Of a stretch of 64,000 nucleotides of DNA, positions 1 through 64,000 are shown piece by piece. Numbering within the stretch: the stretch's first letter is position 1; the number at the start of each line of letters is the position of its first letter. The translations under genes and the position numbers were made by a program. The DNA comes from Alphaproteobacteria bacterium (lineage in GTDB: Bacteria > Pseudomonadota > Alphaproteobacteria > UBA828), in assembly GCA_022820945.1 (NCBI GenBank), contig JAJEEP010000140.1, positions 1 to 64,000 of the forward strand, read 5' to 3'. Under the pieces are notes generated by a model. It saw nothing but the letters and a program-made list of their open reading frames with translations. It ran no database searches and had not been told where the DNA came from.

Positions 1-183
1 ATCGGGCAAACGCTTCGACGCACACTGTCGGCCGGACGGCGCCGCCCTTCGGGTCGCGCCCAGGCGCCCGCCCGCGGCGTCGCGGGCCTCAACCGTATTC
101 CCCGATACGCTTTTCGGCCCGCTCCTTGCGGATCGAACGCCTGGGCGCGACGCAGGCCGCGACTTTGGTGAGAAATGCGGGCT
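1..183. repeat. Copy 1 (partial) of a dispersed structured repeat
   Basis: These bases align without gaps to 38393-38575 with about 17 differences in 183 (counted by eye). The copy is cut by the window start, so its left arm is not visible. It keeps a 14-bp stem (53-66 with 138-151) and an inner hairpin cccgcg-gcgt-cgcggg at 71-86. In the other copy the hairpin loop differs (gttt) but both stem arms are unchanged. The outer right arm (about 161-183) has diverged from the fuller copy. No ORF with a plausible product lies in it. Confidence 0.9.
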
Positions 184-530
184 AAAGCGCGCCTCTTCGC
201 GTCACCGCCGGACCGACCGAGCCTGCCGATCCGATCACCCCGACGCCCCGGACCATGGTGCGGTGCACGGAGCGCAGTTGCTGCGTCAGGGTGGCGCCAT
301 GCAGCGCACAAGCGAACCGCCCGCATCCCACGTCATTGCCGCCGCTTGTCCCAGGGCATCCCGCTTGTCTCGGGGAATCCCACTCGTCCCGGAGAATCCC
401 GCTTGTCCCGGGAATCCCACTTAGTTCCCGCGTTTCGCTCGATCCCTGCGTGTCCCGCATGAAATTAATGTGCGCCGCGGTGGGACGTGGAACCGGACCG
501 CGAACGCGGCAAGCAATTCGGATGAGTCGT
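184..530. other. Non-coding interval with a minisatellite
   Basis: This interval follows the repeat copy and precedes the 3' end of the DUF1491 gene. The ORFs called here in three frames have arginine/proline-rich shadow translations and no recognisable product. The only structure seen is the 19-bp tandem repeat at 345-419. No convincing terminator was found for the minus-strand operon ending at 531. Confidence 0.6.
345..419. repeat. 19-bp tandem repeat, four units
   Basis: Four consecutive degenerate units of 19, 19, 19 and 18 bp, beginning at 345, 364, 383 and 402. The consensus is CTTGTCCCGGGGAATCCCR. A partial fifth unit (cttag) follows. Units differ at 2-5 positions and one carries a single-base deletion. 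It lies in non-coding DNA; no function is evident. Confidence 0.8.
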
Positions 531-869
531 TCACCCTGTCAACGTCGCGAAGGGGTTGCGGCCTTCGGGGTCCTCGACCTCGACGATCCAGACGTCCGGG
601 TCGAAGTCGATCTCCCGCGTTAGCCGCGCCTCGGCCTCCTCCTCGGGAATCCAGCCCTCGCCGGTGGCGCGGCGCCAGGCGAGGTCGCCCTCGAGCGATT
701 GGGTCCGGGCGAAGACCGCCGCCGTGCCGTCGAGCCGGCTCACCTTGACTAGCAGCGCGCCCGCGTCGGCATCGCCGCGCCGGCGGAGCGCAGCGAACAG
801 CAACGCCTGCTGGCAATACCGGAAGCCCGCCTGCACTAGCACCTCGGTCTTGAGTTGCGCCGCGCTCAT
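531..869 (-). CDS. DUF1491 family protein
   Basis: A 112-residue protein starting MSAAQLKTEV. It matches the small alphaproteobacterial DUF1491 family in length and composition: a LVQAGFRYCQQA-type helix near the N-terminus, then a basic/acidic half ending FDPDVWIVEVEDPEGRNPF. Its function is unknown. The ORF track extends the frame upstream to 1082, but that extension is arginine-rich shadow sequence of the DUF192 gene. The internal ATG at 869 overlaps the upstream stop as ATGA, which fixes the start. It is the last gene of a three-gene coupled operon (quinone oxidoreductase-like, DUF192, DUF1491). Confidence 0.85.
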   Translation of the reverse strand: MSAAQLKTEVLVQAGFRYCQQALLFAALRRRGDADAGALLVKVSRLDGTAAVFARTQSLEGDLAWRRATGEGWIPEEEAEARLTREIDFDPDVWIVEVEDPEGRNPFATLTG

Positions 870-1339
870 GGCAGCTCGATCGACGGGTGGCGCAGGCGGT
901 CGCCGGGCGCGATGCCGAGGCGCCGGGCGGAGCCCGCGATCATCTCCAGCACGAAGCGGACCGGCTGGCCGGAGCGGATCCGCTTCTCCGAGAGCGGGGT
1001 GGTGCCCTCGGCGACGGTGACGATGCGGCCGTCGCTCTCGGCGAAGAACATGTCCAGCGAGATCAGCGTGTTCTTCATCCACATCGTGGCCGGCCGCGTG
1101 GTGCCGTAGTCGAAGAGCATGCCGCGATCGGGCGCGAGCTCGGTGCGGTGCATGAGGCCGATTGCGCGCTCCTCGGCCGTGCGCGCGACCTCGACCTGGA
1201 TGACGTGGACGCCCGCGGCGGTCTCGATGGTCAGCGGCTCGAGCGCGCCGGTCTCCGCCCGGCCCGTCGAGGCGAAGCCTGCGGCGACGAGCAGCGTCCC
1301 GAGCACGAGCGCAAGGACTGTCTTGCGGGTGGCGATCAT
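866..1339 (-). CDS. DUF192 family exported protein
   Basis: A 157-residue protein with an N-terminal signal peptide: a short basic start, a hydrophobic run around residues 7-22, then a likely cleavage near GRAE. The mature part carries the DUF192 hallmarks AEERAIGLMHR, a GMLFDYG-type segment and MWMKNTLISLDM. Family members are small secreted or periplasmic beta-barrel proteins of unknown biochemical role. The start ATG overlaps the upstream gene's stop (ATGA), and the stop overlaps the DUF1491 start, so all three genes are translationally coupled. The 254-residue ORF in the track is an over-extension. Confidence 0.88.
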   Translation of the reverse strand: MIATRKTVLALVLGTLLVAAGFASTGRAETGALEPLTIETAAGVHVIQVEVARTAEERAIGLMHRTELAPDRGMLFDYGTTRPATMWMKNTLISLDMFFAESDGRIVTVAEGTTPLSEKRIRSGQPVRFVLEMIAGSARRLGIAPGDRLRHPSIELP

Positions 1340-2418
1340 CTTCGTGGCACGACCACGATGTTGCCGACGTAACGCTTGTCGATGAAGGCCTGCTGGGCGG
1401 CGCGCAGCTCGCGCAACGGATAGGTCGCCGCCAGCACCGGCTCGATCTCGCCCCGTTCGATGTAGCCGACCACGTCGCGAAAGACGTGGCTCGGGACCAC
1501 GGTGGAGCCGGTGAAGGTGAGGTCGCGCAGGTAGAAGGTGCGGAGGTCGAGCGCGACCATGGGCCCGGCGATGGCGCCGGAGCAGGTGTAGCGGCCGCCT
1601 GGCGTGAGCACGTCGATCAGCGTGGGCCAACTGGGCCCGCCCACGACGTCGGCGACGACCGTGATCCGCTCGCCCTCCAGCGTCTCGCGCAGGTTCTCCG
1701 GCGCGCGCGGCAGGATGCGGTCGGGGCCGAGCCTCGCCACATCGGCGTACTTGGCTTCGGCGGTCATCGCGATCACCCGCGCGCCGCGCCGCCTGGCAAG
1801 CTGGATCAGCGCGCCGCCCACGCCGCCCGAAGCGCCGGGGACGAGTACCGTGTCGCCCGCGCCCGCGTTCGCCCGGTTCAGCATGCCTTCGGCCGTGGTG
1901 TAGGAGCAGGAGAAGGTCGCGAGCTCGGCGTCCGTGAGCGCGGAGTCGACCACCGCCATGCTGCGCACGTCGCAGACGGTGTATTCGGCGAAGCCGCCGT
2001 CGACCTCCGATCCGAAGTAGACGGCCTTCTCCATGTTCTCGGGCTCGGACCAGTCGCGCTGCCAGCCGTCCACCATGACCCGCCTGCCGATCAGCGCGGG
2101 GTCGGCGCCCTCGCCCACGGCGGCCACTTCGCCTACCGCATCGGCGCCCTGGATGCGCGGAAAGCCGATGGGCCGCCCGCCCCAGGTCGGATCGCTGCCG
2201 TCCACCTCGGCGTGGACGGCGCCGGTCGTGGCTTCCGTCACGGTCTTGGAGTACCAGCCGGTGCGGGTGTTGACGTCGGTGTTGTTGAGCCCGCAGGCGC
2301 CGACCCTGACCAGCGCCTCCATCGGCCCCGGCTCGGGCATGGGCCAGTCCTCGCGCCAGGCGTACTTGTCGAGGCCGCCGTGGCCGGTCAGCACCATCGC
2401 CCTCATCACGCGGCTCAT
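1336..2418 (-). CDS. Zinc-independent alcohol dehydrogenase/quinone oxidoreductase family (MDR)
   Basis: A 360-residue medium-chain dehydrogenase/reductase. The N-terminal GroES-like domain has VRVGACGLNNTDVN in place of the zinc-binding pattern, so the catalytic zinc is probably absent as in quinone oxidoreductases. The Rossmann half contains VLVPGASGGVGGALIQLA, a GxGxxG-type NADPH loop, at about residue 190. The ATG at 2418 is preceded by GAAGGAG about ten bases upstream. It heads the operon with DUF192 and DUF1491 and diverges from the Rieske gene. Substrate unknown; the flanking genes give no clear hint. Confidence 0.85.
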   Translation of the reverse strand: MSRVMRAMVLTGHGGLDKYAWREDWPMPEPGPMEALVRVGACGLNNTDVNTRTGWYSKTVTEATTGAVHAEVDGSDPTWGGRPIGFPRIQGADAVGEVAAVGEGADPALIGRRVMVDGWQRDWSEPENMEKAVYFGSEVDGGFAEYTVCDVRSMAVVDSALTDAELATFSCSYTTAEGMLNRANAGAGDTVLVPGASGGVGGALIQLARRRGARVIAMTAEAKYADVARLGPDRILPRAPENLRETLEGERITVVADVVGGPSWPTLIDVLTPGGRYTCSGAIAGPMVALDLRTFYLRDLTFTGSTVVPSHVFRDVVGYIERGEIEPVLAATYPLRELRAAQQAFIDKRYVGNIVVVPRR

Positions 2419-2541
2419 GCGCCGGTCACTCCTTCAACCGTGTGTCCTGTATGGACTTTTTGCTGGGCGATGGACAGCCGTTTCGCCTATCGTGGCCGGC
2501 GCCGCGTGCGCCGCATCGCCCGCCAGGGAGGATCGACGGGA

Positions 2542-3642
2542 ATGACCGGTCAAGACCCGCCAGCGCCCGTCCGTTCCCTCGCCGCACGCTACTACACCGA
2601 TCCGGCCATCTTCGAGAAGGAGCGCCGGGGCCTGCTCTCCCGCACCTGGCAGTTCGCCGGGCATGAGAGCCAGGCGCGCGAGCCGGGCGACTACTTTACG
2701 TGCGAGATCGCGGGCGATAGCCTGTTCTGCATTCGCGGGCGCGACGGCGTGCTGCGCGCCTTCTACAACGTGTGCCAGCACCGGGGACATCGGCTGGTGG
2801 AGGGCGCCGGCAACACGCGCGCGATCGTCTGCCCCTACCACGCCTGGTCCTACGAGCTGACCGGCGCGTTCCGCAACGGGCCGAACGTGGAGGCGGTGCC
2901 GGGGTTCGACGGTTCATCCATTCGCTTGACGGCGGTGCGGAGCGAGAGCCTGCACGGCTTCGTCTTCGCCAACCTAGACGACGACGCGGCGCCGATGGAT
3001 GCGTGGTATCCGGGCGTGCGGGAGGAACTCGCGGACTACGTGCCCGACATCGGCGCGCTCGCGCCGCTCGAATGGATCGAGGTTCCGGAGGCCTGCAACT
3101 GGAAGATCTCGGTCGAGAATCACTCCGAGTGCTACCACTGCGTGCTGCGCCATCCGACCTTCGCGACCGGCGTGATCCGGCCCGAGAGCTATGACATCCA
3201 GCCTTCAGGAGAGGGCTACGTTCTGCGCCACACGACCGAGTGCCAGGACCTGGAGCGGATGAGCTATCCCATCGACCTGTCGGTGCCCCGTGCAGGGGAG
3301 TACCGCACGTTCCTCCTCTGGCCGATGTTCTCGTTCCAGATCTATCCGGGCAACGTGCTGAACACTTACCACTGGCGTGCCCACGGCGTGGACGCCTGCA
3401 CCGTCTGGCGAGGCTGGTACACGCCGGGCGGTGCCGAGAGCGCGGTGATTCGGCAGCTCGCGGCGCAGGACCTGGAGACCACGGTCGCGGAGGATATCCG
3501 GCTGGTCGAGAGCGTGGCGCAGGGGCTGAAGAGCCGCGGCTACCGCCCCGGCCCTCTCGTGCTCGATCCCGAAGGCGGGCTGAACTCCGAGCACTCCATC
3601 CGGACGCTCCAGCAATGGATGCGGGAGGCCGTGGACGATTAG
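2542..3642 (+). CDS. Rieske non-heme iron oxygenase, alpha subunit
   Basis: A 366-residue aromatic-ring-hydroxylating or quaternary-amine-demethylating oxygenase. The Rieske cluster ligands are C78-x-H80 and C97-x2-H100 (CQH and CPYH). The mononuclear iron site has NWKISVENHSECYHC with H199 and H204, and a candidate distal Asp in the C-terminal region. ENxxECYHC resembles the subgroup that demethylates glycine betaine, carnitine or stachydrine rather than ring dioxygenases; this is recognition, not alignment. The start ATG at 2542 has GGGAGGA upstream. No ferredoxin-reductase partner gene is in the window. The 718-residue ORF in the track is an antisense extension over the neighbouring dehydrogenase. 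Confidence 0.88.
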   Translation: MTGQDPPAPVRSLAARYYTDPAIFEKERRGLLSRTWQFAGHESQAREPGDYFTCEIAGDSLFCIRGRDGVLRAFYNVCQHRGHRLVEGAGNTRAIVCPYHAWSYELTGAFRNGPNVEAVPGFDGSSIRLTAVRSESLHGFVFANLDDDAAPMDAWYPGVREELADYVPDIGALAPLEWIEVPEACNWKISVENHSECYHCVLRHPTFATGVIRPESYDIQPSGEGYVLRHTTECQDLERMSYPIDLSVPRAGEYRTFLLWPMFSFQIYPGNVLNTYHWRAHGVDACTVWRGWYTPGGAESAVIRQLAAQDLETTVAEDIRLVESVAQGLKSRGYRPGPLVLDPEGGLNSEHSIRTLQQWMREAVDD

Positions 3643-3661
3643 CGCGGTGATCTCGCCGCGG

Positions 3662-4720
3662 TCAGTTGACGAAGCGCGTCTCGGTGTCTCCGGTACCGAA
3701 CTTCTCGCTGTCCTCGTCGCCCCACTCGCGGCCGCTCTCCTGGCTGGAGAATTTCTCGAGCATGTAGGCGCCGGCCGTGATCGGCGGGTACTTCGCCGGC
3801 TCCTCCTGGCTGTGGCAGGTCGGCAGACATTCGATCAGCGCGTCGTAGTTGGGCTCGATGAAGTGGCAGAAGGAGAGGCGGTCCCCGGACGCGTGCGGCG
3901 GATTGAGCACGCGATGCCGCGTGGATTTCCAGCGGTCATTGGTCCAGCGCATCAGGAAGTCGCCGATGTTGACCACGAACGAGCCGGGGATGGCGGGTAC
4001 GCTCACCCAGGTGCCGTCCGGGCCGCGCGCCTGCAGGCCGCCCGGCTTGTCCTCGATAAGGCAGATGGTGAGGTTGTCGTAGTCCGAGTGCTCGCCGGCG
4101 CGAAACTGCCCCTCCTTGGGCGCCGACTTCTGCTCGGGATAGTTCAGCACGCGGAGGATGCTGAACCCCCTTTCGAGCATGCCGTCGAAGTGATCCTCGG
4201 GCAGATCGAAGGCGATGGCCGCGAGCCGGTGCAGGTGCCAGCCCAACAGGTCCAGGGCCCGGATGTAGTCCTCGATGGTCTGGCGGAGCCCTGCCGGGTG
4301 CTGCGGATAGATATTGGGCGCGTAGCAGGGCGCGGCCGCCTCGGTGTGGCAGGATGGATGGTCCGGCACGTCAATCGGCCCGAAGGAGATCGATTCCTTC
4401 AGATCGGGCGGCGCCTCCACACCGATCGTCGCAGAAAGGTGCTCCGTGCCCACCGGCTCGTAGCCTCGCACCGCCAGATCGCCCTCCGGCTTCCTGATCG
4501 CCAGCTTCTCCTTCATCGGCAAGCCGAAGAACGCCACGGACTCACGGCGCGCGCGCTCGATCAGCGCCGGGTCGACCCCGTGGCCCAAGACCATGAAGAA
4601 ACCGATGCGCTCGCACGCCCGGCTGATCTCGTCCGCGACCCGCCTCTTGTCGGTGGGGTCTCCCGCGAAGTAGGGGCTGAGGTCGATGAGCGGAATCTCG
4701 GCGAGGGATCCGGTCGACAT
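3662..4720 (-). CDS. Isopenicillin N synthase-like Fe(II)/2-oxoglutarate-type oxygenase
   Basis: A 352-residue protein with the double-stranded beta-helix oxygenase fold. The N-terminal DIOX_N region begins IPLIDLSPYF and contains GFFMVLGHGVD. The iron triad is H211-x-D213 (EHSDYD) and H269 (STRHRVLNPP). R281-x-S283 matches the RxS co-substrate motif shared by IPNS and 2-oxoglutarate oxygenases. Bacterial members are usually annotated isopenicillin N synthase family, but most do not make penicillin. It is the last gene of the minus-strand cluster that begins with the di-heme cytochrome at 12.7 kb, and a paralogue lies at 10.8-11.8 kb. Confidence 0.9.
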   Translation of the reverse strand: MSTGSLAEIPLIDLSPYFAGDPTDKRRVADEISRACERIGFFMVLGHGVDPALIERARRESVAFFGLPMKEKLAIRKPEGDLAVRGYEPVGTEHLSATIGVEAPPDLKESISFGPIDVPDHPSCHTEAAAPCYAPNIYPQHPAGLRQTIEDYIRALDLLGWHLHRLAAIAFDLPEDHFDGMLERGFSILRVLNYPEQKSAPKEGQFRAGEHSDYDNLTICLIEDKPGGLQARGPDGTWVSVPAIPGSFVVNIGDFLMRWTNDRWKSTRHRVLNPPHASGDRLSFCHFIEPNYDALIECLPTCHSQEEPAKYPPITAGAYMLEKFSSQESGREWGDEDSEKFGTGDTETRFVN

Positions 4721-4807
4721 GGGGGCTCCTTTCGCTGCGCTTCGGTCCTTCTGCCGGCGGCCCCCCGGCGCAGGACGCAGGGCCGGCGGCGCGGTTCGTG
4801 CACTCGC

Positions 4808-5722
4808 CTAGTTTGCGGCGGGCGCGCCTTCGGTCGTGCCGTTGAAGGGATGCCGGCGTTTGAAGTCCTCGGCCATCTCCCGCATCGTGATCATGCGAAC
4901 GCCGGTGTGCGCCAGCATGTGGTCGAAGAGTCGCTCCAGCATCATCAGCACCTGCGGCTTGCCCGCGCAGTCCGGATGGATCACGCAGGTGTAGATCGCA
5001 TAGTCGTAGTGGCGGTAGATCCAGTCGAACTGGTCGCGCCAGATGTCCTCGACGTCCCTCGGATTGACCCAGCCGTGGCTGTTCGGGAAGGTCTTCACGA
5101 ACATCATGGGCGGCGCATCGTCGAGGTACCAGCTCGCCGGCAGTTCGACGAGATCCACCGCCTCCCCCGGCTGCCAGGGCTTCATCCAGGTCCTGGCCTC
5201 CTGGGTGTAGTCGATCTTGGTCCAGCTATCGCCACTGCGCAGGTAGTGCGGCGTGTAGTCGTCCTCCATGACGCTGCGGTCGTAGAGGAAGCCGCGCTCA
5301 AGCAGCAGGTCGATGGTGTTGGGGCTGAGTTCCCACCACGGCGCCACGTAGCCGACCGGGCGCACACCGCAAAGGTCGGTCACCAGCTCGATGCACTTGT
5401 CGAGCACGTCCGCCTCCTGCTGGCGGGACATGGCAAGCGGGTTCTCGTGGGTATAGCCGTGCACGCCCAGCTCGTGGCCGTACTTTACGATCAACTCCGA
5501 CTCTTTCGGAAAGCTCTCGATCGAATGCCCGGTGATGTCCCACGTGGTCTTGATGCCATAGCGGTCCATCATCTCGAGGATGCGTGGCACCCCCTGCCGC
5601 GCCGCGAAGACGCCGCGCGAGATGTCGCAGGGCGAATCGGCGCCGCCGAACGATCCGATCCAGAGCGAAACCGAATCGAAATGGGGATTGAAGCAAACCT
5701 GTATGTCTTTCTTCGTGGCCAT
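4808..5722 (-). CDS. Polysaccharide deacetylase-fold (CE4) hydrolase
   Basis: A 304-residue NodB-homology protein. The candidate metal triad is D16 (NPHFDSVS), H88 and H92 (VHGYTHENP), which fits the D-H-H arrangement of the CE4 superfamily. VGYVAPWWE is the RPPxG-like third motif. Absence of a signal peptide and the PuuE-like layout suggest a cytoplasmic amidase or deacylase on a small substrate rather than a cell-wall enzyme. It lies between an ABC permease gene and an IPNS-like gene with 87-bp gaps on both sides, and probably shares their transcript. Substrate unknown. Confidence 0.82.
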   Translation of the reverse strand: MATKKDIQVCFNPHFDSVSLWIGSFGGADSPCDISRGVFAARQGVPRILEMMDRYGIKTTWDITGHSIESFPKESELIVKYGHELGVHGYTHENPLAMSRQQEADVLDKCIELVTDLCGVRPVGYVAPWWELSPNTIDLLLERGFLYDRSVMEDDYTPHYLRSGDSWTKIDYTQEARTWMKPWQPGEAVDLVELPASWYLDDAPPMMFVKTFPNSHGWVNPRDVEDIWRDQFDWIYRHYDYAIYTCVIHPDCAGKPQVLMMLERLFDHMLAHTGVRMITMREMAEDFKRRHPFNGTTEGAPAAN

Positions 5723-5809
5723 GATTTCCCCCCTTTGGCGTTGCCGCGTCGCGGCGGTTGTCCGATGCCGATGCCTTCGCCTCAGCCGTCCGCGCGCCCT
5801 CTGAGCGCG

Positions 5810-7939
5810 TTATCCATCCGCGCGCTCTCTCAGCGCGACGATAGCGCCGAGCAGCACGAGTCCGTAGATGATACTGCGCACGGCCTCTGGCAGCATCGTT
5901 CCTGTCAGCAGCGAGCCGAGCGCCGTGAACAGCAAGGCGCCGCCCAGGATGCCGACGAAGTGGCCGCGCCCGCCGGTGATCAGCGTGCCGCCCAGCACCA
6001 CCACGGCGATGGATTGCAGCAGGAACGGATCCCCCATGCCGAAGAACGCCTGCCCGCTGAAGCCCGAGAGCAGGACGCCCACCAGCGCCGAGCAGAAGCC
6101 GCTCAGCATGTAGGCGCCGACGATGACGGAGCCGGTCCAGACGCCCGAAAGTCGCGCCACGGTGACGCTGTTGCCGACCGTGTAGAGCCTGCGCCCGAAG
6201 GCGGTCCGGTTGAGGAAGATCGTCGCAGTGATCGCAAACCCGATGAGGAACCAGCCGATGGGCGCGATACCGAGCAGCCGGCCGGACACGAACCAGCGCA
6301 GCACCGGCGGCGAGCCGCCGATGGGAGCGCCGTCGCTGAAGATGAGCGAGATACCTTCCAGCATGCCGGCCATCGCCAGCGTGACGATGATCGGTGACAT
6401 CCTGAAGAGCACGATCATGAGGCCGTTCAGACAACCGATGGCGAGCCCGATCGCGAGCGCCAGCGGCACCGCCCAGTAGGCGGGCCCGTTCTCGCCAAAG
6501 CAGAACGTGGTGACGACGATCGCGGGGAACGTGATCGCCCACGCGACCGAAAGATCGAGCCCGCCCGAGATGATGACCGCGCCCTGGCCCAAGCCCAGGA
6601 TCGCGAGGAAAGCAGTAAACAGGAGCAGGACGTTGAGATATTCGAGCGCCGACAGGTCCTCGCCGAAAATCACCACCGTGGCAATCACGATCACGGCGAA
6701 CATGACGTAGGTGGGGGAGATGTAGCGGAGCGTGGCCTGGTTGCGGGTGAACCAGCCTGCGGTCGGGCGGGTCAGGTCGGGGCCGCCGCGCGCGGCCGTT
6801 CGGCCCAGCAGGTCCTGCAGAAGCCCGTCGCCCCGAAGGCCGGCGGATGGCACGACCGGTGCCCGCCAGCGCGTGCGGAGCGCCTGCCGCCAGCCGCGCA
6901 CGACATCCACCACCGGAAGGTCCCGGCTCATAGAAAGCCCCAGCACGGCGAAGATCAGGATCGCGCCCTCTGCGAGCGGCACGTACCAGGTGCGCATGCC
7001 GAGCAGCAGGAAGATCGTCAGGATGATGGTGAGCGTCAGCGCGCCGAAGACTGTGCCGACACAGCCGCCGCGCCCGCCCCCGATCAGCGTTCCGCCGATG
7101 ACCACGGCGGCGAAAATCTTGAGCAGGAACTTGGCACCGATCAACGGGTCTCCGGCGCCGATCTGGGCAGTCATGAACATGCCGGCGGCGCCGTAGCAGA
7201 CGCCGGCGATGGTGTAAGTCCAGAACTTCGTCATCCGCACGTCGGTGCCGCTTGCCAGCGCCGACTTCTCGTCGCTGCCGATGGCGTAGATCCCGGTCCC
7301 GAGCCGCGAATTCCGCAGCGCCAGCCAGAGCACGATGACGACCGCGAGCACGATGATCGGCGCGGGGAGCACGCCGGCGATGGCCTCGCCGGTGAAGAAC
7401 ATGCTGAACTCCCACGGCGCCTCGCCACCCGCATGAGTCATCACCAGCAGCGCTGCGCCCTGCGCAATAAACATCGTGGCGAGAGTCACGACGATCGCCG
7501 ACAGACCGAGAAAGGCGATCAGGAAGCCGTTGATCGCTCCGATCGCCGCGCCCACTGCAAGCGCGAGCGCAAGCGCCGCTCCGATGAACTCGGCGCCGGA
7601 AAGCGCGGCGACATCGGAGGAGAACTCGGAACCCCCTCCGAGGAACTGAATGATCATTACGTTGACAAGCGAGATCACCGCGCCGGCCGAAAGATCGAAG
7701 CCGCCGGCCAGGATGACGATGGTCTCGCCCACGGCAGCGAGCGCGAGCGTCGTCGCGCCGGTAGTGATGGAGCTCACGTCGAAGTAGCTGATCCCCTCGC
7801 CCTTGACGAGCTGCAGGATGATCAGCATCACCAGGAACACGCCGACCGAGATCAGGAGGCCGCGCTGGCGCTGCCAATTCACGACCGGAAGGCTGGCGCG
7901 ATCGAATCGCGGCACAGGCAGCAGCGGTCTGCCGTTCAC
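5810..7939 (-). CDS. Fused tandem sugar-type ABC permease (two RbsC-like halves)
   Basis: A 709-residue membrane protein made of two BPD_transp_2 (RbsC/branched-chain type) permeases in one chain. The halves are about residues 1-335 and 395-709, joined by a hydrophilic linker of about 60 residues. Both halves carry the family signature around the GGxDLSxG/A loop (LAGGFDLSAG and ISGGLDLSVA) and a second conserved block GGTLIxGGRG. Canonical RbsC is a single-half protein that dimerises; here the dimer is built in. The start overlaps the ATPase gene stop by 4 bp. It works with the ATPase and binding-protein genes immediately upstream. Confidence 0.9.
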   Translation of the reverse strand: MNGRPLLPVPRFDRASLPVVNWQRQRGLLISVGVFLVMLIILQLVKGEGISYFDVSSITTGATTLALAAVGETIVILAGGFDLSAGAVISLVNVMIIQFLGGGSEFSSDVAALSGAEFIGAALALALAVGAAIGAINGFLIAFLGLSAIVVTLATMFIAQGAALLVMTHAGGEAPWEFSMFFTGEAIAGVLPAPIIVLAVVIVLWLALRNSRLGTGIYAIGSDEKSALASGTDVRMTKFWTYTIAGVCYGAAGMFMTAQIGAGDPLIGAKFLLKIFAAVVIGGTLIGGGRGGCVGTVFGALTLTIILTIFLLLGMRTWYVPLAEGAILIFAVLGLSMSRDLPVVDVVRGWRQALRTRWRAPVVPSAGLRGDGLLQDLLGRTAARGGPDLTRPTAGWFTRNQATLRYISPTYVMFAVIVIATVVIFGEDLSALEYLNVLLLFTAFLAILGLGQGAVIISGGLDLSVAWAITFPAIVVTTFCFGENGPAYWAVPLALAIGLAIGCLNGLMIVLFRMSPIIVTLAMAGMLEGISLIFSDGAPIGGSPPVLRWFVSGRLLGIAPIGWFLIGFAITATIFLNRTAFGRRLYTVGNSVTVARLSGVWTGSVIVGAYMLSGFCSALVGVLLSGFSGQAFFGMGDPFLLQSIAVVVLGGTLITGGRGHFVGILGGALLFTALGSLLTGTMLPEAVRSIIYGLVLLGAIVALRERADG

Positions 7940-9474
7940 AGCGACCCGCCCTCACCGAGAGCCGCGCGCATCACGGCAGATTCCGAAAGCGCATCGCCGC
8001 TCAGCGTCGCCGCCGCGCGGCCGCGATAGACGACCTTCACCTCATCGCAGAGATTGACCAGCTCCGAGACGTCGGTGGAGTAGAACAGCACCGCGCCGCC
8101 TGCGCTCGCGTAGGCGCGGATCATCACGTAGATCTCGGCCTTGGTGCCGACATCGACGCCACGGGTCGGGTCGTACATGAGCAGGATGCGGTTCTCGGTC
8201 AGCAGCCACTTGGCGATGGCGAGCTTTTGCTGATTGCCGCCGCTGAAGACCTTGCAGGCGGTGTGGAGCGCGCGCCGGTCCACCTGCACCAGATCCAGGA
8301 CCCGGGCGACGGCCGCAGACTCCGCAGCCGTGTCGATGACCCCGAAGCGCCTGAACCGCTCGATGACCGGCAGCGAGACGTTCTCCCGCCCGGTCATCTC
8401 CAGCGCCAGCGCCTCGGTCTTGCGTTCCTCCGGCACCAGGCTGATGCCGATGTCGGCGCGCAGCGCGTCGCGCGGCGATTTCAGGGTGACCGGCTTGCCG
8501 TAGACCGAGACCGTGCCGGCCGTAGGTCTGATCATACCGAACAGCGCGAGGAACAGCTCTCGCTGGCCCATTCCTTCCAACCCGGCGACGCCGAGCACGT
8601 CGCCCGGCCGCAGCGCGAACGACAGGTCCTTGAGCCTGCCGCCCGCCGCGAGTCCCTCGGCCGAAAGAACCGGCTCCGCTGCCTCCCCGGTTGCGCGCGG
8701 CGGCTTCTCCGGGAAGGTCGCAGCCAGCGAGCGGCCGATCACCAGCGCGATAACCTCTTCCTCGGAAATGTCGGCGACCGCGAAGCTCCCCACGTTGGCA
8801 CCGTTGCGCAGCACGGTCAGGTTGTCGCAAAAGCGCCGGACCTCCTGCATGCGATGAGAAATGAACACTGTGGTCACGCCGCGCTCTCGCAGCGCATTGA
8901 CCTGGCCGTGCAGCCACTCGACATCCCTGCCAGAGAGTGCCGAGGTCGGCTCGTCCAGCAAGAGAATCCTCGGCTCGCGCGAGATGGCGCGGGCGATCTC
9001 GATCCGCTGCTGGGTGGAGAGATCGAGCGTCGCGACCTCCACGCGCGGGTCGATATCGTCCAGGCCGAGGTTCTGAAGAATCTCGCGCACCAGCTCTTCG
9101 GATCGCCGGCGACGCACCTGCCCGCCCGGGTGTGCGGGCTCGTAGGGCAGGAGCATGTTCTGCGTGACCGTGAGGTCTTTGATCAGCGAGATTTCCTGAT
9201 AGGCGGTCTGGATGCCGGAACGGTGCGCGGTGCGCGGATCGCCGAGCCGAGCGGGCTCGCCGAACAGATGGATGTCGCCGGCATCGGGCCGAATGAGACC
9301 GCTAAGAATTTTGACGAGCGTGGACTTGCCGGCGCCGTTCTCGCCGAGCAGCGCGTGAACGTCGCCCGACCCGACGGCCAGCGACACGTCATCCAGGGCA
9401 ATCGTGGCGCCGAAGTGCTTTCTTAGGCCGACGACCTCGAATGCGGCAGGCGCCTCGCTCCCGCTCTCGTCCAC
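7936..9474 (-). CDS. Sugar-type ABC transporter ATP-binding protein (RbsA-like)
   Basis: A 512-residue protein with two tandem ABC domains. The N-terminal domain has Walker A GENGAGKST, signature LSTQQRIEIARA and Walker B ILLLDEPTSA. The C-terminal domain has the degenerate nucleotide site typical of RbsA/MglA (GMGQRELFLALFG) and a signature-like FSGGNQQKLAIAKWL. It sits between the binding protein (91-bp gap upstream) and the fused permease (4-bp overlap). The gap upstream contains a hairpin. Confidence 0.93.
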   Translation of the reverse strand: MDESGSEAPAAFEVVGLRKHFGATIALDDVSLAVGSGDVHALLGENGAGKSTLVKILSGLIRPDAGDIHLFGEPARLGDPRTAHRSGIQTAYQEISLIKDLTVTQNMLLPYEPAHPGGQVRRRRSEELVREILQNLGLDDIDPRVEVATLDLSTQQRIEIARAISREPRILLLDEPTSALSGRDVEWLHGQVNALRERGVTTVFISHRMQEVRRFCDNLTVLRNGANVGSFAVADISEEEVIALVIGRSLAATFPEKPPRATGEAAEPVLSAEGLAAGGRLKDLSFALRPGDVLGVAGLEGMGQRELFLALFGMIRPTAGTVSVYGKPVTLKSPRDALRADIGISLVPEERKTEALALEMTGRENVSLPVIERFRRFGVIDTAAESAAVARVLDLVQVDRRALHTACKVFSGGNQQKLAIAKWLLTENRILLMYDPTRGVDVGTKAEIYVMIRAYASAGGAVLFYSTDVSELVNLCDEVKVVYRGRAAATLSGDALSESAVMRAALGEGGSL

Positions 9475-9505
9475 GGCAGCGCGTCAGACCTGTCGGAGGC
9501 GTCCA

Positions 9506-9533
9506 TGCGGGACCCGCTTGCGCAGGTCCCGCA
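9506..9533. other. Hairpin between binding-protein and ATPase genes
   Basis: A perfect 9-bp inverted repeat, tgcgggacc at 9506-9514 and ggtcccgca at 9525-9533, around a 10-nt loop. It lies between the binding-protein stop and the ATPase start. No U-tract follows on the minus strand, so it fits an mRNA-stabilising or partial-termination stem-loop that would favour binding-protein expression. That role is inferred from position only. Confidence 0.6.
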
Positions 9534-9565
9534 CGGTAGAAGGTGCCTCCCTGTTAGGCCTTCTG

Positions 9566-10690
9566 CTACTGACCTTCCGGCACCTTGCCTTCGAGCGCTG
9601 AGAACAAGTCGAGCTCACTCACCCAGGGATGCCACACATCGACGAAGTAGTTCGGCGGCACCCCGAGATCGGGATGGTAGGTGTTGCAGTTGCGCGCCAG
9701 CAGCTCCTCGCGCGTCCCCTCGGTGCACACCACCACCTGGCCCGGCTCGACCAACGGCATCGGCACCTGGGTGAAGCGCGGCGGCTCCGCACCGCCATCG
9801 GCATAGGCGACGGCGATCTTGAGCGCGTAGGCACCGAGCCAGTTGGGCGAGCCCATGGAGCTGCTCTTCATGCCCAGCGCACCCGGCACCGTGCCGGGCT
9901 CGGCGATGGCGATGCGATGCCCGTTGGTGCCGTTACCGGCGCAGGGCACGAGCTGGTCCGCCCGGCCGGCTTCGACCTGGATCTGCGAGAACATGTAGCA
10001 GCCCACCTGGGTCCACAGTCCGTCGATGTTGTCCCAGCCGTGGGTGGCGACGATCTTGGTCAGCTCCTGCCTGGCGTGTGCGTTGTTCCAGTTGCTGTAG
10101 GCATGAACCAGGACCTCGATCTCGGGATATGCGGCGAAGACCTCCATGGCGCCGTCGGTGCGGGCGTGATCGATGTAGTGCCCGGGGTAGCCACCCATGA
10201 CGATGATGCTGCCCTTGCCGCCGAGCTCCTCGGCCAGATATTCCGCAGGCCCCGCACCAGCCCAGGTCTGATCCAAGCCGATATGGTAGGCGCAGGGCTC
10301 GGTCACCGATGCGTCGAAGGTCATCACGATGATGCCCCTCTGGCACGCCTGACGGATCGAGCGATTGAGCGCGGTGCGCGAGTTCGGCCACAGGATGATG
10401 ATGTCGGCATCGCCCTGGACCATGGCGTTGACCTGCTGGATCTGGGTCTGGATATCGGCCCGCGCCGATTGCATGTTGAGCTCCACCCGGTCCTTGAAGG
10501 CCTTGGTCTTGGCCATGGAGCGGATCAGGTTCTGCGCCGCATCCATCCAAGTGTTGCCCTCGAAGCCCACGCTGACGAAGACCTTGTACTTGTCCTCCTG
10601 GGCCGAAGCCGGCGATGGGCCGAAGATTCCCGTCACCGCCAGTGCCAGCGCAGCAGTTGCCAACACCGCGAGTCTCGCCCGTTTGATCAT
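9566..10690 (-). CDS. Sugar-type ABC transporter periplasmic binding protein
   Basis: A 374-residue protein with a clear Sec signal peptide: basic MIKRAR, a hydrophobic run to about residue 26, and cleavage near ASAQ. The mature part has the Peripla_BP_4/ribose-binding pattern: VFVSVGFEGNTWMDAAQ at the start, QGDADIIILWPNSRTAL, and VMTFDASV. Such proteins deliver sugars or related polar solutes to RbsA/RbsC-type importers. It is upstream of the ATPase and fused permease genes. The non-sugar enzymes around it mean the ligand may not be a sugar. Confidence 0.88.
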   Translation of the reverse strand: MIKRARLAVLATAALALAVTGIFGPSPASAQEDKYKVFVSVGFEGNTWMDAAQNLIRSMAKTKAFKDRVELNMQSARADIQTQIQQVNAMVQGDADIIILWPNSRTALNRSIRQACQRGIIVMTFDASVTEPCAYHIGLDQTWAGAGPAEYLAEELGGKGSIIVMGGYPGHYIDHARTDGAMEVFAAYPEIEVLVHAYSNWNNAHARQELTKIVATHGWDNIDGLWTQVGCYMFSQIQVEAGRADQLVPCAGNGTNGHRIAIAEPGTVPGALGMKSSSMGSPNWLGAYALKIAVAYADGGAEPPRFTQVPMPLVEPGQVVVCTEGTREELLARNCNTYHPDLGVPPNYFVDVWHPWVSELDLFSALEGKVPEGQ

Positions 10691-10758
10691 GTCTACCTCC
10701 CCTGGTTTCGAGCCTTGAATCGGCTCCTTGGTCGTAGCTTGAAGCGCTCTCCGGCGCC

Positions 10759-11781
10759 TTATGGCTGATCGGACGCCCGCTGCCCCGAGGCGCCGATAGC
10801 GGTCATCATCAGGAACTTATCGAGCAAGTTCTTGCTTGTGGTGACCGGCGGGTACTTGGCCGGATTGTCCGCGCTCTGACAGGCCGGGAAGCATTCGATC
10901 ATGCAGTCGTAGTTCGTATAGAAGAAAAAGATCATCGACTGCCGGCGGCTGTCGTTCGCCTTGTCCCGCGGCGGATTGACGACCCGGTGCAGGGTGGAAA
11001 CCCACATGTCGTTGGTCCACATCTGCATCTGGTCGCCCAGATTGATGCTGAACGCGTTGGGCACCACAGGCACGTCCACCCACTCGCCGTCACGGTTCAT
11101 GGCCTGAAGACCGCCGGGCTTGTCCTCGATCGCGCAGATCGTACAGGCACCGAAATCCGAATGCGCGCTGGCACGAAACTGGTTGTCGAGCGGCGGGTCG
11201 GGCTGGTCCGGGTAGTTGAGCACCCGGAACTGGCTGACGTGCTTGTCGATCCGCGTCTCGAAATAGTCTTCACCGAGGTCGAGGGCGCAAGCAAAGATGC
11301 GCATCAGCGTGAAGGCAAGCTGCTCCATCGCGTCCCAATAGGCGATCCACGTCTCCTTCAACTCGGCGGGACGCGCCGGCCAGCGATTCTCGACGAAGTG
11401 CTGACCGGCCTCGGCGCAGTGATAGTAGGGCTCGTCCGGCACGAAGGGCGGGCCGATGGTCAGCGATTCCTTGAGATCGCCCGGACCCCGCTCGCCGCGG
11501 CTCTCGGCCAGGCATTCCTTGAGGGCTGGGCTGTACCCCCTGATGACGTCGTCCGCCCAGCGTTCGATCGTCATCTTCTCTTCCAGCGGACGATCGAAGA
11601 AGCGCCGGCTGACACCGTGGGTCGCCTCGGTGACTGCGGGATCGACGCCGTGGCCCGTGATGACGAAAAAGCCGATGTCTTCGCACGCCTGCTTGACCTC
11701 GGCCGCCACCCGCGCCTTGCCGTCGCGCTCTCCGCCGAGGAACGGCGCGATGTCGATAACGGGAACCTGCTGAAGGGTCAT
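10759..11781 (-). CDS. Isopenicillin N synthase-like Fe(II)/2-oxoglutarate-type oxygenase (paralogue)
   Basis: A 340-residue protein counted from ATG 11781 (MTLQQVPVID), which has AAGGCAG upstream; the track start at 11805 adds eight unlikely residues. The iron ligands are H207-x-D209 (AHSDFG) and H265 (STLHRVVNPP), and R280-x-S282 is the co-substrate motif. It is paralogous to the gene at 3662-4720 (shared CAIEDKPGGLQA-type block), so the cluster has two related oxygenases flanking one transporter. It lies 68 bp upstream of the binding-protein gene and downstream of the cytochrome c gene. Confidence 0.9.
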   Translation of the reverse strand: MTLQQVPVIDIAPFLGGERDGKARVAAEVKQACEDIGFFVITGHGVDPAVTEATHGVSRRFFDRPLEEKMTIERWADDVIRGYSPALKECLAESRGERGPGDLKESLTIGPPFVPDEPYYHCAEAGQHFVENRWPARPAELKETWIAYWDAMEQLAFTLMRIFACALDLGEDYFETRIDKHVSQFRVLNYPDQPDPPLDNQFRASAHSDFGACTICAIEDKPGGLQAMNRDGEWVDVPVVPNAFSINLGDQMQMWTNDMWVSTLHRVVNPPRDKANDSRRQSMIFFFYTNYDCMIECFPACQSADNPAKYPPVTTSKNLLDKFLMMTAIGASGQRASDQP

Positions 11782-11869
11782 GGTTCTGCCTTCGCGCCCC
11801 GACAATTGCGGAAGCTTGCCCGTTCGCGTCTTAACCCGTCAAGGCGCAATCGTGCCGCAGTGGGGGCGG

Positions 11870-12730
11870 TCAATCGGTGTCGTTCTCGATTTGGGGTAAC
11901 GAGCGCACGTAGGCGAGGATCGCGCTGAGGTCTTGGCGATCCATCGTGTCGTAGCGCTCGTAAGGCATGGGCGGGCCGAGCTCGTCGCCATCGGGCCTGA
12001 GACCCTTGGTGATCGCGGTCCGCATCTTGCGGCTGTTCCAGCGGCCGAGCCCGGTGCCCCAGTCCGGCGTGATGTTGCGGGCCTCGGTCTCGCCCCACGG
12101 CCCCTCCATCTCGTGGCCGCCGGCGCCCAGCATGTTCTCGTAGTCCCGCCAGCCATCCTCAACCGGCGTATGGCAGTACGTGCAATTGGCGATCGGGCCC
12201 GCCAGATATTCGCCGTAGGCGCCCAGATCGTAGTACGCGACCTCGGGCACCTCACCGAGCGGCGGACCATAATCGGCAGGCAAGTCGATCTCGTACTCGG
12301 AAGTCGCCACTTCGTTCTTGATCGGCGGGATCGAGCGCAGATAGGCGACGATTGCCTGCACGTCCCGATCCGAGAGGCCGCGGTAGAGCCTGATCGGCAT
12401 GGCCGGGCCGATGATCGAGCCGTCCGGCCGCTTGCCTTCGCGAATTGCGACGATGATCTGCTCGTCGGTCCAGTTGCCTATGCCGGTCTCAGGATCGGGC
12501 GTGATGTTGGACGCGTAGGCCGTGTAATCGTCCTCCTCGAACATCAGGCCACCGGCGAGATGCATGTCGGCGATCTGGCCGTCCTCTTCCCACGGCGTGT
12601 GACAGACCGGGCAGGCGGCGACGCTCTCCATCAGATAGGTGCCCCGTTCGAGGAGGCCCTCGGCGGCGCTCGTGCCGGCGAGCAGCACCGTCGCCAGGAT
12701 GACCGAAAGGGTCGCTGGTATCGTCTTCAT
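11870..12730 (-). CDS. Di-heme c-type cytochrome
   Basis: A 286-residue exported protein beginning MKTIPATLSV with a signal peptide cleaved near TSAAE. There are two CxxCH haem-binding motifs, CPVCH in the first half and CTYCH in the second, each followed by a region with a candidate axial Met (GPAMPIRLYRGLSD and GPPMPYERYDTMD). The two halves look like an internal duplication of a mono-haem domain. The ATG at 12730 has GGAGG upstream; the track's 67-residue extension is not supported. It may accept electrons for a periplasmic or membrane dehydrogenase. It is the first gene of the minus-strand cluster and diverges from the AAT-family gene. Confidence 0.88.
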   Translation of the reverse strand: MKTIPATLSVILATVLLAGTSAAEGLLERGTYLMESVAACPVCHTPWEEDGQIADMHLAGGLMFEEDDYTAYASNITPDPETGIGNWTDEQIIVAIREGKRPDGSIIGPAMPIRLYRGLSDRDVQAIVAYLRSIPPIKNEVATSEYEIDLPADYGPPLGEVPEVAYYDLGAYGEYLAGPIANCTYCHTPVEDGWRDYENMLGAGGHEMEGPWGETEARNITPDWGTGLGRWNSRKMRTAITKGLRPDGDELGPPMPYERYDTMDRQDLSAILAYVRSLPQIENDTD

Positions 12731-13006
12731 GGCGGCCTCCGACCGGTGGAGCCGCGTCCCCGCTTCTTGGGGAAGCGGCACGTCCCAACGTCGCAACGGT
12801 AGCACGAGAGCACTGCTGGCGGCTTGTACGCATCCACGTTGGAGAGCGCGCGCCGCTGGCAGGTCCAAACGATCCGCTGCATTCTTTCCGCCTTCTCTTG
12901 CCTCGACCGCCGCGCTATTCTCCGGTGGCAACGAATTCGACCGGCTCGTTCGTGCGGCAAGAACAAGCGATCAATTCACACGACGAGACCCTGCAGGAGG
13001 CGATCG

Positions 13007-14098
13007 ATGACCAAGCCAGTGCTTAACCTGACCGGCGATCCCAGGGATCGTGGCCGCGCCCACGGCGAGATCATGTCGAAGGAAATTTCGCAAAATCTCG
13101 AGCGCTATCTCAAGCGCTTCCAAATCTTGGGCTTCGAGAAAGATGCGCTGATGGCAGAATCGACCCGGTGGGCCGAGGCGCTGAGGCCCAAGGACCCGAT
13201 CTTCTGGGACGAAATCGACGGCGTGGTCGAAGGCTCGGGCCGCAGCCTGGAGGAGATCACCCTCCTCAACGTGCGCTATGAAATGCTCGTCAACATGATG
13301 AAGAGCGACGCGCAGGCGCAGTTCCAGCCCACCGCGATGGATGCCTGCACCTCGTTTGCCGTGCTGCCCGAGCGCTCGAAGAACGGCGACACCATGATCG
13401 GCCAGAACTGGGACTGGGTGAAGGACATCAACACCGTGGTCTCGCGGGTGCAGCGGGACGACGGGCCGGACTTCATCCACATCGGCGAAGTCGGCACCAT
13501 CGGCGGTCTCCAGGGCGTCAACGAGAACGGCATCGGCGTGGTCATCAACGCGCTGCTGACCCCGGAGGACGGCAAGTACGAATACGAGAAGCCCTACCGC
13601 ATGCGGGTGCGCGACATTCTGAACGCCCGCAACATGCAGGAGGCCATCCTCGGCGTCTGCGGCACCAACCGCTCGGTATCGATGAACTTCCTCATCGCGC
13701 ACGAGGACGGCATTGCCATCGACATCGAGACCAGCCCGGACAAGGAGGCATTCATCTACCCGGATGACGGTCTGCTCACTCACTCCAACCACTTCTGTGA
13801 GCTGGATGTGGAGTCCGAGGTCGTGAAGCTCTGGCCCAACACCATGTACCGCCATGTGCGGCTGGAGCGGCTGCTGCGTCAATCGCAGGAGCTCGATTCG
13901 GAGACCATCAAATCGGCAATGGCGGACCACTTCGCCTATCCGCACTCGATTTGCGCGCACTATGACGAGGACGAGGCGGAGACGCTGAGGCTGCAGAGCA
14001 ACCACTCCATCATGATCTCCCTGAAGCAGCGGACGCTCCACATTACCGACACGCATCCCTGCGAGTCCGCGTACGAGGAATATCCCCTCGCCGCGTAG
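13007..14098 (+). CDS. Acyl-CoA:6-aminopenicillanate acyltransferase-like (AAT, peptidase C45) protein
   Basis: A 363-residue Ntn-hydrolase-fold protein. The candidate nucleophile is C114 in MDACTSFAV, followed by the family block GDTMIGQNWDW and NENGIGVVINAL. In fungi the homologue swaps isopenicillin N side chains. Bacterial members are mostly uncharacterised amidases or acyltransferases, and many are made as precursors cleaved just before the Cys. The ATG at 13007 has AGGAGG 5-6 bases upstream; the longer ORF start at 12824 is not supported. It is transcribed divergently from the cytochrome/IPNS-like/ABC cluster. Confidence 0.87.
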   Translation: MTKPVLNLTGDPRDRGRAHGEIMSKEISQNLERYLKRFQILGFEKDALMAESTRWAEALRPKDPIFWDEIDGVVEGSGRSLEEITLLNVRYEMLVNMMKSDAQAQFQPTAMDACTSFAVLPERSKNGDTMIGQNWDWVKDINTVVSRVQRDDGPDFIHIGEVGTIGGLQGVNENGIGVVINALLTPEDGKYEYEKPYRMRVRDILNARNMQEAILGVCGTNRSVSMNFLIAHEDGIAIDIETSPDKEAFIYPDDGLLTHSNHFCELDVESEVVKLWPNTMYRHVRLERLLRQSQELDSETIKSAMADHFAYPHSICAHYDEDEAETLRLQSNHSIMISLKQRTLHITDTHPCESAYEEYPLAA

Positions 14099-14244
14099 GA
14101 AACCTCTATCGATCCGGCATCGGCGGTATCGGCCGGTGCCGGAGCAGCTGCGCTGACCGGGTCCACGGCCCGGTACTTTCGAAACGCTTACCTCGCCGGA
14201 CGCGTGCTCCAGCCGGCGACCCCAAGATACGGAGACGGCCCGTG

Positions 14245-15702
14245 ATGGACGATGCCAGCAGCAGACCCGATAACGGCGGCAGCGAGAGCGCCGCGCCCAT
14301 CAGCAAGCCGAACTCCCTCGGCGCGCGCAACGTGGCCCACGTCGCCCACGGATACGGCAATCTCGACTCGCTGGAGCGGACGCCGCCGATGGTGGTCACC
14401 CGCGGCAACGGTGTCTCCATTATCGACGAGGAAGGCCGCGACTACATCGAAGGCGTCGCCGGCATGTGGTGCGCCAACTTCGGCTTCAGCGAGAGCGCGC
14501 TGGTCGACGCCGCCATCGAGCAGTTCAAGGCGCTGCCCTACTACCACTCGCTGATCGACAAGACGACCGAGCCCATGGGCCGGCTCGCGGAACGGCTCAA
14601 GGCGTCCACCCATGTGCCGATGGCCAGGGTCTTCTTCGCCAACTCGGGCTCGGAAGCCAACGACACGCTGGTCAAGCTCGCCTGGTACTACCACAACGCC
14701 ATCGGCAAGCCGGAGAAGAAGAAGATCGTCTCCCGCTTCATGGGCTTCCACGGCGTGACCTGCGGCGCGGCCAGCGTCACCGGCATCCCGCAGATGCACG
14801 CCGACTTCGACCTGCCGGTCAACGACCTCTTCCTCAAGACCGACTGCCCGCACTTCTACCGCTACGGCGAGCCGGGCGAGAGCGAGGAGGACTACGCAAC
14901 CCGGCTCGCCAGAAATCTCGAAGAGCTGATCGTGCGGGAGGGGCCGGAGACCGTCGCGGCCTTCTTCGCCGAGCCCGTGATGGGCGGCGGCGGCTGCATC
15001 GTGCCGCCCAGGACCTACTTCGAGAAGGTGCAGGCCGTCCTCGACAAGTACGAGATCCTGTTCTTCGCCGACGAGGTCATCACCGGCTCGGGCCGCACCG
15101 GCAACTGGCTGGGGTCTGAGACCTTCAACATCAGGCCGGACGGCCTCTCGCTCGCCAAGGGGCTGGCCAGCGCCTATCAGCCGATCTCGGCGGTGATGAT
15201 CAACCAGAAGCTCTACGACGCCATGCTGGCCGAGAGCCGCAAGCTCGGCTTCTTCGCGCACGCCTTCACCACCACCGGCCACCCGGTCGCGGTCGCGGTC
15301 GCGCTCCGCTGCCAGGAGTTGATGGAGGAGCGCGACGTGCTCGGCAACGTCCGCCGCGTCGGCGCCCTGCTGCAGGAGCGCATCCGGGGCTTCGCCGATC
15401 ACCCGCTGGTGGGGACTACGCGCGGCGTCGGCATGATGGGCGCCATCGAGCTGGTGGCGGACAAGGAGACCCGGCGCTCCTTCGACCCCTCCTTCGGCGT
15501 GAAGACCTACGCGGTAGACCGCGCCCGCGAGCACGGCCTCATCATCAGGAGCGCGCTCGCCGGCGACAGCCTCGCCTTCGCCCCGCCCCTGGTGATGACC
15601 GAGTCCGAGGTCGAGGAGATGATGCGCCGCTTCACCCTGGCCCTCGACGACACCACCCGCTGGATCGAGGAGAACGGCTTCAAGTCGAAGCAGGCGGCGT
15701 AA
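14245..15702 (+). CDS. Class III (omega-type) PLP aminotransferase
   Basis: About 485 residues. The class III signature is clear: NSGSEANDTLVKLAW (PLP phosphate), GFHGVT, FFADEVITGSGRTG with the PLP-binding Asp, and SLAKGLAS with the Schiff-base Lys. A GTG lies immediately before the ATG, so the start may be 14242. Omega-aminotransferases move amino groups from amines or beta/omega amino acids to pyruvate or 2-oxoglutarate. It follows the AAT-like gene on the same strand and is paralogous to the convergent gene at 15977. Confidence 0.92.
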   Translation: MDDASSRPDNGGSESAAPISKPNSLGARNVAHVAHGYGNLDSLERTPPMVVTRGNGVSIIDEEGRDYIEGVAGMWCANFGFSESALVDAAIEQFKALPYYHSLIDKTTEPMGRLAERLKASTHVPMARVFFANSGSEANDTLVKLAWYYHNAIGKPEKKKIVSRFMGFHGVTCGAASVTGIPQMHADFDLPVNDLFLKTDCPHFYRYGEPGESEEDYATRLARNLEELIVREGPETVAAFFAEPVMGGGGCIVPPRTYFEKVQAVLDKYEILFFADEVITGSGRTGNWLGSETFNIRPDGLSLAKGLASAYQPISAVMINQKLYDAMLAESRKLGFFAHAFTTTGHPVAVAVALRCQELMEERDVLGNVRRVGALLQERIRGFADHPLVGTTRGVGMMGAIELVADKETRRSFDPSFGVKTYAVDRAREHGLIIRSALAGDSLAFAPPLVMTESEVEEMMRRFTLALDDTTRWIEENGFKSKQAA

Positions 15703-15744
15703 CGGCCGGCACCTTTCGAGCCGGACGCCATCTGGCGGACAGGA

Positions 15745-15924
15745 TCACGCGTCGTCTTCAGGCGGGAGCCGTTCGAACTCCTCCTCGATCAATTCGAGGA
15801 CGCGGCGGTTATCGTCCGCTAAGTCGGAGAGCGCTCCGAAGCCAGCCACCCACGGCGGCTCTTCACTGCTGGCACTCCCACTGCGTCTGCGTTGCTGGAG
15901 CTTTTCTTCGAGTGCGTCGGCGAT
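15745..15924 (-). pseudogene. Start-less antitoxin-like remnant
   Basis: Reading the minus strand gives an intact acidic C-terminal part, IADALEEKLQQ, then PPWVAGFGALSDLADDNRR and ending ERLPPEDDA before TGA. This resembles the C-terminal toxin-binding region of small type II antitoxins. The frame is open upstream, but no ATG, GTG or TTG occurs before it runs into the neighbouring aminotransferase; an ATC stands where a start would be, three bases after AGGAGA. No toxin gene is adjacent. It is most likely a decaying orphan antitoxin, or a gene using a rare start codon. It is too short for the ORF track. Confidence 0.55.
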
Positions 15925-15976
15925 ATTTCTCCTCGATGTGATGCTGCTGGCAGCGGCCCGTGCGTGCGCCGTTCGC

Positions 15977-17389
15977 TCAAGCCGCCGGGCTGAAGCCGTA
16001 CTCCGACTTGAGGTCGGCCGTCAGCTTGTCGAGGCCGCGGGAGAAGCGGTCGATCACGTCGTCCACCTGATCCGGCGTGATCGAGAGCGGCGGCGCGAAC
16101 GAGGTCGAGTTGTGGCCAAAGAAGCCCCGCGTGATCAGCTTCTCCTCAAGGCAGAGATCGAAGAGCCGGTGTGAGCAGTCCCACTCCAGGTTGAGCTCTT
16201 CCTTCGTCTCCTTGTTCGCCACCAGCTCGATCGCGAGCATCAGGCCGTCGCCACGAATCTCTCCCATCAGCGGGTGCGGGCCGACACGCTCCTCGAGCTG
16301 CTGCTTGAAGTAGGCGCCGGTGGAGGCCGCGTTCCCCACCATGTCCTCCTGCTCCATCAACGCGAGGTTGGCGTTGGCGGCGGCGCAGGCAAGCGGGTGG
16401 GCGCTCGCGGTGTGCCCGTGGGCGAAGATCGGGATGTCCTTCGAGCCCTCGTGCAGCACTTCCCACACGCGGTCCGAGATCACCGAGGCCGACAGCGGCA
16501 CGTAGGCGCTGGTGATGCCCTTGGAGAGCGTCATCAGGTCGGGGTCGAGGCCGTACTTCTCGGTCGCGAACCAGGAGCCCAGCCGGCCGAAGCCGGTAAT
16601 CACCTCGTCGGCGATGAAGAGCACGTCGTGGCGCTTGAGCACCGCCTGGATCTCCTCGAAGTAGCCTTCGGGCGGCGAGACGCAGGCGGCGGCTCCCATC
16701 ACCGGCTCCGCGATGAAGGCACAGACGGTCTCCGGCCCCTCCTGGACGATCAGCTCTTCCAGCGCGGCGGCCATGCGCTTGGAGAAGTCCCGCTCGCTCT
16801 CGCCAGGCTCGCCCTCCCAGAAGTAGTGCCCCTTCTCGGTATGCAGGAAGCCCGGCAGCGGCAGCCCGAAGGCCTCGTGCATCAGCGGCAGGCCGGAGAG
16901 GTTGGTCGCGATCCCGGTGACGCCGTGATAGCCCATGCTCCGCGCAATCATCTTGCGCTTCTCGGGCTTGCCGCGGCAGCGCTGATACATCCAGGCGAGC
17001 TTGACGTTGGCGTCGTTCGCTTCCGAGCCCGAGCTTGCGTAGAGCAGCCGGCTCATGTTGTCCGGCAGCAGATCCATGAGCCGGTCGCTCAGCCTGATCT
17101 GCTGCTCGTTGGCATGGCCCGCCATGGTGTGGAAGTAGGGGAAGCTCCGCGCCTGATCGGCGATCGCCTCGCCGATCTCGCTCCGCCCGTAGCCCGCGTT
17201 GACGCAGAAGAGCGAGGCCATCGCGTCGATATAGGTGTCGCCCTTGTTGTCGGTGACGTAGATGCCGTCGCCTTCGGTGATTATATGTGGGCCGGATTTC
17301 TCGTGCTCGTGGATGGGGGTAAAGGCGTGGAGCGTCGTCTCCACGTCCATCTGTTCGAGGCTGAGATTGGTTACGGCGTGCCCTTCCAT
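15977..17389 (-). CDS. Class III PLP aminotransferase (paralogue)
   Basis: A 470-residue protein from ATG 17389 (MEGHAVTNLS), which has GGGAGGG upstream; the track start adds ten residues. Signature elements are ASSGSEANDANVKLAW, GYHGVTG, FIADEVITGFGRLG and TLSKGI (PLP lysine). The blocks EPGESERDF and EGPETVCAFIAEPVMG show close kinship to the plus-strand aminotransferase at 14.2 kb. The two genes are convergent, separated only by the antitoxin remnant. Substrate unknown. Confidence 0.92.
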   Translation of the reverse strand: MEGHAVTNLSLEQMDVETTLHAFTPIHEHEKSGPHIITEGDGIYVTDNKGDTYIDAMASLFCVNAGYGRSEIGEAIADQARSFPYFHTMAGHANEQQIRLSDRLMDLLPDNMSRLLYASSGSEANDANVKLAWMYQRCRGKPEKRKMIARSMGYHGVTGIATNLSGLPLMHEAFGLPLPGFLHTEKGHYFWEGEPGESERDFSKRMAAALEELIVQEGPETVCAFIAEPVMGAAACVSPPEGYFEEIQAVLKRHDVLFIADEVITGFGRLGSWFATEKYGLDPDLMTLSKGITSAYVPLSASVISDRVWEVLHEGSKDIPIFAHGHTASAHPLACAAANANLALMEQEDMVGNAASTGAYFKQQLEERVGPHPLMGEIRGDGLMLAIELVANKETKEELNLEWDCSHRLFDLCLEEKLITRGFFGHNSTSFAPPLSITPDQVDDVIDRFSRGLDKLTADLKSEYGFSPAA

Positions 17390-17616
17390 GGGTCCCTCCC
17401 TTCCGCGCTCGGCGCCCATCCGCCGCGCGGGTCGGCGCCGATGCTAACCGACACGCCACACCGAGTCATGGCGGCATCGTCGATCGGTCTCACCGCTGGT
17501 TGCGATTCGAGGCGTCGGCGGCATAGCCTTGGCTCGTTGCGACAGCCAGAGATGCAACGCGAATCGACGCGGCCGCTCATGCGCCATCCCCTGAACACGA
17601 ACGCTGCGTCGAGCCG

Positions 17617-18447
17617 ATGGAGACGAAACCCGTAACGGTCTTCGAAGGATCGGGATTTCTGGGCCACCAGATCGTCAAGTGCTTGACGGAGGCGGGATAC
17701 GGCGCGCGTGTGGCCATGCGTCACCCGGACTGAGCCACGTCCCTCGCAAGGCCTGGCCCGGACGGCCGGATCGAGCTCGTGCAGGCCGACGTTTGGAACG
17801 AGGCGACGGTCGCGCGTGCCGTGGAAGGATCAGCCTCGGTCGTCAATACCGTCGGTCATTACGTCGAGAAGAGCGGTGCGACGTTCGACAGAGTCCACGG
17901 CCAGGGAGCCCTGCGTGTCGCCCGACAGGCGAAGCAGGCGGGGACCAAGCGGCTGGTCCACATCTCGGGAGTGGGCGCAGACCCAGGATCGCCGTCGCGC
18001 TACGTTCGCGCCCGGGGGATCGGAGAAACGCTCGTCCAGGACGCGTTCGACGGCGTCACGATCCTGCGTCCCAGCGTGATATTCGGTCCGGGCGATTCCT
18101 TCCTCGACACGCTCGCTCGCATGACGTAGCGATCTCCGGTCATGCCCCTGTTCGGTATGGGCGGCACCAGACTACAGCCCGTCTTCGTGGGCAACGTCGC
18201 CGAAGCGTGTGTGCGGGCCCTGGCCGATCCCTCCTCGCGGGGCAAGGTGTACGAGCTCGGGGGACCAAGGATCTACACATACAGGGAGCTGGTGCGATTG
18301 GTGCGCGAACGGGTGGCCGGGTGGGCGCTCATGGTCCCGTGCTCCTTCCTTGTCTGGGAAATTTTGGCGGCCATGATGGCGCTGCATCCCGAGCCACCGC
18401 TAACCCGCGATCAGGTGATGCTGATGAAGCCGGACGATACGAGATAA
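17617..18447 (+). pseudogene. NDUFA9-like SDR (complex I accessory family) with two in-frame stops
   Basis: One reading frame of 277 codons encodes an atypical SDR. It has a Rossmann start (VFEGSGFLGHQIVK), VQADVWNEATVARA, an HISGVGAD strand, RPSVIFGPGDSF and a C-terminal VFVGNVAEACVRAL and RIYTYRELV. This is the complex I NDUFA9 subunit-like family. The frame is broken by TGA at 17731-17733 and TAG at 18127-18129, with no frameshift: the protein reads in frame across both. The ORF track therefore shows three pieces. It is a recently inactivated gene unless the stops are assembly errors or recoded. Confidence 0.8.
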
Positions 18448-18527
18448 GGCGGACATGCCGGGATACCGCGCAACCCCTCGGCTCGGGGCTGCGAGACCGC
18501 CCGCGAGGCCCCGCATCGGCCGGTACC

Positions 18528-19829
18528 CTAATCAGTCGGCTTGTAGGTCAACGCCACGCTGTTCGGCCGCCCCGGCACCAAAAGCTCCGTCACGGTCGCA
18601 GGCGTGCGCGCCACCACCTCACCGCGCCGGATCACCGCGAGCCGCGTCGCCCTCAGACGGATTGCCTCCAGCGGGTCTGCGGCCTGGAGCACGACCATGT
18701 CGGCATGGCAGCCGGGCGCCAGCCCGTAGCCTTCAAGCTGCATCATCCTGGCGGGGTTCACGGTGATCGCGTCGAAGCAGGCCCGCACCTCGTCGGCCCC
18801 GAACATGGCCGCCACGTGCGAGCCCATGTGCGCGACCTCCAGCATGTCGGCGCAGCCGTAGACGTACCACGGGTCCATCACGCAATCCTGGCCGAAGGCC
18901 AGCGTGATGCCGGCCTCTCTCAGCTCCGGCACGCGCGTCATGCCGCGCCACTTGGGGTAGCTGCCGTTGTTGTGCCCCCACGCTGCGATGTTGGTGAGGG
19001 GATTGGGGGTCACGCCGATCTCCGACTCCGCGATCAGCGGGATCAACTTGCTCACATAGTAGTTGTCCATGACGTGCATGGAGGCCAGGTGCGAGGCCGT
19101 CACCCGCCCCTGCAGGCCGAGGCGATGGGTCTCCCTCGCCAGCGTCTCGATGTGGCGCGACATCGGGTCGTCGGTCTCGTCGCAATGCATGTCGACCAGG
19201 AGCCCGCGCTCCGCCGCAATCTCCATGAGCTCAGTCACGGATTCGGTGCCCTCGGCCATCGAGCGCTCGAAATGCGGGATGCCGCCGACCACCTCGACGC
19301 CCATGTCGAGCGCCCGGCGCAGGTGGTCCTGCGCGCCGGGGTAGCGGTAATAGCCCATCTGCGGAAAGGCGATGAGCTGCAGGTCGATGTACGGCGCGAC
19401 CCGGCGCTTGACCTCGAGCAGCGCCTCGACCCCCGTCAGCCTCTCGTCGCAGACGTCCACATGGCTGCGGATCGCCTGGATTCCCTGGGCGATCGCCATG
19501 TCGCAATAGGTCATCGCCCGCTCGGCGACCGCCTCCGGGGTCAGCTGCTTCTTCAGCTCATCCCACAGGTAGATGCCCTCAAAGAGGAGGCCGGCCTGGT
19601 CGGGCCGCGGCAGAGCGTCGGTAAGCGCACGCGCGAGCGTCGCATCCATGTGGAAGTGAGCGTCGATGAAGGGCGGCGAGACCAGCCGGTCCGTGGCGTC
19701 GATCTCCTGCCCGGCCTCGGCCTTCAGTGCCGGCTCCACGGCAACGATGCGCCCGTCCTGCACGCCGATGTCCACGCCAACCCGCCCGTCGGGCAGATTG
19801 GCGCCACGCACGATCAAGTCCATCGCCAT
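18528..19829 (-). CDS. Cytosine/creatinine deaminase-like amidohydrolase
   Basis: A 433-residue protein from ATG 19829 (MAMDLIVRGA); the track's 32-residue extension is not supported. Metal and catalytic residues sit where E. coli cytosine deaminase has them: H58-x-H60 (DAHFHMD), H215 and E218 (MHCDETD), H247 (SHLAS) and D315 (GQDCVMD). This subfamily includes cytosine, isocytosine and creatinine deaminases. The gene lies downstream of hyuB on the same strand, which makes creatinine-type deamination to an N-methylhydantoin attractive, but the substrate is inference. Confidence 0.88.
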   Translation of the reverse strand: MAMDLIVRGANLPDGRVGVDIGVQDGRIVAVEPALKAEAGQEIDATDRLVSPPFIDAHFHMDATLARALTDALPRPDQAGLLFEGIYLWDELKKQLTPEAVAERAMTYCDMAIAQGIQAIRSHVDVCDERLTGVEALLEVKRRVAPYIDLQLIAFPQMGYYRYPGAQDHLRRALDMGVEVVGGIPHFERSMAEGTESVTELMEIAAERGLLVDMHCDETDDPMSRHIETLARETHRLGLQGRVTASHLASMHVMDNYYVSKLIPLIAESEIGVTPNPLTNIAAWGHNNGSYPKWRGMTRVPELREAGITLAFGQDCVMDPWYVYGCADMLEVAHMGSHVAAMFGADEVRACFDAITVNPARMMQLEGYGLAPGCHADMVVLQAADPLEAIRLRATRLAVIRRGEVVARTPATVTELLVPGRPNSVALTYKPTD

Positions 19830-20141
19830 GTCGTCTCTCCCGTTTCCGCTTCGCCACGCCTGTTGCGCGCGCGAGACATCGAGGCCGGCCGCCTGCCTCG
19901 CGGCACTCCTGCCGACGAATGCCACCGGAAGCCAGTATATCCCGGTTCGATGTCGGTTATGGGTGTGTGCGGTCCTGACGTGTCGAAGTGCGCATCCCTT
20001 TTCCCTCTCCTGCCCCTTGCGCCGAGAGGCCCGGGAGCCAAGCGAGCGCCCGACGCTTGAGGGAAACGAAATCGAACATAATTCGGGCTACGCGACCTGC
20101 TCCAGGGAGTGCTTTACGCGGCACTCACGGCCAAGGATAAA
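19830..20141. other. Non-coding interval upstream of the deaminase gene
   Basis: About 310 bp between the deaminase start and the hyuB-tail duplicate. Track ORFs here are shadows. No palindrome or clear -35/-10 pair was recognised, although the deaminase promoter could lie here because the plus-strand insertion separates it from hyuB. Confidence 0.4.
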
Positions 20142-20326
20142 GGCGCCGGCCTCGGCGGCCTTGGCCTCGCGCTCCTGCAGGAAGCGCAGCACGCGCCGGT
20201 TAAACTCCGGCGGCTTGGGCGGCGCGAGCTCGGTCTCCTCCGGGCAACGCGCGCGGAGCTCCTCGACGGTGCCGCCCCGATCGAAGAGCTACACCTCGCC
20301 GCGCGCAGCACGGAGCTTGTCGCGCA
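20142..20326 (-). pseudogene. Partial duplicate of the hyuB 3' end
   Basis: These 185 bp align without gaps to 21397-21581, the last part of hyuB, at a constant offset of 1255 bp with about 14 differences. The copy has no 5' part. One substitution creates an in-frame TAG where hyuB reads the Gln of EVQLFDRG, so it cannot encode a product. With the intact hyuB end it forms direct repeats bracketing the plus-strand ORF at 20411-21241. Confidence 0.88.
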
Positions 20327-20410
20327 AGCTGGGTGCACCCATTGAAAATGGTGAAGTATTGGACATAATGTTATCAGAGCAGCGCCACTCCCAGTTCGGC
20401 GTGAACTCCT

Positions 20411-21241
20411 ATGGCACTTGAGCAGCAGACGATAGCATTGATCGGCGTCGGCGTGGTGATCATCGGCGTCACTGTTGGCTTGCACTCCATCACTCAGGCT
20501 GACATTCGCGCTTTGGGCACGAGCGTCGACAGTTTGCGCGGCGACGTTGCCGACGTTGGTCAGCGTGTAGCTGTGCTTGAGCCGAAGGTTGGCAGTATCG
20601 ACCAGACCCTCGCGCGCCTGGAAGAGCGCGTTGACGGGTTTGACCAGCGCATCTCTACGGTGGACCAGCATCTCGGTGGTATCAATCAACGCCTCACCCG
20701 TGTGGAGACCAGCCTCGATACCGTTCTTGCGCTCAGTGGAGGACTCGAGCCATCTAGCTACGTGTTTCAGGGTCTCCCGACAGATGAACAGTCCGGTCTC
20801 GACGCGATGGCTGTCGTACCAGACTCGCAGCCCGAAGATGTCGCGGTCGTCGCCACAGTGGATGTCGCAGAAGTAGTGGCGGAAGCGCCCTCAGAGTTAC
20901 TCTCCGACAATGGTGACGAGTCACCTATGGTCTATGTCCTCGTGAAGGAGAACGACAACTCCTTCGGCCAGGTCCGCCGGCGCGTCACGCTGGAGATAGA
21001 AATACCCGGCGCCGATCCGACGTCTCGGACCGCAGTCAAGACCATGATGCGGGCGGCTTACGATCGGCTTCAAGTCGACCGGCCCGACGCCGTGTCAGTG
21101 CGGCTGTGGCGTTCCTATGAGGACGATTCCAACGCCCAGAACAGTGTCGTCTATGCACCGGACGGCTGCGGCTGGTCTGGCGATAGCTGCACGGGCGAGT
21201 TGTGGACCGACCTTCTCCAGGGCGATCTGCCGACCGGCTAG
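20411..21241 (+). CDS. Membrane-anchored coiled-coil protein, DUF4875-like C-terminus
   Basis: A 276-residue protein. An N-terminal hydrophobic segment (about residues 9-24, ALIGVGVVIIGVTVG) is a signal anchor. Residues about 30-110 are heptad-like repeats (VDSLRGDV, VAVLEPKV, LARLEERV, VDGFDQRI, INQRLTRV), giving a predicted coiled coil. A linker leads to a C-terminal domain from VYVLVKEND to VVYAPDGCGWSGDSC, whose PDGxGWSG motif recalls DUF4875; this match is from memory. Its orientation is opposite to the surrounding operon and flanking DNA is AT-richer. It is bracketed by 185-bp direct repeats, suggesting an insertion. Function unknown. Confidence 0.65.
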   Translation: MALEQQTIALIGVGVVIIGVTVGLHSITQADIRALGTSVDSLRGDVADVGQRVAVLEPKVGSIDQTLARLEERVDGFDQRISTVDQHLGGINQRLTRVETSLDTVLALSGGLEPSSYVFQGLPTDEQSGLDAMAVVPDSQPEDVAVVATVDVAEVVAEAPSELLSDNGDESPMVYVLVKENDNSFGQVRRRVTLEIEIPGADPTSRTAVKTMMRAAYDRLQVDRPDAVSVRLWRSYEDDSNAQNSVVYAPDGCGWSGDSCTGELWTDLLQGDLPTG

Positions 21242-21332
21242 AAGTCCACCGGCTTCGCCGACTTCCTGTTTGGCAAAGCCCGACCGGATACACTCCTTCT
21301 GTCAGTTTAACTTTGTGATTCCTATAGAAAGA

Positions 21333-21350
21333 GGGGGCCGCGTGGCCCCC
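21333..21350. terminator. Terminator-like hairpin downstream of hyuB
   Basis: gggggcc-gcgt-ggccccc is a perfect 7-bp G/C stem with a 4-nt loop. Read on the minus strand it lies after the hyuB stop and is followed by tctttctat, a weak U-rich tail. It could also stop plus-strand transcription from the coiled-coil gene, though without a U-tract in that direction. Confidence 0.6.
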
Positions 21351-21384
21351 CCGATCCGTTTGAAATCGGAGTAGCGCAGGCGCG

Positions 21385-23310
21385 CTACTCCGCAGCGGCG
21401 CCGGCCTCGGCGGCCTTGGCCTCGCGCTCCTGCAGGAAGCGCAGGACGCGCCGGTTGAACTCCGGCGGCTTGGGCGGGGCAAGCTCGGTCTCCGCCAGGC
21501 AGCGCTCGCGCAACTCCTCGACGGTGCCGCCGCGATCGAAGAGCTGCACCTCGCCGCGCGCAGCGCGGAGCTTTTCGCGCAGCGCGGTGGTGGCCTCCTC
21601 GTCGACCATCAGGTCGTCGCGCAGCACCACGCCGTAGCGCTCGGCGCCCGCGCGCGTGACCAGCCCGCGCTCGACCTCCAGCGCCACCAGGGCGGCATCG
21701 CGCTCAAGCGGATCGCCCCAGCCGCCGCCGCCCCAGGTCTTGAAGAGCAGCAGGTCGCCGGCCTCGACCTTCACGTGGTCGCACTTCGACGGCAGCACCT
21801 CGAACGAGCCGTCGGCGCGGTGGATTTCCTTCCGGCTGCGCCCGCCCGGCAGGCCGCCGTTGACGCCCCAGGGGTAGGTGAGCCAGCGGTCGTCGTGCAG
21901 CGACATCTCGCCGGGCTCGAGCGCCCGGTAGCCGATGGTGACGCCGTTGCCGCCGCGATGGAGGCCGGGCCCGCCGGAATCCGCGATGGTCTCGTAGACC
22001 TCGATGCGGAGCGGGAAGTAGGCCTCCAGGAACTCGTTGGGGACGTTGGTGAACGAGGGCCAGAGGGAGTGCCCGTCCGGGCCGTCGCCTGCCGGCCGGC
22101 CGGGGATGCCGCCGAAGCCGATCTGGTAGAGCTGATACCACTCGCCTTCGCTGGAATAACCCGAATACATGAAGTGCGGGCTGTCGGAGAAGCCGGCCGC
22201 CACCATGAGGTTGGGCGCGCGCTGGCCGAGCAGGCCGCCGAGCACGTCGAAGATGCGGCCCAAGGCGTGGGTGCGGGAGGAGAGCGCCGCGGGCTTCAGC
22301 GGCTTGAGCAGCGTGCCCGGCGGGATCTTCACGTCGACATGGTCGTAGAAGCCGTCGTTGAACATGATCTGCGGATCGAAGACGTTGATCATGTAAACGC
22401 CGACGAACATCTTGAACATTTCTTCGTTGAGGAAGAAGTTGATCGAGCTTTCCGACTGCGGATCGGTGCCATCGAAGTCGAACACCAGGACGTCGCCGTC
22501 GCGCCACATCTTGCAGGCCATCTTGTAGGGGCCCATGCCGAGGCCGTCGTCGCAGATGTAGTCCTCGAAGTAGAGGGTCTCGTCCTCGCCCACGGTGTTG
22601 CGGATCAGGTGCAGCATCGCGCGGCGGTTGCGCTCCAGCAGTTCGTCCATCGCCGCGATCACGGTATCGACGCCAAAACGATCGCAGAGCTCGTGAATGC
22701 GCTTCTCGGCAAGGCGCACGGCCGCGATCAGCGCGTTGAAATCGCTCCGGTTCCACTGCGGCATCCTGCACTGGTGCAGGATCACCTTGAGCACGTCTTC
22801 CTGCAGCTCGTCGTTCTTGTAGATCTTGACGATGGGGATGACGACGCCTTCCTCGTAGATCTGGTTGGCGTCGGTGGGCAGGCTCCCCGGCACCTTGCCG
22901 CCGACATCGGTCATGTGACCGAACATCGAGGCGTAGGCGATGAGGCGGCCATCACGATAGACCGGGCGCAGGATGAGCCAGTCCGGCGCATGGCTGATGG
23001 CGCCGGCGCAGCTGTAGGGATCGGAGGTGAGGAAGATGTCGCCTTCCTCGATGGTGCCGTCGTACTCGCGCTTGAAGCCGTGGATGAAGGAGCCGAACTG
23101 GCCGACGACCATCTTGCCGTCGGGGTTGGCGATCATCGGGAACTCGTCATGCTGCTCGCGGATGCCCGGAGACATGGCGGTGCGGTAGAGCACGGCGTCC
23201 ATCTCGTAGCGGGCGCTGCGCAGCGCGCTCTCGATGATGTCGAGAGTGATCGGGTCCATGTCGACTGGCTCGAACGGCGCGTCGTTGGTCTGGACGATGG
23301 TGACTGGCAT
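21385..23310 (-). CDS. hyuB: N-methylhydantoinase/oxoprolinase subunit B (HyuB)
   Basis: A 641-residue hydantoinase B family protein. Typical blocks are DPITLDIIESALRSARYEMD, REQHDEFPM, GDIFLTSDPYS, FGHMTDVGG, and the glycine-rich end GGGGWGDPLERD. HyuB pairs with HyuA to hydrolyse hydantoins or 5-oxoproline-like lactams, usually with ATP. It lies 17 bp downstream of hyuA. The C-terminal coding sequence is duplicated as a fragment 1.25 kb downstream. A terminator-like hairpin follows the stop. The exact lactam is not defined by sequence. Confidence 0.92.
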   Translation of the reverse strand: MPVTIVQTNDAPFEPVDMDPITLDIIESALRSARYEMDAVLYRTAMSPGIREQHDEFPMIANPDGKMVVGQFGSFIHGFKREYDGTIEEGDIFLTSDPYSCAGAISHAPDWLILRPVYRDGRLIAYASMFGHMTDVGGKVPGSLPTDANQIYEEGVVIPIVKIYKNDELQEDVLKVILHQCRMPQWNRSDFNALIAAVRLAEKRIHELCDRFGVDTVIAAMDELLERNRRAMLHLIRNTVGEDETLYFEDYICDDGLGMGPYKMACKMWRDGDVLVFDFDGTDPQSESSINFFLNEEMFKMFVGVYMINVFDPQIMFNDGFYDHVDVKIPPGTLLKPLKPAALSSRTHALGRIFDVLGGLLGQRAPNLMVAAGFSDSPHFMYSGYSSEGEWYQLYQIGFGGIPGRPAGDGPDGHSLWPSFTNVPNEFLEAYFPLRIEVYETIADSGGPGLHRGGNGVTIGYRALEPGEMSLHDDRWLTYPWGVNGGLPGGRSRKEIHRADGSFEVLPSKCDHVKVEAGDLLLFKTWGGGGWGDPLERDAALVALEVERGLVTRAGAERYGVVLRDDLMVDEEATTALREKLRAARGEVQLFDRGGTVEELRERCLAETELAPPKPPEFNRRVLRFLQEREAKAAEAGAAAE

Positions 23311-23327
23311 GTCGCTTCTCCCCCGCC

Positions 23328-25382
23328 TCAGTGGCCGATCGGGTTGATGATGATGTTGCCGTAGCCGTCGACCACGCCGACGTGGCCCGGCAGGATCACC
23401 GTGGTCGAGTCCATCTCGGTCACGATCGCCGGCCCCTCGATCCGGTTGCCGGCCTGGAGCCTAGCGCGGTCGTAGATCGCGGCCTCCCGGTCGCGATTGT
23501 CGACGTAAACCGTGCCGCTCGCAACCTTGGCCCCCGACGGATCGGCGCCGCCCTCGGCCACGTGACCGGCCTCGACGAAGGTCTCGGCACCGCGCATGAT
23601 CGCGCGCAGCGTCACGATCTCGTGCTCGGCATCCAGAGCGAAGGTGAAGAGCTGGGTGTGCTCGTCGTCGAACTGCTTCGCGAGCCAGCCGAGCCCTTCC
23701 CGCTCGAACTCGTCTGCGGTGAAGCTCACGGGCAACTGCAGGCCCTGGCCGTGGTAACGTAGGTCGACCTCGTACTGCACGGTCTGGTCCTCGCGCGCGA
23801 TGCCCTCGGCATCGAGCTCCTGCCTGGCGCGGGCCTCCAGATCGTCGAGGATGCCGCGCACTTCCGCGTCCGAAGTCTCGGAGAAGCGCCGCACGAAGCT
23901 CATCGACGCCTCGTCGGTCACCCGGGTGGTGGCATCGCCGTAGGCGCAGAGCACGCCGGGCGAGGGCGGGATGATGACTGGCCACGAGTTCATCAGCTTG
24001 GCGAGTGCGTTGGCGTGCAGCGGCCCGGCCCCGCCGAAGGCGATCAGCGCGAAGTCGCGCGGATCGAAGCCCTGCTGCACCGAGACCAGCCGGAGCGCGC
24101 CGAACATGTTCTCGTTGACGATATCGATGATTCCGGCCGCAGCCCGCTTGAGGTCGAGGCCGAGCGCCGTGGCGACCGTCTGCACTGCGGTGACGGAGGC
24201 ATCGATGTCCAGCTTCATCTCGCCGCCGATCAGCTCGCTCGGCAGATAGCCGAGCACCACGTTGGCATCGGTGACGGTGGGCTGATCGCCGCCCATCCCG
24301 TAGGCCGCAGGCCCCGGATCGGCGCCTGCGCTCTGCGGCCCGACCCGGAGCGCCTTGGTGATCTCGGGCACGTGGGCAATCGAGCCGCCGCCCGCGCCCA
24401 CGGTGCGAACGTCGAGCGAGGGCGCGCGCACGGTGACGTCGCCCACCGTGGTCTCGCGCCGCTTGCGGGGCACGCCGTCGAGGATCAGCGCGACGTCGGT
24501 GGAGGTCCCGCCCATGTCGAGGGTGAGCAGGTTCCGGTAGCCGGCCTGCTTGGCGATCCAGAGCGCCCCGGCGACGCCGCCGGCAGGCCCGCTCATCAGC
24601 ACGTTCACCGGCGAGTTCCGGCTCGCCTCGACCGAGGCAAGCCCGCCGTCCGAACGCAGGATGTGAAGGTGCGCGTCGATCTTGCGCTGCTTCAGCTCCT
24701 GCTCGAGGTTGCGGACGTAGACCTGGACCACCGGTGCCACGTAGGAGTTGGCGACCGTGGTGATCGCGCGCTCGTACTCGTACATCTCCGGCAGGACCTC
24801 GGAGGAAATCGAGACCGGCACGCCCGGCATCACCTCCTGGGCGATCTCGCGGATCCGCTCCTCGTGGATGCCGCCGGCGTAGGCGTTCATCAGGCAGACC
24901 GTCAGCGCCTCGATCCCTTTCGTCTTGAGATGGGTGAGCTTCTCGCGCAGGTCGTCCTCGTTCAGCTCGCGGACCACGTCGCCCCGCGCGCCGGTGCGCT
25001 CCTTCGCCTCGACTGTGAGATCCAGCGGGGCCAGCGGCTCAGGCTTGGGCCAGATGATCCAGCCGGCGAGGATGCCGGGAACGAAGGAGCGGGCGATCTG
25101 CAGCATCTGCCCGTATCCCTCGGTGGTCACGATGCCGACGCGGGCGCCCTTCCCTTCCAGGATGGTGTTGGTCGCGACCGTGGTGCCGTGCATCACGTGT
25201 GTGATCTGGGCGGGCTCGACGCCCGCGTTGTCGCACACCCGCTCGATGCCGTTGAGCACGCCGATCGACGAATCCTGCGGGGTGGACGGCACCTTCGCGC
25301 GATAGGTACCGCCGCTCGATTCGTCGATCAGCAGGAGATCGGTGAACGTCCCGCCGACGTCCACCCCTAAGCGATAAGCCAT
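23328..25382 (-). CDS. hyuA: N-methylhydantoinase/oxoprolinase subunit A (HyuA)
   Basis: A 684-residue protein with the actin-like ATPase start LGVDVGGTFTDLLLID, TTVATNTILEGKGA, a central MSGPAGGVAGALW and LDMGGTSTDVALI (second phosphate loop), and GAGGGSIAHV. These mark HyuA/acetone carboxylase-beta/oxoprolinase N-terminal families. Paired with HyuB it should give an ATP-dependent cyclic amidase. It lies about 100 bp downstream of the ABC permease gene and upstream of hyuB, in a transport-plus-hydrolysis operon. Confidence 0.92.
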   Translation of the reverse strand: MAYRLGVDVGGTFTDLLLIDESSGGTYRAKVPSTPQDSSIGVLNGIERVCDNAGVEPAQITHVMHGTTVATNTILEGKGARVGIVTTEGYGQMLQIARSFVPGILAGWIIWPKPEPLAPLDLTVEAKERTGARGDVVRELNEDDLREKLTHLKTKGIEALTVCLMNAYAGGIHEERIREIAQEVMPGVPVSISSEVLPEMYEYERAITTVANSYVAPVVQVYVRNLEQELKQRKIDAHLHILRSDGGLASVEASRNSPVNVLMSGPAGGVAGALWIAKQAGYRNLLTLDMGGTSTDVALILDGVPRKRRETTVGDVTVRAPSLDVRTVGAGGGSIAHVPEITKALRVGPQSAGADPGPAAYGMGGDQPTVTDANVVLGYLPSELIGGEMKLDIDASVTAVQTVATALGLDLKRAAAGIIDIVNENMFGALRLVSVQQGFDPRDFALIAFGGAGPLHANALAKLMNSWPVIIPPSPGVLCAYGDATTRVTDEASMSFVRRFSETSDAEVRGILDDLEARARQELDAEGIAREDQTVQYEVDLRYHGQGLQLPVSFTADEFEREGLGWLAKQFDDEHTQLFTFALDAEHEIVTLRAIMRGAETFVEAGHVAEGGADPSGAKVASGTVYVDNRDREAAIYDRARLQAGNRIEGPAIVTEMDSTTVILPGHVGVVDGYGNIIINPIGH

Positions 25383-25437
25383 TCTTCATCCTCCCGATCA
25401 CCGGGTCTGTTCACAACCGGGCCGGCGCGCAGCAGCG

Positions 25438-25460
25438 GCCGGCAGCCGGCCTCTGCCGGC
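25438..25460. other. Hairpin between permease gene and hyuA
   Basis: gccggcag at 25438-25445 pairs with ctgccggc at 25453-25460 around a 7-nt loop. It sits in the roughly 100-bp gap between the PotC-like gene and hyuA. There is no U-tract. It may modulate expression of hyuAB relative to the transporter; only the hairpin itself is seen. Confidence 0.5.
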
Positions 25461-25484
25461 ACCGGCCCGCGCCCGCGGCCCGCC

Positions 25485-26363
25485 TTAACTGCTATCCGCC
25501 GCCTTTGCGGCCTTCCGGGCGATGCCCAAGCCAGCGCCGGTCCGCCGCTTCTGGATGATGTAGACGGCGACGAAGCTCGCGAAAATGACCAGGAGCGAGA
25601 ACAGCGTCGTCATCGTTCCGATCGCGTAGATGACAGGTGTCGCGGCGATATTGATCGTGTTCATCACCTCGACCGGCAGCGTGTTGAATTCGCCCACGAT
25701 GGTCGAGGTGCGCGGGTATTCGTCATAGGAGAGCGTGAAGCCGAACAACGCCACGCCGATCAGGCCGGGCAACGTAATCGGAACGATCACATTGCGCAGA
25801 GTCTGCCATTCGGTTGCGCCCTGGTCGCGCGCGGCCTCCTCCAGCGACGGGTCGAGGCGACTGAAGATCGCCAGCATGATCAGGACGCCGAACGGCAAGG
25901 TCCAGCTCAGATGCGCGCCGAGGGCACCGGTATACCACTGGCTCTGCAGGCCGAGTTCGTTGAACCCGAGCCCGATGCCCAGGCTGATCAAGGCAGACGG
26001 CGCGATCAGACTCGCCACCACGATGTAGAAGACGACGATGTTGCCCGTGAAGCTCTTGCGGAACGCCAATCCGGCCAGGAACGAAAGCCCCATCGTCAGG
26101 ATCATGACGATGATGGCGAGGATGAGCGAGCGCACGAAGGGCATGCGAAAATCCTGGCGGCTGAAGCCGCCCGGATCGACCACCTCGCTGAACCAGTGAA
26201 GAGAGAGCCCCTGCATCGGGAACGTCATCGAGGCCAGCGGTCCCTGGAAGGACAGCACGGCGATAATCAGAATCGGCCCGTAAAGGAACAACAGGTAAAG
26301 ATAGAAAAAGATCGCGCGCGGCCAGTAGCCAGGAGCCCGGCGGATTTGGGTCGACCGTCTCAA
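25485..26363 (-). CDS. ABC transporter permease (PotC-like)
   Basis: A 292-residue permease, six predicted helices, with the binding-protein-dependent permease loop EAARDQGATEWQTLRNVIVPITLPG. The upstream gene ends in ctTGA, and a TTG overlaps that stop (TTGA), giving the sensible N-terminus LRRSTQIRRAPGYW before the first helix. The track's 377-residue ORF overruns into the upstream gene. TTG start and 4-bp overlap imply translational coupling. It partners the PotB-like protein in a polyamine/opine/amino-acid-type importer. Confidence 0.88.
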   Translation of the reverse strand: MRRSTQIRRAPGYWPRAIFFYLYLLFLYGPILIIAVLSFQGPLASMTFPMQGLSLHWFSEVVDPGGFSRQDFRMPFVRSLILAIIVMILTMGLSFLAGLAFRKSFTGNIVVFYIVVASLIAPSALISLGIGLGFNELGLQSQWYTGALGAHLSWTLPFGVLIMLAIFSRLDPSLEEAARDQGATEWQTLRNVIVPITLPGLIGVALFGFTLSYDEYPRTSTIVGEFNTLPVEVMNTINIAATPVIYAIGTMTTLFSLLVIFASFVAVYIIQKRRTGAGLGIARKAAKAADSS

Positions 26364-27226
26364 AGCTGCTTCCTCACATCGACGACGCGCATGATCCCAC
26401 CCACGATCAGGAGAACAACCAACAACAAGATAACTCCCGTCGCGCTGCTGGGGGGATACTGCGCCATGTTCATCTGAATGATCATGGAAATCGAAACGGT
26501 GCCGACACGCTGCCCGCCGAGGAGGCTGACCGCCGCGAAATCGCTGGCCACCAGGCTGACGACGAAGATCGTGCCGATAGCGATGCCGGGCTTGCAGAGC
26601 GGGATAATCACGTGCCACAGGATTTGAATCCCGGAGGCACCGTTATCCCTTGCCGCCTCGATCAGGTCGCGGTTGATCCGCGCCATGACGTTGAAGAGCG
26701 GCGCCATCATGAACAGCGTGAAGATCTGGATATAGGAGAGGAATACAGCGAACTCGGAAAACAGCAGGAACTGGAGCGGCTCTGAGGAAATGCCGGTCCA
26801 GAGCACGAACTTGTTGATGATGCCTTCCTTGCCGAGGAACGGGACCCACGCCACCATCCGAATGACGCTGGAGGTCCAGAACGGCACCACGCAGAGCAGG
26901 AACAGCAGCAGCTTCGTTCGCAACTCGACAAGGTCGAAGACCAGGAAATAGGCCAAGGTGAAACCGAGGACCAGGGTCACCACCCAGGTGATCCCGACCA
27001 TCTTCAGGGTCTGCAGGTAATTGATGCCCGTCAGGCTTGAGGTGAACAGTTCGATGTAATTCTCGAGTGTGGCGTCCGGGACGGTCATGAACCCGGTGAA
27101 TTCGTAGAAGCTCATGATCATGATCATGATCACGGGCCCAACGAGGAAGAACAGCAGCGCCAGGCTGAGCGGCGAGATCTGCAGCGCAGCGCGATATCGC
27201 AACACTGAAGTGATCACGCGCACCAT
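26360..27226 (-). CDS. ABC transporter permease (PotB-like)
   Basis: A 288-residue inner-membrane permease with about six hydrophobic segments and the conserved cytoplasmic loop EAARDNGASGIQILWHVIIPLCKPG. It belongs to the spermidine/putrescine-type (PotB) permeases. It lies downstream of the binding-protein gene after a strong hairpin, and overlaps the PotC-like gene by 4 bp. Ligand specificity lies in the binding protein. Confidence 0.9.
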   Translation of the reverse strand: MVRVITSVLRYRAALQISPLSLALLFFLVGPVIMIMIMSFYEFTGFMTVPDATLENYIELFTSSLTGINYLQTLKMVGITWVVTLVLGFTLAYFLVFDLVELRTKLLLFLLCVVPFWTSSVIRMVAWVPFLGKEGIINKFVLWTGISSEPLQFLLFSEFAVFLSYIQIFTLFMMAPLFNVMARINRDLIEAARDNGASGIQILWHVIIPLCKPGIAIGTIFVVSLVASDFAAVSLLGGQRVGTVSISMIIQMNMAQYPPSSATGVILLLVVLLIVGGIMRVVDVRKQL

Positions 27227-27280
27227 CGAACAGCTCTCATCGGCATTGAAGGCCTGTCAGGGGGCAATGCAGGAAAAGGA

Positions 27281-27308
27281 GTGTGGGGCGTCCGGAGACG
27301 CCCCACAC
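27281..27308 (-). terminator. Terminator/attenuator hairpin after the binding-protein gene
   Basis: A perfect 12-bp stem, gtgtggggcgtc and gacgccccacac, with a 4-nt loop. On the minus strand it follows the binding-protein stop by 14 bp and is trailed by tccttttcctg, a U-rich stretch. It should end or thin transcription before the permease genes, giving more binding protein than membrane subunits, as is common in such operons. Confidence 0.8.
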
Positions 27309-27321
27309 CTCGATCCAAACG

Positions 27322-28629
27322 CTACGCGGCGATGAATTCCGCCCACCGCTTGGTCAGGTACTTGTTCTCGTCCATGGTGGAGTTCCAGATGGCGACACGG
27401 CCCATGCGGTTCTTGTACGAGCCGCCGTCGCGGATCGTGCCGGGCTTCTCCATCAGGTTGCCGAACGGATCGTAGATGTCGACCGTTGCCGGCTTGCCCT
27501 CGTACCAGAAGTCCCATTCGGCCTCGGGCAGCACCTTCCTGGTGTTCTCGGGCGTAACCACGTAGTAGCCCTGCCTGGCGAACATCGCACCAACCGGACC
27601 CGAGTGGTACCAGGTCACGTAGTCGTAAGCTGCGCCGATCATCTTGCCCTCGAGATGGTTGGGCAGGACGTGGCCCGTGGTCCAGGAGCGATACCCTTCC
27701 TTCAGATCCTGATAAATGCAGGGCACGCCTTGCGCCCGCACGGCGGTGACCGCCGGCGACCACATGGACTGGATCACTACCTCGCCGTTGACCATGAGCT
27801 GGACCGACTCGTTGAAGGCCGACCAAAGCGCACGCCAGTGGCCGTCGTTCTTGAGCTGGATCAGACGGTCGACGCTGTAGTCGATCTCCTCCTGGGTCAT
27901 GTTGCCCTTGTCACCGTACGTGAGTTCGCCGGCGGCCTCGAAGGCGGTCGCCGCGTCCATCAGGCCGATGGTCGGGAAGCTCACCAGCGCCGCCTTGCCG
28001 GCGAATTCCGGATTGATCAGCTCGGCCCAGGAATCGATGGGCCGGCCAATCAGGTCTGGCCGGATACCTAGCGTGTCGGCGTTGTGCAGCACCGGATGGG
28101 CCGTCAGCCACTGCGTGGAGCCGGGCTCCACGAAGTCCCTGCCGTCGGGCCCCGACGTATAGGACACGGTGCTCGGGTTCTGCCCCTGGCCGAACCATGC
28201 ATCGGGCCAGATCTTGCCCGGCCCCTTGTAGAGATCGACCACCTTGTCCCACTCGGGCAGCTTGGTGGTGTCCCAAGGCATGAACTTGCCGGTGGGCCAG
28301 AAAAACTTCATCTGCAGATAGGCCGGCTCGAACAGGTCGGACGACCCGGTCTGGGTCAGTCCCCGCTTCTGAATCTCGTCGAGTCCGACGGGGGTGAGCT
28401 GGACCGTAAAGTCGAGGGCCTCGTTGGCCATGTTTTCCAAAAGCTGGAAATGCGACCACGGCCCGCCGGTCGACCGGAGGGTGAGGTCCTTGATGTCCTG
28501 CGACCATACGGTCGGGAAGCCCCCGCTAAGCTGGGTCGCCGCGGCAACACCGGCCACGGCCGCCGTCCCCTTGAGGAGCGTGCGGCGGCTCACACCCGTC
28601 TTGCTCTTGTCGCTACTGGTCTTGCGCAT
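27322..28629 (-). CDS. ABC transporter substrate-binding protein (PotD-like), Tat-type signal
   Basis: A 435-residue extracellular solute-binding protein. The N-terminus has a twin-arginine motif (GVSRRTLLKG) followed by an Ala-rich hydrophobic stretch, indicating Tat export, which is frequent in this family in alphaproteobacteria. The body fits the family-1/PotD class: AYLQMKFFWPTGK and VQLMVNGEVVIQSMWSP. The ligand is likely a cationic or zwitterionic nitrogen compound; the hydantoinase genes downstream suggest a cyclic ureide or its precursor. Confidence 0.88.
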   Translation of the reverse strand: MRKTSSDKSKTGVSRRTLLKGTAAVAGVAAATQLSGGFPTVWSQDIKDLTLRSTGGPWSHFQLLENMANEALDFTVQLTPVGLDEIQKRGLTQTGSSDLFEPAYLQMKFFWPTGKFMPWDTTKLPEWDKVVDLYKGPGKIWPDAWFGQGQNPSTVSYTSGPDGRDFVEPGSTQWLTAHPVLHNADTLGIRPDLIGRPIDSWAELINPEFAGKAALVSFPTIGLMDAATAFEAAGELTYGDKGNMTQEEIDYSVDRLIQLKNDGHWRALWSAFNESVQLMVNGEVVIQSMWSPAVTAVRAQGVPCIYQDLKEGYRSWTTGHVLPNHLEGKMIGAAYDYVTWYHSGPVGAMFARQGYYVVTPENTRKVLPEAEWDFWYEGKPATVDIYDPFGNLMEKPGTIRDGGSYKNRMGRVAIWNSTMDENKYLTKRWAEFIAA

Positions 28630-28739
28630 GCTTTCCTCCCTCGCCTGCGTTCCTCGAATGATCGCCCTCTCGCCGGCCTGGGCGATGTTCCTCGGTCGAT
28701 GCAGTGCGACGGCTGCCGGCGGCCGCCAGTGAATTCGCG

Positions 28740-29867
28740 TTAGTCGAAGCTCTCTCCGATCAGGTTCTGGGCGCCACTGGCGCGTTCCATCACGCGCACG
28801 TCCTCGCTCGCCCAGGTGACGGTAACCTGGTCGCCCACCTTGGTCGGGTTGGCGAAATACTCACGGTCCTCGATCACCGCGACGAGGTCCCGCTTCTGCT
28901 CCCGGGTCATGGTGAGCTTGACCCAGTTGCCCTGATATTCGATGGCGTGGACCGTGCCGCCAAGAGTGTTGCCACGATCCAGCTCGATGCTTCCGCCTGC
29001 CAAATGCACCTTGTCGCGGCGGACGCCGAAGTTCACTTCCTCGCCCACTTGGTGACCGTTGCTTGGCAGGTGGAAATTGTCGCCTTCGATGCCCGCGACC
29101 GTCGCCACATTGTTCTCGACGCCAGACACCTTACCGGCGAACACGTTCCAGCCGCCCATGAATTCGGCAACGTAGGTGGTGCGCGGCTCGTCGTAGATCT
29201 CAGGCCCCGTCGCCGCCTGCTCGATGCGGCCGGTGTCCATCACCACGACCATGTCGGCAATCGCCAGCGCCTCCGGCTGAGTATGGGTGACGTGGATGAA
29301 GGTGATGCCGAGGTCGATCTGAATGAACTTCAGCTCGGCGCGCATCTGCAGGCGCAGGAACTCGTCCAGCGCCGAGAGCGGCTCGTCGAGCAGCAGCACC
29401 TTGGGGTTGGTGATCAGCGAGCGGGCGAGCGCGACGCGCTGCTGCTGCCCGCCCGAGAGCTGCGCCGGCATGCGGTCGGCCAGCGGGTCAAGTTGCACGC
29501 GCTTCAGCACCTCGTAGGCGCGCTCGCGGCGCTCGCCCTTGGCAACCCTCTTCATCTTCAGGCTGAAGGCGACATTGTCCAACACGGTCAGATGGGGGAA
29601 GAGCGCGTAGCTCTGGAACATCATCGACGTGCCGCGCTGACCGGTGGGCTTGCCGATTACCGATTCGCCGCCGATCGACACGTCGCCCTCGGTCGGCACC
29701 TCGTGACCCGCAATGATGCGGAGCAGGGTCGTCTTGCCGCAGCCGCTCGGCCCGAGCAGACAACAATAGGAGCCGTCGGGAATCGTGAGGTTTATGTCCT
29801 CGACGGCAACCGTGGGGCCGAACCGCTTGGTCACGCCCCTGATTTCTACATCGCCACGTTCCGCCAT
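28740..29867 (-). CDS. ABC transporter ATP-binding protein (PotA-like)
   Basis: A 375-residue protein from ATG 29867 (MAERGDVEIRG). The track start is a TTG 18 codons upstream; the ATG has AAGGGA about a dozen bases before it. Walker A GPSGCGKTT, signature LSGGQQQRVALARS, Walker B VLLLDEPLSA and HVTHTQPEALAI (switch His). The C-terminal third is a TOBE-type regulatory domain. It is the first gene of the operon PotA-PotD-PotB-PotC-hyuA-hyuB and diverges from the acyl-CoA dehydrogenase gene. Confidence 0.92.
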   Translation of the reverse strand: MAERGDVEIRGVTKRFGPTVAVEDINLTIPDGSYCCLLGPSGCGKTTLLRIIAGHEVPTEGDVSIGGESVIGKPTGQRGTSMMFQSYALFPHLTVLDNVAFSLKMKRVAKGERRERAYEVLKRVQLDPLADRMPAQLSGGQQQRVALARSLITNPKVLLLDEPLSALDEFLRLQMRAELKFIQIDLGITFIHVTHTQPEALAIADMVVVMDTGRIEQAATGPEIYDEPRTTYVAEFMGGWNVFAGKVSGVENNVATVAGIEGDNFHLPSNGHQVGEEVNFGVRRDKVHLAGGSIELDRGNTLGGTVHAIEYQGNWVKLTMTREQKRDLVAVIEDREYFANPTKVGDQVTVTWASEDVRVMERASGAQNLIGESFD

Positions 29868-30042
29868 GCCCGCCAACGTCCCTTCTGCCTGTACGGGGGT
29901 CTCGTCGCTCCCTTGGGGCAAACGTCGTCTATTCCAAGACAGATTGACATACCGCCCACGCGGCGCAGCCTCAAGTATTTTCTCGATCAGGCCAGCGGGA
30001 TATGCTCGCCGCCCACACGACCAAGGACCGGAGTTTATTGCG
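29868..30042. promoter_or_regulatory. Divergent promoter region
   Basis: A 175-bp interval between two divergent genes must carry promoters for both the PotA-like operon and the acyl-CoA dehydrogenase. A TTGACA hexamer occurs on the plus strand near 29943, but no matching -10 at 16-18 bp was found. No operator palindrome was recognised. Confidence 0.4.
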
Positions 30043-31212
30043 ATGGCGAACCATGCCGAGACCGTGGACCAGGAACAGGAAGCGCTGATTCTCGACGGAA
30101 TCGAGCGATTCCTGGACCGCGACGTCCGCCCTCACGTCGCCGCGCTCGAGCATGACGACATCTATCCGGAAGACATCGTCGAGAAGATGAAGGAGATGGG
30201 GCTGTTCGGCGCCACCATCTCCGAAGAATTCGGCGGCCTCGGCCTGCCGATCACGACCTACGCCAAGATCATCGAGCGGCTCTCCCACGCCTGGATGTCG
30301 GTGAGCGGGCTGATCAACTCCCACCTCATCATGGCCGCCGCCGTCGAGCGCTTCGGCACCGACGAGCAGCGGGACTCCTACCTGCCCCGCTTCGCGAGCG
30401 GCGAGCTGCGCGGCGGGCTCGCGCTCACGGAGCCGGACTGCGGCACCGACCTGCAGGCGATCCGCACCACGGCCAGGCGCGAGGGCAACAACGCCTACGT
30501 CATCAACGGCGCCAAGACCTGGATCACCAACAGCATCCACGGCTCCTGCCTCGCGCTGCTGGTCAAGACCGACCCCAATGCCGAGCCCAGGCACAAGGGC
30601 ATGAGCCTCTTCCTCGCGGAGAAGGGCGAGGGCTTCCGGGTCAGCCGCAAGCTCCAGAAGCTCGGCTATCGCGGGATCGACACGGCCGAGCTTGCCTTCG
30701 AGGACTACCGGGTCGATGCCGACAAGCTGATCGGCGGGGTCGAGGGCAAGGGCCTCCAGCACGCGCTGAGCGGCCTGGAGCTCGGCCGCATCAACGTTGC
30801 CGCACGCGGAGTCGGCGTCGCCCAGTCGTGCCTCGACGAGGCGGTGCGCTACTCCCAGGAGCGCAAGACCTTCGGCAAGCCGATCGCCCAGCACCAGGCA
30901 ATCCAGATCAAGCTCGCCGACATGGTGACCCGCACCGAGGCCGCACGGCTGCTCACCGAGCGCGCGGCGCTCGCCTACGAGACCGGCCAGCGCTGCGACA
31001 TGGAGGCCGGGATCGCCAAGCTCTTCGCCACCGAGGCCGCGCTCGAGAACAGCATCGAAGCGATGCGCATCCACGGCGGCTACGGCTACTCCAAGGAGTT
31101 CCCCATCGAGCGGATGTACCGCGATGCGCCGCTGCTCTGCATCGGCGAGGGCACCAACGAGATCCAGCGGCTGATCATCGCGCGTCAGCTGATCGAGCGA
31201 AATCCGGCGTGA
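30043..31212 (+). CDS. Acyl-CoA dehydrogenase
   Basis: A 389-residue flavoprotein. Hallmarks are ALTEPDCGTDLQA and INGAKTWITNS (FAD/substrate), GYRGIDTAELAFEDYRV, and the C-terminal RIHGGYGYSKEFPIERMYRDA with IGEGTNEIQRLIIARQL. The catalytic Glu at the EGTNE position appears absent as such or supplied elsewhere, as varies between subfamilies. ATG 30043 has GGAG upstream. Its stop overlaps the GTG start of a CoA-transferase gene, so the pair probably activates and then oxidises one carboxylic acid. Confidence 0.93.
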   Translation: MANHAETVDQEQEALILDGIERFLDRDVRPHVAALEHDDIYPEDIVEKMKEMGLFGATISEEFGGLGLPITTYAKIIERLSHAWMSVSGLINSHLIMAAAVERFGTDEQRDSYLPRFASGELRGGLALTEPDCGTDLQAIRTTARREGNNAYVINGAKTWITNSIHGSCLALLVKTDPNAEPRHKGMSLFLAEKGEGFRVSRKLQKLGYRGIDTAELAFEDYRVDADKLIGGVEGKGLQHALSGLELGRINVAARGVGVAQSCLDEAVRYSQERKTFGKPIAQHQAIQIKLADMVTRTEAARLLTERAALAYETGQRCDMEAGIAKLFATEAALENSIEAMRIHGGYGYSKEFPIERMYRDAPLLCIGEGTNEIQRLIIARQLIERNPA

Positions 31213-32450
31213 GCGACGACGCCACTGCGGCGCCTTCCGCCGGCCCGGTCCGGCCGCTCGAAGGGCTCACCGTCGTCTCTATAGAGCAGTACGGCGCCGC
31301 CCCCTTCGGCACCATGTACCTCGCCGACCTCGGCGCGGACGTCATCAAGATCGAGAACCACAAGGCCGGCGGCGAGATGGGCCGCCACGTGCTGCCCTAC
31401 GCCGAGGACGGCGACAGCCTCTTCTTCCAGACCTTCAGCTGCAACAAGCGCTGCATCGCGCTGGACCTGAAGAAGCCCCGCGGCCGGGAGATTCTGGAGC
31501 GGCTGGCGGGACGCGCCGACGCCCTGATCAACAACCTGCGGGGCGACCTGCCGGGCACACTCGGGCTCGACCACAAGAGCCTGAAGGCGGCCAACCCGCG
31601 CCTCGTCTGCGTGCACCTCTCCGCTTACGGCCGCGACAACGAGCGCGCCGCCTGGCCCGGCCTCGACTACGTGATGCAGGCGGAGGCCGGTTACCTCTCC
31701 ATGACCGGGGAGCCGGACAGCGTGCCGACCCGCTTCGGGCTCTCGGTGGTCGATTTCATGGGCGGGCTGACCGCGGCGCTCGCGCTGGTCTCGGGCGTCA
31801 TGCGGGCGCGTGCGACCGGCCAGGGCATGGACATCGACACCCCGCTCTACGACGTGGCGATGAACAATCTGAGCTATCCCGCGACCTGGCACCTCAACGA
31901 GGGCTTCGAGCCGAGACGCGTGGCGCGCTCGGGCCATCCCTCGCTGGTGCCGAGCGAACTCTACCGCACCGCCGACGGCTGGATCTTCGTGATGGCCAAC
32001 AAGGCGAACTTCTGGCCCGCGCTCTGCCAGGCCATGGAGCGGCCCGAGTGGATCGACGATCCCCTGATGCGGGGTTTTGCGGCGCGCTACGAGAACCGGG
32101 ACGAGGTGATGCGGCGGCTGGAGGCGGTGTTCCTGACCCGCACCACGGAGGCGTGGCTGGAGCGGCTCGCCGGGGTCCTCCCCTGCGCGCCGGTCAACGA
32201 CGTGGCGGGCGCGCTCGCGAGCGACTTCGCCGAGCGGCGGCGCATGGTGCAGGAGGTGGCGCATCCCGAACGCGGCACCATGCGCATGGTGCGCCAGCCG
32301 ATCACGGTGGACGGCGCGGTCATGCCCCGCAGCGCGGCGCCTGCGCTCGGCGCGGATACCGCCGCCATTCTCGCCGACCTGGGCTACACGCCCGACGAGA
32401 TCGAGGCGCTGGAGGCCGACGGCACGATCCACCGTGCCAGTGGCTCATAG
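31209..32450 (+). CDS. Family III CoA-transferase (CaiB/BaiF)
   Basis: A 413-residue protein starting GTG at 31209, overlapping the dehydrogenase stop (GTGA). CaiB/BaiF features include the opening LEGLTVVSIEQYGAAPFGTMYLADLGADVIKIE, KRCIALDLKKPRGREIL, LSAYGRDNERAAWPGLDY with the likely catalytic Asp of the GLDY block, and GMDIDTPLYDVAM. These enzymes move CoA between carboxylates. It is coupled to acyl-CoA dehydrogenase. The 540-residue track ORF begins inside the dehydrogenase and is over-extended. Confidence 0.92.
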   Translation: MSDDATAAPSAGPVRPLEGLTVVSIEQYGAAPFGTMYLADLGADVIKIENHKAGGEMGRHVLPYAEDGDSLFFQTFSCNKRCIALDLKKPRGREILERLAGRADALINNLRGDLPGTLGLDHKSLKAANPRLVCVHLSAYGRDNERAAWPGLDYVMQAEAGYLSMTGEPDSVPTRFGLSVVDFMGGLTAALALVSGVMRARATGQGMDIDTPLYDVAMNNLSYPATWHLNEGFEPRRVARSGHPSLVPSELYRTADGWIFVMANKANFWPALCQAMERPEWIDDPLMRGFAARYENRDEVMRRLEAVFLTRTTEAWLERLAGVLPCAPVNDVAGALASDFAERRRMVQEVAHPERGTMRMVRQPITVDGAVMPRSAAPALGADTAAILADLGYTPDEIEALEADGTIHRASGS

Positions 32451-32459
32451 CGCCGGTTG

Positions 32460-32801
32460 CTACGAAGGCTCTTCCGGGACCAGATCTTCGAGCTGGGCGA
32501 TGAGGCGGGGAATGTCCTGCTCCACCGTCTCCCACACACGCACCAGGTTGATGTCGAAATAGCCGTGTACAAGCCGATTCCGCATTCCGACAATTTCCGC
32601 CCAGGGGATGTCGGGGTGCGCTTGCTTGGTATCGGCACCGATGCGTGACGCTGCCTCCCCGACGATCTCCACCGCCTTCATGATCGCAAGTTGCAAAGTC
32701 CGGCTCTGCTTGAAGTCAGAGAGCGTCGCCCCCCGCGCCATGTCGTGCGCTTCGCGCGCGGCCATCAACATGTCGAGCAACAGGGCATTCTCATGCCGCA
32801 T
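32460..32801 (-). CDS. hepT: HepT-like toxin (DUF86)
   Basis: A 113-residue protein from ATG 32801 (MRHENALLLDML). It carries the HEPN RNase/AMP-acceptor motif Rx4HxY in RNRLVHGYF. Length and all-alpha composition fit HepT (DUF86). Its start lies inside the 3' end of the nucleotidyltransferase gene (11-bp overlap), the standard MntA-HepT order. In characterised pairs MntA neutralises HepT by adding AMP to the HxY tyrosine. Confidence 0.92.
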   Translation of the reverse strand: MRHENALLLDMLMAAREAHDMARGATLSDFKQSRTLQLAIMKAVEIVGEAASRIGADTKQAHPDIPWAEIVGMRNRLVHGYFDINLVRVWETVEQDIPRLIAQLEDLVPEEPS

Positions 32802-33102
32802 AGATGGTCTCGGCCGACTGGAGAATGGCCTTGCGGCGTATGTAGTTCCTGCTCGTCTCGATCCCTGCGCGTTCGGCCAGGTCCACCTCGCGTCCGAAGA
32901 GCGATTTGAGTTCCCCTTCCATGCGGACCATGTCGAAGAGCGTGTGCCGGGCCGCGTCGTCGAACGAGACCAGCACGTCGATGTCGCTGTCCGGGCCGAA
33001 ATCGTCGCGCAGCACGGAGCCGAAGAGCGCAAGCTCCGTCACCTGCCAGCGCTCGCAGAAGGCGGCGATTCCGTCGGCAGGAATGGCGATGCGGGCGGTC
33101 AT
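32791..33102 (-). CDS. mntA: MntA-like minimal nucleotidyltransferase antitoxin
   Basis: A 103-residue protein from ATG 33102 (MTARIAIPADG). The nucleotidyltransferase motif GS-x10-D-x-D is exact (GSVLRDDFGPDSDID). It is the antitoxin half of a type VII toxin-antitoxin pair that AMPylates HepT. The gene lies just downstream of the MmgE/PrpD gene with no recognisable promoter of its own. The 658-residue track ORF is spurious. Confidence 0.92.
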   Translation of the reverse strand: MTARIAIPADGIAAFCERWQVTELALFGSVLRDDFGPDSDIDVLVSFDDAARHTLFDMVRMEGELKSLFGREVDLAERAGIETSRNYIRRKAILQSAETIYAA

Positions 33103-33128
33103 GCCGGAATGGCCGAGAGTTGCCCCGG

Positions 33129-34553
33129 TCAGGCGAGGCTGAGCAGCGCCGCGACCTCCGCCGGCGTGGAGTCGCCGTCGAGCGCCATCACCGCGTCCAG
33201 CGCGCGCTCGGCCCGGTCGGGCGCGAGCGTCATCGCCGCGTTGTCGCGGAACTTGGCGACGATCTCGTCGGCGCTGAGCGGGCGGGTGTCGGCGCCGCGG
33301 TTGACCTGCTCGCGGTGGCGGAGCGTGCGGCCGTCCGTGGTGCGGATGACCACCTCGCCCGAGTAGTAGGTCGGGAACGCGGAATTGGGATCGACCCGGT
33401 AGGCGATCTTGTCGCAGAGCGCGAGCGCCGCCGGGTCGGTGTAGGCCTCCGATTCCAGCTCGGCGAGTGTGAAACGCCCGCGCGAGAGCACGCTCGCGAT
33501 CATGTAGTGGGCGCTGAACTGCGCCTCGTAGGCGCTCGCCGGGCGGCGCTTGGCGGCCTCGGGCTCGCACACCACGCTGACGCAGCCCTCGCCGATGAGC
33601 GCGTCCACGCTCTCGACATCTGCGGGCGTGAGCCCGTGCTCGTCGCGCAGCGCCTGCGCTGCATCGCCCAGCGCATGGACCAGGTGGCAGGCCGGATAGG
33701 GCTTGATACCGATGCGCAGCATCTCCCAGTCCTCGCAGAGGCCGGCGGTGCACATCGCCCAGTCGATCTCCGCATCGGGTGCGCCGTAGAGCGCGTAGAG
33801 GCCGAAGCGCCCTTCGTAGGGCTCGGCCGGGCCCTGGAACCCCTGCTGGGCGAGGGCCGCGGCGCTGATGCCGGCGAGCGCCGCCCAGCCGGGGTGCATC
33901 CGCTTGGTCCAGGCGCCGTCGTCCAGGAACTGCAGGCTGCCGGCGGCCATGCTGAGCGCGATGCCCTGGGCGTGGGCAAGCTGGGCTTCGGTCATGCCCG
34001 CGAGCCGTCCGGCGGCGAGTGCCGCGCCGAACACGCCGACCATGCCTGTGGGATGGAAGCCCAAGCGATGGAAGCCGCCTTGCGCCGCGGCGGCGATGCG
34101 GGCCGCGCCCTCGATCGCCACGAGATAGGCTTCCAGCATCTCCCGACCCGAGGCGCCGTGCCGCTGCCCTGCGGCCAGCACCGTCGGCACCGCGCTGGTC
34201 GTGGCGTGAATCACGCCGCCGACATGGGTGTCGTCGTAGTCGAGGCCGTGGATGAGGAAGCCGTTCATCTGCGCGGCATCGCGCAGCGGCAGACTGGCCG
34301 GCATCCCGATGACCGGATAGGGCCCGTCGCCGGCCAGGCCGTGGATGGCGGTCAGCGTCTTGTGGCTGAAGTCGTAGCGCGACGCCGCGAGGCCGATGCC
34401 CACCGCATCGAGGATGTGCAGCTTGGCGCGCTCCACCACGGCCTCCGGCACGTCCTCCAGGGTGAGCGCGCGGGCGAAGCGCGCGAGCGTGCGCGCGATC
34501 GGCTCGCTCGGCGCGGGTTCGGATAGCGGGGCGGTCGCTTCGGCGAGGGCCAT
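33129..34553 (-). CDS. MmgE/PrpD family protein
   Basis: A 474-residue protein from ATG 34553 (MALAEATAPLSE); the track's earlier start adds 35 doubtful residues. Family features are AKLHILDAVGIGLAASRYDFSHKTL, DYDDTHVGGVIHATTSAVPTVLA and GGFHRLGFHPTGMVGVFGAALAA. The family includes 2-methylcitrate dehydratase (PrpD) and cis-aconitate decarboxylase, but members next to CaiB or hydantoinase genes often act on other substrates. No prpC/prpB neighbours are present, so a 2-methylcitrate role is unlikely here. Confidence 0.88.
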   Translation of the reverse strand: MALAEATAPLSEPAPSEPIARTLARFARALTLEDVPEAVVERAKLHILDAVGIGLAASRYDFSHKTLTAIHGLAGDGPYPVIGMPASLPLRDAAQMNGFLIHGLDYDDTHVGGVIHATTSAVPTVLAAGQRHGASGREMLEAYLVAIEGAARIAAAAQGGFHRLGFHPTGMVGVFGAALAAGRLAGMTEAQLAHAQGIALSMAAGSLQFLDDGAWTKRMHPGWAALAGISAAALAQQGFQGPAEPYEGRFGLYALYGAPDAEIDWAMCTAGLCEDWEMLRIGIKPYPACHLVHALGDAAQALRDEHGLTPADVESVDALIGEGCVSVVCEPEAAKRRPASAYEAQFSAHYMIASVLSRGRFTLAELESEAYTDPAALALCDKIAYRVDPNSAFPTYYSGEVVIRTTDGRTLRHREQVNRGADTRPLSADEIVAKFRDNAAMTLAPDRAERALDAVMALDGDSTPAEVAALLSLA

Positions 34554-34678
34554 CGGGAGTCTCTGTCGTCGTGGGGGAACAGTTGATCCCCACTTTAGCA
34601 CGGCAGCCCGCCACTTTGGACGCCGCCCCCGCTGTGCCATGGTGAGCGCGCCACGCACCGCAGCCCGGAAAGGACGCC

Positions 34679-35365
34679 ATGACCGCGCAACTCATCACGC
34701 CTGCCCTCTTCGACTTCCTGCGCGAGCTCGGGGCCAACAACGAGCGGCCGTGGTTCGAGGAGAACAAGGCGCGCTACCAGGCCGAAGTGCGCGACCCCAT
34801 GCTCGACTTCATCCAGGCCTTCGCGGAGCCGCTGGCGGAGATCAGTCCGCACTTCCGCGCCGACCCCAGGGCCAACGGCGGCTCGCTCTTCCGCATCTAT
34901 CGGGACACGCGGTTCTCCAAGGACAAGACGCCCTACAAGACCAACGTGGGGGCGCACTTCCGCCACGAGGCAGGCAAGGACGCGCACGCGCCGGGCTTCT
35001 ACCTGCACCTGGAGCCCGGCATGTGCTTCGCCGGCTGCGGCGTCTGGCATCCGGACAGTCCCACGCTCGGCCGGATCCGCGATGCCATCGTCGAGAAGCC
35101 GGAGGAATGGACGCGGATCACCACGGGCGCCGACTTCTGCCGGACCTTCCGGCTGGCGGGCGAGGCGCTCAAGCGCCCGCCGCGCGGCTACGACCCCGAG
35201 CATTCCCTGATCGAGGACCTCAAGCGCAAGGACTTCGTGGTGATCGCGGACGTGGAGGAGGCCGAAGCGGTCCGTCCCGACTTCCTCGACCGCTTCGCGG
35301 CGATCGCGCGCGCGGGCGGCGAGTTCACCGACTTCCTGTGCAAGGCGGTCGGCGTGCCGTTCTAG
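34679..35365 (+). CDS. DUF2461 domain-containing protein
   Basis: A 228-residue protein matching the DUF2461 (TIGR02453) family across its length. Characteristic blocks are FLRELGANNERPWFEENKARYQ near the N-terminus, FRIYRDTRFSKDKTPYKTN at about residues 68-86, and FYLHLEPGMCFAGCGVW. Function is unknown. It is a lone plus-strand gene between two minus-strand catabolic genes. Confidence 0.9.
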   Translation: MTAQLITPALFDFLRELGANNERPWFEENKARYQAEVRDPMLDFIQAFAEPLAEISPHFRADPRANGGSLFRIYRDTRFSKDKTPYKTNVGAHFRHEAGKDAHAPGFYLHLEPGMCFAGCGVWHPDSPTLGRIRDAIVEKPEEWTRITTGADFCRTFRLAGEALKRPPRGYDPEHSLIEDLKRKDFVVIADVEEAEAVRPDFLDRFAAIARAGGEFTDFLCKAVGVPF

Positions 35366-35379
35366 CTCGCGCGCGGCGC

Positions 35380-36753
35380 TCAGAGCCGGGCGACGGTCTC
35401 GGAGAACCGGGCCCGCCTGAGCAGCCGGCCGCGGCCGGGCGAGGCCAGAACCCGGCCACGGTCAACCACCACCTCCCCGCGCGAGAGCGTCAGGCGCGGC
35501 CATCCCTGGACCTCCCAGCCTTCGAAGGGGTCCCAGTCCGCCGCCGAGTGCATGTCTTCCGCACGGATGGTCTTCCTGGCCTCGGGATCGAACGCCACGA
35601 TGTCCGCATCTGCGCCGATGGCGATGGTGCCCTTGCGGGGATAGAGCCCGAAGAGCCGAGCCGGGTTGGTCGCCGTGACCTCGACCATGCGGTTGAGGCT
35701 GAGCCGCCGCTTCAGCACGCCCTGCGAATAGAGCAGCGGGACCATGGTCTCCAGCCCGGCCATGCCGGCGAGAATCTCGTCCACCTTGTCGAAGGTCTTC
35801 TTCTGCTGAAACGACCAGCCGTCATGGTCGGTGGCGACGGTCTGCAGGACCCCACTCTCCAGCCCCTGCCATAGGATCTCCATCTGGTCGGCCTCGCGGA
35901 GAGGAGGCCAGCCGGCGTAGAGGATGCCGTCCTCTTCCTCCATCCGGGCGCGCGAGAAGTGGAGGTAGCAGGGCCGGGTCTCGCCGTAGACCGTGTGGCC
36001 CCTGCCGCGTGCATTGGCGAGGCTCTCCAAGCTTTCCTCGCAGGAGAGGTGGACGAGGTAGGCCGGCACCTCCGCCACCTGCGCCATGCCGATGCCCCGC
36101 ATGGCGGCGATGCCTTCCGCGGCGCGCGGCCTGGATTCGGCGAAGTAAGCGGCGCCGTACTTGCCGTCCGCGTTGAAGCGGCGGGCCAGGTATTCCAGGC
36201 AGCAGGCGTCCTCGACGTGCAGGTTGACCAGCCCGCCGTGGCGGCCGACCTGCGCCATCATCCGCATGAAGCCGCCGATGTTCTGCTCGAACGTCCCCAT
36301 CATGAAGATCTTGAAGCTGGTGTGGCCGTCCGCGATGACGTCGGGGATCTGCTGGATCGTGGCGTCGTCGGGCTCGAAGACGGCGACATGAAAGCCGTAG
36401 TCGATGACGGCCTTGTCGCGGGCCTTGGCGTGCCACGCCTGGATCGTCTCCAGCGGGGTCTGGCCGGGGCCGGGCAGGGCGTAGTCGATGAGCGTGGTGA
36501 CACCGCCGCAGGCCGCCGCGACAGTGCCGCTATGGAAATCCTCGACCGATTGCAGGCCCTGGAACTCCACGTCGACGTGGGTGTGCACGTCGACGGCGCC
36601 CGGCAGCAGATAGAGGTCCGAAACGTCGATCTCGCGGGCCGCCGGGCCGAGGCCGAAGCCGAGGCGGACGATCCTGCCGCCTTCGATGCCGACGTCGGCG
36701 TCAAAGGTGTCACCGGCCGTCACGACCGTGCCGCCGCGCAGGATCAGGTCCAT
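35380..36753 (-). CDS. Dihydropyrimidinase/D-hydantoinase family amidohydrolase
   Basis: A 457-residue cyclic amidase. Binuclear metal ligands are visible: H57-x-H59 (DVHTHVD), K148 (SFKIFMMG, the carbamylated lysine), H179 (NLHVED), H235 (LVHLSCE) and D309 (ATDH). That complete set predicts an active enzyme opening hydantoin or dihydropyrimidine rings. It is downstream of an M29/NicX-like gene (29-bp gap) and a GFA gene in the same direction. It is unrelated in sequence to HyuAB at 21-25 kb, so the genome has two different ways to open such rings. Confidence 0.92.
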   Translation of the reverse strand: MDLILRGGTVVTAGDTFDADVGIEGGRIVRLGFGLGPAAREIDVSDLYLLPGAVDVHTHVDVEFQGLQSVEDFHSGTVAAACGGVTTLIDYALPGPGQTPLETIQAWHAKARDKAVIDYGFHVAVFEPDDATIQQIPDVIADGHTSFKIFMMGTFEQNIGGFMRMMAQVGRHGGLVNLHVEDACCLEYLARRFNADGKYGAAYFAESRPRAAEGIAAMRGIGMAQVAEVPAYLVHLSCEESLESLANARGRGHTVYGETRPCYLHFSRARMEEEDGILYAGWPPLREADQMEILWQGLESGVLQTVATDHDGWSFQQKKTFDKVDEILAGMAGLETMVPLLYSQGVLKRRLSLNRMVEVTATNPARLFGLYPRKGTIAIGADADIVAFDPEARKTIRAEDMHSAADWDPFEGWEVQGWPRLTLSRGEVVVDRGRVLASPGRGRLLRRARFSETVARL

Positions 36754-36782
36754 CTCAATCCCTCCCTTCCGGCCGCTCCCGT

Positions 36783-37772
36783 TCAGGTATCGAGGCGGAC
36801 GACGCCATTCTCCACCAGCACGCGGTCGTCGAGGCGGACGGTGGGGCGGTAGATGACCATGTCGAGGTGGACGCGGCAGCGCACCGTGCCGCCGTAATAA
36901 ATGTTGTCACCGAACGCGATGTGGACGTTGCCGCGCGCCTTCTTCTCCTCCTGGAAGCTGCCGTTGCGGAGGCACGCGCCGTTGAGGCCGATGCCGAACT
37001 CCGCGATGTTGTCGGCGTCGGGCACCGTCTCCAGGATGTGGCGAAGATGTGCGGCTTCGGGCCCCTCCCCGCTCACGCTCACGGCCCGTCCGCCCCTCAC
37101 CTCGACCCGGATCGGCGTCGCCGGCCGGGCGATGCCGGTGCCAGGCCCGTCGATCGCGATCACGCCCTCGGCCTTGCCTTCGAGCGGGCGGGAGGATACC
37201 TCGCCGTCGGAGAATGCGGCGTTCTTGCCCGCCTCGGTGGCGTAGCCGCACTCCACGACCACCGTGTCGGAGCCGATGGGCGCCGCGATATCGGTGCCGG
37301 CCTCCGTCGTGATACGCATGGTGTGCCCGGCCGCCCAGATCGCCGCCAGCGCCTGGCCTTCGGCGTAGAGCGCGCGGTAATCGGCGAGCGCGCCGCCGCT
37401 GGTAAAGTTGTCGAGGCTGCGCATCACCATGGACATGGTACGGATGCGCTTCTCCGTCAGAAGCTCCTTGACGCGGGCGGCATAGGCCGGCGCGCCGCCG
37501 GAGCCGGTCAGGCTGATCAGCACGTCGGTCCGCTCGAAGGCCGCCTCGACCATCGGGCTGAGCTCGTTCTTCCGCTCGGGCGGGCGCGAGGGCTGATGCA
37601 GGATGGCCCACTCCGCGCCGACCGAGGCTGCCACGTCGGCCAGCGCACGGACCATCGCCATCGCGCTGTGATCGTCGATGACGATCGCCACCGTCTCGCC
37701 GGCCTTGATCGCGAGCAGCTCACGCCCGACGAGGCGAGCGCTCTCGACCACGTCGATGGTCGCCAGCGCCAC
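36783..37772 (-). CDS. M29-type aminopeptidase/NicX-like metalloenzyme
   Basis: A 329-residue protein of the leucyl aminopeptidase (M29)/2,5-dihydroxypyridine dioxygenase NicX superfamily. The metal-binding C-terminal half shows the expected order of acids and histidines: NIAEFGIGLN, a conserved EEKKARGNVHIAFGDN, and HLDMVIYRP. NicX-type members cleave N-heteroaromatic rings; peptidases also occur, so the activity is open. It precedes the hydantoinase gene in a three-gene operon with a GFA protein. Confidence 0.8.
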   Translation of the reverse strand: MALATIDVVESARLVGRELLAIKAGETVAIVIDDHSAMAMVRALADVAASVGAEWAILHQPSRPPERKNELSPMVEAAFERTDVLISLTGSGGAPAYAARVKELLTEKRIRTMSMVMRSLDNFTSGGALADYRALYAEGQALAAIWAAGHTMRITTEAGTDIAAPIGSDTVVVECGYATEAGKNAAFSDGEVSSRPLEGKAEGVIAIDGPGTGIARPATPIRVEVRGGRAVSVSGEGPEAAHLRHILETVPDADNIAEFGIGLNGACLRNGSFQEEKKARGNVHIAFGDNIYYGGTVRCRVHLDMVIYRPTVRLDDRVLVENGVVRLDT

Positions 37773-37802
37773 GGCTGGAGTCTCCGGCGGGGTGGCCCGT
37801 CC

Positions 37803-38237
37803 CTAGCGCGCTTTCGCTGGCGGCGGAGAGCCCTTATCGAACGCGGGCAGGCCGTCCGGGAACCGGACCCAGGGATGCCGGCTCTCGTTCCAGACCACGC
37901 GAGAGGGCGCGCCGAAGCCGGGCGCGCCGAAGCAGCCAACGGCCACGCCGAAATGGTCGGGGCGAAGCTCGGCAAACCAGTAGACGCTGGTGCCGCACGA
38001 GGGGCAGAAGTTGATCGAGACCGTCAGCCCCGAATCCGCCACCCGCGTGTAGTTGCCCGCCGCGCCCTCCGCCGAGACCGCCTCCTTGCGGAAGTAGGCG
38101 CCGACGCCGAAGGGGCTGCCGGTGCGGCGCTGGCAGGCGATGCAGCTGCAAGCGACGACGAGGTCCGGATCGCCGGTCGTCGTCACCCGCAGCCCGCCGC
38201 AGCCGCATGTCGCCCGGTGAGTGTCTTGGCCGGTCAT
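37803..38237 (-). CDS. GFA/CENP-V family zinc protein
   Basis: A 144-residue protein with the GFA zinc cysteine pattern: CGCGGL near the N-terminus, CSCIACQRRTGS, and NFCPSCGTSVYW. The fold is that of glutathione-dependent formaldehyde-activating enzyme, but most GFA-family proteins have no proven activity. It is the first gene of the GFA-M29-hydantoinase group. The palindromic repeat element lies upstream. Confidence 0.9.
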   Translation of the reverse strand: MTGQDTHRATCGCGGLRVTTTGDPDLVVACSCIACQRRTGSPFGVGAYFRKEAVSAEGAAGNYTRVADSGLTVSINFCPSCGTSVYWFAELRPDHFGVAVGCFGAPGFGAPSRVVWNESRHPWVRFPDGLPAFDKGSPPPAKAR

Positions 38238-38308
38238 GGGAGCCTCCGCCGCTCGATTCGATCAGTCCACCTTAGCCGCCCGGTTGGCGCTCGCATACCG
38301 CGCGGTTG

Positions 38309-38574
38309 GCCCGCATGTCTCACCGTGGTCATGGTCTGCGCGGCGCCATCCGGCCGACAGGGCAGGAAAGGCGCGCAGCGCGATGCGGGGACATCGGGCA
38401 AGCGCCTTGACGAACCCTGTCGGCCGGAGGGCACCGCCCTTCGGGTCGCGCCCAGGCGTCCGCCCGCGGTTTCGCGGGCCTCAACCGTATTCCCCGACAC
38501 GCTTTTCGGCCCGCTCCTTGCGGATCGAACGCCTGGGCGCGACGTAGGCCGTGACCACGGTGAGACATGCGGGC
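38309..38574. repeat. 266-bp palindromic element (copy 2), MITE-like or structured-RNA repeat
   Basis: The ends are a perfect 22-bp inverted repeat, 38309-38330 and 38553-38574 (gcccgcatgtctcaccgtggtc). Nested inside are further stems: cggccgacaggg 38351-38362 with 38415-38426; a 15-bp stem 38445-38459 with 38529-38543; and hairpin cccgcg-gttt-cgcggg 38463-38478. From 38393 to 38575 it matches window positions 1-183 without gaps at about 91% identity. No protein is encoded. No target-site duplication was seen. It ends 15 bp before recG. Confidence 0.85.
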
Positions 38575-38589
38575 TAGGGTTCTCGCATC

Positions 38590-40671
38590 ATGCGCCCGGC
38601 GATCCTCAATCCGCTGTTCGCGCCGGCGACGGTGCTGCCGGGGGTCGGCGCCCGCACGGCCACGGCCTACGAGAAGCTGGCCGGGCCGCTGGTGGTGCAC
38701 CTGCTCTGGCACCTGCCGTCCGGGCTGATCGACCGGCGCCACGCGCCGAAGGTGGCCAAGGCCGAGGCCGGCGCCACAGCGACGCTCACCGTGCGCGTCG
38801 ATCGCCACCAGCCCTCGCCGGACCGCAGGCGCCCCACCAAGGTCTACTGCTCCGACGAGACGGGATCGCTCACGCTGGTCTTCTTCCACGCAAAGGGCGA
38901 CTGGCTGCGGCAACGGCTGCCCGAAGGCTCGGTGCGGGTGGTGAGCGGGCGCGTCGAGCACTACGGCAGCGAAATCCAGATGGCGCATCCGGATCACATC
39001 GCACCGCTGGATCAGCGCGAGAGCGTGCAGACGGTCGAGCCGATCTATCCGCTGACGGCAGGCGTCACGCTGAAGCCGATGACCCGCGCGGTGCGCGCCG
39101 CTCTGGCGCGGGCGCCGGCGGTGCCGGAATGGATCGAGCCCCGCCTGGTCGAGGCGCGCGGTTGGCCGGCGTGGAACGAGGCGCTCGCGGCCGCGCACGC
39201 GCCCGAGAACGCCGCCGACCTGGAGCCCGACACCCCGGTGCGCTCCCGCCTCGCCTACGACGAGCTGCTGGCGAACCAACTCGCGCTGGCGCTGGTTCGG
39301 CGCTCCGCCAGAGGCGGACGCGGCCGTGCCATCGAGGGCGACGGCCGGCTCCGCCGCGCGGTGGAGGCGGCCCTCCCCTTCACCCTGACCGAAAGCCAGC
39401 GCGCCGCCGCCGGCGAAATCGCAGACGACCTCGCGAAGGAGCGCCGCATGCTTCGCCTGCTGCAGGGCGATGTCGGCAGCGGCAAGACCGTGGTGGCGCT
39501 CTACGCCATGCTGGTCGCGGTGGAGGCCGGCGCGCAGGCCGCGCTGATGGTGCCGACCGAGCTGCTGGCGAACCAGCACGCGGAAACGCTCGGCGCGCTG
39601 CTGGAAGGCAGCGGCGTCGCGCTTGCCCTGCTCACGGGACGGGAGAAGGGGCGCGCCCGCGAGCGGACCCTGGCGGCGCTCGCCGCCGGCGAGGTCGATA
39701 TCCTGGTCGGCACACACGCGCTGTTTCAGAAGGGGGTAGACTTCAAGGACCTCGCGCTGGCCGTGGTCGACGAGCAGCACCGCTTCGGCGTTCACCAGCG
39801 CATGTTGCTCGCGCGCAAGGGGCCGGCGGCGGACCTGCTGGTGATGACCGCGACCCCGATCCCGCGCTCGCTGGTGCTCACCGCCTACGGCGACATGGAC
39901 GTCTCGCGCATCGAAGGGCGGCTGCCGGGCCGGGCCGCCGTCGCCACCCGCGCCATGCCGCTGGAGCGGCTGGAGGAGGTCGTCGCCGCCGTGCGCCGTG
40001 CGCGCGGCGCCGGCGCCAAGGTCTACTGGGTCTGCCCGCTGGTGGAGGACTCGGAGGCCGTGGACCTCGCCGCCGCGACCGACCGTCACGCCAGGCTGGC
40101 CGAGGCCTTCGGCGCCCGCGTCGCGCTGATCCACGGCCGCATGAAGGGGCCGGAGAAGGACGCCGCCATGGCCGCCTTCGCGGGCGACGGCGCCGACATC
40201 CTGGTGGCGACGACGGTGGTCGAGGTGGGCGTGGACGTGGCCGCGGCCACCATCATGATCGTCGAGCACGCGGAGCGATTCGGCCTCGCCCAGCTGCACC
40301 AGTTGCGCGGGCGGGTCGGGCGCGGGGCGAAGCCGGGCACCTGCCTGCTGCTCTACGCAGCACCCCTGGGCGAGACCGCGCGGGCGCGGCTCAACATCCT
40401 GCGCGAGACCGACGACGGCTTTCGCATCGCCGAGGAGGACCTGCGGCTCCGGGGCGCCGGCGAGCTGCTAGGCACACGCCAGAGCGGGATGCCGGCCTTC
40501 CACCTCGCCGATCTCGCGGTGCACGAAGAGCTGCTCGCGGTCGCGCGCGACGACGTGCGCCTGGTGCTGGAGCGCGACCCGGAGCTGGAAGCCGAGCGCG
40601 GCCAGGCGCTGCGCACGCTGCTCTACCTGTTCGAGCGCGACATGGCGGTGCGCTACCTGCGCTCGGGCTAG
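38590..40671 (+). CDS. recG: ATP-dependent DNA helicase RecG
   Basis: A 693-residue protein, normal for RecG. An N-terminal wedge/OB domain (about 1-170) precedes the helicase core. Walker A is GDVGSGKT (293-300), the DExH box is DEQH (394-397), followed by MTATPIPRSL, and the C-terminal helicase half has TTVVEVGVDV and HQLRGRVGRG. RecG remodels stalled replication forks and Holliday junctions. It stands alone in orientation. The structured repeat is immediately upstream and an IS remnant immediately downstream of the stop codon. Confidence 0.97.
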   Translation: MRPAILNPLFAPATVLPGVGARTATAYEKLAGPLVVHLLWHLPSGLIDRRHAPKVAKAEAGATATLTVRVDRHQPSPDRRRPTKVYCSDETGSLTLVFFHAKGDWLRQRLPEGSVRVVSGRVEHYGSEIQMAHPDHIAPLDQRESVQTVEPIYPLTAGVTLKPMTRAVRAALARAPAVPEWIEPRLVEARGWPAWNEALAAAHAPENAADLEPDTPVRSRLAYDELLANQLALALVRRSARGGRGRAIEGDGRLRRAVEAALPFTLTESQRAAAGEIADDLAKERRMLRLLQGDVGSGKTVVALYAMLVAVEAGAQAALMVPTELLANQHAETLGALLEGSGVALALLTGREKGRARERTLAALAAGEVDILVGTHALFQKGVDFKDLALAVVDEQHRFGVHQRMLLARKGPAADLLVMTATPIPRSLVLTAYGDMDVSRIEGRLPGRAAVATRAMPLERLEEVVAAVRRARGAGAKVYWVCPLVEDSEAVDLAAATDRHARLAEAFGARVALIHGRMKGPEKDAAMAAFAGDGADILVATTVVEVGVDVAAATIMIVEHAERFGLAQLHQLRGRVGRGAKPGTCLLLYAAPLGETARARLNILRETDDGFRIAEEDLRLRGAGELLGTRQSGMPAFHLADLAVHEELLAVARDDVRLVLERDPELEAERGQALRTLLYLFERDMAVRYLRSG

Positions 40672-41320
40672 CAGTCTGTCGGACTTTGGGGTCGGATTGC
40701 GACTATGAGCGATGTGGCCGTCGTTTGCCGGCGGCACGCTTGAGGTTGGATGAGACGGCGGGCTTGCGGTTGGGGTGATCGCCGGAACGTCGTTCTCCGG
40801 TACTGCCGGGCTGTGTCGACGCATTTACATCGAGACAACGGGCCAGAAACGCCGTCATGACGCCAGGGACAGCGTCAGCTTGTGCAGGCGCTTGCAGTTG
40901 TAGGCCAGCGCCACCAGGTCCCACTCGCCCGCCACCTTGGCGAGGCCGCGCAGCGAGAAGCGGGTGAAGCCGAGAACCGCCTTGATGACGCCGAACACCG
41001 GCTCGACGGTTTGCCGGCGCAGCTTATAGAGAGCACGGCTCTCTTCGCTGGCCAGCTTCTCCGCCATCGTCTTCAACCACTCGGCCTTGGGCTCCCTCGG
41101 CGCCGCCGGCTTGGCCGGGCGGAAGTCGTGGCGCCACCGCCGGCCTTCCGAAGCCGTCGCCGCCAGAACCGTCTCGGGCCGGCCCAGTTCGGCCGCGATC
41201 GCCGCGATGTCTGCCACCAACTCGTTGCGGTCGCTGGCGCAGGTGCCGACCCGCGCCCCCACGATCAGCTGAGAGCCCTCAGCATCCACCACCGCTTGCG
41301 CATAATTTGAGTGGCGCAAC
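40672..41320 (-). mobile_element. Truncated insertion sequence, IS1182/IS5-like
   Basis: The remnant begins right after the recG stop with cagtctgtcggactttgg, resembling an IS terminal inverted repeat (…CCGACAGACTG on the other strand). It contains only the 3' part of a DDE transposase gene. The opposite terminal repeat is absent; homology stops at about 41320 and scpB starts to be read from 41417. It has lost its 5' half and should be immobile. Confidence 0.78.
40855..41320 (-). pseudogene. Transposase C-terminal fragment
   Basis: About 155 residues of an IS1182/IS5-type DDE transposase. Visible parts are LRHSNYAQAVVDAEGSQLIVGAR (the region after the second Asp), a spacer, and ALYKLRRQTVEPVFGVIK, which includes the catalytic Glu, followed by the typical LRGLAKVAGEWDLVALAYN end. 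The N-terminal half with the first Asp is missing. The 241-residue track ORF joins this fragment to antisense scpB sequence and is not a real protein. Confidence 0.85.
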
Positions 41321-41416
41321 TTGGGCCTAGCAGGTGCATGAGCGCGCGGAGCAGGCCGCGTTCGCAGTGGAACTTCGGGTTGGAGGGTGGTGGCGGTTCT
41401 GCGTTCGCCGACGCGC

Positions 41417-42154
41417 TTACGCCGGTCCGCCCCGGCCAGAGAGAGGCACGACCGTCGTGGAGATCGCCTCGGCGGAGTCATCCTCTTCGGCGTCTTCGGC
41501 GATATCGGTCGCGTCTCCGTCGTCCTCCTCAACCGGCAACTGAACGGGCGCCTCGTCTTGCCCTTCCGCTGCCGGATCAACGCTGTCGAGGAGTCCTGCA
41601 GCCTCCAGCTCGTCGACGCCGGGAAGGTCGTCCAGGCTCTCCAGCCCGAAGTGCTCCATGAATGCCGACGTGGTCACCCAGGTGACCGGGCGCCCGGGCG
41701 TGCGGCGGCGGCCTTTCGGCGCGATCCAACCCGCGTCCAGCAGGATGTCGAGCGTGCCTCGCCCCAGGTGGACGCCGCGAATCTCCTCCACCTCCGCCCG
41801 CGTCACCGGCTGGTGATAGGCGATGATCGCAAGGGTCTCCAGGGCCGCCCGCGACAAACGCCGGCGGACGACCCGGTGTACGGCCAAATGATCGGCCAGG
41901 TCCGCCGCGGTTCGGAAGGTCCAGCCGCCGGCGACCTTCACGAGCCGGATTCCGCGGTGCTCGTAGTATGCCGCGAGCGTGGCGAGCTCCCCCTCGACAT
42001 CGGTGCCCGCCGGCACCTGAGCCGCGAGTGTCGCGGCATCAATCGGCCCGCCCGCCGCGAAGATCATCGCCTCCATGATGCGGCGGGCCTGGGCCGCGCG
42101 CTCCCCGTCCTCAGTGGGCTCTGCGGACGGTGACAACTCGGGTGATTCGGTCAT
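41417..42154 (-). CDS. scpB: Segregation and condensation protein B
   Basis: A 245-residue ScpB. Paired winged-helix domains are indicated by RRIMEAMIFAAGGPIDAATLA and LSRAALETLAIIAYHQPVTRAEVEEIRGV. The C-terminal tail is long and acidic. ScpB dimerises and, with ScpA and SMC, forms the bacterial condensin. The start overlaps the scpA stop by 4 bp. It is the last gene of the dgt-argS operon; the tatABC genes that often follow in alphaproteobacteria are replaced by an IS remnant and recG. Confidence 0.95.
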   Translation of the reverse strand: MTESPELSPSAEPTEDGERAAQARRIMEAMIFAAGGPIDAATLAAQVPAGTDVEGELATLAAYYEHRGIRLVKVAGGWTFRTAADLADHLAVHRVVRRRLSRAALETLAIIAYHQPVTRAEVEEIRGVHLGRGTLDILLDAGWIAPKGRRRTPGRPVTWVTTSAFMEHFGLESLDDLPGVDELEAAGLLDSVDPAAEGQDEAPVQLPVEEDDGDATDIAEDAEEDDSAEAISTTVVPLSGRGGPA

Positions 42155-42972
42155 GTCTCTTCCCGCCTCCGACGGAGGTAGATCGGGCCGAACGGTTCCA
42201 ACTGGCGAAGCTGCAACTGGCCCTCGCGCGCAAGCTCCAGCGATGCGGCCAGTGTGCTCGCCACACCCGAGCGTGCGGCTGCATCGCTTTCCGGGCCGGA
42301 GCCGCGAGGCAGAAAGCGCTCCAGTATCTCCCAGTCCGGCGTGCTGCCCAGCAACTGAGTCAGCCGCTTGTAGGCGTCTTCCATCGAGTGATAGGCGCTG
42401 AGCTCGATCAGCAGGCCGCGAGGCTTGCGGCGGATGCGGTGGGCAGCGTACGCCCGCAACAGCTCGACGAGCGTGCCTTCGTGGAGCGCTTCCTCACGCA
42501 CGGGCAGGCCCTCGGCCGCACCGGCGGCGAAGACGTCCCGCCCGAGCTGCGGGCGGTCCATCAGCCTCGCCGCAGCGTCGCGCATCGCAGACAGACGACG
42601 CAGCCTGAGGGCGAGCGCGGCGGCCATCTCTGGGCCGCTCGGCTCCTCGTCATTGGTCTCCTCGTCGGGCAGGAGCAGGCGCGACTTGAGGTAGGCGAGC
42701 CACGCCGCCATGACCAGATAGTTGGCCGCAAGCTCCAGGCGAAGCCGGCGCGCCTGGGCGACGTAGTCCAGATACTGCTCGGCCAGCGCCAATATCGAGA
42801 TGCGGGCGAGATCGACCTTCTGAGTGCGTGCAAGCGTGAGCAGCAAATCGAGCGGCCCCTCGAACCCGTCGAGATTGACGATCAGCGTGGGCTCGTCGCC
42901 TGCAACACCGGGTTTGCGCGCGGCCGGGCCCTCCGCACTCGCGTCGTCTTCGAACGGTGTCAGATGAGCCAT
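42151..42972 (-). CDS. scpA: Segregation and condensation protein A
   Basis: A 273-residue kleisin from ATG 42972 (MAHLTPFEDD). The N-terminal block FEGPLDLLLTLARTQKVDLARISI is diagnostic, as is YLVMAAWLAYLKSRLLLP, and the C-terminal winged-helix segment ends the protein. ScpA bridges SMC heads. Its start lies 13 bp inside the preceding protease gene; the track ORF over-extends into that gene. Confidence 0.95.
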   Translation of the reverse strand: MAHLTPFEDDASAEGPAARKPGVAGDEPTLIVNLDGFEGPLDLLLTLARTQKVDLARISILALAEQYLDYVAQARRLRLELAANYLVMAAWLAYLKSRLLLPDEETNDEEPSGPEMAAALALRLRRLSAMRDAAARLMDRPQLGRDVFAAGAAEGLPVREEALHEGTLVELLRAYAAHRIRRKPRGLLIELSAYHSMEDAYKRLTQLLGSTPDWEILERFLPRGSGPESDAAARSGVASTLAASLELAREGQLQLRQLEPFGPIYLRRRREET

Positions 42973-43664
42973 GACACCAACGCCTCCACGCCGAATACGC
43001 CGACGATCAACTCGAAACCTGCCGCCGTCGGCGGCAGGATGATCGCCGCCAGCGGGTTGAACGCGCTGCCAAACTCGGCCGCCAACAGCGGCACGAGAAA
43101 GAACGCGACCAGCACGGCAATTATACCGAAGCGCTCGAGTCGCGCGAAACGCTCGGCATGGCGCGGCGGGAGCAGCCCGTGCACCACACGGCCGCCGTCG
43201 AGCGGCGGCACCGGCAGCATGTTGAAGATGGCCAGCACGAGGTTGATGACGATGCCGAGGGTGAACGTCGCCTGCCACCATTCCGCCAGCGACGCCGGAA
43301 GGGCCGGTGCCACGTGAAGCAGCAACGCCGAGAGACAGGCCAGCAGGATGTTCATCCCGGGCCCCGCGAGCGCCACCAGGACCATGCCGCCCCTGGGGTT
43401 GCGTAGCCTCGCCGGGTTGACCGGCACCGGCTTCGCGAAGCCGAAGACGAAGGGCGCGCCAACGGCGATGAGTGCGCCCGGCAGCAGGATCGTGCCCACC
43501 GGATGAACATGCTTGATCGGATTGAGTGTGACGCGGCCAAGCCTCTTCGCCGTGTCATCGCCGAGCCTGAGGGCAGCCCAACCGTGGGCGGCCTCGTGCA
43601 AGGTGATGGCGAACAGCACCGGTATCACCCAGACCGATGCGGCCAGGATCCACGCCTCGATCAC
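42960..43664 (-). CDS. Site-2 protease family (M50) membrane metalloprotease
   Basis: A 234-residue polytopic protein. The zinc motif HExxH is HEAAH in the first helix region, and the second motif is NMLPVPPLDGG, whose Asp completes the zinc site. This is the short rhomboid-adjacent M50 subgroup without PDZ domains. Such proteases cut transmembrane substrates, but the target is unknown. It overlaps nagZ by 4 bp and scpA by 13 bp. Confidence 0.92.
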   Translation of the reverse strand: MIEAWILAASVWVIPVLFAITLHEAAHGWAALRLGDDTAKRLGRVTLNPIKHVHPVGTILLPGALIAVGAPFVFGFAKPVPVNPARLRNPRGGMVLVALAGPGMNILLACLSALLLHVAPALPASLAEWWQATFTLGIVINLVLAIFNMLPVPPLDGGRVVHGLLPPRHAERFARLERFGIIAVLVAFFLVPLLAAEFGSAFNPLAAIILPPTAAGFELIVGVFGVEALVSWLI

Positions 43665-44695
43665 GGGGGAGTCACTCGGGCCAGCAGGGCGTCCAGCTCA
43701 CGTCGGCCGGCGACTTCGTCGAAGAGGTCGGGTTCGTGCCGCGATTCCAGCATGAGGTCGAATCGCTCCCGAGCGCGGCCTTCGAGCCGGGGTACAGCCG
43801 CCGCGACATCCTCCATCTCGTCGCGGTTTCCGTTGCAGTGAAGGGCTAGATCGCAGCCGGCCGCGAGCGCGGCACGGGCTCGTTCGCCGATCGGCCCGGT
43901 CAAGGCGCCCATGGAAAGATCGTCGCTGATGAGCAGGCCGTCGAAGCCGATCGCGCCCCGCACGACCTCCTCGATCACGGTCTTGGACAGTGTGCCGGGC
44001 TGCTCGGGGTCGAGTGCCTCGTAGCATACATGGGCCGTGATTCCCGCCGGCGTGTCGCGAAGCGCGCGAAAGGGCACGAAATCGGAGACGTGCTGCGCCT
44101 CGAACGACGCGCTCACGCGCGGCAATACCGCGTGGCTGTCGGCAGCCGCCCGTCCGTGCCCGGGCATGTGCTTTATGGCCGGCACGATGCCGCCGGCGTT
44201 CAGACCGTCCGCGACCGCGCGGCCCAATCGTGCCACCGAGTGCGGATCGGCACCGAGCGAGCGATCGCCGATGGCGTTGCCGGCGTGGCCGAAGTGGAGG
44301 TCCAGTACCGGCGCGCAATTGACTGTGATCCTGAGTGGATGCAGGTCGGCCGCCACCAGACGGGCATTGAGCCAGGCCGCGCGCGCGCCAGCGGTCTCGT
44401 CGAGCCTGGCCAGCGCGCCGAGCAGCGCCGGCGCCGGCGGCGTCCGCCAGTGCGGGGCGCCGAGGCGGGCTACACGGCCGCCTTCCTGATCGATCAACAC
44501 CGGCGCGTCGGGTCGAGCGATGGCCTCACGAAGCGCCGCGATAAGCTTCCGAACCTGCTCCGGCCGCTCGCAATTGCGCTTGAACAGGATGAATCCTGCC
44601 GGATCGGCATCAGCCAGCAAGCGGCGTTCGTCGGCGTCGAGCACCGGGCCCGCGCAGCCGAGAATAGCCGCCCGCGGCTGGGCGCGCGGAATCAC
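43661..44695 (-). CDS. nagZ: Beta-N-acetylhexosaminidase
   Basis: A 344-residue GH3 glycosidase. The NagZ signature KHMPGHGRAAADSH carries the catalytic His-Asp loop, and the nucleophile Asp lies in LLISDDLSMGAL. It removes GlcNAc from muropeptides during cell-wall recycling. No signal peptide is seen, as expected for a cytoplasmic enzyme. It lies 7 bp downstream of the SPOR-domain gene, whose product may also act on peptidoglycan. Confidence 0.95.
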   Translation of the reverse strand: MIPRAQPRAAILGCAGPVLDADERRLLADADPAGFILFKRNCERPEQVRKLIAALREAIARPDAPVLIDQEGGRVARLGAPHWRTPPAPALLGALARLDETAGARAAWLNARLVAADLHPLRITVNCAPVLDLHFGHAGNAIGDRSLGADPHSVARLGRAVADGLNAGGIVPAIKHMPGHGRAAADSHAVLPRVSASFEAQHVSDFVPFRALRDTPAGITAHVCYEALDPEQPGTLSKTVIEEVVRGAIGFDGLLISDDLSMGALTGPIGERARAALAAGCDLALHCNGNRDEMEDVAAAVPRLEGRARERFDLMLESRHEPDLFDEVAGRRELDALLARVTPP

Positions 44696-44702
44696 ACCGT
44701 CC

Positions 44703-45944
44703 TCAATCGCGCGCCACGAAGCACTCGCGTCCGCGTGCTTTCAGCCGCTCGCAGACCCTCTGCGCCGCAGCCACGTCGGTGAGCGGGCCGGCGCGCAGCC
44801 GGTAGAAGATGCCGTTGTCGCCGCGATCGACCGGCATGATCAACGGACTCAGGCCGGTGAGCGCATCGTCGTGGCGGCGACGGAGCGTCTCCCAGAGCGT
44901 CTCCAGTGGGCTTCTGGCGTTCGCAGTGCCGAGCTGAACGTAACGCCAGGCGCGGGGTTGATCCGTTGCCGGTGAGGGAAGCGATTCGCGAGCCGGCTCG
45001 GCCCGCGCCAGGCGGACCGGCTTGTAAGGGGGTAACGGCACCGGGTCTTCGCCTTCGGCCTGCGGGGGCGCAACAGATGCCGCGGGGTCTCGCTGTAGCA
45101 CTTCTTCGACCAGGGCCATCGTTTCGGCCTCCAGCTCCGGCAATTCCTCGGCTGCAGGCGGTGGCTGGGGTTCCCGTATGGGGACTTCGGCCGAGGCCGG
45201 CTCATCGAGCTCAGACAGTCGCGCCTCCTCGGCCAGCATGGCCGCAAGCGTCCCTGGCTTGGGCGGAGCAGGTAGCGGAACCGTCTCACTGTCCGAAATC
45301 TCGAGTTCGAGCGGTGGCGCCTCCTGGACCGAGTCGGGCTCCGTCGGCCTTTCGGGTTCTATCGGGAGTGCTTCCTCAACAACGACGGGCTCGGGTGCCT
45401 CGGGCTCCGCCGGGGTCGCCTCCGGTGCACGCACAGGTTTTTCAACTTCACTTGCATCGGGTTGCAAGGCGGCCACCGCAGGATCTGCGCCGGACCCCGC
45501 CACCGCGAGCGCTTCGGCGCTGTCGGGCTCGGGTTGCGGCGGGCTCAGCGGCTCCTCCGGCGGCGGCAGGACTCGCTCCGGCGCCTCCTCGGGCTCGGCC
45601 GTCGTCAGCGTCTCGTAGATCAGCGTGCCCTGGTTGGGGATTTTCAATCCGCCCGGATCATCGGGACGCACCTTCCAGGGCTCCGCTGACGCGGTGATGA
45701 GCGGCACCGAAACCTCGTCGGAAGGCGGCCCTTCGCCGCCGCCCATGCGCTCCGTCACCGCCCAGGCGCCGCCCGCGAGCACCGCAGCACCCAGAAGTAT
45801 CCACACCGGAAGCAAACGGGGGCGCCCACTCTCCGCCCGACCCTCGTCGGCTTGCTCGACTGGCTCCTGAGGTACCGCTGGCGTCTCCGAGTCCGGTAAC
45901 TCAGGCGCGGGCGGAGTCTCGGGGCCGTCTTCGCCGCCGCTCAT
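44703..45944 (-). CDS. SPOR domain-containing membrane protein
   Basis: A 413-residue protein. A short acidic cytoplasmic N-terminus precedes one transmembrane segment (about residues 47-65, [18 protein letters not shown]). A very long Pro/Glu/Ala-rich linker of roughly 240 residues follows, ending in a C-terminal SPOR fold ([12 protein letters not shown] to GRECFVARD). SPOR domains bind denuded septal glycan. The linker length suggests reach across the periplasm. Conserved position between argS and nagZ is typical of alphaproteobacteria. Confidence 0.9.
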
Positions 45945-47695
45945 CGCATCTCCTGCACCGGCTCGACTCCGAACAGTGCCAGCCCCTCCGCAATAACGAT
46001 CTTGACGGCGCTGATCAACGCAAGGCGCGCGCGCGTTTCATCTGGCCGCTCCGCGTCGACGATGCGAAGCCGCGAATCGTCCTTTCCCCTGGTCCAGAAC
46101 AGGTGAAAGTCAGCCGAAAGCTCCTGCAGATGGAACGCAATTCGGTGCGGCTCATGGGCCAAAGTCGCGCCCGCCAGCACCCGAGGCCACTGGCAGAGCC
46201 GCCGGATCAGGTCGAGCTCGGCCGGATCGTCCAAGCACGTGAGATCGGCGCCGGCGAGAGCGGCAGGCGTGAGCTCGGTCTCGGGCACGATCTCGGCCCC
46301 GCGACGCAGTGCGGAACACGCCCTGGCGTGGGCGTACTGGACGTAGAAGACCGGGTTGTCCCGCGACTGCTCCAGGACCTTGCGAAGGTCGAACTCGAGC
46401 GGCGCGTCATTCCGGCGGGTGAGCATGATGAAGCGCACCACGTCGCGCCCGACCTCGTCGACAACATCGCGCAGCGTCACGAAGCGCCCGGCGCGCTTCG
46501 ACATCGCCACGGGCTCGCCGTCGTCGAGCAGCTTCACCATTTGACAGATCTTGACGTCGAGGGTCGCCGAATCGTTGGAAATCGCCGCAACGGCAGCCTT
46601 CATCCGCTTGACGTAACCGCCGTGGTCGGCCCCCCATACGTCGATCAGATCGGCGAAGCCGCGCTCGATCTTGTCGCGGTGATAGGCGATGTCGGTGGCG
46701 AAGTAGGTCCAGGTGCCGTCCGCCTTCCTCAGCGGCCGGTCAGTGTCGTCGCCGAAGTCGGTGGCGCGGAAAAGGCTCTGCTCGCGAGGCTCCCAGTCGT
46801 CGTCGCGCTTGCCCTTGGGCGGTTCCAGCACGCCGCTGTAGATGAGCCCGTCGCCCTCCAATGCCGCGTACGCGTCCTCGACCCGGCCTTCGCCGACCAG
46901 CGCGCGCTCCGAGCGAAAGAGATCGTGCCGCACGCCGAGCGCTTCGAGATCTTCGCGCACGAGGTCCATCATGGCATCGATGGCGAAGCTGCGGACCTCC
47001 GGCAGCCAGACCGATTCCGGCTCTTCCAACCAGCGCCGGCCATCGCGGACCGCGAGCGCCTCGCCCACAGGAACCAGATAGTCCCCCGGATAGAGCCCCT
47101 CGGGAATGTCCCCGATCGCCTCCCCGCACGCCTCGCGGTAGCGGGCATGGACGGAGCGAGCGAGGGTGTCCACCTGCGCGCCGGCGTCGTTCACGTAGTA
47201 TTCCCGCGTCACGGCAAAGCCCATGTGGGCGAGCAAGTTCGCGAGCGCGTCGCCCACGACCGCGCCTCTGGCATGCCCGACGTGGAGAGGCCCCGTGGGG
47301 TTGGCGGAAACGTATTCCACGTTGATGCACCGACCTTGACCCAGGTCATCGGCACCGTATCCGGGCCCGGTGGTGAGCAACTCGACCAGCCGCGCCCACC
47401 AGAAATCGTCGGTCAGCCGCAAGTTGACGAAGCCGGGGCCGGCCACCTCGACCGAGCGAAGTTCCGCGCGCTCGCGCAATCGCTCCGCCAGATTCTCGGC
47501 GATCTCGCGCGGTTTGCGGCGCGCCTGCTTGGCTAGGACCAGCGCCGCATTGCAGGCCGCATCGCCGTGTTCCGCCTCGCGAGGCGGCTCCACCAGGACG
47601 GCCGAGAGATCGAGACCGGCGGGCAGTACGCCGGCATCGCACATTCCCTCGATTTCTTCGTGAATAACTTCTGACAAGTAACTGAAAACATTCAT
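45941..47695 (-). CDS. argS: Arginyl-tRNA synthetase
   Basis: A 584-residue class I synthetase from ATG 47695 ([10 protein letters not shown]). The Add-1 N-terminal domain precedes the HIGH motif HVGH in [13 protein letters not shown]; the KMSKS-equivalent is AMSKRAGR. The C-terminal DALR anticodon-binding domain ends the protein. The start overlaps the dgt stop (ATGA). The track's 48-residue extension lies within dgt and is not used. Confidence 0.97.
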
Positions 47696-48903
47696 CTCCA
47701 CAGCACCGTATCGAAGAGATTTCGATGTTCCTGAATGGCGAAGCGATCCGTCATCCCGGCGACGTAGTCGGCAACCACGCGCGCCGTGCCCAGCGTTCGC
47801 GGGCCGTCGCACCTGGCCTGCCACTCCTCGGGCAAGCATTGCGGTTCGTCGATGAAGACCTCGAAGAGCTGGCGTACGGTTCGGCGCGCCTTGCTGGCCA
47901 TGCGGTTGACTCTGTGATGACGATACATGCGCTCGCGCAGGAACGCCTTCAACCCCTCGCCGTGGGCCTGCATGGTGACCGAGAAGGCGATCAGCGGAGC
48001 GCCGTGGTGGCGAATGGCCTCGACATTCGCCGGCATCGACTCCTCCAAGCGCTGCCGGCTGGCATCGATCACGTCTTCGACCATCGCACCGATCATGCGC
48101 CGAACCGTCTCGTGAATGCGGCGGCTCTCCTCGCCGCCCGGGTGATCGGCAGCCACCTCATCCAGAATTTTGCCTGCCAGTGAGACGCCCTTCAGATCGT
48201 CGACGGTGAAGAGGCCCGCGCGCAGCCCATCGTCCACATCGTGATTGTTGTATGCGATATCGTCCGCCAGTGCAGCGATCTGAGCCTCCAGGCCGGCGTG
48301 GGTGTGAAGCTCCAGGTCGTGCTGCGCCGAATAGGCCTCGATGGCGCCGGGCGCGGCAGCGGTCGAACGAGGCCCGTTATGCTTCGCCACTCCTTCCAGG
48401 GCCTCCCAGGTCAGGTTGAGCCCGTCGAAGCCGTTATAGCGCTGCTCCAGTGCGGTCAGAATGCGGAGCGTCTGCGCGTTGTGGTCGAAACCGCCGTAGG
48501 GTTCCATCGCCTGATCGAGCGCACTCTCGCCCGCATGGCCAAAGGGCGGGTGCCCTAGATCGTGGGCCAATGCCAGCGCCTCGGCGAGGTCCTCATCCAC
48601 CCCGAGAACACGGCTGATCGAGCGCGCAATCTGCGCCACCTCCAGGCTGTGAGTGAGGCGCGTGCGGTAGTGATCCCCCTCGTGATAGACGAAGACCTGG
48701 GTCTTGTGCTGGAGGCGGCGAAACGCCGCGCAGTGGATTATGCGGTCACGGTCGCGCTGAAAGCCCGTCCGCGTGCGGCTTTCCGGTTCCGGGTAGAGAC
48801 GCCCGCGGCTGCTCTCGGGAAACGAGGCGTAGGGTGCGCGCGCGAACCTCGAGGCAGGCGTCGTCACGCCCGGCACAGTAACTTTGCTGGTGCTCACGCT
48901 CAC
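47692..48903 (-). CDS. dgt: Deoxyguanosinetriphosphate triphosphohydrolase-like protein
   Basis: A 403-residue HD-domain protein. The GTG at 48903 overlaps the upstream stop (GTGA); a second in-frame GTG lies six bases on. Metal motifs are [14 protein letters not shown] and [13 protein letters not shown], with a third [13 protein letters not shown]. It hydrolyses dNTPs to nucleosides and triphosphate or acts as a dNTP-sensing regulator. Coupling to argS is conserved in alphaproteobacteria. Confidence 0.95.
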
Positions 48904-49424
48904 ATCTCGCCCGCAGGTCCGCGAATGGCGTGGAGCCGCTTCGTCGGCAGCAGAAGCGGCGGCGGCACTGCGTAGAAGTTGTTGGCCCCTGTCGCTTCCT
49001 CCTCCGGTGCGTCCACGTCGCTGCCCTCTTCCGCCCTGCGGATCACCACGTCGTGGCCAGAGCGCCGCGTCTCGCGCATGACCGATTGAAGCCGCTGGGC
49101 TGCCGCCTGGTCCCACGGCAGTGCAAAAAAGCGGGGCGTCCCCTCGATTGAAAGCCAGAGATAGATCGCCTCGTCCTCGCGCAATGCGGCTGAGAGGACC
49201 CGCGCTCCGGACACGTCCATCATGTCCAGTGAAAGCGGCTTCGGCCGTGAAAGCAGCATGGAATAGCTGAAATAGCCGATGACTACGAGAGCGGCGAGCA
49301 GGCCGACGGCGGCAGCCTTCCACTGCGCCCTGCGTCTAGCCCAGACCGCGATGCTGGCGAGAGCGGCCCCCACCAGTGCCAGCGCGACGTACAGATAGGC
49401 GAAACTATCCACCCGGCCGCTCAT
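48900..49424 (-). CDS. Small membrane protein of the ExbB-like operon, unknown
   Basis: A 174-residue protein with two N-terminal hydrophobic helices (about 9-27 and 38-57) and a soluble C-terminal domain from MDVSGARVLSAALREDEAI to the end. No family is recognised. It overlaps the upstream beta-rich membrane protein gene by 20 bp and dgt by 4 bp, so it is co-translated with both. Possibly the third component of a MotA/ExbB-like machine; that is inference from position. Confidence 0.75.
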   Translation of the reverse strand: MSGRVDSFAYLYVALALVGAALASIAVWARRRAQWKAAAVGLLAALVVIGYFSYSMLLSRPKPLSLDMMDVSGARVLSAALREDEAIYLWLSIEGTPRFFALPWDQAAAQRLQSVMRETRRSGHDVVIRRAEEGSDVDAPEEEATGANNFYAVPPPLLLPTKRLHAIRGPAGEM

Positions 49425-50049
49425 CGAGCAGACGGTTGTGGGCCCGGGCGTACTCCATGATGAGGGAGTGTTTAATGTCGTTGACGCTGCCGTGCACGAG
49501 CGCGCCCTTGCCGGTCAGCCCGAAGCGGAACACGGTCAGCTCGTGGCGGAGGAAGCGCAACTCGACCTCCTTCTCCAAGATTGGTGTGGGCCTGTCCTCA
49601 CCCTCGCGTTTGACGCTGACCACGACCTGGACCGGGACCGGCGTCGGCTGAATTGGGTCCTCAAGCCGGTAGGCCTGGACGTTGACGATCCATTCGCCCG
49701 GCACGATGCCACGACTGTAGACAATCTCGTAATTGATGTCGGTAAGGTCTTGAAATAAGCCGAGATCGTCGCGTAGCAAATTGACCACCTCGTTACCCTT
49801 GTTGGGAAAACCCACGGGCACCCGCTCCGGCGCCTTGACCCACAGATCGATGTCGGCATCGCGGTCCGACGCCCACAGGAGCTCGATGATCACGTTGCCC
49901 GGATCGCTAATTCCGTCGGTCTCGCTCTCGACCTCGGCACCGGGGTTGAGGAACGGCAGCAGCATGAGCACCATCGCGACGAAAGCGGAGAGCGCGAGCA
50001 GCGTGACGTCGCGAAAGATCGTGCCGCTGTCGTCGTCAAACTCGTCCAT
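49405..50049 (-). CDS. ExbD/MotB-like single-pass protein with beta-rich periplasmic domain
   Basis: A 214-residue protein. The acidic N-terminus (DEFDDDSG) leads to IFRDVTLLALSAFVAMVLMLLPFL, one transmembrane helix with Asp14 at its entrance, the position where ExbD/TolR/MotB place their proton-carrying Asp. The periplasmic part contains DADIDLWVKAPERV, resembling the DxDLHV-type opening of DUF2135-like beta-sandwiches, and is strand-rich. It overlaps the MotA/ExbB-like gene by 14 bp. It looks like the partner subunit of that channel, but it is not a recognisable ExbD. Confidence 0.7.
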   Translation of the reverse strand: MDEFDDDSGTIFRDVTLLALSAFVAMVLMLLPFLNPGAEVESETDGISDPGNVIIELLWASDRDADIDLWVKAPERVPVGFPNKGNEVVNLLRDDLGLFQDLTDINYEIVYSRGIVPGEWIVNVQAYRLEDPIQPTPVPVQVVVSVKREGEDRPTPILEKEVELRFLRHELTVFRFGLTGKGALVHGSVNDIKHSLIMEYARAHNRLLDERPGG

Positions 50050-50680
50050 TGGCCGCGAGCAGCTCGCTGTAGAGGGTGGAAGTGCCGGTCGCCAGCATAC
50101 GGTAGTTGACGGTCAGCCAGAGGCCCAATATGGCGCCTTCGAGTGTCGTATAGAGCGCCACCGACATGCCGCTGATGAGGGTCGAGATCATCGGCTGCAC
50201 GGCGGCGAGGGTGCCGGCCTCCTCCGCCGAGACGCCGGAGAGCGCGATGATGAAGCCTGCCACCGTGCCGATCAGCCCGAGCACCACCAGTGCAGCCGCG
50301 ATTTGTCGTACCACCGCGATACGGCTGAAGAGCCGTGCCTTGAGCGCCTCGGCCATCAACTCCGGGCGCACGGACGCACGGGTCCAGTCGGGAGGAAGGT
50401 CCACCGCCCTGCCCTCCTCCAGCCTGTTGAGGGCGGCGCTCGTCTTGAACAGGCGGTAACCGCAGAGTGCGAGACCCACCGCGAAGACACCGAAAATGAC
50501 GAAGACGAGACCGGTGGGGTCCGCCTCGGCGATCCGCGCAATCCAGCCCTGCGCGCCAGCGAGCCCGAGCAGCGCCGCGCCCACGATATTGACGATCAGG
50601 AACCGGTAGAGGAGCAGATAGCGGCGCAACCGGTCGACTCCTGGGTCGTGGCGGCGGCCTGGCCCGTGCGCGGTGCTCAC
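50036..50680 (-). CDS. MotA/TolQ/ExbB-family proton channel-like protein
   Basis: A 214-residue polytopic protein with about four hydrophobic segments (near 24-43, 56-74, 122-145 and 155-182). The family core is VLGLIGTVAGFIIALSGV followed by ISGMSVALYTTLEGAILGL, which matches the GLxGTVxG and SALxTTxxGL helices of MotA/TolQ/ExbB. These form proton-driven stator rings. It is the first gene of the ten-gene dgt-argS-scpB transcript. No TonB, TolA or flagellar genes are nearby. Confidence 0.85.
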   Translation of the reverse strand: MSTAHGPGRRHDPGVDRLRRYLLLYRFLIVNIVGAALLGLAGAQGWIARIAEADPTGLVFVIFGVFAVGLALCGYRLFKTSAALNRLEEGRAVDLPPDWTRASVRPELMAEALKARLFSRIAVVRQIAAALVVLGLIGTVAGFIIALSGVSAEEAGTLAAVQPMISTLISGMSVALYTTLEGAILGLWLTVNYRMLATGTSTLYSELLAANGRV

Positions 50681-50790
50681 GCTGGCCCACCGCGCCCAAG
50701 CGACTGTTTCCGACCGTCTATCGAACGCCGGCGCCTGTCAATGGCGGTGTCCTAGTCCAGCGAACGATGGAGGAAGAGGAGGCCCGGTTA

Positions 50791-51078
50791 TCAGGCCGCA
50801 GCGAAACGCTCCACCGTGATTTGCTGAGCACGATCGCGCGCCTGCCAAAGATCGTAGGCCATTTGCATACCAAGCCAGGTCTCGGGCGTGGAGCCGAACG
50901 CCTTCGACAACCGTATTGCCATGTCGACCGAAATGCCCGTGCGCTCGTTCACGAGTTCGGAAAGCGCCTGTCGCGTGACCCCAAGCCCCTGAGCGGCCCG
51001 CGTCACGGTGAGCCCCAGGGGCTCCAGACATTGCCGCTTCACGATCCCACCCGGATGCGGCGGATTGTGCATCGCCAT
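50791..51078 (-). CDS. higA: HigA-type antitoxin (orphan)
   Basis: A 95-residue XRE-family protein from ATG 51078 (MAMHNPPHPGG). The HigA opening HPGGIVKRQCLEPLGLTVTRAA and helix-turn-helix VTRQALSELVNERTGISVDMAIRLSKAFGST are clear, followed by ETWLGMQMAYDLW. It should bind its own promoter. The cognate HigB toxin gene is missing; only a few codons of its likely 3' end remain upstream. The longer track start is not supported. Confidence 0.9.
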   Translation of the reverse strand: MAMHNPPHPGGIVKRQCLEPLGLTVTRAAQGLGVTRQALSELVNERTGISVDMAIRLSKAFGSTPETWLGMQMAYDLWQARDRAQQITVERFAAA

Positions 51079-51089
51079 GACCCGTCTCC

Positions 51090-51125
51090 TCAGTGATAGT
51101 CGACATAATCGCCACAGGTCGCCAG
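51090..51125 (-). pseudogene. Residual 3' end of a higB toxin gene
   Basis: On the minus strand, about a dozen bases upstream of the higA start, the sequence reads GDYVDYH followed by TGA. HigB toxins typically end in a similar YDVxxVDYH. Upstream of those codons nothing HigB-like can be read before the divergent decarboxylase gene. The match is only seven residues, so this is tentative. Confidence 0.45.
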
Positions 51126-51189
51126 CCTGTGCCTCCGGGCGGCGGGACAGTCTATCATTCCCCAATCCCCAGTTACCGGAGAAACCCGA

Positions 51190-52329
51190 ATGATTGAGGC
51201 CGACGCCTTCCTGGAGCCCGCGCGGGATCGCGGGTTCTCGTTCTACACTGGCGTCCCCTGCTCCTTCCTGACCCCGCTGATCAATCGGGTGATCTCCGAC
51301 CCCGCTCTCGCCTATGTCGGCGCGGCGAGCGAAGGCGAGGCGGTCGCGTTAGCGGCGGGCGCCTGGCTCGCGGGCAAGCGCACAGTCGTGATGTGCCAGA
51401 ACTCCGGCCTCGGCAATACAGTCAATCCGCTGACCTCGCTCAACTATCCCTTCCGTATTCCGACACTCATGATCGTCACTTGGCGCGGGCAGCCGGGGCT
51501 CAAGGACGAGCCACAACATGCGCTCATGGGCAAGGTGACGGGAACGCTCCTGGAAACCATCGCCATCGGCCATGCCGGCTTCCCCAGGGAGGTCCAAGCC
51601 GTGCCCGCGACACTCGACCGGGCCGAGCAGGCCATGGAGGCCGACGAGTTGCCCTTTGCGCTCATCATGGAGAAGGGCAGCGTGCGCGACGATGGCCTCG
51701 ATCAGCCGAACCAACCCATCCGCCCGCGCGGCCGAATCGAAGACCTGCGCGAGGGCGGCGAGCGCCCGGCTCGGATCGAACTCCTACGCTGCGTTCAGGC
51801 GCTGGTGCCGGCGGAAACCCCCGTAGTCGCGACCACCGGCAAGACCGGGCGCGAACTCTTCACGCTCGAAGACCGCGCCCAGCAGCTCTACCAAGTGGGC
51901 TCCATGGGTTGTGCCTCGGCGATGGGCCTCGGCATTTCACTCAACACGACCCGCACCGTGCTGGTGCTGGACGGCGACGGCGCTGCGCTGATGAAGCTCG
52001 GCACCATGGCGACCATCGGCGCCAACGCCACCGCCAATCTGATCCATGTCCTGCTGGACAACGGTGTGCACGATTCGACCGGCGGCCAGGCGACCGTCTC
52101 ACCCAACGTGGATTTCGCCGCCGTTGCCCAGGCCTGCGGCTATCCCAGGACCTACCGCTCAGATACCGAAATAGGTTTCGCCCAAGCCCTGGAGGCCGCC
52201 GTCGCCGATGGCGCGAGGCCGGTGCTGATCCATGCGCAGATTGCGCCCGGCTCCCTCGCCGAGCTGGGCCGGCCCACGATATCGCCCCGCGATGTGGCAC
52301 GGCGCTTCCGCACCTTCTTGGCGGGATGA
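51190..52329 (+). CDS. ThDP-dependent phosphonopyruvate (or sulfopyruvate) decarboxylase
   Basis: A 379-residue protein. The N-terminal pyrimidine-binding half has ASEGEAVALAAGAWLAGKR with the activating Glu and a QNSGLGNTVNPLTSL block typical of phosphonopyruvate/sulfopyruvate decarboxylases. The C-terminal half has the ThDP motif GDGAALMKLG to HVLLDNGVHDSTGGQ. It converts phosphonopyruvate to phosphonoacetaldehyde, or sulfopyruvate to sulfoacetaldehyde. No PEP mutase is nearby, and a TAXI-TRAP transporter follows, so a catabolic sulfonate or phosphonate role is possible. Confidence 0.88.
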   Translation: MIEADAFLEPARDRGFSFYTGVPCSFLTPLINRVISDPALAYVGAASEGEAVALAAGAWLAGKRTVVMCQNSGLGNTVNPLTSLNYPFRIPTLMIVTWRGQPGLKDEPQHALMGKVTGTLLETIAIGHAGFPREVQAVPATLDRAEQAMEADELPFALIMEKGSVRDDGLDQPNQPIRPRGRIEDLREGGERPARIELLRCVQALVPAETPVVATTGKTGRELFTLEDRAQQLYQVGSMGCASAMGLGISLNTTRTVLVLDGDGAALMKLGTMATIGANATANLIHVLLDNGVHDSTGGQATVSPNVDFAAVAQACGYPRTYRSDTEIGFAQALEAAVADGARPVLIHAQIAPGSLAELGRPTISPRDVARRFRTFLAG

Positions 52330-52341
52330 GCCAAGCCGGTG

Positions 52342-52388
52342 TGACAGGTAAACTGTCATCATGTATCCGGCCAGCGTTGGCGTATAAT
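52342..52388 (+). promoter_or_regulatory. Promoter with upstream palindrome for the TAXI-TRAP genes
   Basis: A perfect consensus -10 hexamer TATAAT lies at 52383-52388, 34 bp before the binding-protein ATG. The -35 position has only weak candidates (tcatgt/catgta). Just upstream is TGACAG-GTAAA-CTGTCA (52342-52358), a perfect 6-bp inverted repeat with 5-bp spacing. That is the right place for an activator or repressor site. AGGGAGGA at 52408 is the ribosome-binding site. Confidence 0.65.
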
Positions 52389-52421
52389 GTGCCGATGTTG
52401 AACTCATAGGGAGGACAGATC

Positions 52422-53420
52422 ATGACGCTACTCAGACTCACGACGTGCGCGCTGGCCGCCGTTGCCCTCATGGGCGCGACCTTCAGCGCTGCCAACGAGG
52501 CGAGCGCGCAGGAGAAGAAGTTCATCTCCATCGGTACCGGTGGACCCACCGGCGTCTATTTCGTGGTCGGCAACTCGGTTTGCCGCATGGTCCACAAGGA
52601 GGCCGCCGAGGGCCGCAAAGAGGGCCGCAAGCACGGCATCCGCTGCGCCGCGCCCTCCACCGGCGGCTCGACCTACAACATCGGCCAGATCTGCCAGGGC
52701 GAGCTCGACTTCGGCGTCGCCCAGTCCGACTGGCAGTTCCACGCGGTCAACGGCAGCTCCGACAAGGTCACGAACTGCCCCGGCCTGCGTGCGGTCTTCT
52801 CGGTGCACGGCGAGCCCTTCCACCTGATTGCCGGCGCGGACACGGAGATCGGCTCCTTCACCGAGACGAAAGGCAAGCGGTTGAACATCGGCAACCCCGG
52901 CTCCGGCCAGCGCGGCACGACCGAGGTGCTGATGGAAGGCTACGGCCTGACCACCGACGACTTCGCGGCGGCGACTGAGCTGACCTCGACCGAGCAGTCT
53001 CAGGCCCTCTGCGACGGCAAGATCGACGCCTACGGCTATACGGTCGGCGTGCCCAATGCCGGCGTTTCCGTGGCAACCGACGGCTGTGGTGCCTACATCG
53101 TCAACCTGAACGGCGAGGTCGAGCAGAAGCTGGTGGCCGAGAATCCGTACTATGCCTTCACCACAATCCCGGCCGGCACCTATAAGACCACGACCAGCGA
53201 CGTGACGACGTTCGGCGTGATGGCGACCTTCGTCAGCCACGAGAACGTGCCCGAGGATGTGGTCTACGAGGTCACGCGGGCAGTGATGGAGAACCTGGAC
53301 GACTTCAGGTCTTTACATCCCGCCTTCGCCAACCTCGATCCCGCGAACATGATCAAGAACGGTCTGTCCGCGCCGCTTCATGCGGGTGCGGCCAAGTACT
53401 ACGCTGAACAGGGCTGGTAA
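52422..53420 (+). CDS. TAXI family TRAP transporter solute-binding protein
   Basis: A 332-residue periplasmic protein with a Sec signal peptide cleaved near ASAQ. TAXI features are FISIGTGGPTGVYFVVGN at the N-terminus, APSTGGSTYNIGQICQGELDFGVAQSDW, and NIGNPGSGQRGTTEVLMEG. It captures an organic anion or amino acid for the fused TRAP permease encoded downstream. The ligand may be the sulfonate or phosphonate used by the adjacent decarboxylase; this is inferred from proximity only. Confidence 0.93.
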   Translation: MTLLRLTTCALAAVALMGATFSAANEASAQEKKFISIGTGGPTGVYFVVGNSVCRMVHKEAAEGRKEGRKHGIRCAAPSTGGSTYNIGQICQGELDFGVAQSDWQFHAVNGSSDKVTNCPGLRAVFSVHGEPFHLIAGADTEIGSFTETKGKRLNIGNPGSGQRGTTEVLMEGYGLTTDDFAAATELTSTEQSQALCDGKIDAYGYTVGVPNAGVSVATDGCGAYIVNLNGEVEQKLVAENPYYAFTTIPAGTYKTTTSDVTTFGVMATFVSHENVPEDVVYEVTRAVMENLDDFRSLHPAFANLDPANMIKNGLSAPLHAGAAKYYAEQGW

Positions 53421-53437
53421 GAGTCCTCGCGATCATG

Positions 53438-53469
53438 ACGGCCGGCACCCCTGAACGGGTGCCGGCCGT
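53438..53469 (+). terminator. Intrinsic terminator/attenuator after the TAXI binding-protein gene
   Basis: acggccggcaccc pairs with gggtgccggccgt, a 13-bp stem with a 6-nt loop, followed by tcgtttt. It lies 18 bp after the binding-protein stop and before the permease gene. Partial termination here would give excess binding protein. Confidence 0.85.
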
Positions 53470-53532
53470 TCGTTTTCAGATTGTTCCGAGGCGAACAACA
53501 CAAAGGGGCGCACGCGCCGGACAGGGGCGCCC

Positions 53533-55908
53533 GTGACGAATAGCGAGCCGAGCGCGGCGGCCACGCCCGCCGACGTTCAAGAGACCCTGGAGAAGGTCGA
53601 GTACCAGGGGCGCCGGCAGGGGCCGCGCCTGGCACTGCTCGTCAGCCTGCTTTGCTTCCTGTGGTCGGTCTACCAGCTCTGGATCGCCTCGCCCCTGCCC
53701 TTCATGTTCGACTTCGCAATCATCGGCGACGTGCCGGCGCGCGGCATTCATCTGTCGTTCGCACTGCTGCTCTGCTTCCTGATGTACCCGCTGACGCGCC
53801 GCTGGAGCGAGCGCGGACTGCCACCGTGGGACATCCTCTGCGCACTCGCCGGCTGCGCCGCGGCCCTCTACCTGTTCTTCGGTTGGGACGGCCTCGTCTC
53901 CCGTCACGGGCTCCTCTACGTCTGGAATGGCATTCCGGTCGAAGCCATCCTCGGCGGCGTCGGCATCCTGCTGCTGTTGGACGCGACGCGGCGCGCCATC
54001 GGGATACCGCTCGTCATTGTCTGCGCGGTCTTCCTTGTCTACTCGATCTTCGGCCAGTCGATGCCGGACGTCATCTCGCACAAGGGGCTGAGCCTGAACC
54101 GGCTGATCGGTTATCAGTGGCTCACGGGCGAGGCGATTTTCGGCATACCGCTCAGCGTCTCGGTCAGCTTTGTGTTCCTGTTCGTTCTGTTCGGCGCGTT
54201 GCTCGACAAGGCAGGCGCCGGGCAGTACTTCCTCGCGCTCTCCTTCGCCATGGTGGGACGCTTTACCGGCGGGCCGGCCAAGGCGGCAATTCTAGCATCG
54301 GGCATGACCGGCATGGTCTCCGGTTCGTCGATCGCCAATGTCGTCACGACGGGGACCTTCACCATTCCCGTCATGCGGCGAATCGGCATGCCCGCGGTGA
54401 AGGCCGGTGCCATCGAGGTGGCAGCGTCGACCAACGGCCAGATCATGCCGCCGATCATGGGAGCGGCCGCCTTTATCATCGCCGAGTTCATCGGTATCTC
54501 CTATTTCGACGTGGTGGCGGCGGCAGCGATTCCGGCCGTGCTCAGCTATCTCGCGCTGCTCTACATCTCCCACCTGGAGGCCAAGAAGCTCGGGCTCAAG
54601 GGCCTACCGCGGGTCGAGATTCCGCCGTTTCGGAAGACCTTTCTCAGCGGCGCCCATCACCTGATACCCATCTTCATTCTGGTCTATCTGCTGATGGTCG
54701 AGCGCTGGAGCGCGCACAGCGCGGTCTTCTATTCGATTCTCTCGGTGATGGGGATCATCGTCGTCAGGCGGATCATCGCGTCGGTCCGCGGCGGCGATCA
54801 ACCCATGGGCGAGGCGGTGCGCGACGGCTTCACCGAGGTCTACATCGGCATGGTCGCAGGCGCGCGGAACATGATCGGCATCGCCGTTGCCGTCGCCGCT
54901 GCAGGCATCATCGTGGGTGCTGTCTCCTCCACAGGCCTCAACAACGCTATGGTGGGCGTCGTCGAGGCGATCGCCGGCGGCAACGTCTACATCCTGCTCG
55001 GGCTGACTGCGATCCTCTGCATCATTCTCGGCATGGGCCTGCCGACCACCGCCAACTACCTGGTCGTCGCCTCGCTGCTGGCCGGCGTGCTGGTGGAGCT
55101 GGGCAATGCAGCGGGGCTCGTCCTGCCGCTCATCGCCATCCACCTCTATGTCTTCTATTACGGCTTGCTGGCGGATTCGACGCCACCCGTCTGCCTTGCC
55201 GCCTTCGCGGCCTCGGCCATATCGAGGGCGGATCCGCTGAAGACCGGCGTGCAGTCCTTCATGTACGACATCCGCACGGCCATCCTGCCGCTGGTCTTCC
55301 TGTTCAACACGGAGCTGCTGCTGATCGGTGTCGAGAGCATCTGGCACGGGGCGCTGGTCGCGGTCATGTCGCTGCTCGCGATCCTTGCCTTCAGCTCGCT
55401 CACCCAGGGTTGGATGTTCGTCAAGGTACGCTGGTACGAGGCGATTCTGCTCGCCGCGGCCTGCTTCATGCTGTTCCGCCCCGGCTTCTTCATGGACCAT
55501 ATCGCGCCGCCCTTCGAACCGGTCGCGTTCCAGTCCTTCATCTCCAGCACGTTCACGCCGGAGCCAGGCCGCCAGGTTCGCCTGCACGTGACGCGGGAGA
55601 CCGACTACGGCGAGCGTTACAAACTGTTCGTGCTGGAAACCCCGGTGGAACAGGCAACGACGCCGGCGGAGACCTTCGGCGTCGGGCTCGAGCGGGAGGA
55701 GGACGGCCGCTACGCCGTGGTCGACCTCGCCTGGAACGGGCTGGCGGAGCAGGCGGGCCTGGACTGGGGCGACTACGTCACGGACGTGGACGTGGAGCAG
55801 ACCGACCTGCCGCCCAAGGAGCTCATCTATCCTGTCGGCCTCGCGTTGCTGGGCCTAGTCTTCCTGTCGCAACTCGTGCGCGGAAGGCGTGCCGCGCGGG
55901 CGTCATAG
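53533..55908 (+). CDS. TRAP transporter fused permease (TAXI type, DctQM) with DUF3394-like tail
   Basis: A 791-residue membrane protein starting GTG. The small DctQ-like part (about residues 30-140) is fused to the large DctM-like part with ASGMTGMVSGSSIANVVTTGTFTIPVM and GMGLPTTANYLVVASL. The last 130 residues form a soluble segment followed by a final helix (YPVGLALLGLVFLSQLV), as in the DUF3394 extension of some TAXI permeases. It uses a sodium gradient with the binding protein encoded upstream. Confidence 0.92.
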   Translation: MTNSEPSAAATPADVQETLEKVEYQGRRQGPRLALLVSLLCFLWSVYQLWIASPLPFMFDFAIIGDVPARGIHLSFALLLCFLMYPLTRRWSERGLPPWDILCALAGCAAALYLFFGWDGLVSRHGLLYVWNGIPVEAILGGVGILLLLDATRRAIGIPLVIVCAVFLVYSIFGQSMPDVISHKGLSLNRLIGYQWLTGEAIFGIPLSVSVSFVFLFVLFGALLDKAGAGQYFLALSFAMVGRFTGGPAKAAILASGMTGMVSGSSIANVVTTGTFTIPVMRRIGMPAVKAGAIEVAASTNGQIMPPIMGAAAFIIAEFIGISYFDVVAAAAIPAVLSYLALLYISHLEAKKLGLKGLPRVEIPPFRKTFLSGAHHLIPIFILVYLLMVERWSAHSAVFYSILSVMGIIVVRRIIASVRGGDQPMGEAVRDGFTEVYIGMVAGARNMIGIAVAVAAAGIIVGAVSSTGLNNAMVGVVEAIAGGNVYILLGLTAILCIILGMGLPTTANYLVVASLLAGVLVELGNAAGLVLPLIAIHLYVFYYGLLADSTPPVCLAAFAASAISRADPLKTGVQSFMYDIRTAILPLVFLFNTELLLIGVESIWHGALVAVMSLLAILAFSSLTQGWMFVKVRWYEAILLAAACFMLFRPGFFMDHIAPPFEPVAFQSFISSTFTPEPGRQVRLHVTRETDYGERYKLFVLETPVEQATTPAETFGVGLEREEDGRYAVVDLAWNGLAEQAGLDWGDYVTDVDVEQTDLPPKELIYPVGLALLGLVFLSQLVRGRRAARAS

Positions 55909-55949
55909 AGACGGGCGCGGCCCGCACAGCTGCGCCCCTGCTCCACCCT

Positions 55950-57998
55950 CTACAAAGTCCGGCACAGGCGGAACGCGTCGAGCACGGCGGCGTAGATGTT
56001 GCGGCTGGAGACCGCGTCGCCGATACGGAAGAGCACGAAGCCGTCGCTCTCGCTTTCCGGTTGCGGTGCGCCCGACAGCAGAGCCTGCTGATCGACCACG
56101 CCCCGGTTTGACGCGCGATCTGCCAGCCCGCGATAGAGGGCGTCTGCGGGGCGCGTCCCGTGCTCGACCACGATGCGGCCGGTCTCGTGCTCCTCCGCCT
56201 CATCGGTCAATTCGTTGCGGAAGGTCACGCGCAGCCGGTTGCCGTCACGTTCGACCCGCTCAAGCCGCCGGTCCAGCCTGGACTCGATGCCGAGCTCGTA
56301 GGTGCGCCGGCGCCAGATGACCTGCTCCGCGTAGGACATCTCCATCGCGAGATGGCCGTCGAGGCCGAAGAACGCGACTTCCCCGCCCGCCTGCCGGATC
56401 GCCTCCGCAGCCGTGAGCGCCGCGTGGCGGCCGGTCCCGTCGTAGACGATGGAGTCTTCGGCAGCTCTGGCAGCGCCAGAGAGGACATCCCAGACGCTGG
56501 TGCAGTGCTCCGCGCCTTCGATCCAGTCAAGATCGGGCGCGCCGCCCGTAGCGACGATGACGACATCAACGCCGTCCAAGGCAATCCTGCCGGGTTCGAT
56601 CGGTGAGTTGAGACGTACGTCGACACCAAGCCGCTCCAACTCGCAGGCTCGCCACTCGACAATCCCCGCTAGTTGGCCGCGCCAGCTTGCCTGCGCCGCC
56701 AGCAGCACCTGTCCGCCGAGCCTCCCCGTCGCCTCGCAAAGCCGCACGTCGTGGCCCCGCTCGGCGCAGACTCGCGCGGCCTCCAACCCGGCCGGCCCGC
56801 CACCCGCAACCAGCACACGCCGCTTCGTCGCCGCCGGCGCGATTGCGTGCGGCAACGCCGCCTCGTGGCCGGTGGAGGGATTGTGAATGCAGGTCGGGCG
56901 CAGCGGACTCATGCAATGGGTCGCGCCCACGCAGGGCCGCACACGCGCCTCCTCGCCGCGCGCGAGCTTCGTCACCAGCTCGGGGTCCGCAATGTGTGCG
57001 CGGGTCATCGACACCATGTCGAGCAGGCCGTCGCGAATCGCGCGCCGCGCCGTCTCCAGCGACGTGATGCGAGTCGCATGGAAGACCGGGAGCCCTACCG
57101 CCTGCTTGAAGGCGCCGGCGCGGGCCAGGAACGGTGCTTCGGGCGAGGCCATGCCCGGCATGCAGTCCGCCGCGAGCTTGTACTCCGTGTCGATGCGGCC
57201 ATAGATCGCATTGAAGAAGTCGATGGTGCCGGACGCCTCGAAGGTAGCGGCGATCTTCAGGCCGTCCTCGAAGGTGAGATGGTGCGGGCCCGCTTCGTCG
57301 ATCACGAAGCGGATGCCGACGATGAAGTCGTCGCCGACGCGCTTGCGGATCGCCTCGTGCACCATCAGCCCGAAGCGGCAGCGGTTCTCGACCGAACCGC
57401 CGAAGCTGTCGCCGCGCCGATTGGTGGCCGGCGAGAGGAACTGGCCGATGAGGTGAGCGCCGGCGAAGGTCTCGATGCCGTCGAGCCCGCCCTCCCTGCA
57501 GCGCGTCGCCGCCTCGCCGAAGTCGTTCGCGACGCGCGCAATGTCGTGCTCGTCCATCTCCTTCGCAAAGGCTCGATGCAGGGTCTCGCGCACGGGCGAC
57601 GGGCCGATGGGCGCAAGCGCCGCCCCGGCGTAAGGCTCGGCCCGCCCGCCGACGTGGCTCACCTGGCACATCAGGGCGGCGCCGTGGGCGTGGATGCGCC
57701 GCGAGAACTGCTGGAGGTGCTCGACCACGCGCTCGTCGTAGAGGTTGATCTGCGGCAGGCTCCACGCGGACTCGGGCGAGACGTTCGATGAGCCGCCGAA
57801 CATGGTGAGCGCCAGCCCGCCCCGCGCCTTGGCCTCGTGGTAGCGCTGGTAGCGCTCACTCGGCATGCCGTCCTCGACCAGTCCGCACGCGTGGCTGGTG
57901 CTCATGATGCGGTTCTTGAGGGTGAGGTGCTTCAGCCTGAAGGGCTGGAGCAGAGGATCGCTCGCGGAGTCATGGGATACCGGCACCGTCTCGGCCAT
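55950..57998 (-). CDS. NADH:flavin oxidoreductase, N-methylproline-demethylase/2,4-dienoyl-CoA reductase-like
   Basis: A 682-residue protein from ATG 57998 (MAETVPVSHD; GGAGAGCAGG upstream). An Old Yellow Enzyme barrel (about 1-340) has AGAHLIGQFLSPATNRRGDSFGG. An iron-sulfur region follows (RPCVGATHCMSPLRPTCIHNP), then an NAD/FAD half with LVAGGGPAGLEAARV. Only three of the four cluster cysteines are present (C356, C362, C370); the second is Ala359. The CVGA variant recalls annotated N-methylproline demethylases. A demethylating or reducing role on a methylated amino acid fits the neighbouring genes but is inferred. Confidence 0.85.
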   Translation of the reverse strand: MAETVPVSHDSASDPLLQPFRLKHLTLKNRIMSTSHACGLVEDGMPSERYQRYHEAKARGGLALTMFGGSSNVSPESAWSLPQINLYDERVVEHLQQFSRRIHAHGAALMCQVSHVGGRAEPYAGAALAPIGPSPVRETLHRAFAKEMDEHDIARVANDFGEAATRCREGGLDGIETFAGAHLIGQFLSPATNRRGDSFGGSVENRCRFGLMVHEAIRKRVGDDFIVGIRFVIDEAGPHHLTFEDGLKIAATFEASGTIDFFNAIYGRIDTEYKLAADCMPGMASPEAPFLARAGAFKQAVGLPVFHATRITSLETARRAIRDGLLDMVSMTRAHIADPELVTKLARGEEARVRPCVGATHCMSPLRPTCIHNPSTGHEAALPHAIAPAATKRRVLVAGGGPAGLEAARVCAERGHDVRLCEATGRLGGQVLLAAQASWRGQLAGIVEWRACELERLGVDVRLNSPIEPGRIALDGVDVVIVATGGAPDLDWIEGAEHCTSVWDVLSGAARAAEDSIVYDGTGRHAALTAAEAIRQAGGEVAFFGLDGHLAMEMSYAEQVIWRRRTYELGIESRLDRRLERVERDGNRLRVTFRNELTDEAEEHETGRIVVEHGTRPADALYRGLADRASNRGVVDQQALLSGAPQPESESDGFVLFRIGDAVSSRNIYAAVLDAFRLCRTL

Positions 57999-58157
57999 GT
58001 TCCTGCTCTCCACTACAAGGCGCGTGCCCGTCGTCTATGGGCGCGTGCAGGATAGCCGCGCCGGGTTCCGGCAGCGACAGTGGAGCCTCAGGAATCCTGT
58101 TGCGCGCGTTCGATAGCCGTGCGCCAAATGCGCCGCCTTCTCTCCGGAGCCTGACGC
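57999..58157. promoter_or_regulatory. Divergent promoter region
   Basis: A 159-bp interval between two divergent flavoenzyme genes. It must contain both promoters. No consensus hexamers or palindromes stand out. Confidence 0.35.
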
Positions 58158-59498
58158 ATGGAACGGTATCTCGGGCGCCTGGGCGCCGCCGCCTTCGAGG
58201 ACGTGCCGCACTTCGGGCACTACGACGTGGCGGTCGTCGGCGGTGGGCCGGCCGGGATCGCCGCGTCTACCACCGTCGCCGAGTTGGGCCACAAGACGCT
58301 CCTGATCGAGCGTCTGGGCTATTGCGGCGGCGCTGCGGTCTCCGGCATGTCGGGCACCGTTTGCGGGCTCTACATGACCGTGGACGAGCCGCGCATGGCG
58401 CAGCCCCAGCAGGTGATCTTCGGCTTTGCCGAACGCTTCCGCGCGGCGCTCGAGGCCGAGGGCGGCGTCACCCGGCCGCAGATCTACGGCAAGACCTGGG
58501 TCGTTACGCACGACTGCGCCACCTACAAGCGCGTCGCCACAGATCTCGTACGCGCCGCCGGCGTGGATGCCCTCTATCACACGCAGATGATCGACGTGAT
58601 CGTCGAGGACGACGCCCTCGCCGGTCTCGTGCTTCACACCAAGTCCGGCTACACCAAGGTAACGGCCGAGCGGTTCGTCGACGCCAGCGGCGATGCCGAT
58701 GCCGTCTACAAGATGGGTCTGCACACGACCAAAGGGAACAACGGCGTCATCCAGAACCCGACGATGATGTTCAAGATCGGCAATGTCGATGTTGAGCGCT
58801 ATCTCGACTACTGGGGCGAGGATACGATCTCGCCGCCCAAGGTCATCTCCATGCTGGAAGCGCGCGACGAGCTGGTGCGCAAGAAAGTTTGGCTGTTCCC
58901 TACCGTCAACCCGCGCGAACTCCTGGTCAATGCGACCAAGATTACCGGCTTCGATGGGCGCGCGCTCGACGTGACCGACCCGGTCGATCATACCGAAGCC
59001 GAGCAGTTCTCGATCTATCAGGCCCGTGCATTCTTCGATTTCCTCAAGGAAAATATTCCCGGTTGCGAAGACGCCTATTTCATCGACTACGGCGCCGAGG
59101 TCGGCGTGCGCCAGACCCGCTCAATCGACGGGATGGCACGCCTCATGAACGCCGATGTCGTGGGCACGAGCAAGCGGGCCGACGCCGTCGCCCGCTCAAG
59201 CTGGCCCATCGAGCTGCACTACGGCGCCAAGCCCAAGACCGAGTGGCTGGTCGACGACTACTACGAGGTGCCGTTCGGCACCCTGGTACCCAGCGAGGGC
59301 CGCAACGTCATCGTCGCCGGCCGGTGCCTCAGCGCGGAACACGAAGCCCTGGCGAGCTGCCGCGTCACCGCACAGTGCTTCGAGTACGGTCGCGCTGCCG
59401 CGATCGCGGCCGACATTTCGATCAGGGACGACCTGACCTTCCAGGAGATCGATGGTGTCGCAGTCGCCGAGCGGATGAAGGCGGGAACGTTCGGGTAG
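58158..59498 (+). CDS. FAD-dependent oxidoreductase (FAD_oxidored family)
   Basis: A 446-residue flavoprotein. The dinucleotide-binding start is DVAVVGGGPAGIAASTTVAELGHKTLLIER, followed by GYCGGAAVSGMSGTV. RFVDASGDADAVYKMGL is the second conserved block and NVIVAGRCLSAEHEALASCR the third. The family contains many uncharacterised oxidases near catabolic genes. It diverges from the demethylase-like gene and is followed by two enolase-superfamily genes on the same strand. Confidence 0.88.
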   Translation: MERYLGRLGAAAFEDVPHFGHYDVAVVGGGPAGIAASTTVAELGHKTLLIERLGYCGGAAVSGMSGTVCGLYMTVDEPRMAQPQQVIFGFAERFRAALEAEGGVTRPQIYGKTWVVTHDCATYKRVATDLVRAAGVDALYHTQMIDVIVEDDALAGLVLHTKSGYTKVTAERFVDASGDADAVYKMGLHTTKGNNGVIQNPTMMFKIGNVDVERYLDYWGEDTISPPKVISMLEARDELVRKKVWLFPTVNPRELLVNATKITGFDGRALDVTDPVDHTEAEQFSIYQARAFFDFLKENIPGCEDAYFIDYGAEVGVRQTRSIDGMARLMNADVVGTSKRADAVARSSWPIELHYGAKPKTEWLVDDYYEVPFGTLVPSEGRNVIVAGRCLSAEHEALASCRVTAQCFEYGRAAAIAADISIRDDLTFQEIDGVAVAERMKAGTFG

Positions 59499-59501
59499 AG
59501 A

Positions 59502-59536
59502 GAAAGTTTTGTATATAAGTTTGTTACATAACTTTC
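59502..59536. promoter_or_regulatory. AT-rich operator-like inverted repeat
   Basis: gaaagttttgta at 59502-59513 is opposed by tacataactttc at 59525-59536, matching at 11 of 12 positions with an 11-bp spacer. It lies in a 60-bp, strikingly AT-rich gap between the FAD oxidoreductase and the first enolase-superfamily gene. Position and symmetry suit a dimeric regulator site. No regulator gene is in the window. Confidence 0.65.
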
Positions 59537-59558
59537 TTCATTCTATGAGATAGCATCA

Positions 59559-60683
59559 ATGCCCTCTGTAATCGTCGAACGAATCGAGTTGCTGGCGATC
59601 GGGCCCGATGGCGAGCGGGTGACGTGGTCGTCGCATCTCGGGCCCGTGTACGAGGCGCTGATCGTCGCGCGGCTTTCCCTCTCCAATGGTGTCGAAGCGA
59701 TTGCCGGGACCACGACCTATACCGAGCACGAGTTCGACCGGACGACATTTCACGCGGCGGCCTTGATGGCGCCGTTTGTGCTGGAGCGCGATGCCTTCGA
59801 CACTCGCGCTGCCTACGCGGACATGCGCAAGCGCTACGTTCCGCTCGGTCATTTGGCGACATCGCTCTTCGACATTGCACTGCATGACGGCAAGGCCAAA
59901 TCGGAAGACCTTCCGCTATACCGAGTGCTCGGTAATGCTCGGCACAACGTCCCCGCCTATGCGTCGAGCCCGTTACTGCCGACGGATCAGGCCTATGTCG
60001 ACTACTGCCACGACATGCTGAAGCTCGGCTATCGAGCGATCAAAATTCATCCCTATTGTGTGTTCGATGACGACGTGCGTTTGGTGAAGCACCTTGTCGA
60101 AGAATTCGCAGAAAAGGAAACTAAATTTAGCCTGGACGTGGACGGCATGTACTCGTTCGATCAGGCGCTCCGTATGGGGAAAACTCTGGACGAAGCAGGT
60201 TGGGAATTCTTCGAGGCGCCGCTCCCCGACACCGATTTATCCGGCTACAAAAGGCTCGCAGATGCACTCGATCTCGACGTGATCTGCGGCGGAAACACCC
60301 TCCCCCACCCACAACTCATTGAGTTCGCGTTGGAGATGGGCGCATGGGACCGCAGCCGCTTCGACGTAACCGGCATCGGCGGCTTCACGGGCGCCGGTGA
60401 AGTGGCAGAGCTCACCAAAGCTCACGGTAAGACCTGCGAAGTGCAAGGCTGGGGCTACACGCTCACGCAGGCGGCGAACCTGCACTTCATGCTCGCCCAT
60501 CTGCACTGCACCAATTTCGAGCAGGCCACGCCGTTCCAAAAATACGAGTTCGGCGCTCGGCAGGTCATCCGCCCGGACGCGAACGGCTTCGTCCGCCCGA
60601 GTGAGTTGCCGGGACTGGGAGTCGAGATGGACTGGGACCGGATCGAGCCCTTCGTCTACGCCCGGCGGGTATTCTCACCATGA
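59559..60683 (+). CDS. Divergent enolase-superfamily (mandelate racemase/MLE-like) protein
   Basis: A 374-residue protein with the enolase capping domain plus barrel layout. The barrel has AIKIHPYC (K162-x-H164 in place of KxK), metal-ligand candidates D193/D195 (LDVDGMYS) and E219 (FFEAPLPD). The third ligand position reads CGGNTLPHP, where an acidic residue is expected, and no catalytic His of the PH-type is found. The active site is therefore non-canonical. Codon use is less GC-rich than its neighbours in the middle. The stop overlaps the next gene (ATGA). Confidence 0.8.
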   Translation: MPSVIVERIELLAIGPDGERVTWSSHLGPVYEALIVARLSLSNGVEAIAGTTTYTEHEFDRTTFHAAALMAPFVLERDAFDTRAAYADMRKRYVPLGHLATSLFDIALHDGKAKSEDLPLYRVLGNARHNVPAYASSPLLPTDQAYVDYCHDMLKLGYRAIKIHPYCVFDDDVRLVKHLVEEFAEKETKFSLDVDGMYSFDQALRMGKTLDEAGWEFFEAPLPDTDLSGYKRLADALDLDVICGGNTLPHPQLIEFALEMGAWDRSRFDVTGIGGFTGAGEVAELTKAHGKTCEVQGWGYTLTQAANLHFMLAHLHCTNFEQATPFQKYEFGARQVIRPDANGFVRPSELPGLGVEMDWDRIEPFVYARRVFSP

Positions 60684-61837
60684 CCGTGACCGTCGAGCGG
60701 GTGGAGGTCCTCTGTCTGCAGGACCCGCAAGCCGCCTACTACCGCTTCGAGGGCAGCTATCGGAACGTTGTCGTCCTCGTGCATGGCGACAATGGGCTCA
60801 CGGGCATCAGCGAGAGCGACGCGCCGCCCGAGATCGTGAAGGCCCTGATCGAGATGCCGCCTTACAACCAGCGCTCCGAGGGGCTGGCCGACATCGTCGC
60901 CGGGCAGGCGGTGGACGACCCGCGCCGCCTCTGGGACGAAATGTACGCGCGCACGCAGTGGCACGGCCGGCGTGGTGCCGCGATGCACGCAATCAGCGCG
61001 CTAGATATCGCCATCTGGGACCTCTTCGCCCAATCGCAGGGCATCCCGGTCTCCGAGGCTCTGGGCGGCTCTCGTCACGCCCGCCTCCCCGCCTACGCGA
61101 CCATCTATCCCCTCGAGGACACGCCCGCGCGTATCGAGGCACAAGTCGTGCCGCTGCTGGAGCGGGGCTTCCGCCACTTCAAGGTCTGTGTCGAGCCGTG
61201 GTGGAGCGAGCCGAACCGGGTGCGGCGAAACCTGACACACCTGCGCGATCTGGCGGGGCCGGCGCGCACTCTGATGCTCGATGTCGCGCAGGAGTACACC
61301 CGCTTCGAGCAGCTCGAACCCTTTCTCGACCTGCTGGCCGCGCTGGACTTCGCCTGGATCGAGGCCCCCTTCCCCCTCGACAATGTGGAGGACCACGCGC
61401 GCCTCCGCGCCGCCACGCGCATCCCCATCGGTGTCGGCGATCTGGGCCTTACCACCTGCAAGGAGTTCGAGTCCTTCCTTGCGGCCGACGCGTTCGATAT
61501 TGCGCAGCCGGATCTCACCAATTTCGGCGGCTTCACCGAGGCGCTTCGGCTCGCGCAGATGCTGGACGGCACCGATCGGCGCATCGTGCCCCACGCCTAC
61601 AACACGGACATCACCATCGCGGCTAACCTTCACTTCCTGGCCGCGCAGCCGGATCCTGAACTCGTCGAGTATTCGACGAGCCCATCGCACTTGCGCCAGA
61701 GCCTGGCGCGAGGACTCGCGCCGATCGACGCCGACGGGATGATCCCGGTCCCTACCGCTCCCGGCCTCGGCGTGACGCTGAACGCCGATGCGGTCGCAGA
61801 ATTTGCGCTCAGTCGCGCCGCTGAAGCATCCCGTTGA
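60680..61837 (+). CDS. Mandelate racemase/muconate-lactonizing enzyme family protein
   Basis: A 385-residue enolase-superfamily enzyme. The acid metal triad is complete: D201 (LDVAQEYT), E228 (WIEAPFP) and D254 (GVGDLG). H305 in VPHAYNTD is the likely general base, and K168 lies in HFKVC at the barrel strand-2 position. It should abstract an alpha-proton from a carboxylate (racemase, epimerase or dehydratase). It is coupled to the non-canonical paralogue upstream. Its 3' end overlaps the convergent permease gene by 29 bp. Confidence 0.9.
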   Translation: MTVTVERVEVLCLQDPQAAYYRFEGSYRNVVVLVHGDNGLTGISESDAPPEIVKALIEMPPYNQRSEGLADIVAGQAVDDPRRLWDEMYARTQWHGRRGAAMHAISALDIAIWDLFAQSQGIPVSEALGGSRHARLPAYATIYPLEDTPARIEAQVVPLLERGFRHFKVCVEPWWSEPNRVRRNLTHLRDLAGPARTLMLDVAQEYTRFEQLEPFLDLLAALDFAWIEAPFPLDNVEDHARLRAATRIPIGVGDLGLTTCKEFESFLAADAFDIAQPDLTNFGGFTEALRLAQMLDGTDRRIVPHAYNTDITIAANLHFLAAQPDPELVEYSTSPSHLRQSLARGLAPIDADGMIPVPTAPGLGVTLNADAVAEFALSRAAEASR

Positions 61838-62606
61838 TGGTGAGCCCGACCGCGAGAACAATTCCGCCGAGCACGACCGTGATAAGCCCGACCGCCGGCA
61901 CCATCGGCGTATACCCGCCGATCATCTTGCCGTAGAGCCATTCGGGCACGGTGACATCGGCCCCGCTGGTGAAGTAGGCGAGCGGGAAGTTGCCCCACGA
62001 GAGCAGCACCGCGAACAGGAAGCCTGCGAAGATGCCGGGGCCCAGCAGGGGCAGCGTGATGGTTCGGAAGATCTGCCAGCGCGAGGCGCCGAGGTCGTAG
62101 GCCGCCTCCTCCACCGCCGAATCGTAGCCGTAGGCCTGGATCGCGATCACCAGCGTGACGATCGGCACGATCCAGACGAGCTGGGCGAACACCGTTGACT
62201 GCCAAGACATCTGGATGCCGATGGAGTTGAACCAGAGCTGCAGCGCAAGCCCCAGCACCGCCTGGGGGAAGAAGATCGGGATCAGCAGCACCTGCTGAAA
62301 GAGCTTGCGCCCGCGCCAGTCGTAGCGCGCGTAAGCAAGCGCGCCGAAGAAGGCCAGGATCACCGAGATTAGCGCGACGCAGACGGCAATGGTCAACGAC
62401 GTGAGGAAGCTCTCGTGCACCTGCAGCGAGTCCCACGTCATCTCGTACCACTTGGCGGAGGTCCGCCGCATGGGGAAGAGGAAGAAGCGCGACTTGGAGA
62501 TCGACGCCAGCCCGACGATCACCATCGGGACGTACATGATCACCAGAATGACGGCGATGTAGGCAGCCAGCAGCCGGCGCGTGAGCAGCCTGTCGATGGT
62601 GCCCAC
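61809..62606 (-). CDS. ABC transporter permease (PotC-like)
   Basis: A 265-residue permease with about six helices and the loop EAAYDLGASRWQIFRTITLPLLGPG. It is the last gene of the PotA-PotB-PotC order on the minus strand, 3 bp downstream of the PotB-like gene. Its last 29 bp are antisense to the end of the MLE-family gene. It is a polyamine/amino-acid/betaine-type importer component. Confidence 0.92.
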   Translation of the reverse strand: MGTIDRLLTRRLLAAYIAVILVIMYVPMVIVGLASISKSRFFLFPMRRTSAKWYEMTWDSLQVHESFLTSLTIAVCVALISVILAFFGALAYARYDWRGRKLFQQVLLIPIFFPQAVLGLALQLWFNSIGIQMSWQSTVFAQLVWIVPIVTLVIAIQAYGYDSAVEEAAYDLGASRWQIFRTITLPLLGPGIFAGFLFAVLLSWGNFPLAYFTSGADVTVPEWLYGKMIGGYTPMVPAVGLITVVLGGIVLAVGLTINGMLQRRD

Positions 62607-62609
62607 GGC

Positions 62610-63518
62610 CTAGCGTCTTCCCAGCATGCGGTCGAGGTTCACCCGTCGCATCGCGAGCCACACGGCGGACCCCGCCAGCACGATCATCAGCACCGAGAGC
62701 GCGGAGCCGCGCGGCCAGTTCTGCCCGAATGTGAAGGCCGACTCGATGTCCTGTGCGACGGTGACGATCACCCCCTTGCCGAGGAACTTGGCCTCGTTGA
62801 AGGCGCCGAGCGAGATCACGAAGCAGAGCAGCGAGCCGATCAGGATGCCCGGCATCGCCAGCGGCAGCTCGATGTCCCGGAAGACCCGCCAGCGCGATCC
62901 GCCCAGGTCGTAGGCCGCCTCGCGCGCCTCCCTGGGCACGTTGCCGAGCCCCAGCAGGATCGGGAACAGCATGAAGGGCAGGTAGATGTAGCAAATGCCG
63001 AAGACGATGGCCGGCACGTTGTTGACCAAGCTCCCGGTCTCCAGCCCCGTTACCACCTTGAGCGCACCGTCGAGGAAGCCGCCCTTGTCGAAGAAGAGCA
63101 CCCAGCCCTGCAGCCGGATGTTCTCGGCGACGAAGAGCGGCGCCACGATCAGCAGCGTCAGCAGGTGAGCCCGGCGCCCCTTGATGCGCCTCAGCGCCAC
63201 CGCCAGCGGGTAGCAGACGACGAGCAGGATCACCACACTGATGAACGCGAGGAAGAGCGACCAGGCGAAGGAGATGTAGAAGTCCTGCTCGACGATATCG
63301 ACGTAGTTCTCGAGCGACGGCGACGCCGGGATGGAGAAGCTGCCGCGCGGCATGAAGCTGTAGATCAGCACCAGCGCCATCGGGCCGATGAAGCCGATGA
63401 ACAGAAGAATGATGATCGGCAGCGCCGCGACGAAGCCTTCGGACACCTTCAAGGGGAGTAGCCTTAGCCGCGGGCGCTCCGGCTCCTCCGCCAGGGTCTC
63501 GATCGCCGCGTCGGTCAT
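62610..63518 (-). CDS. ABC transporter permease (PotB-like)
   Basis: A 302-residue permease from ATG 63518 (MTDAAIETLA), which overlaps the ATPase stop as ATGA. Hydrophobic segments and the conserved loop EAAYDLGGSRWRVFRDIELPLAMPG identify the family. The track's earlier start adds eleven residues and is less likely. Confidence 0.92.
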   Translation of the reverse strand: MTDAAIETLAEEPERPRLRLLPLKVSEGFVAALPIIILLFIGFIGPMALVLIYSFMPRGSFSIPASPSLENYVDIVEQDFYISFAWSLFLAFISVVILLVVCYPLAVALRRIKGRRAHLLTLLIVAPLFVAENIRLQGWVLFFDKGGFLDGALKVVTGLETGSLVNNVPAIVFGICYIYLPFMLFPILLGLGNVPREAREAAYDLGGSRWRVFRDIELPLAMPGILIGSLLCFVISLGAFNEAKFLGKGVIVTVAQDIESAFTFGQNWPRGSALSVLMIVLAGSAVWLAMRRVNLDRMLGRR

Positions 63519-64000
63519 TCCGGGAAGACCATCGAATCGCCCGGCTGCCACGAAAGCGTCACCTTCGCGCCCGGAATGCGGGCCACGGCATCGGCACGCA
63601 GCTCCTCGATGAGGAAGACCATCGCGCCGCTTCTCACCTGGTACTGGATGCGCGAGCCGAGCAAATACTCGTTGAAGAGCTCGCCCCGAATCAGGTTCCT
63701 TCCCGTCGCCGATGCGGCATCGTCGGAGATCGCGACGTTCTCGGGCCGGACGATCAGCACGCCGCGGCTGAATTCCGGCGGCATTTCGGCGGGCGGCTCG
63801 AAGCTGGCGTCAAGCGCCTCGCAGTGGAGCCTGCCGTCATCGGCGAGCTGCACGGGGAGCGAATTCACCTCGCCCATGAACTCGGTGACGAAGCGGTTCT
63901 CCGGCTGGGTGTAGATTGTCGCCGGACTGCCGACCTGCGAAAGCTTGCCCTCTCGCATAACGCCGATGCGGTCGGACATCACCATCGCCTCCTCGAGGGA
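63515..64000 (-). CDS. ABC transporter ATP-binding protein (PotA-like), cut by window edge
   Basis: Only the last 161 codons are present; the gene continues beyond 64000. The readable part starts SLEEAMVMSDRIGVM (the end of the switch region) and continues into EFMGEVNSLPV and a TOBE domain. Walker motifs are outside the window. It is first of the three visible transporter genes on this strand; a binding protein is expected further upstream. Confidence 0.9.
   Translation of the reverse strand, partial: SLEEAMVMSDRIGVMREGKLSQVGSPATIYTQPENRFVTEFMGEVNSLPVQLADDGRLHCEALDASFEPPAEMPPEFSRGVLIVRPENVAISDDAASATGRNLIRGELFNEYLLGSRIQYQVRSGAMVFLIEELRADAVARIPGAKVTLSWQPGDSMVFPE

What the first reader, a model, noticed from the sequence alone, without database searches (positions are those of the whole stretch)
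59559..60683. Enolase-superfamily member lacking its third acidic metal ligand
The usual D-E-D/E triad reads D-E-then CGGN, and KxK reads KIH. Its coupled neighbour keeps the full triad. This one may use different metal chemistry, be a non-catalytic partner, or have a new activity. AT-richer sequence and an AT-rich upstream gap point to separate acquisition.
Basis: partly seen in the sequence, partly recalled or inferred. Interest (0 to 1): 0.5.

Follow-up and report, generated by a model that had tools for sequence, protein, structure and literature searches.

The report
Betaine-linked enolase relative missing metal ligand
This gene belongs to a widespread, uncharacterised enzyme family related to mandelate racemase in which one of the three metal-gripping acids has been replaced by glycine in every member checked, and which often sits beside a betaine importer, suggesting an unexplored way for bacteria to break down betaines.

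Summary
The protein (59559-60683) has the mandelate-racemase/enolase-superfamily fold (AlphaFold pLDDT 96; TM 0.97 to PDB 4JHM). It keeps ligands D193 and E219, lacks the third acid, and has K-x-H for K-x-K. Structure-guided alignment puts glycine 245, not asparagine 246, at the third-ligand position. This is a family trait: in 89 members from several phyla G245, K162, H164, D193 and E219 are invariant. The beta-7 histidine is glutamine in 88 of 89. An acid two residues after ligand 1 (D/E195) is present in 87 of 89; the two exceptions have His244. The family is one tree clade, separate from K-x-H relatives that keep the third acid. A BCCT betaine transporter lies beside the gene in 25 of 80 loci and in all 3 annotated plasmid copies, but beside none of 6 annotated relatives that keep the acid. 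Best explanation: a catalytic, single-face K/H-base enzyme, probably a betaine eliminase, with a rearranged metal site. A non-catalytic partner is unlikely (31 loci lack the second enolase nearby). Separate acquisition is not supported. No function for this family was found in the held papers. Metal content and substrate remain untested.

The parts
59559..60683 (+). MR1 (P0001): enolase-superfamily protein with D-E-G in place of D-E-D/E
60042..60050 (+). K162-I163-H164, the K-x-H general-base motif (invariant 89/89)
60135..60137 (+). D193, metal ligand 1 (end of beta 3)
60141..60143 (+). D195, acid two residues after ligand 1 (D/E in 87/89; T/V in outer group); candidate replacement ligand or cation contact
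   Evidence: role is inference
60213..60215 (+). E219, metal ligand 2 (end of beta 4)
60291..60293 (+). G245, position of the lost third ligand (Gly 89/89; E 8/8 in outer group; D254 in P0002)
60294..60296 (+). N246, next to the lost ligand; N in 75/89, Y/F in a marine subclade
60444..60446 (+). Q296, in place of the beta-7 catalytic His (Q 88/89; H 8/8 in outer group)
60680..61837 (+). MR2 (P0002): second enolase-superfamily protein, D201-E228-D254 intact, His305 present, K168-x-C
58158..59498 (+). FAD_oxidored (PF12831) gene, conserved partner of MR1 (25 of 80 loci)
59499..59558 (+). AT-rich leader between FAD oxidoreductase and MR1 (GC 0.27); in many other lineages a BCCT transporter gene lies between these two genes

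Best explanation
MR1 is a catalytic member of a distinct enolase-superfamily family that acts on a carboxylate-bearing betaine (a zwitterion with a quaternary ammonium, or a sulfonium such as DMSP) brought in by BCCT or betaine ABC transporters. Shown: the predicted fold, invariant K-x-H, D193 and E219, invariant Gly at the third-ligand position, Gln replacing the beta-7 His, acid at 195, one clade, and a recurrent BCCT neighbour. Inferred: the substrate carboxylate is bound to a divalent metal held by D193, E219 and D/E195 (or His244 in the 4JHM branch); K162/H164 on one face removes the alpha proton; with no opposite-face base the enzyme is a one-base eliminase (loss of hydroxide, amine or sulfide from the beta carbon) rather than a racemase; the aromatic residues 298/300 that accompany the His loss may help hold the onium group. 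MR2 and the FAD oxidoreductase would handle related isomers or the product, since both are optional.
For: 89 members with K162, H164, D193, E219, G245, E321 invariant. G245 rows form one side of a single branch, support 100/98, in 100% of bootstrap trees. BCCT (PF02028, E 2e-139) next to MR1 in 25 of 80 loci, in four separated tree clades and three phyla, and in 3 of 3 annotated plasmid copies, against 0 of 6 annotated relatives that keep the acid. Other subclades have OpuAC betaine-binding proteins, a gamma-butyrobetaine/TmpA-like dioxygenase and a crotonobetainyl-CoA-hydratase-like protein nearby. High-confidence model and fold match to 4JHM.
Against: No coordinates were available, so metal geometry was not measured; 4JHM's title mentions no metal. 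4JHM and its Vibrio relative lack the acid at 195, so the replacement-ligand idea needs His244 there. The window's own genus has no BCCT beside MR1, and the only BCCT found in its genome lies on another contig. In many subclades the neighbours are not betaine genes (for example amino-acid-type ABC genes plus an SDR). The substrate has not been tested.
Confidence: 0.5

Rival explanations
1. MR1 is an ordinary acid-sugar dehydratase in which N246 takes over the third-ligand role, as Asn does in glucarate dehydratase; the transporter neighbours are incidental.
For: Asn stands at this general place in the glucarate dehydratase subgroup (ATN motif in L124; ligand role from memory). Many relatives are sugar-acid enzymes. 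One gapless profile alignment (3OZM) puts N246 on the ligand Glu.
Against: Spacing and predicted secondary structure put G245, not N246, at the ligand position. N246 becomes Y/F in a subclade while G245 never changes. Glucarate dehydratase model TIGR03247 is not among the hits. BCCT transporters carry betaines, not sugar acids (established knowledge of the family).
Confidence: 0.2
2. MR1 is a non-catalytic or regulatory partner of MR2 (pseudoenzyme subunit).
For: 4-nt gene overlap with MR2; metal-site loss; MR2-like genes within 5 kb in 31 of 80 loci; complementary halves (MR1 keeps K-x-H, MR2 keeps His305).
Against: 31 loci with full flanks lack MR2; the Vibrio cassette has FAD oxidoreductase-MR1-BCCT without MR2; base and metal residues are invariant across phyla.
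Confidence: 0.1
3. MR1 uses the enolase scaffold without a divalent metal, with the substrate's own cationic group or H164/R267 stabilising the enolate.
For: Third ligand is Gly; 4JHM is described without a metal and lacks the acid at 195; a cationic substrate could supply charge.
Against: D193 and E219 stay invariant in 89/89, as expected if a metal still binds.
Confidence: 0.12

Closest known systems
PDB 4JHM, putative MR/MLE enzyme, Pseudovibrio sp. (released 2013; no functional paper found here)
   Same: Same fold (TM 0.97, 36% identity), K-x-H, D, E, Gly at the third position, Gln at beta 7; its Vibrio relative also sits with FAD oxidoreductase, GntR and BCCT
   Different: Ala at 195 and His at 244 instead of D/E195 and Gly/Ala244
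K-x-H relatives with intact triad (outer group L019-L028; A. tumefaciens 1RVK/4HCH, the latter titled D-glucarate dehydratase)
   Same: K-x-H, D, E, beta-6 Asp in the outer group, same spacing
   Different: Keep Glu as third ligand and the beta-7 His; the 6 annotated acid-keeping relatives checked have no BCCT within 5 kb
Mandelate racemase / acid-sugar dehydratase (MR) subgroup
   Same: Fold, Pfam domains, D-E ligands
   Different: No third acid, K-x-H not K-x-K, no beta-7 His
Glucarate dehydratase subgroup
   Same: A non-acidic residue (Asn) near the third-ligand place (ATN motif; ligand role from memory)
   Different: No family hit; different spacing (29 residues from the Glu, read from L124); GlucD keeps a His in the beta-7 region
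4-hydroxyproline betaine 2-epimerase (HpbD; from memory)
   Same: An enolase-superfamily enzyme acting on an imported betaine
   Different: Not compared here; from memory it has K-x-K and a full triad and is an epimerase, for which MR1 lacks the second base

Membership tests
Enolase superfamily (homology) | MR_MLE N- and C-terminal domains / capping domain plus barrel fold | tested here: met
Enolase superfamily (chemistry) | Three carboxylate metal ligands at the ends of beta 3, 4 and 5 | tested here: not met
   D193, E219 present; Gly245 at the third position, 89/89
Enolase superfamily (chemistry) | Binds Mg2+ and forms a metal-stabilised enolate | not testable with these tools
   no coordinates or assay
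Mandelate racemase subgroup | K-x-K base motif on beta 2 | tested here: not met
   K-x-H 89/89
Mandelate racemase subgroup | His on beta 7 paired with Asp on beta 6 | tested here: not met
   Q296 88/89; D269 81/89
Glucarate dehydratase | TIGR03247 score above cut-off | tested here: not met
   absent from the P0001 hits at E<=0.001; no match in this genome at E<=1e-150
4JHM-like D-E-G family | K-x-H, D, E, Gly at third ligand, Gln at beta 7 | tested here: met
4JHM-like D-E-G family | BCCT/betaine transporter beside the gene | tested here: inconclusive
   true for 25/80 loci and 3/3 plasmid copies, but not in the window's own genus

The most novel reading that the evidence does not exclude
MR1 is a CoA-independent betaine lyase built on the enolase scaffold, for example a carnitine dehydratase (giving crotonobetaine) or a DMSP/betaine beta-eliminase, using a rearranged metal site in which D/E195 (or His244) replaces the lost third ligand.
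Probability: 0.2. Interest if true: 0.75.

Novelty: new variant of a known kind. Interest (0 to 1): 0.5.

Why it matters
The three acidic metal ligands are a defining part of enolase-superfamily catalysis. A large clade that has fixed glycine at one of them, lost the beta-7 acid/base and gained a nearby acid gives a natural experiment on how that metal site can be rebuilt. If the betaine link is right, it also points to an unassigned route for degrading abundant marine osmolytes, found in roseobacters, marine gammaproteobacteria, relatives of SAR11 and several Firmicutes.

Tried and rejected
N246 as the third ligand (glucarate-dehydratase type): rejected as less likely on spacing and helix register. 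Obligate partner of MR2: rejected because many loci lack MR2. Separate acquisition: rejected because of operon conservation. A universal replacement ligand at 195: weakened by 4JHM and its Vibrio relative. Literature on this family (4JHM, K-x-H, mandelate racemase with BCCT, carnitine or betaine): nothing found in ten searches of the held library. The genome's only BCCT match scores best against glycine-betaine/choline transporter models and is not beside MR1.

Full report
What is there. ORF 59559-60683 encodes a 374-residue protein with both MR_MLE domains. It overlaps the next enolase-superfamily ORF (60680-61837) by 4 nt and follows an FAD_oxidored (PF12831) gene at 58158-59498. The AlphaFold model is confident (pLDDT 96.2, pTM 0.94) and its best PDB match is 4JHM, a Pseudovibrio protein described only as a putative MR/MLE enzyme (TM 0.97, 36% identity).

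The motif. D193 ends beta 3 and E219 ends beta 4. The third acid is absent. I tested whether the third-ligand position is G245 or N246. In all 89 family members, in the outer-group proteins checked and in P0002 the spacing E219->245->269 is 26 and 24 residues, and the column holds Glu in the outer group (8/8) and Asp in P0002. Predicted helices 4 and 5 of P0001 (227-236, 251-259) and P0002 (236-245, 260-268) are offset by exactly 9 residues, which again pairs G245 with D254. One profile alignment (3OZM) would instead pair N246 with Glu, so I hold this at about 85%.

It is a family trait. A scan of GTDB genomes returned 162 relatives, of which the best 80 were kept. With the window protein, 4JHM, three plasmid copies and further genomes, 89 members share K162, H164, D193, E219, G245 and E321 without exception; Q296 replaces the beta-7 His in 88. 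Residue 195 is D or E in 87; the two exceptions (4JHM and a Vibrio plasmid protein) have Ala195 and His244. In a maximum-likelihood tree the 80 G245 rows are one side of a single branch (support 100/98, 100% of bootstrap trees). The root was placed only for drawing.

Context. Clustering the genes around the 80 loci shows a recurrent set: FAD oxidoreductase (25 loci), BCCT transporter (25), MR1, MR2 (within 5 kb in 31) and a GntR/FCD regulator. The BCCT identity is secure (PF02028, E 2e-139; nearest solved relative DddT, a DMSP importer, and PMC13270143). BCCT neighbours occur in four separated tree clades, including Bacillota and Fusobacteriota. In an independent collection, all three annotated plasmid copies have BCCT within two genes, while six annotated relatives that keep the acidic ligand have none within 5 kb. 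Other subclades have OpuAC betaine-binding proteins, a dioxygenase nearest TmpA/gamma-butyrobetaine dioxygenase, and a protein nearest crotonobetainyl-CoA hydratase, the last two below their curated cut-offs. The window's own genus keeps FAD oxidoreductase-MR1-MR2 but no adjacent BCCT.

Reading. Invariance of the base and of two ligands across phyla argues for catalysis. Loss of the opposite-face His leaves a single-face K/H base, which fits an eliminase better than a racemase (inference). The conserved acid at 195 may replace the lost ligand or contact an onium group; the aromatic residues at 298 (W/Y/F in 87 of 89) and 300, which come with the His loss, could help form a cage (inference). 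MR2 and the FAD oxidoreductase are optional, so MR1 with a transporter looks like the core.

Low GC is mild and not shared by all relatives; the AT-rich leader is shared by five of six related loci. These do not indicate separate acquisition.

Limits. No coordinates could be inspected, no assay run, and the papers library holds only open-licence work; the ligand details for glucarate dehydratase and the description of HpbD are from memory. Counts of loci with BCCT are not independent events, since related genomes share ancestry; the four separated clades and the plasmid copies are the better measure.

Noticed in passing
L039 (WNWL01000006.1): A contig labelled Oceanobacillus (Bacillota) carries an MR1 operon nested inside Roseobacteraceae with a short branch; the assembly is probably mis-named or contaminated.
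   Followed up: no
L079 (JAURFX010000046.1): A MAG contig labelled Gammaproteobacteria is nearly identical to Pelagibacteraceae copies; likely misbinning.
   Followed up: no
L112:7289-8494, minus strand (same contig as the window, about 7 kb past its end): A protein resembling DMSP lyase DddP (M24 family; 330 bits, curated cut-off 600); M24 peptidase-family genes recur downstream in related loci.
   Followed up: partly
60680-61837 (P0002): The second enolase keeps the full metal triad and beta-7 His but its K-x-K motif is K-x-C, the mirror image of MR1's losses.
   Followed up: partly
55950-58013, minus strand: An OYE/FadH-type flavoenzyme beside the operon, found at this place in related loci; resembles mycofactocin-system OYE 2 and BaiCD below cut-off.
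   Followed up: no
L089-L109 subset (for example L090, L109): A marine subclade of the family has Tyr or Phe instead of Asn246 and different neighbours; it may have another function.
   Followed up: no
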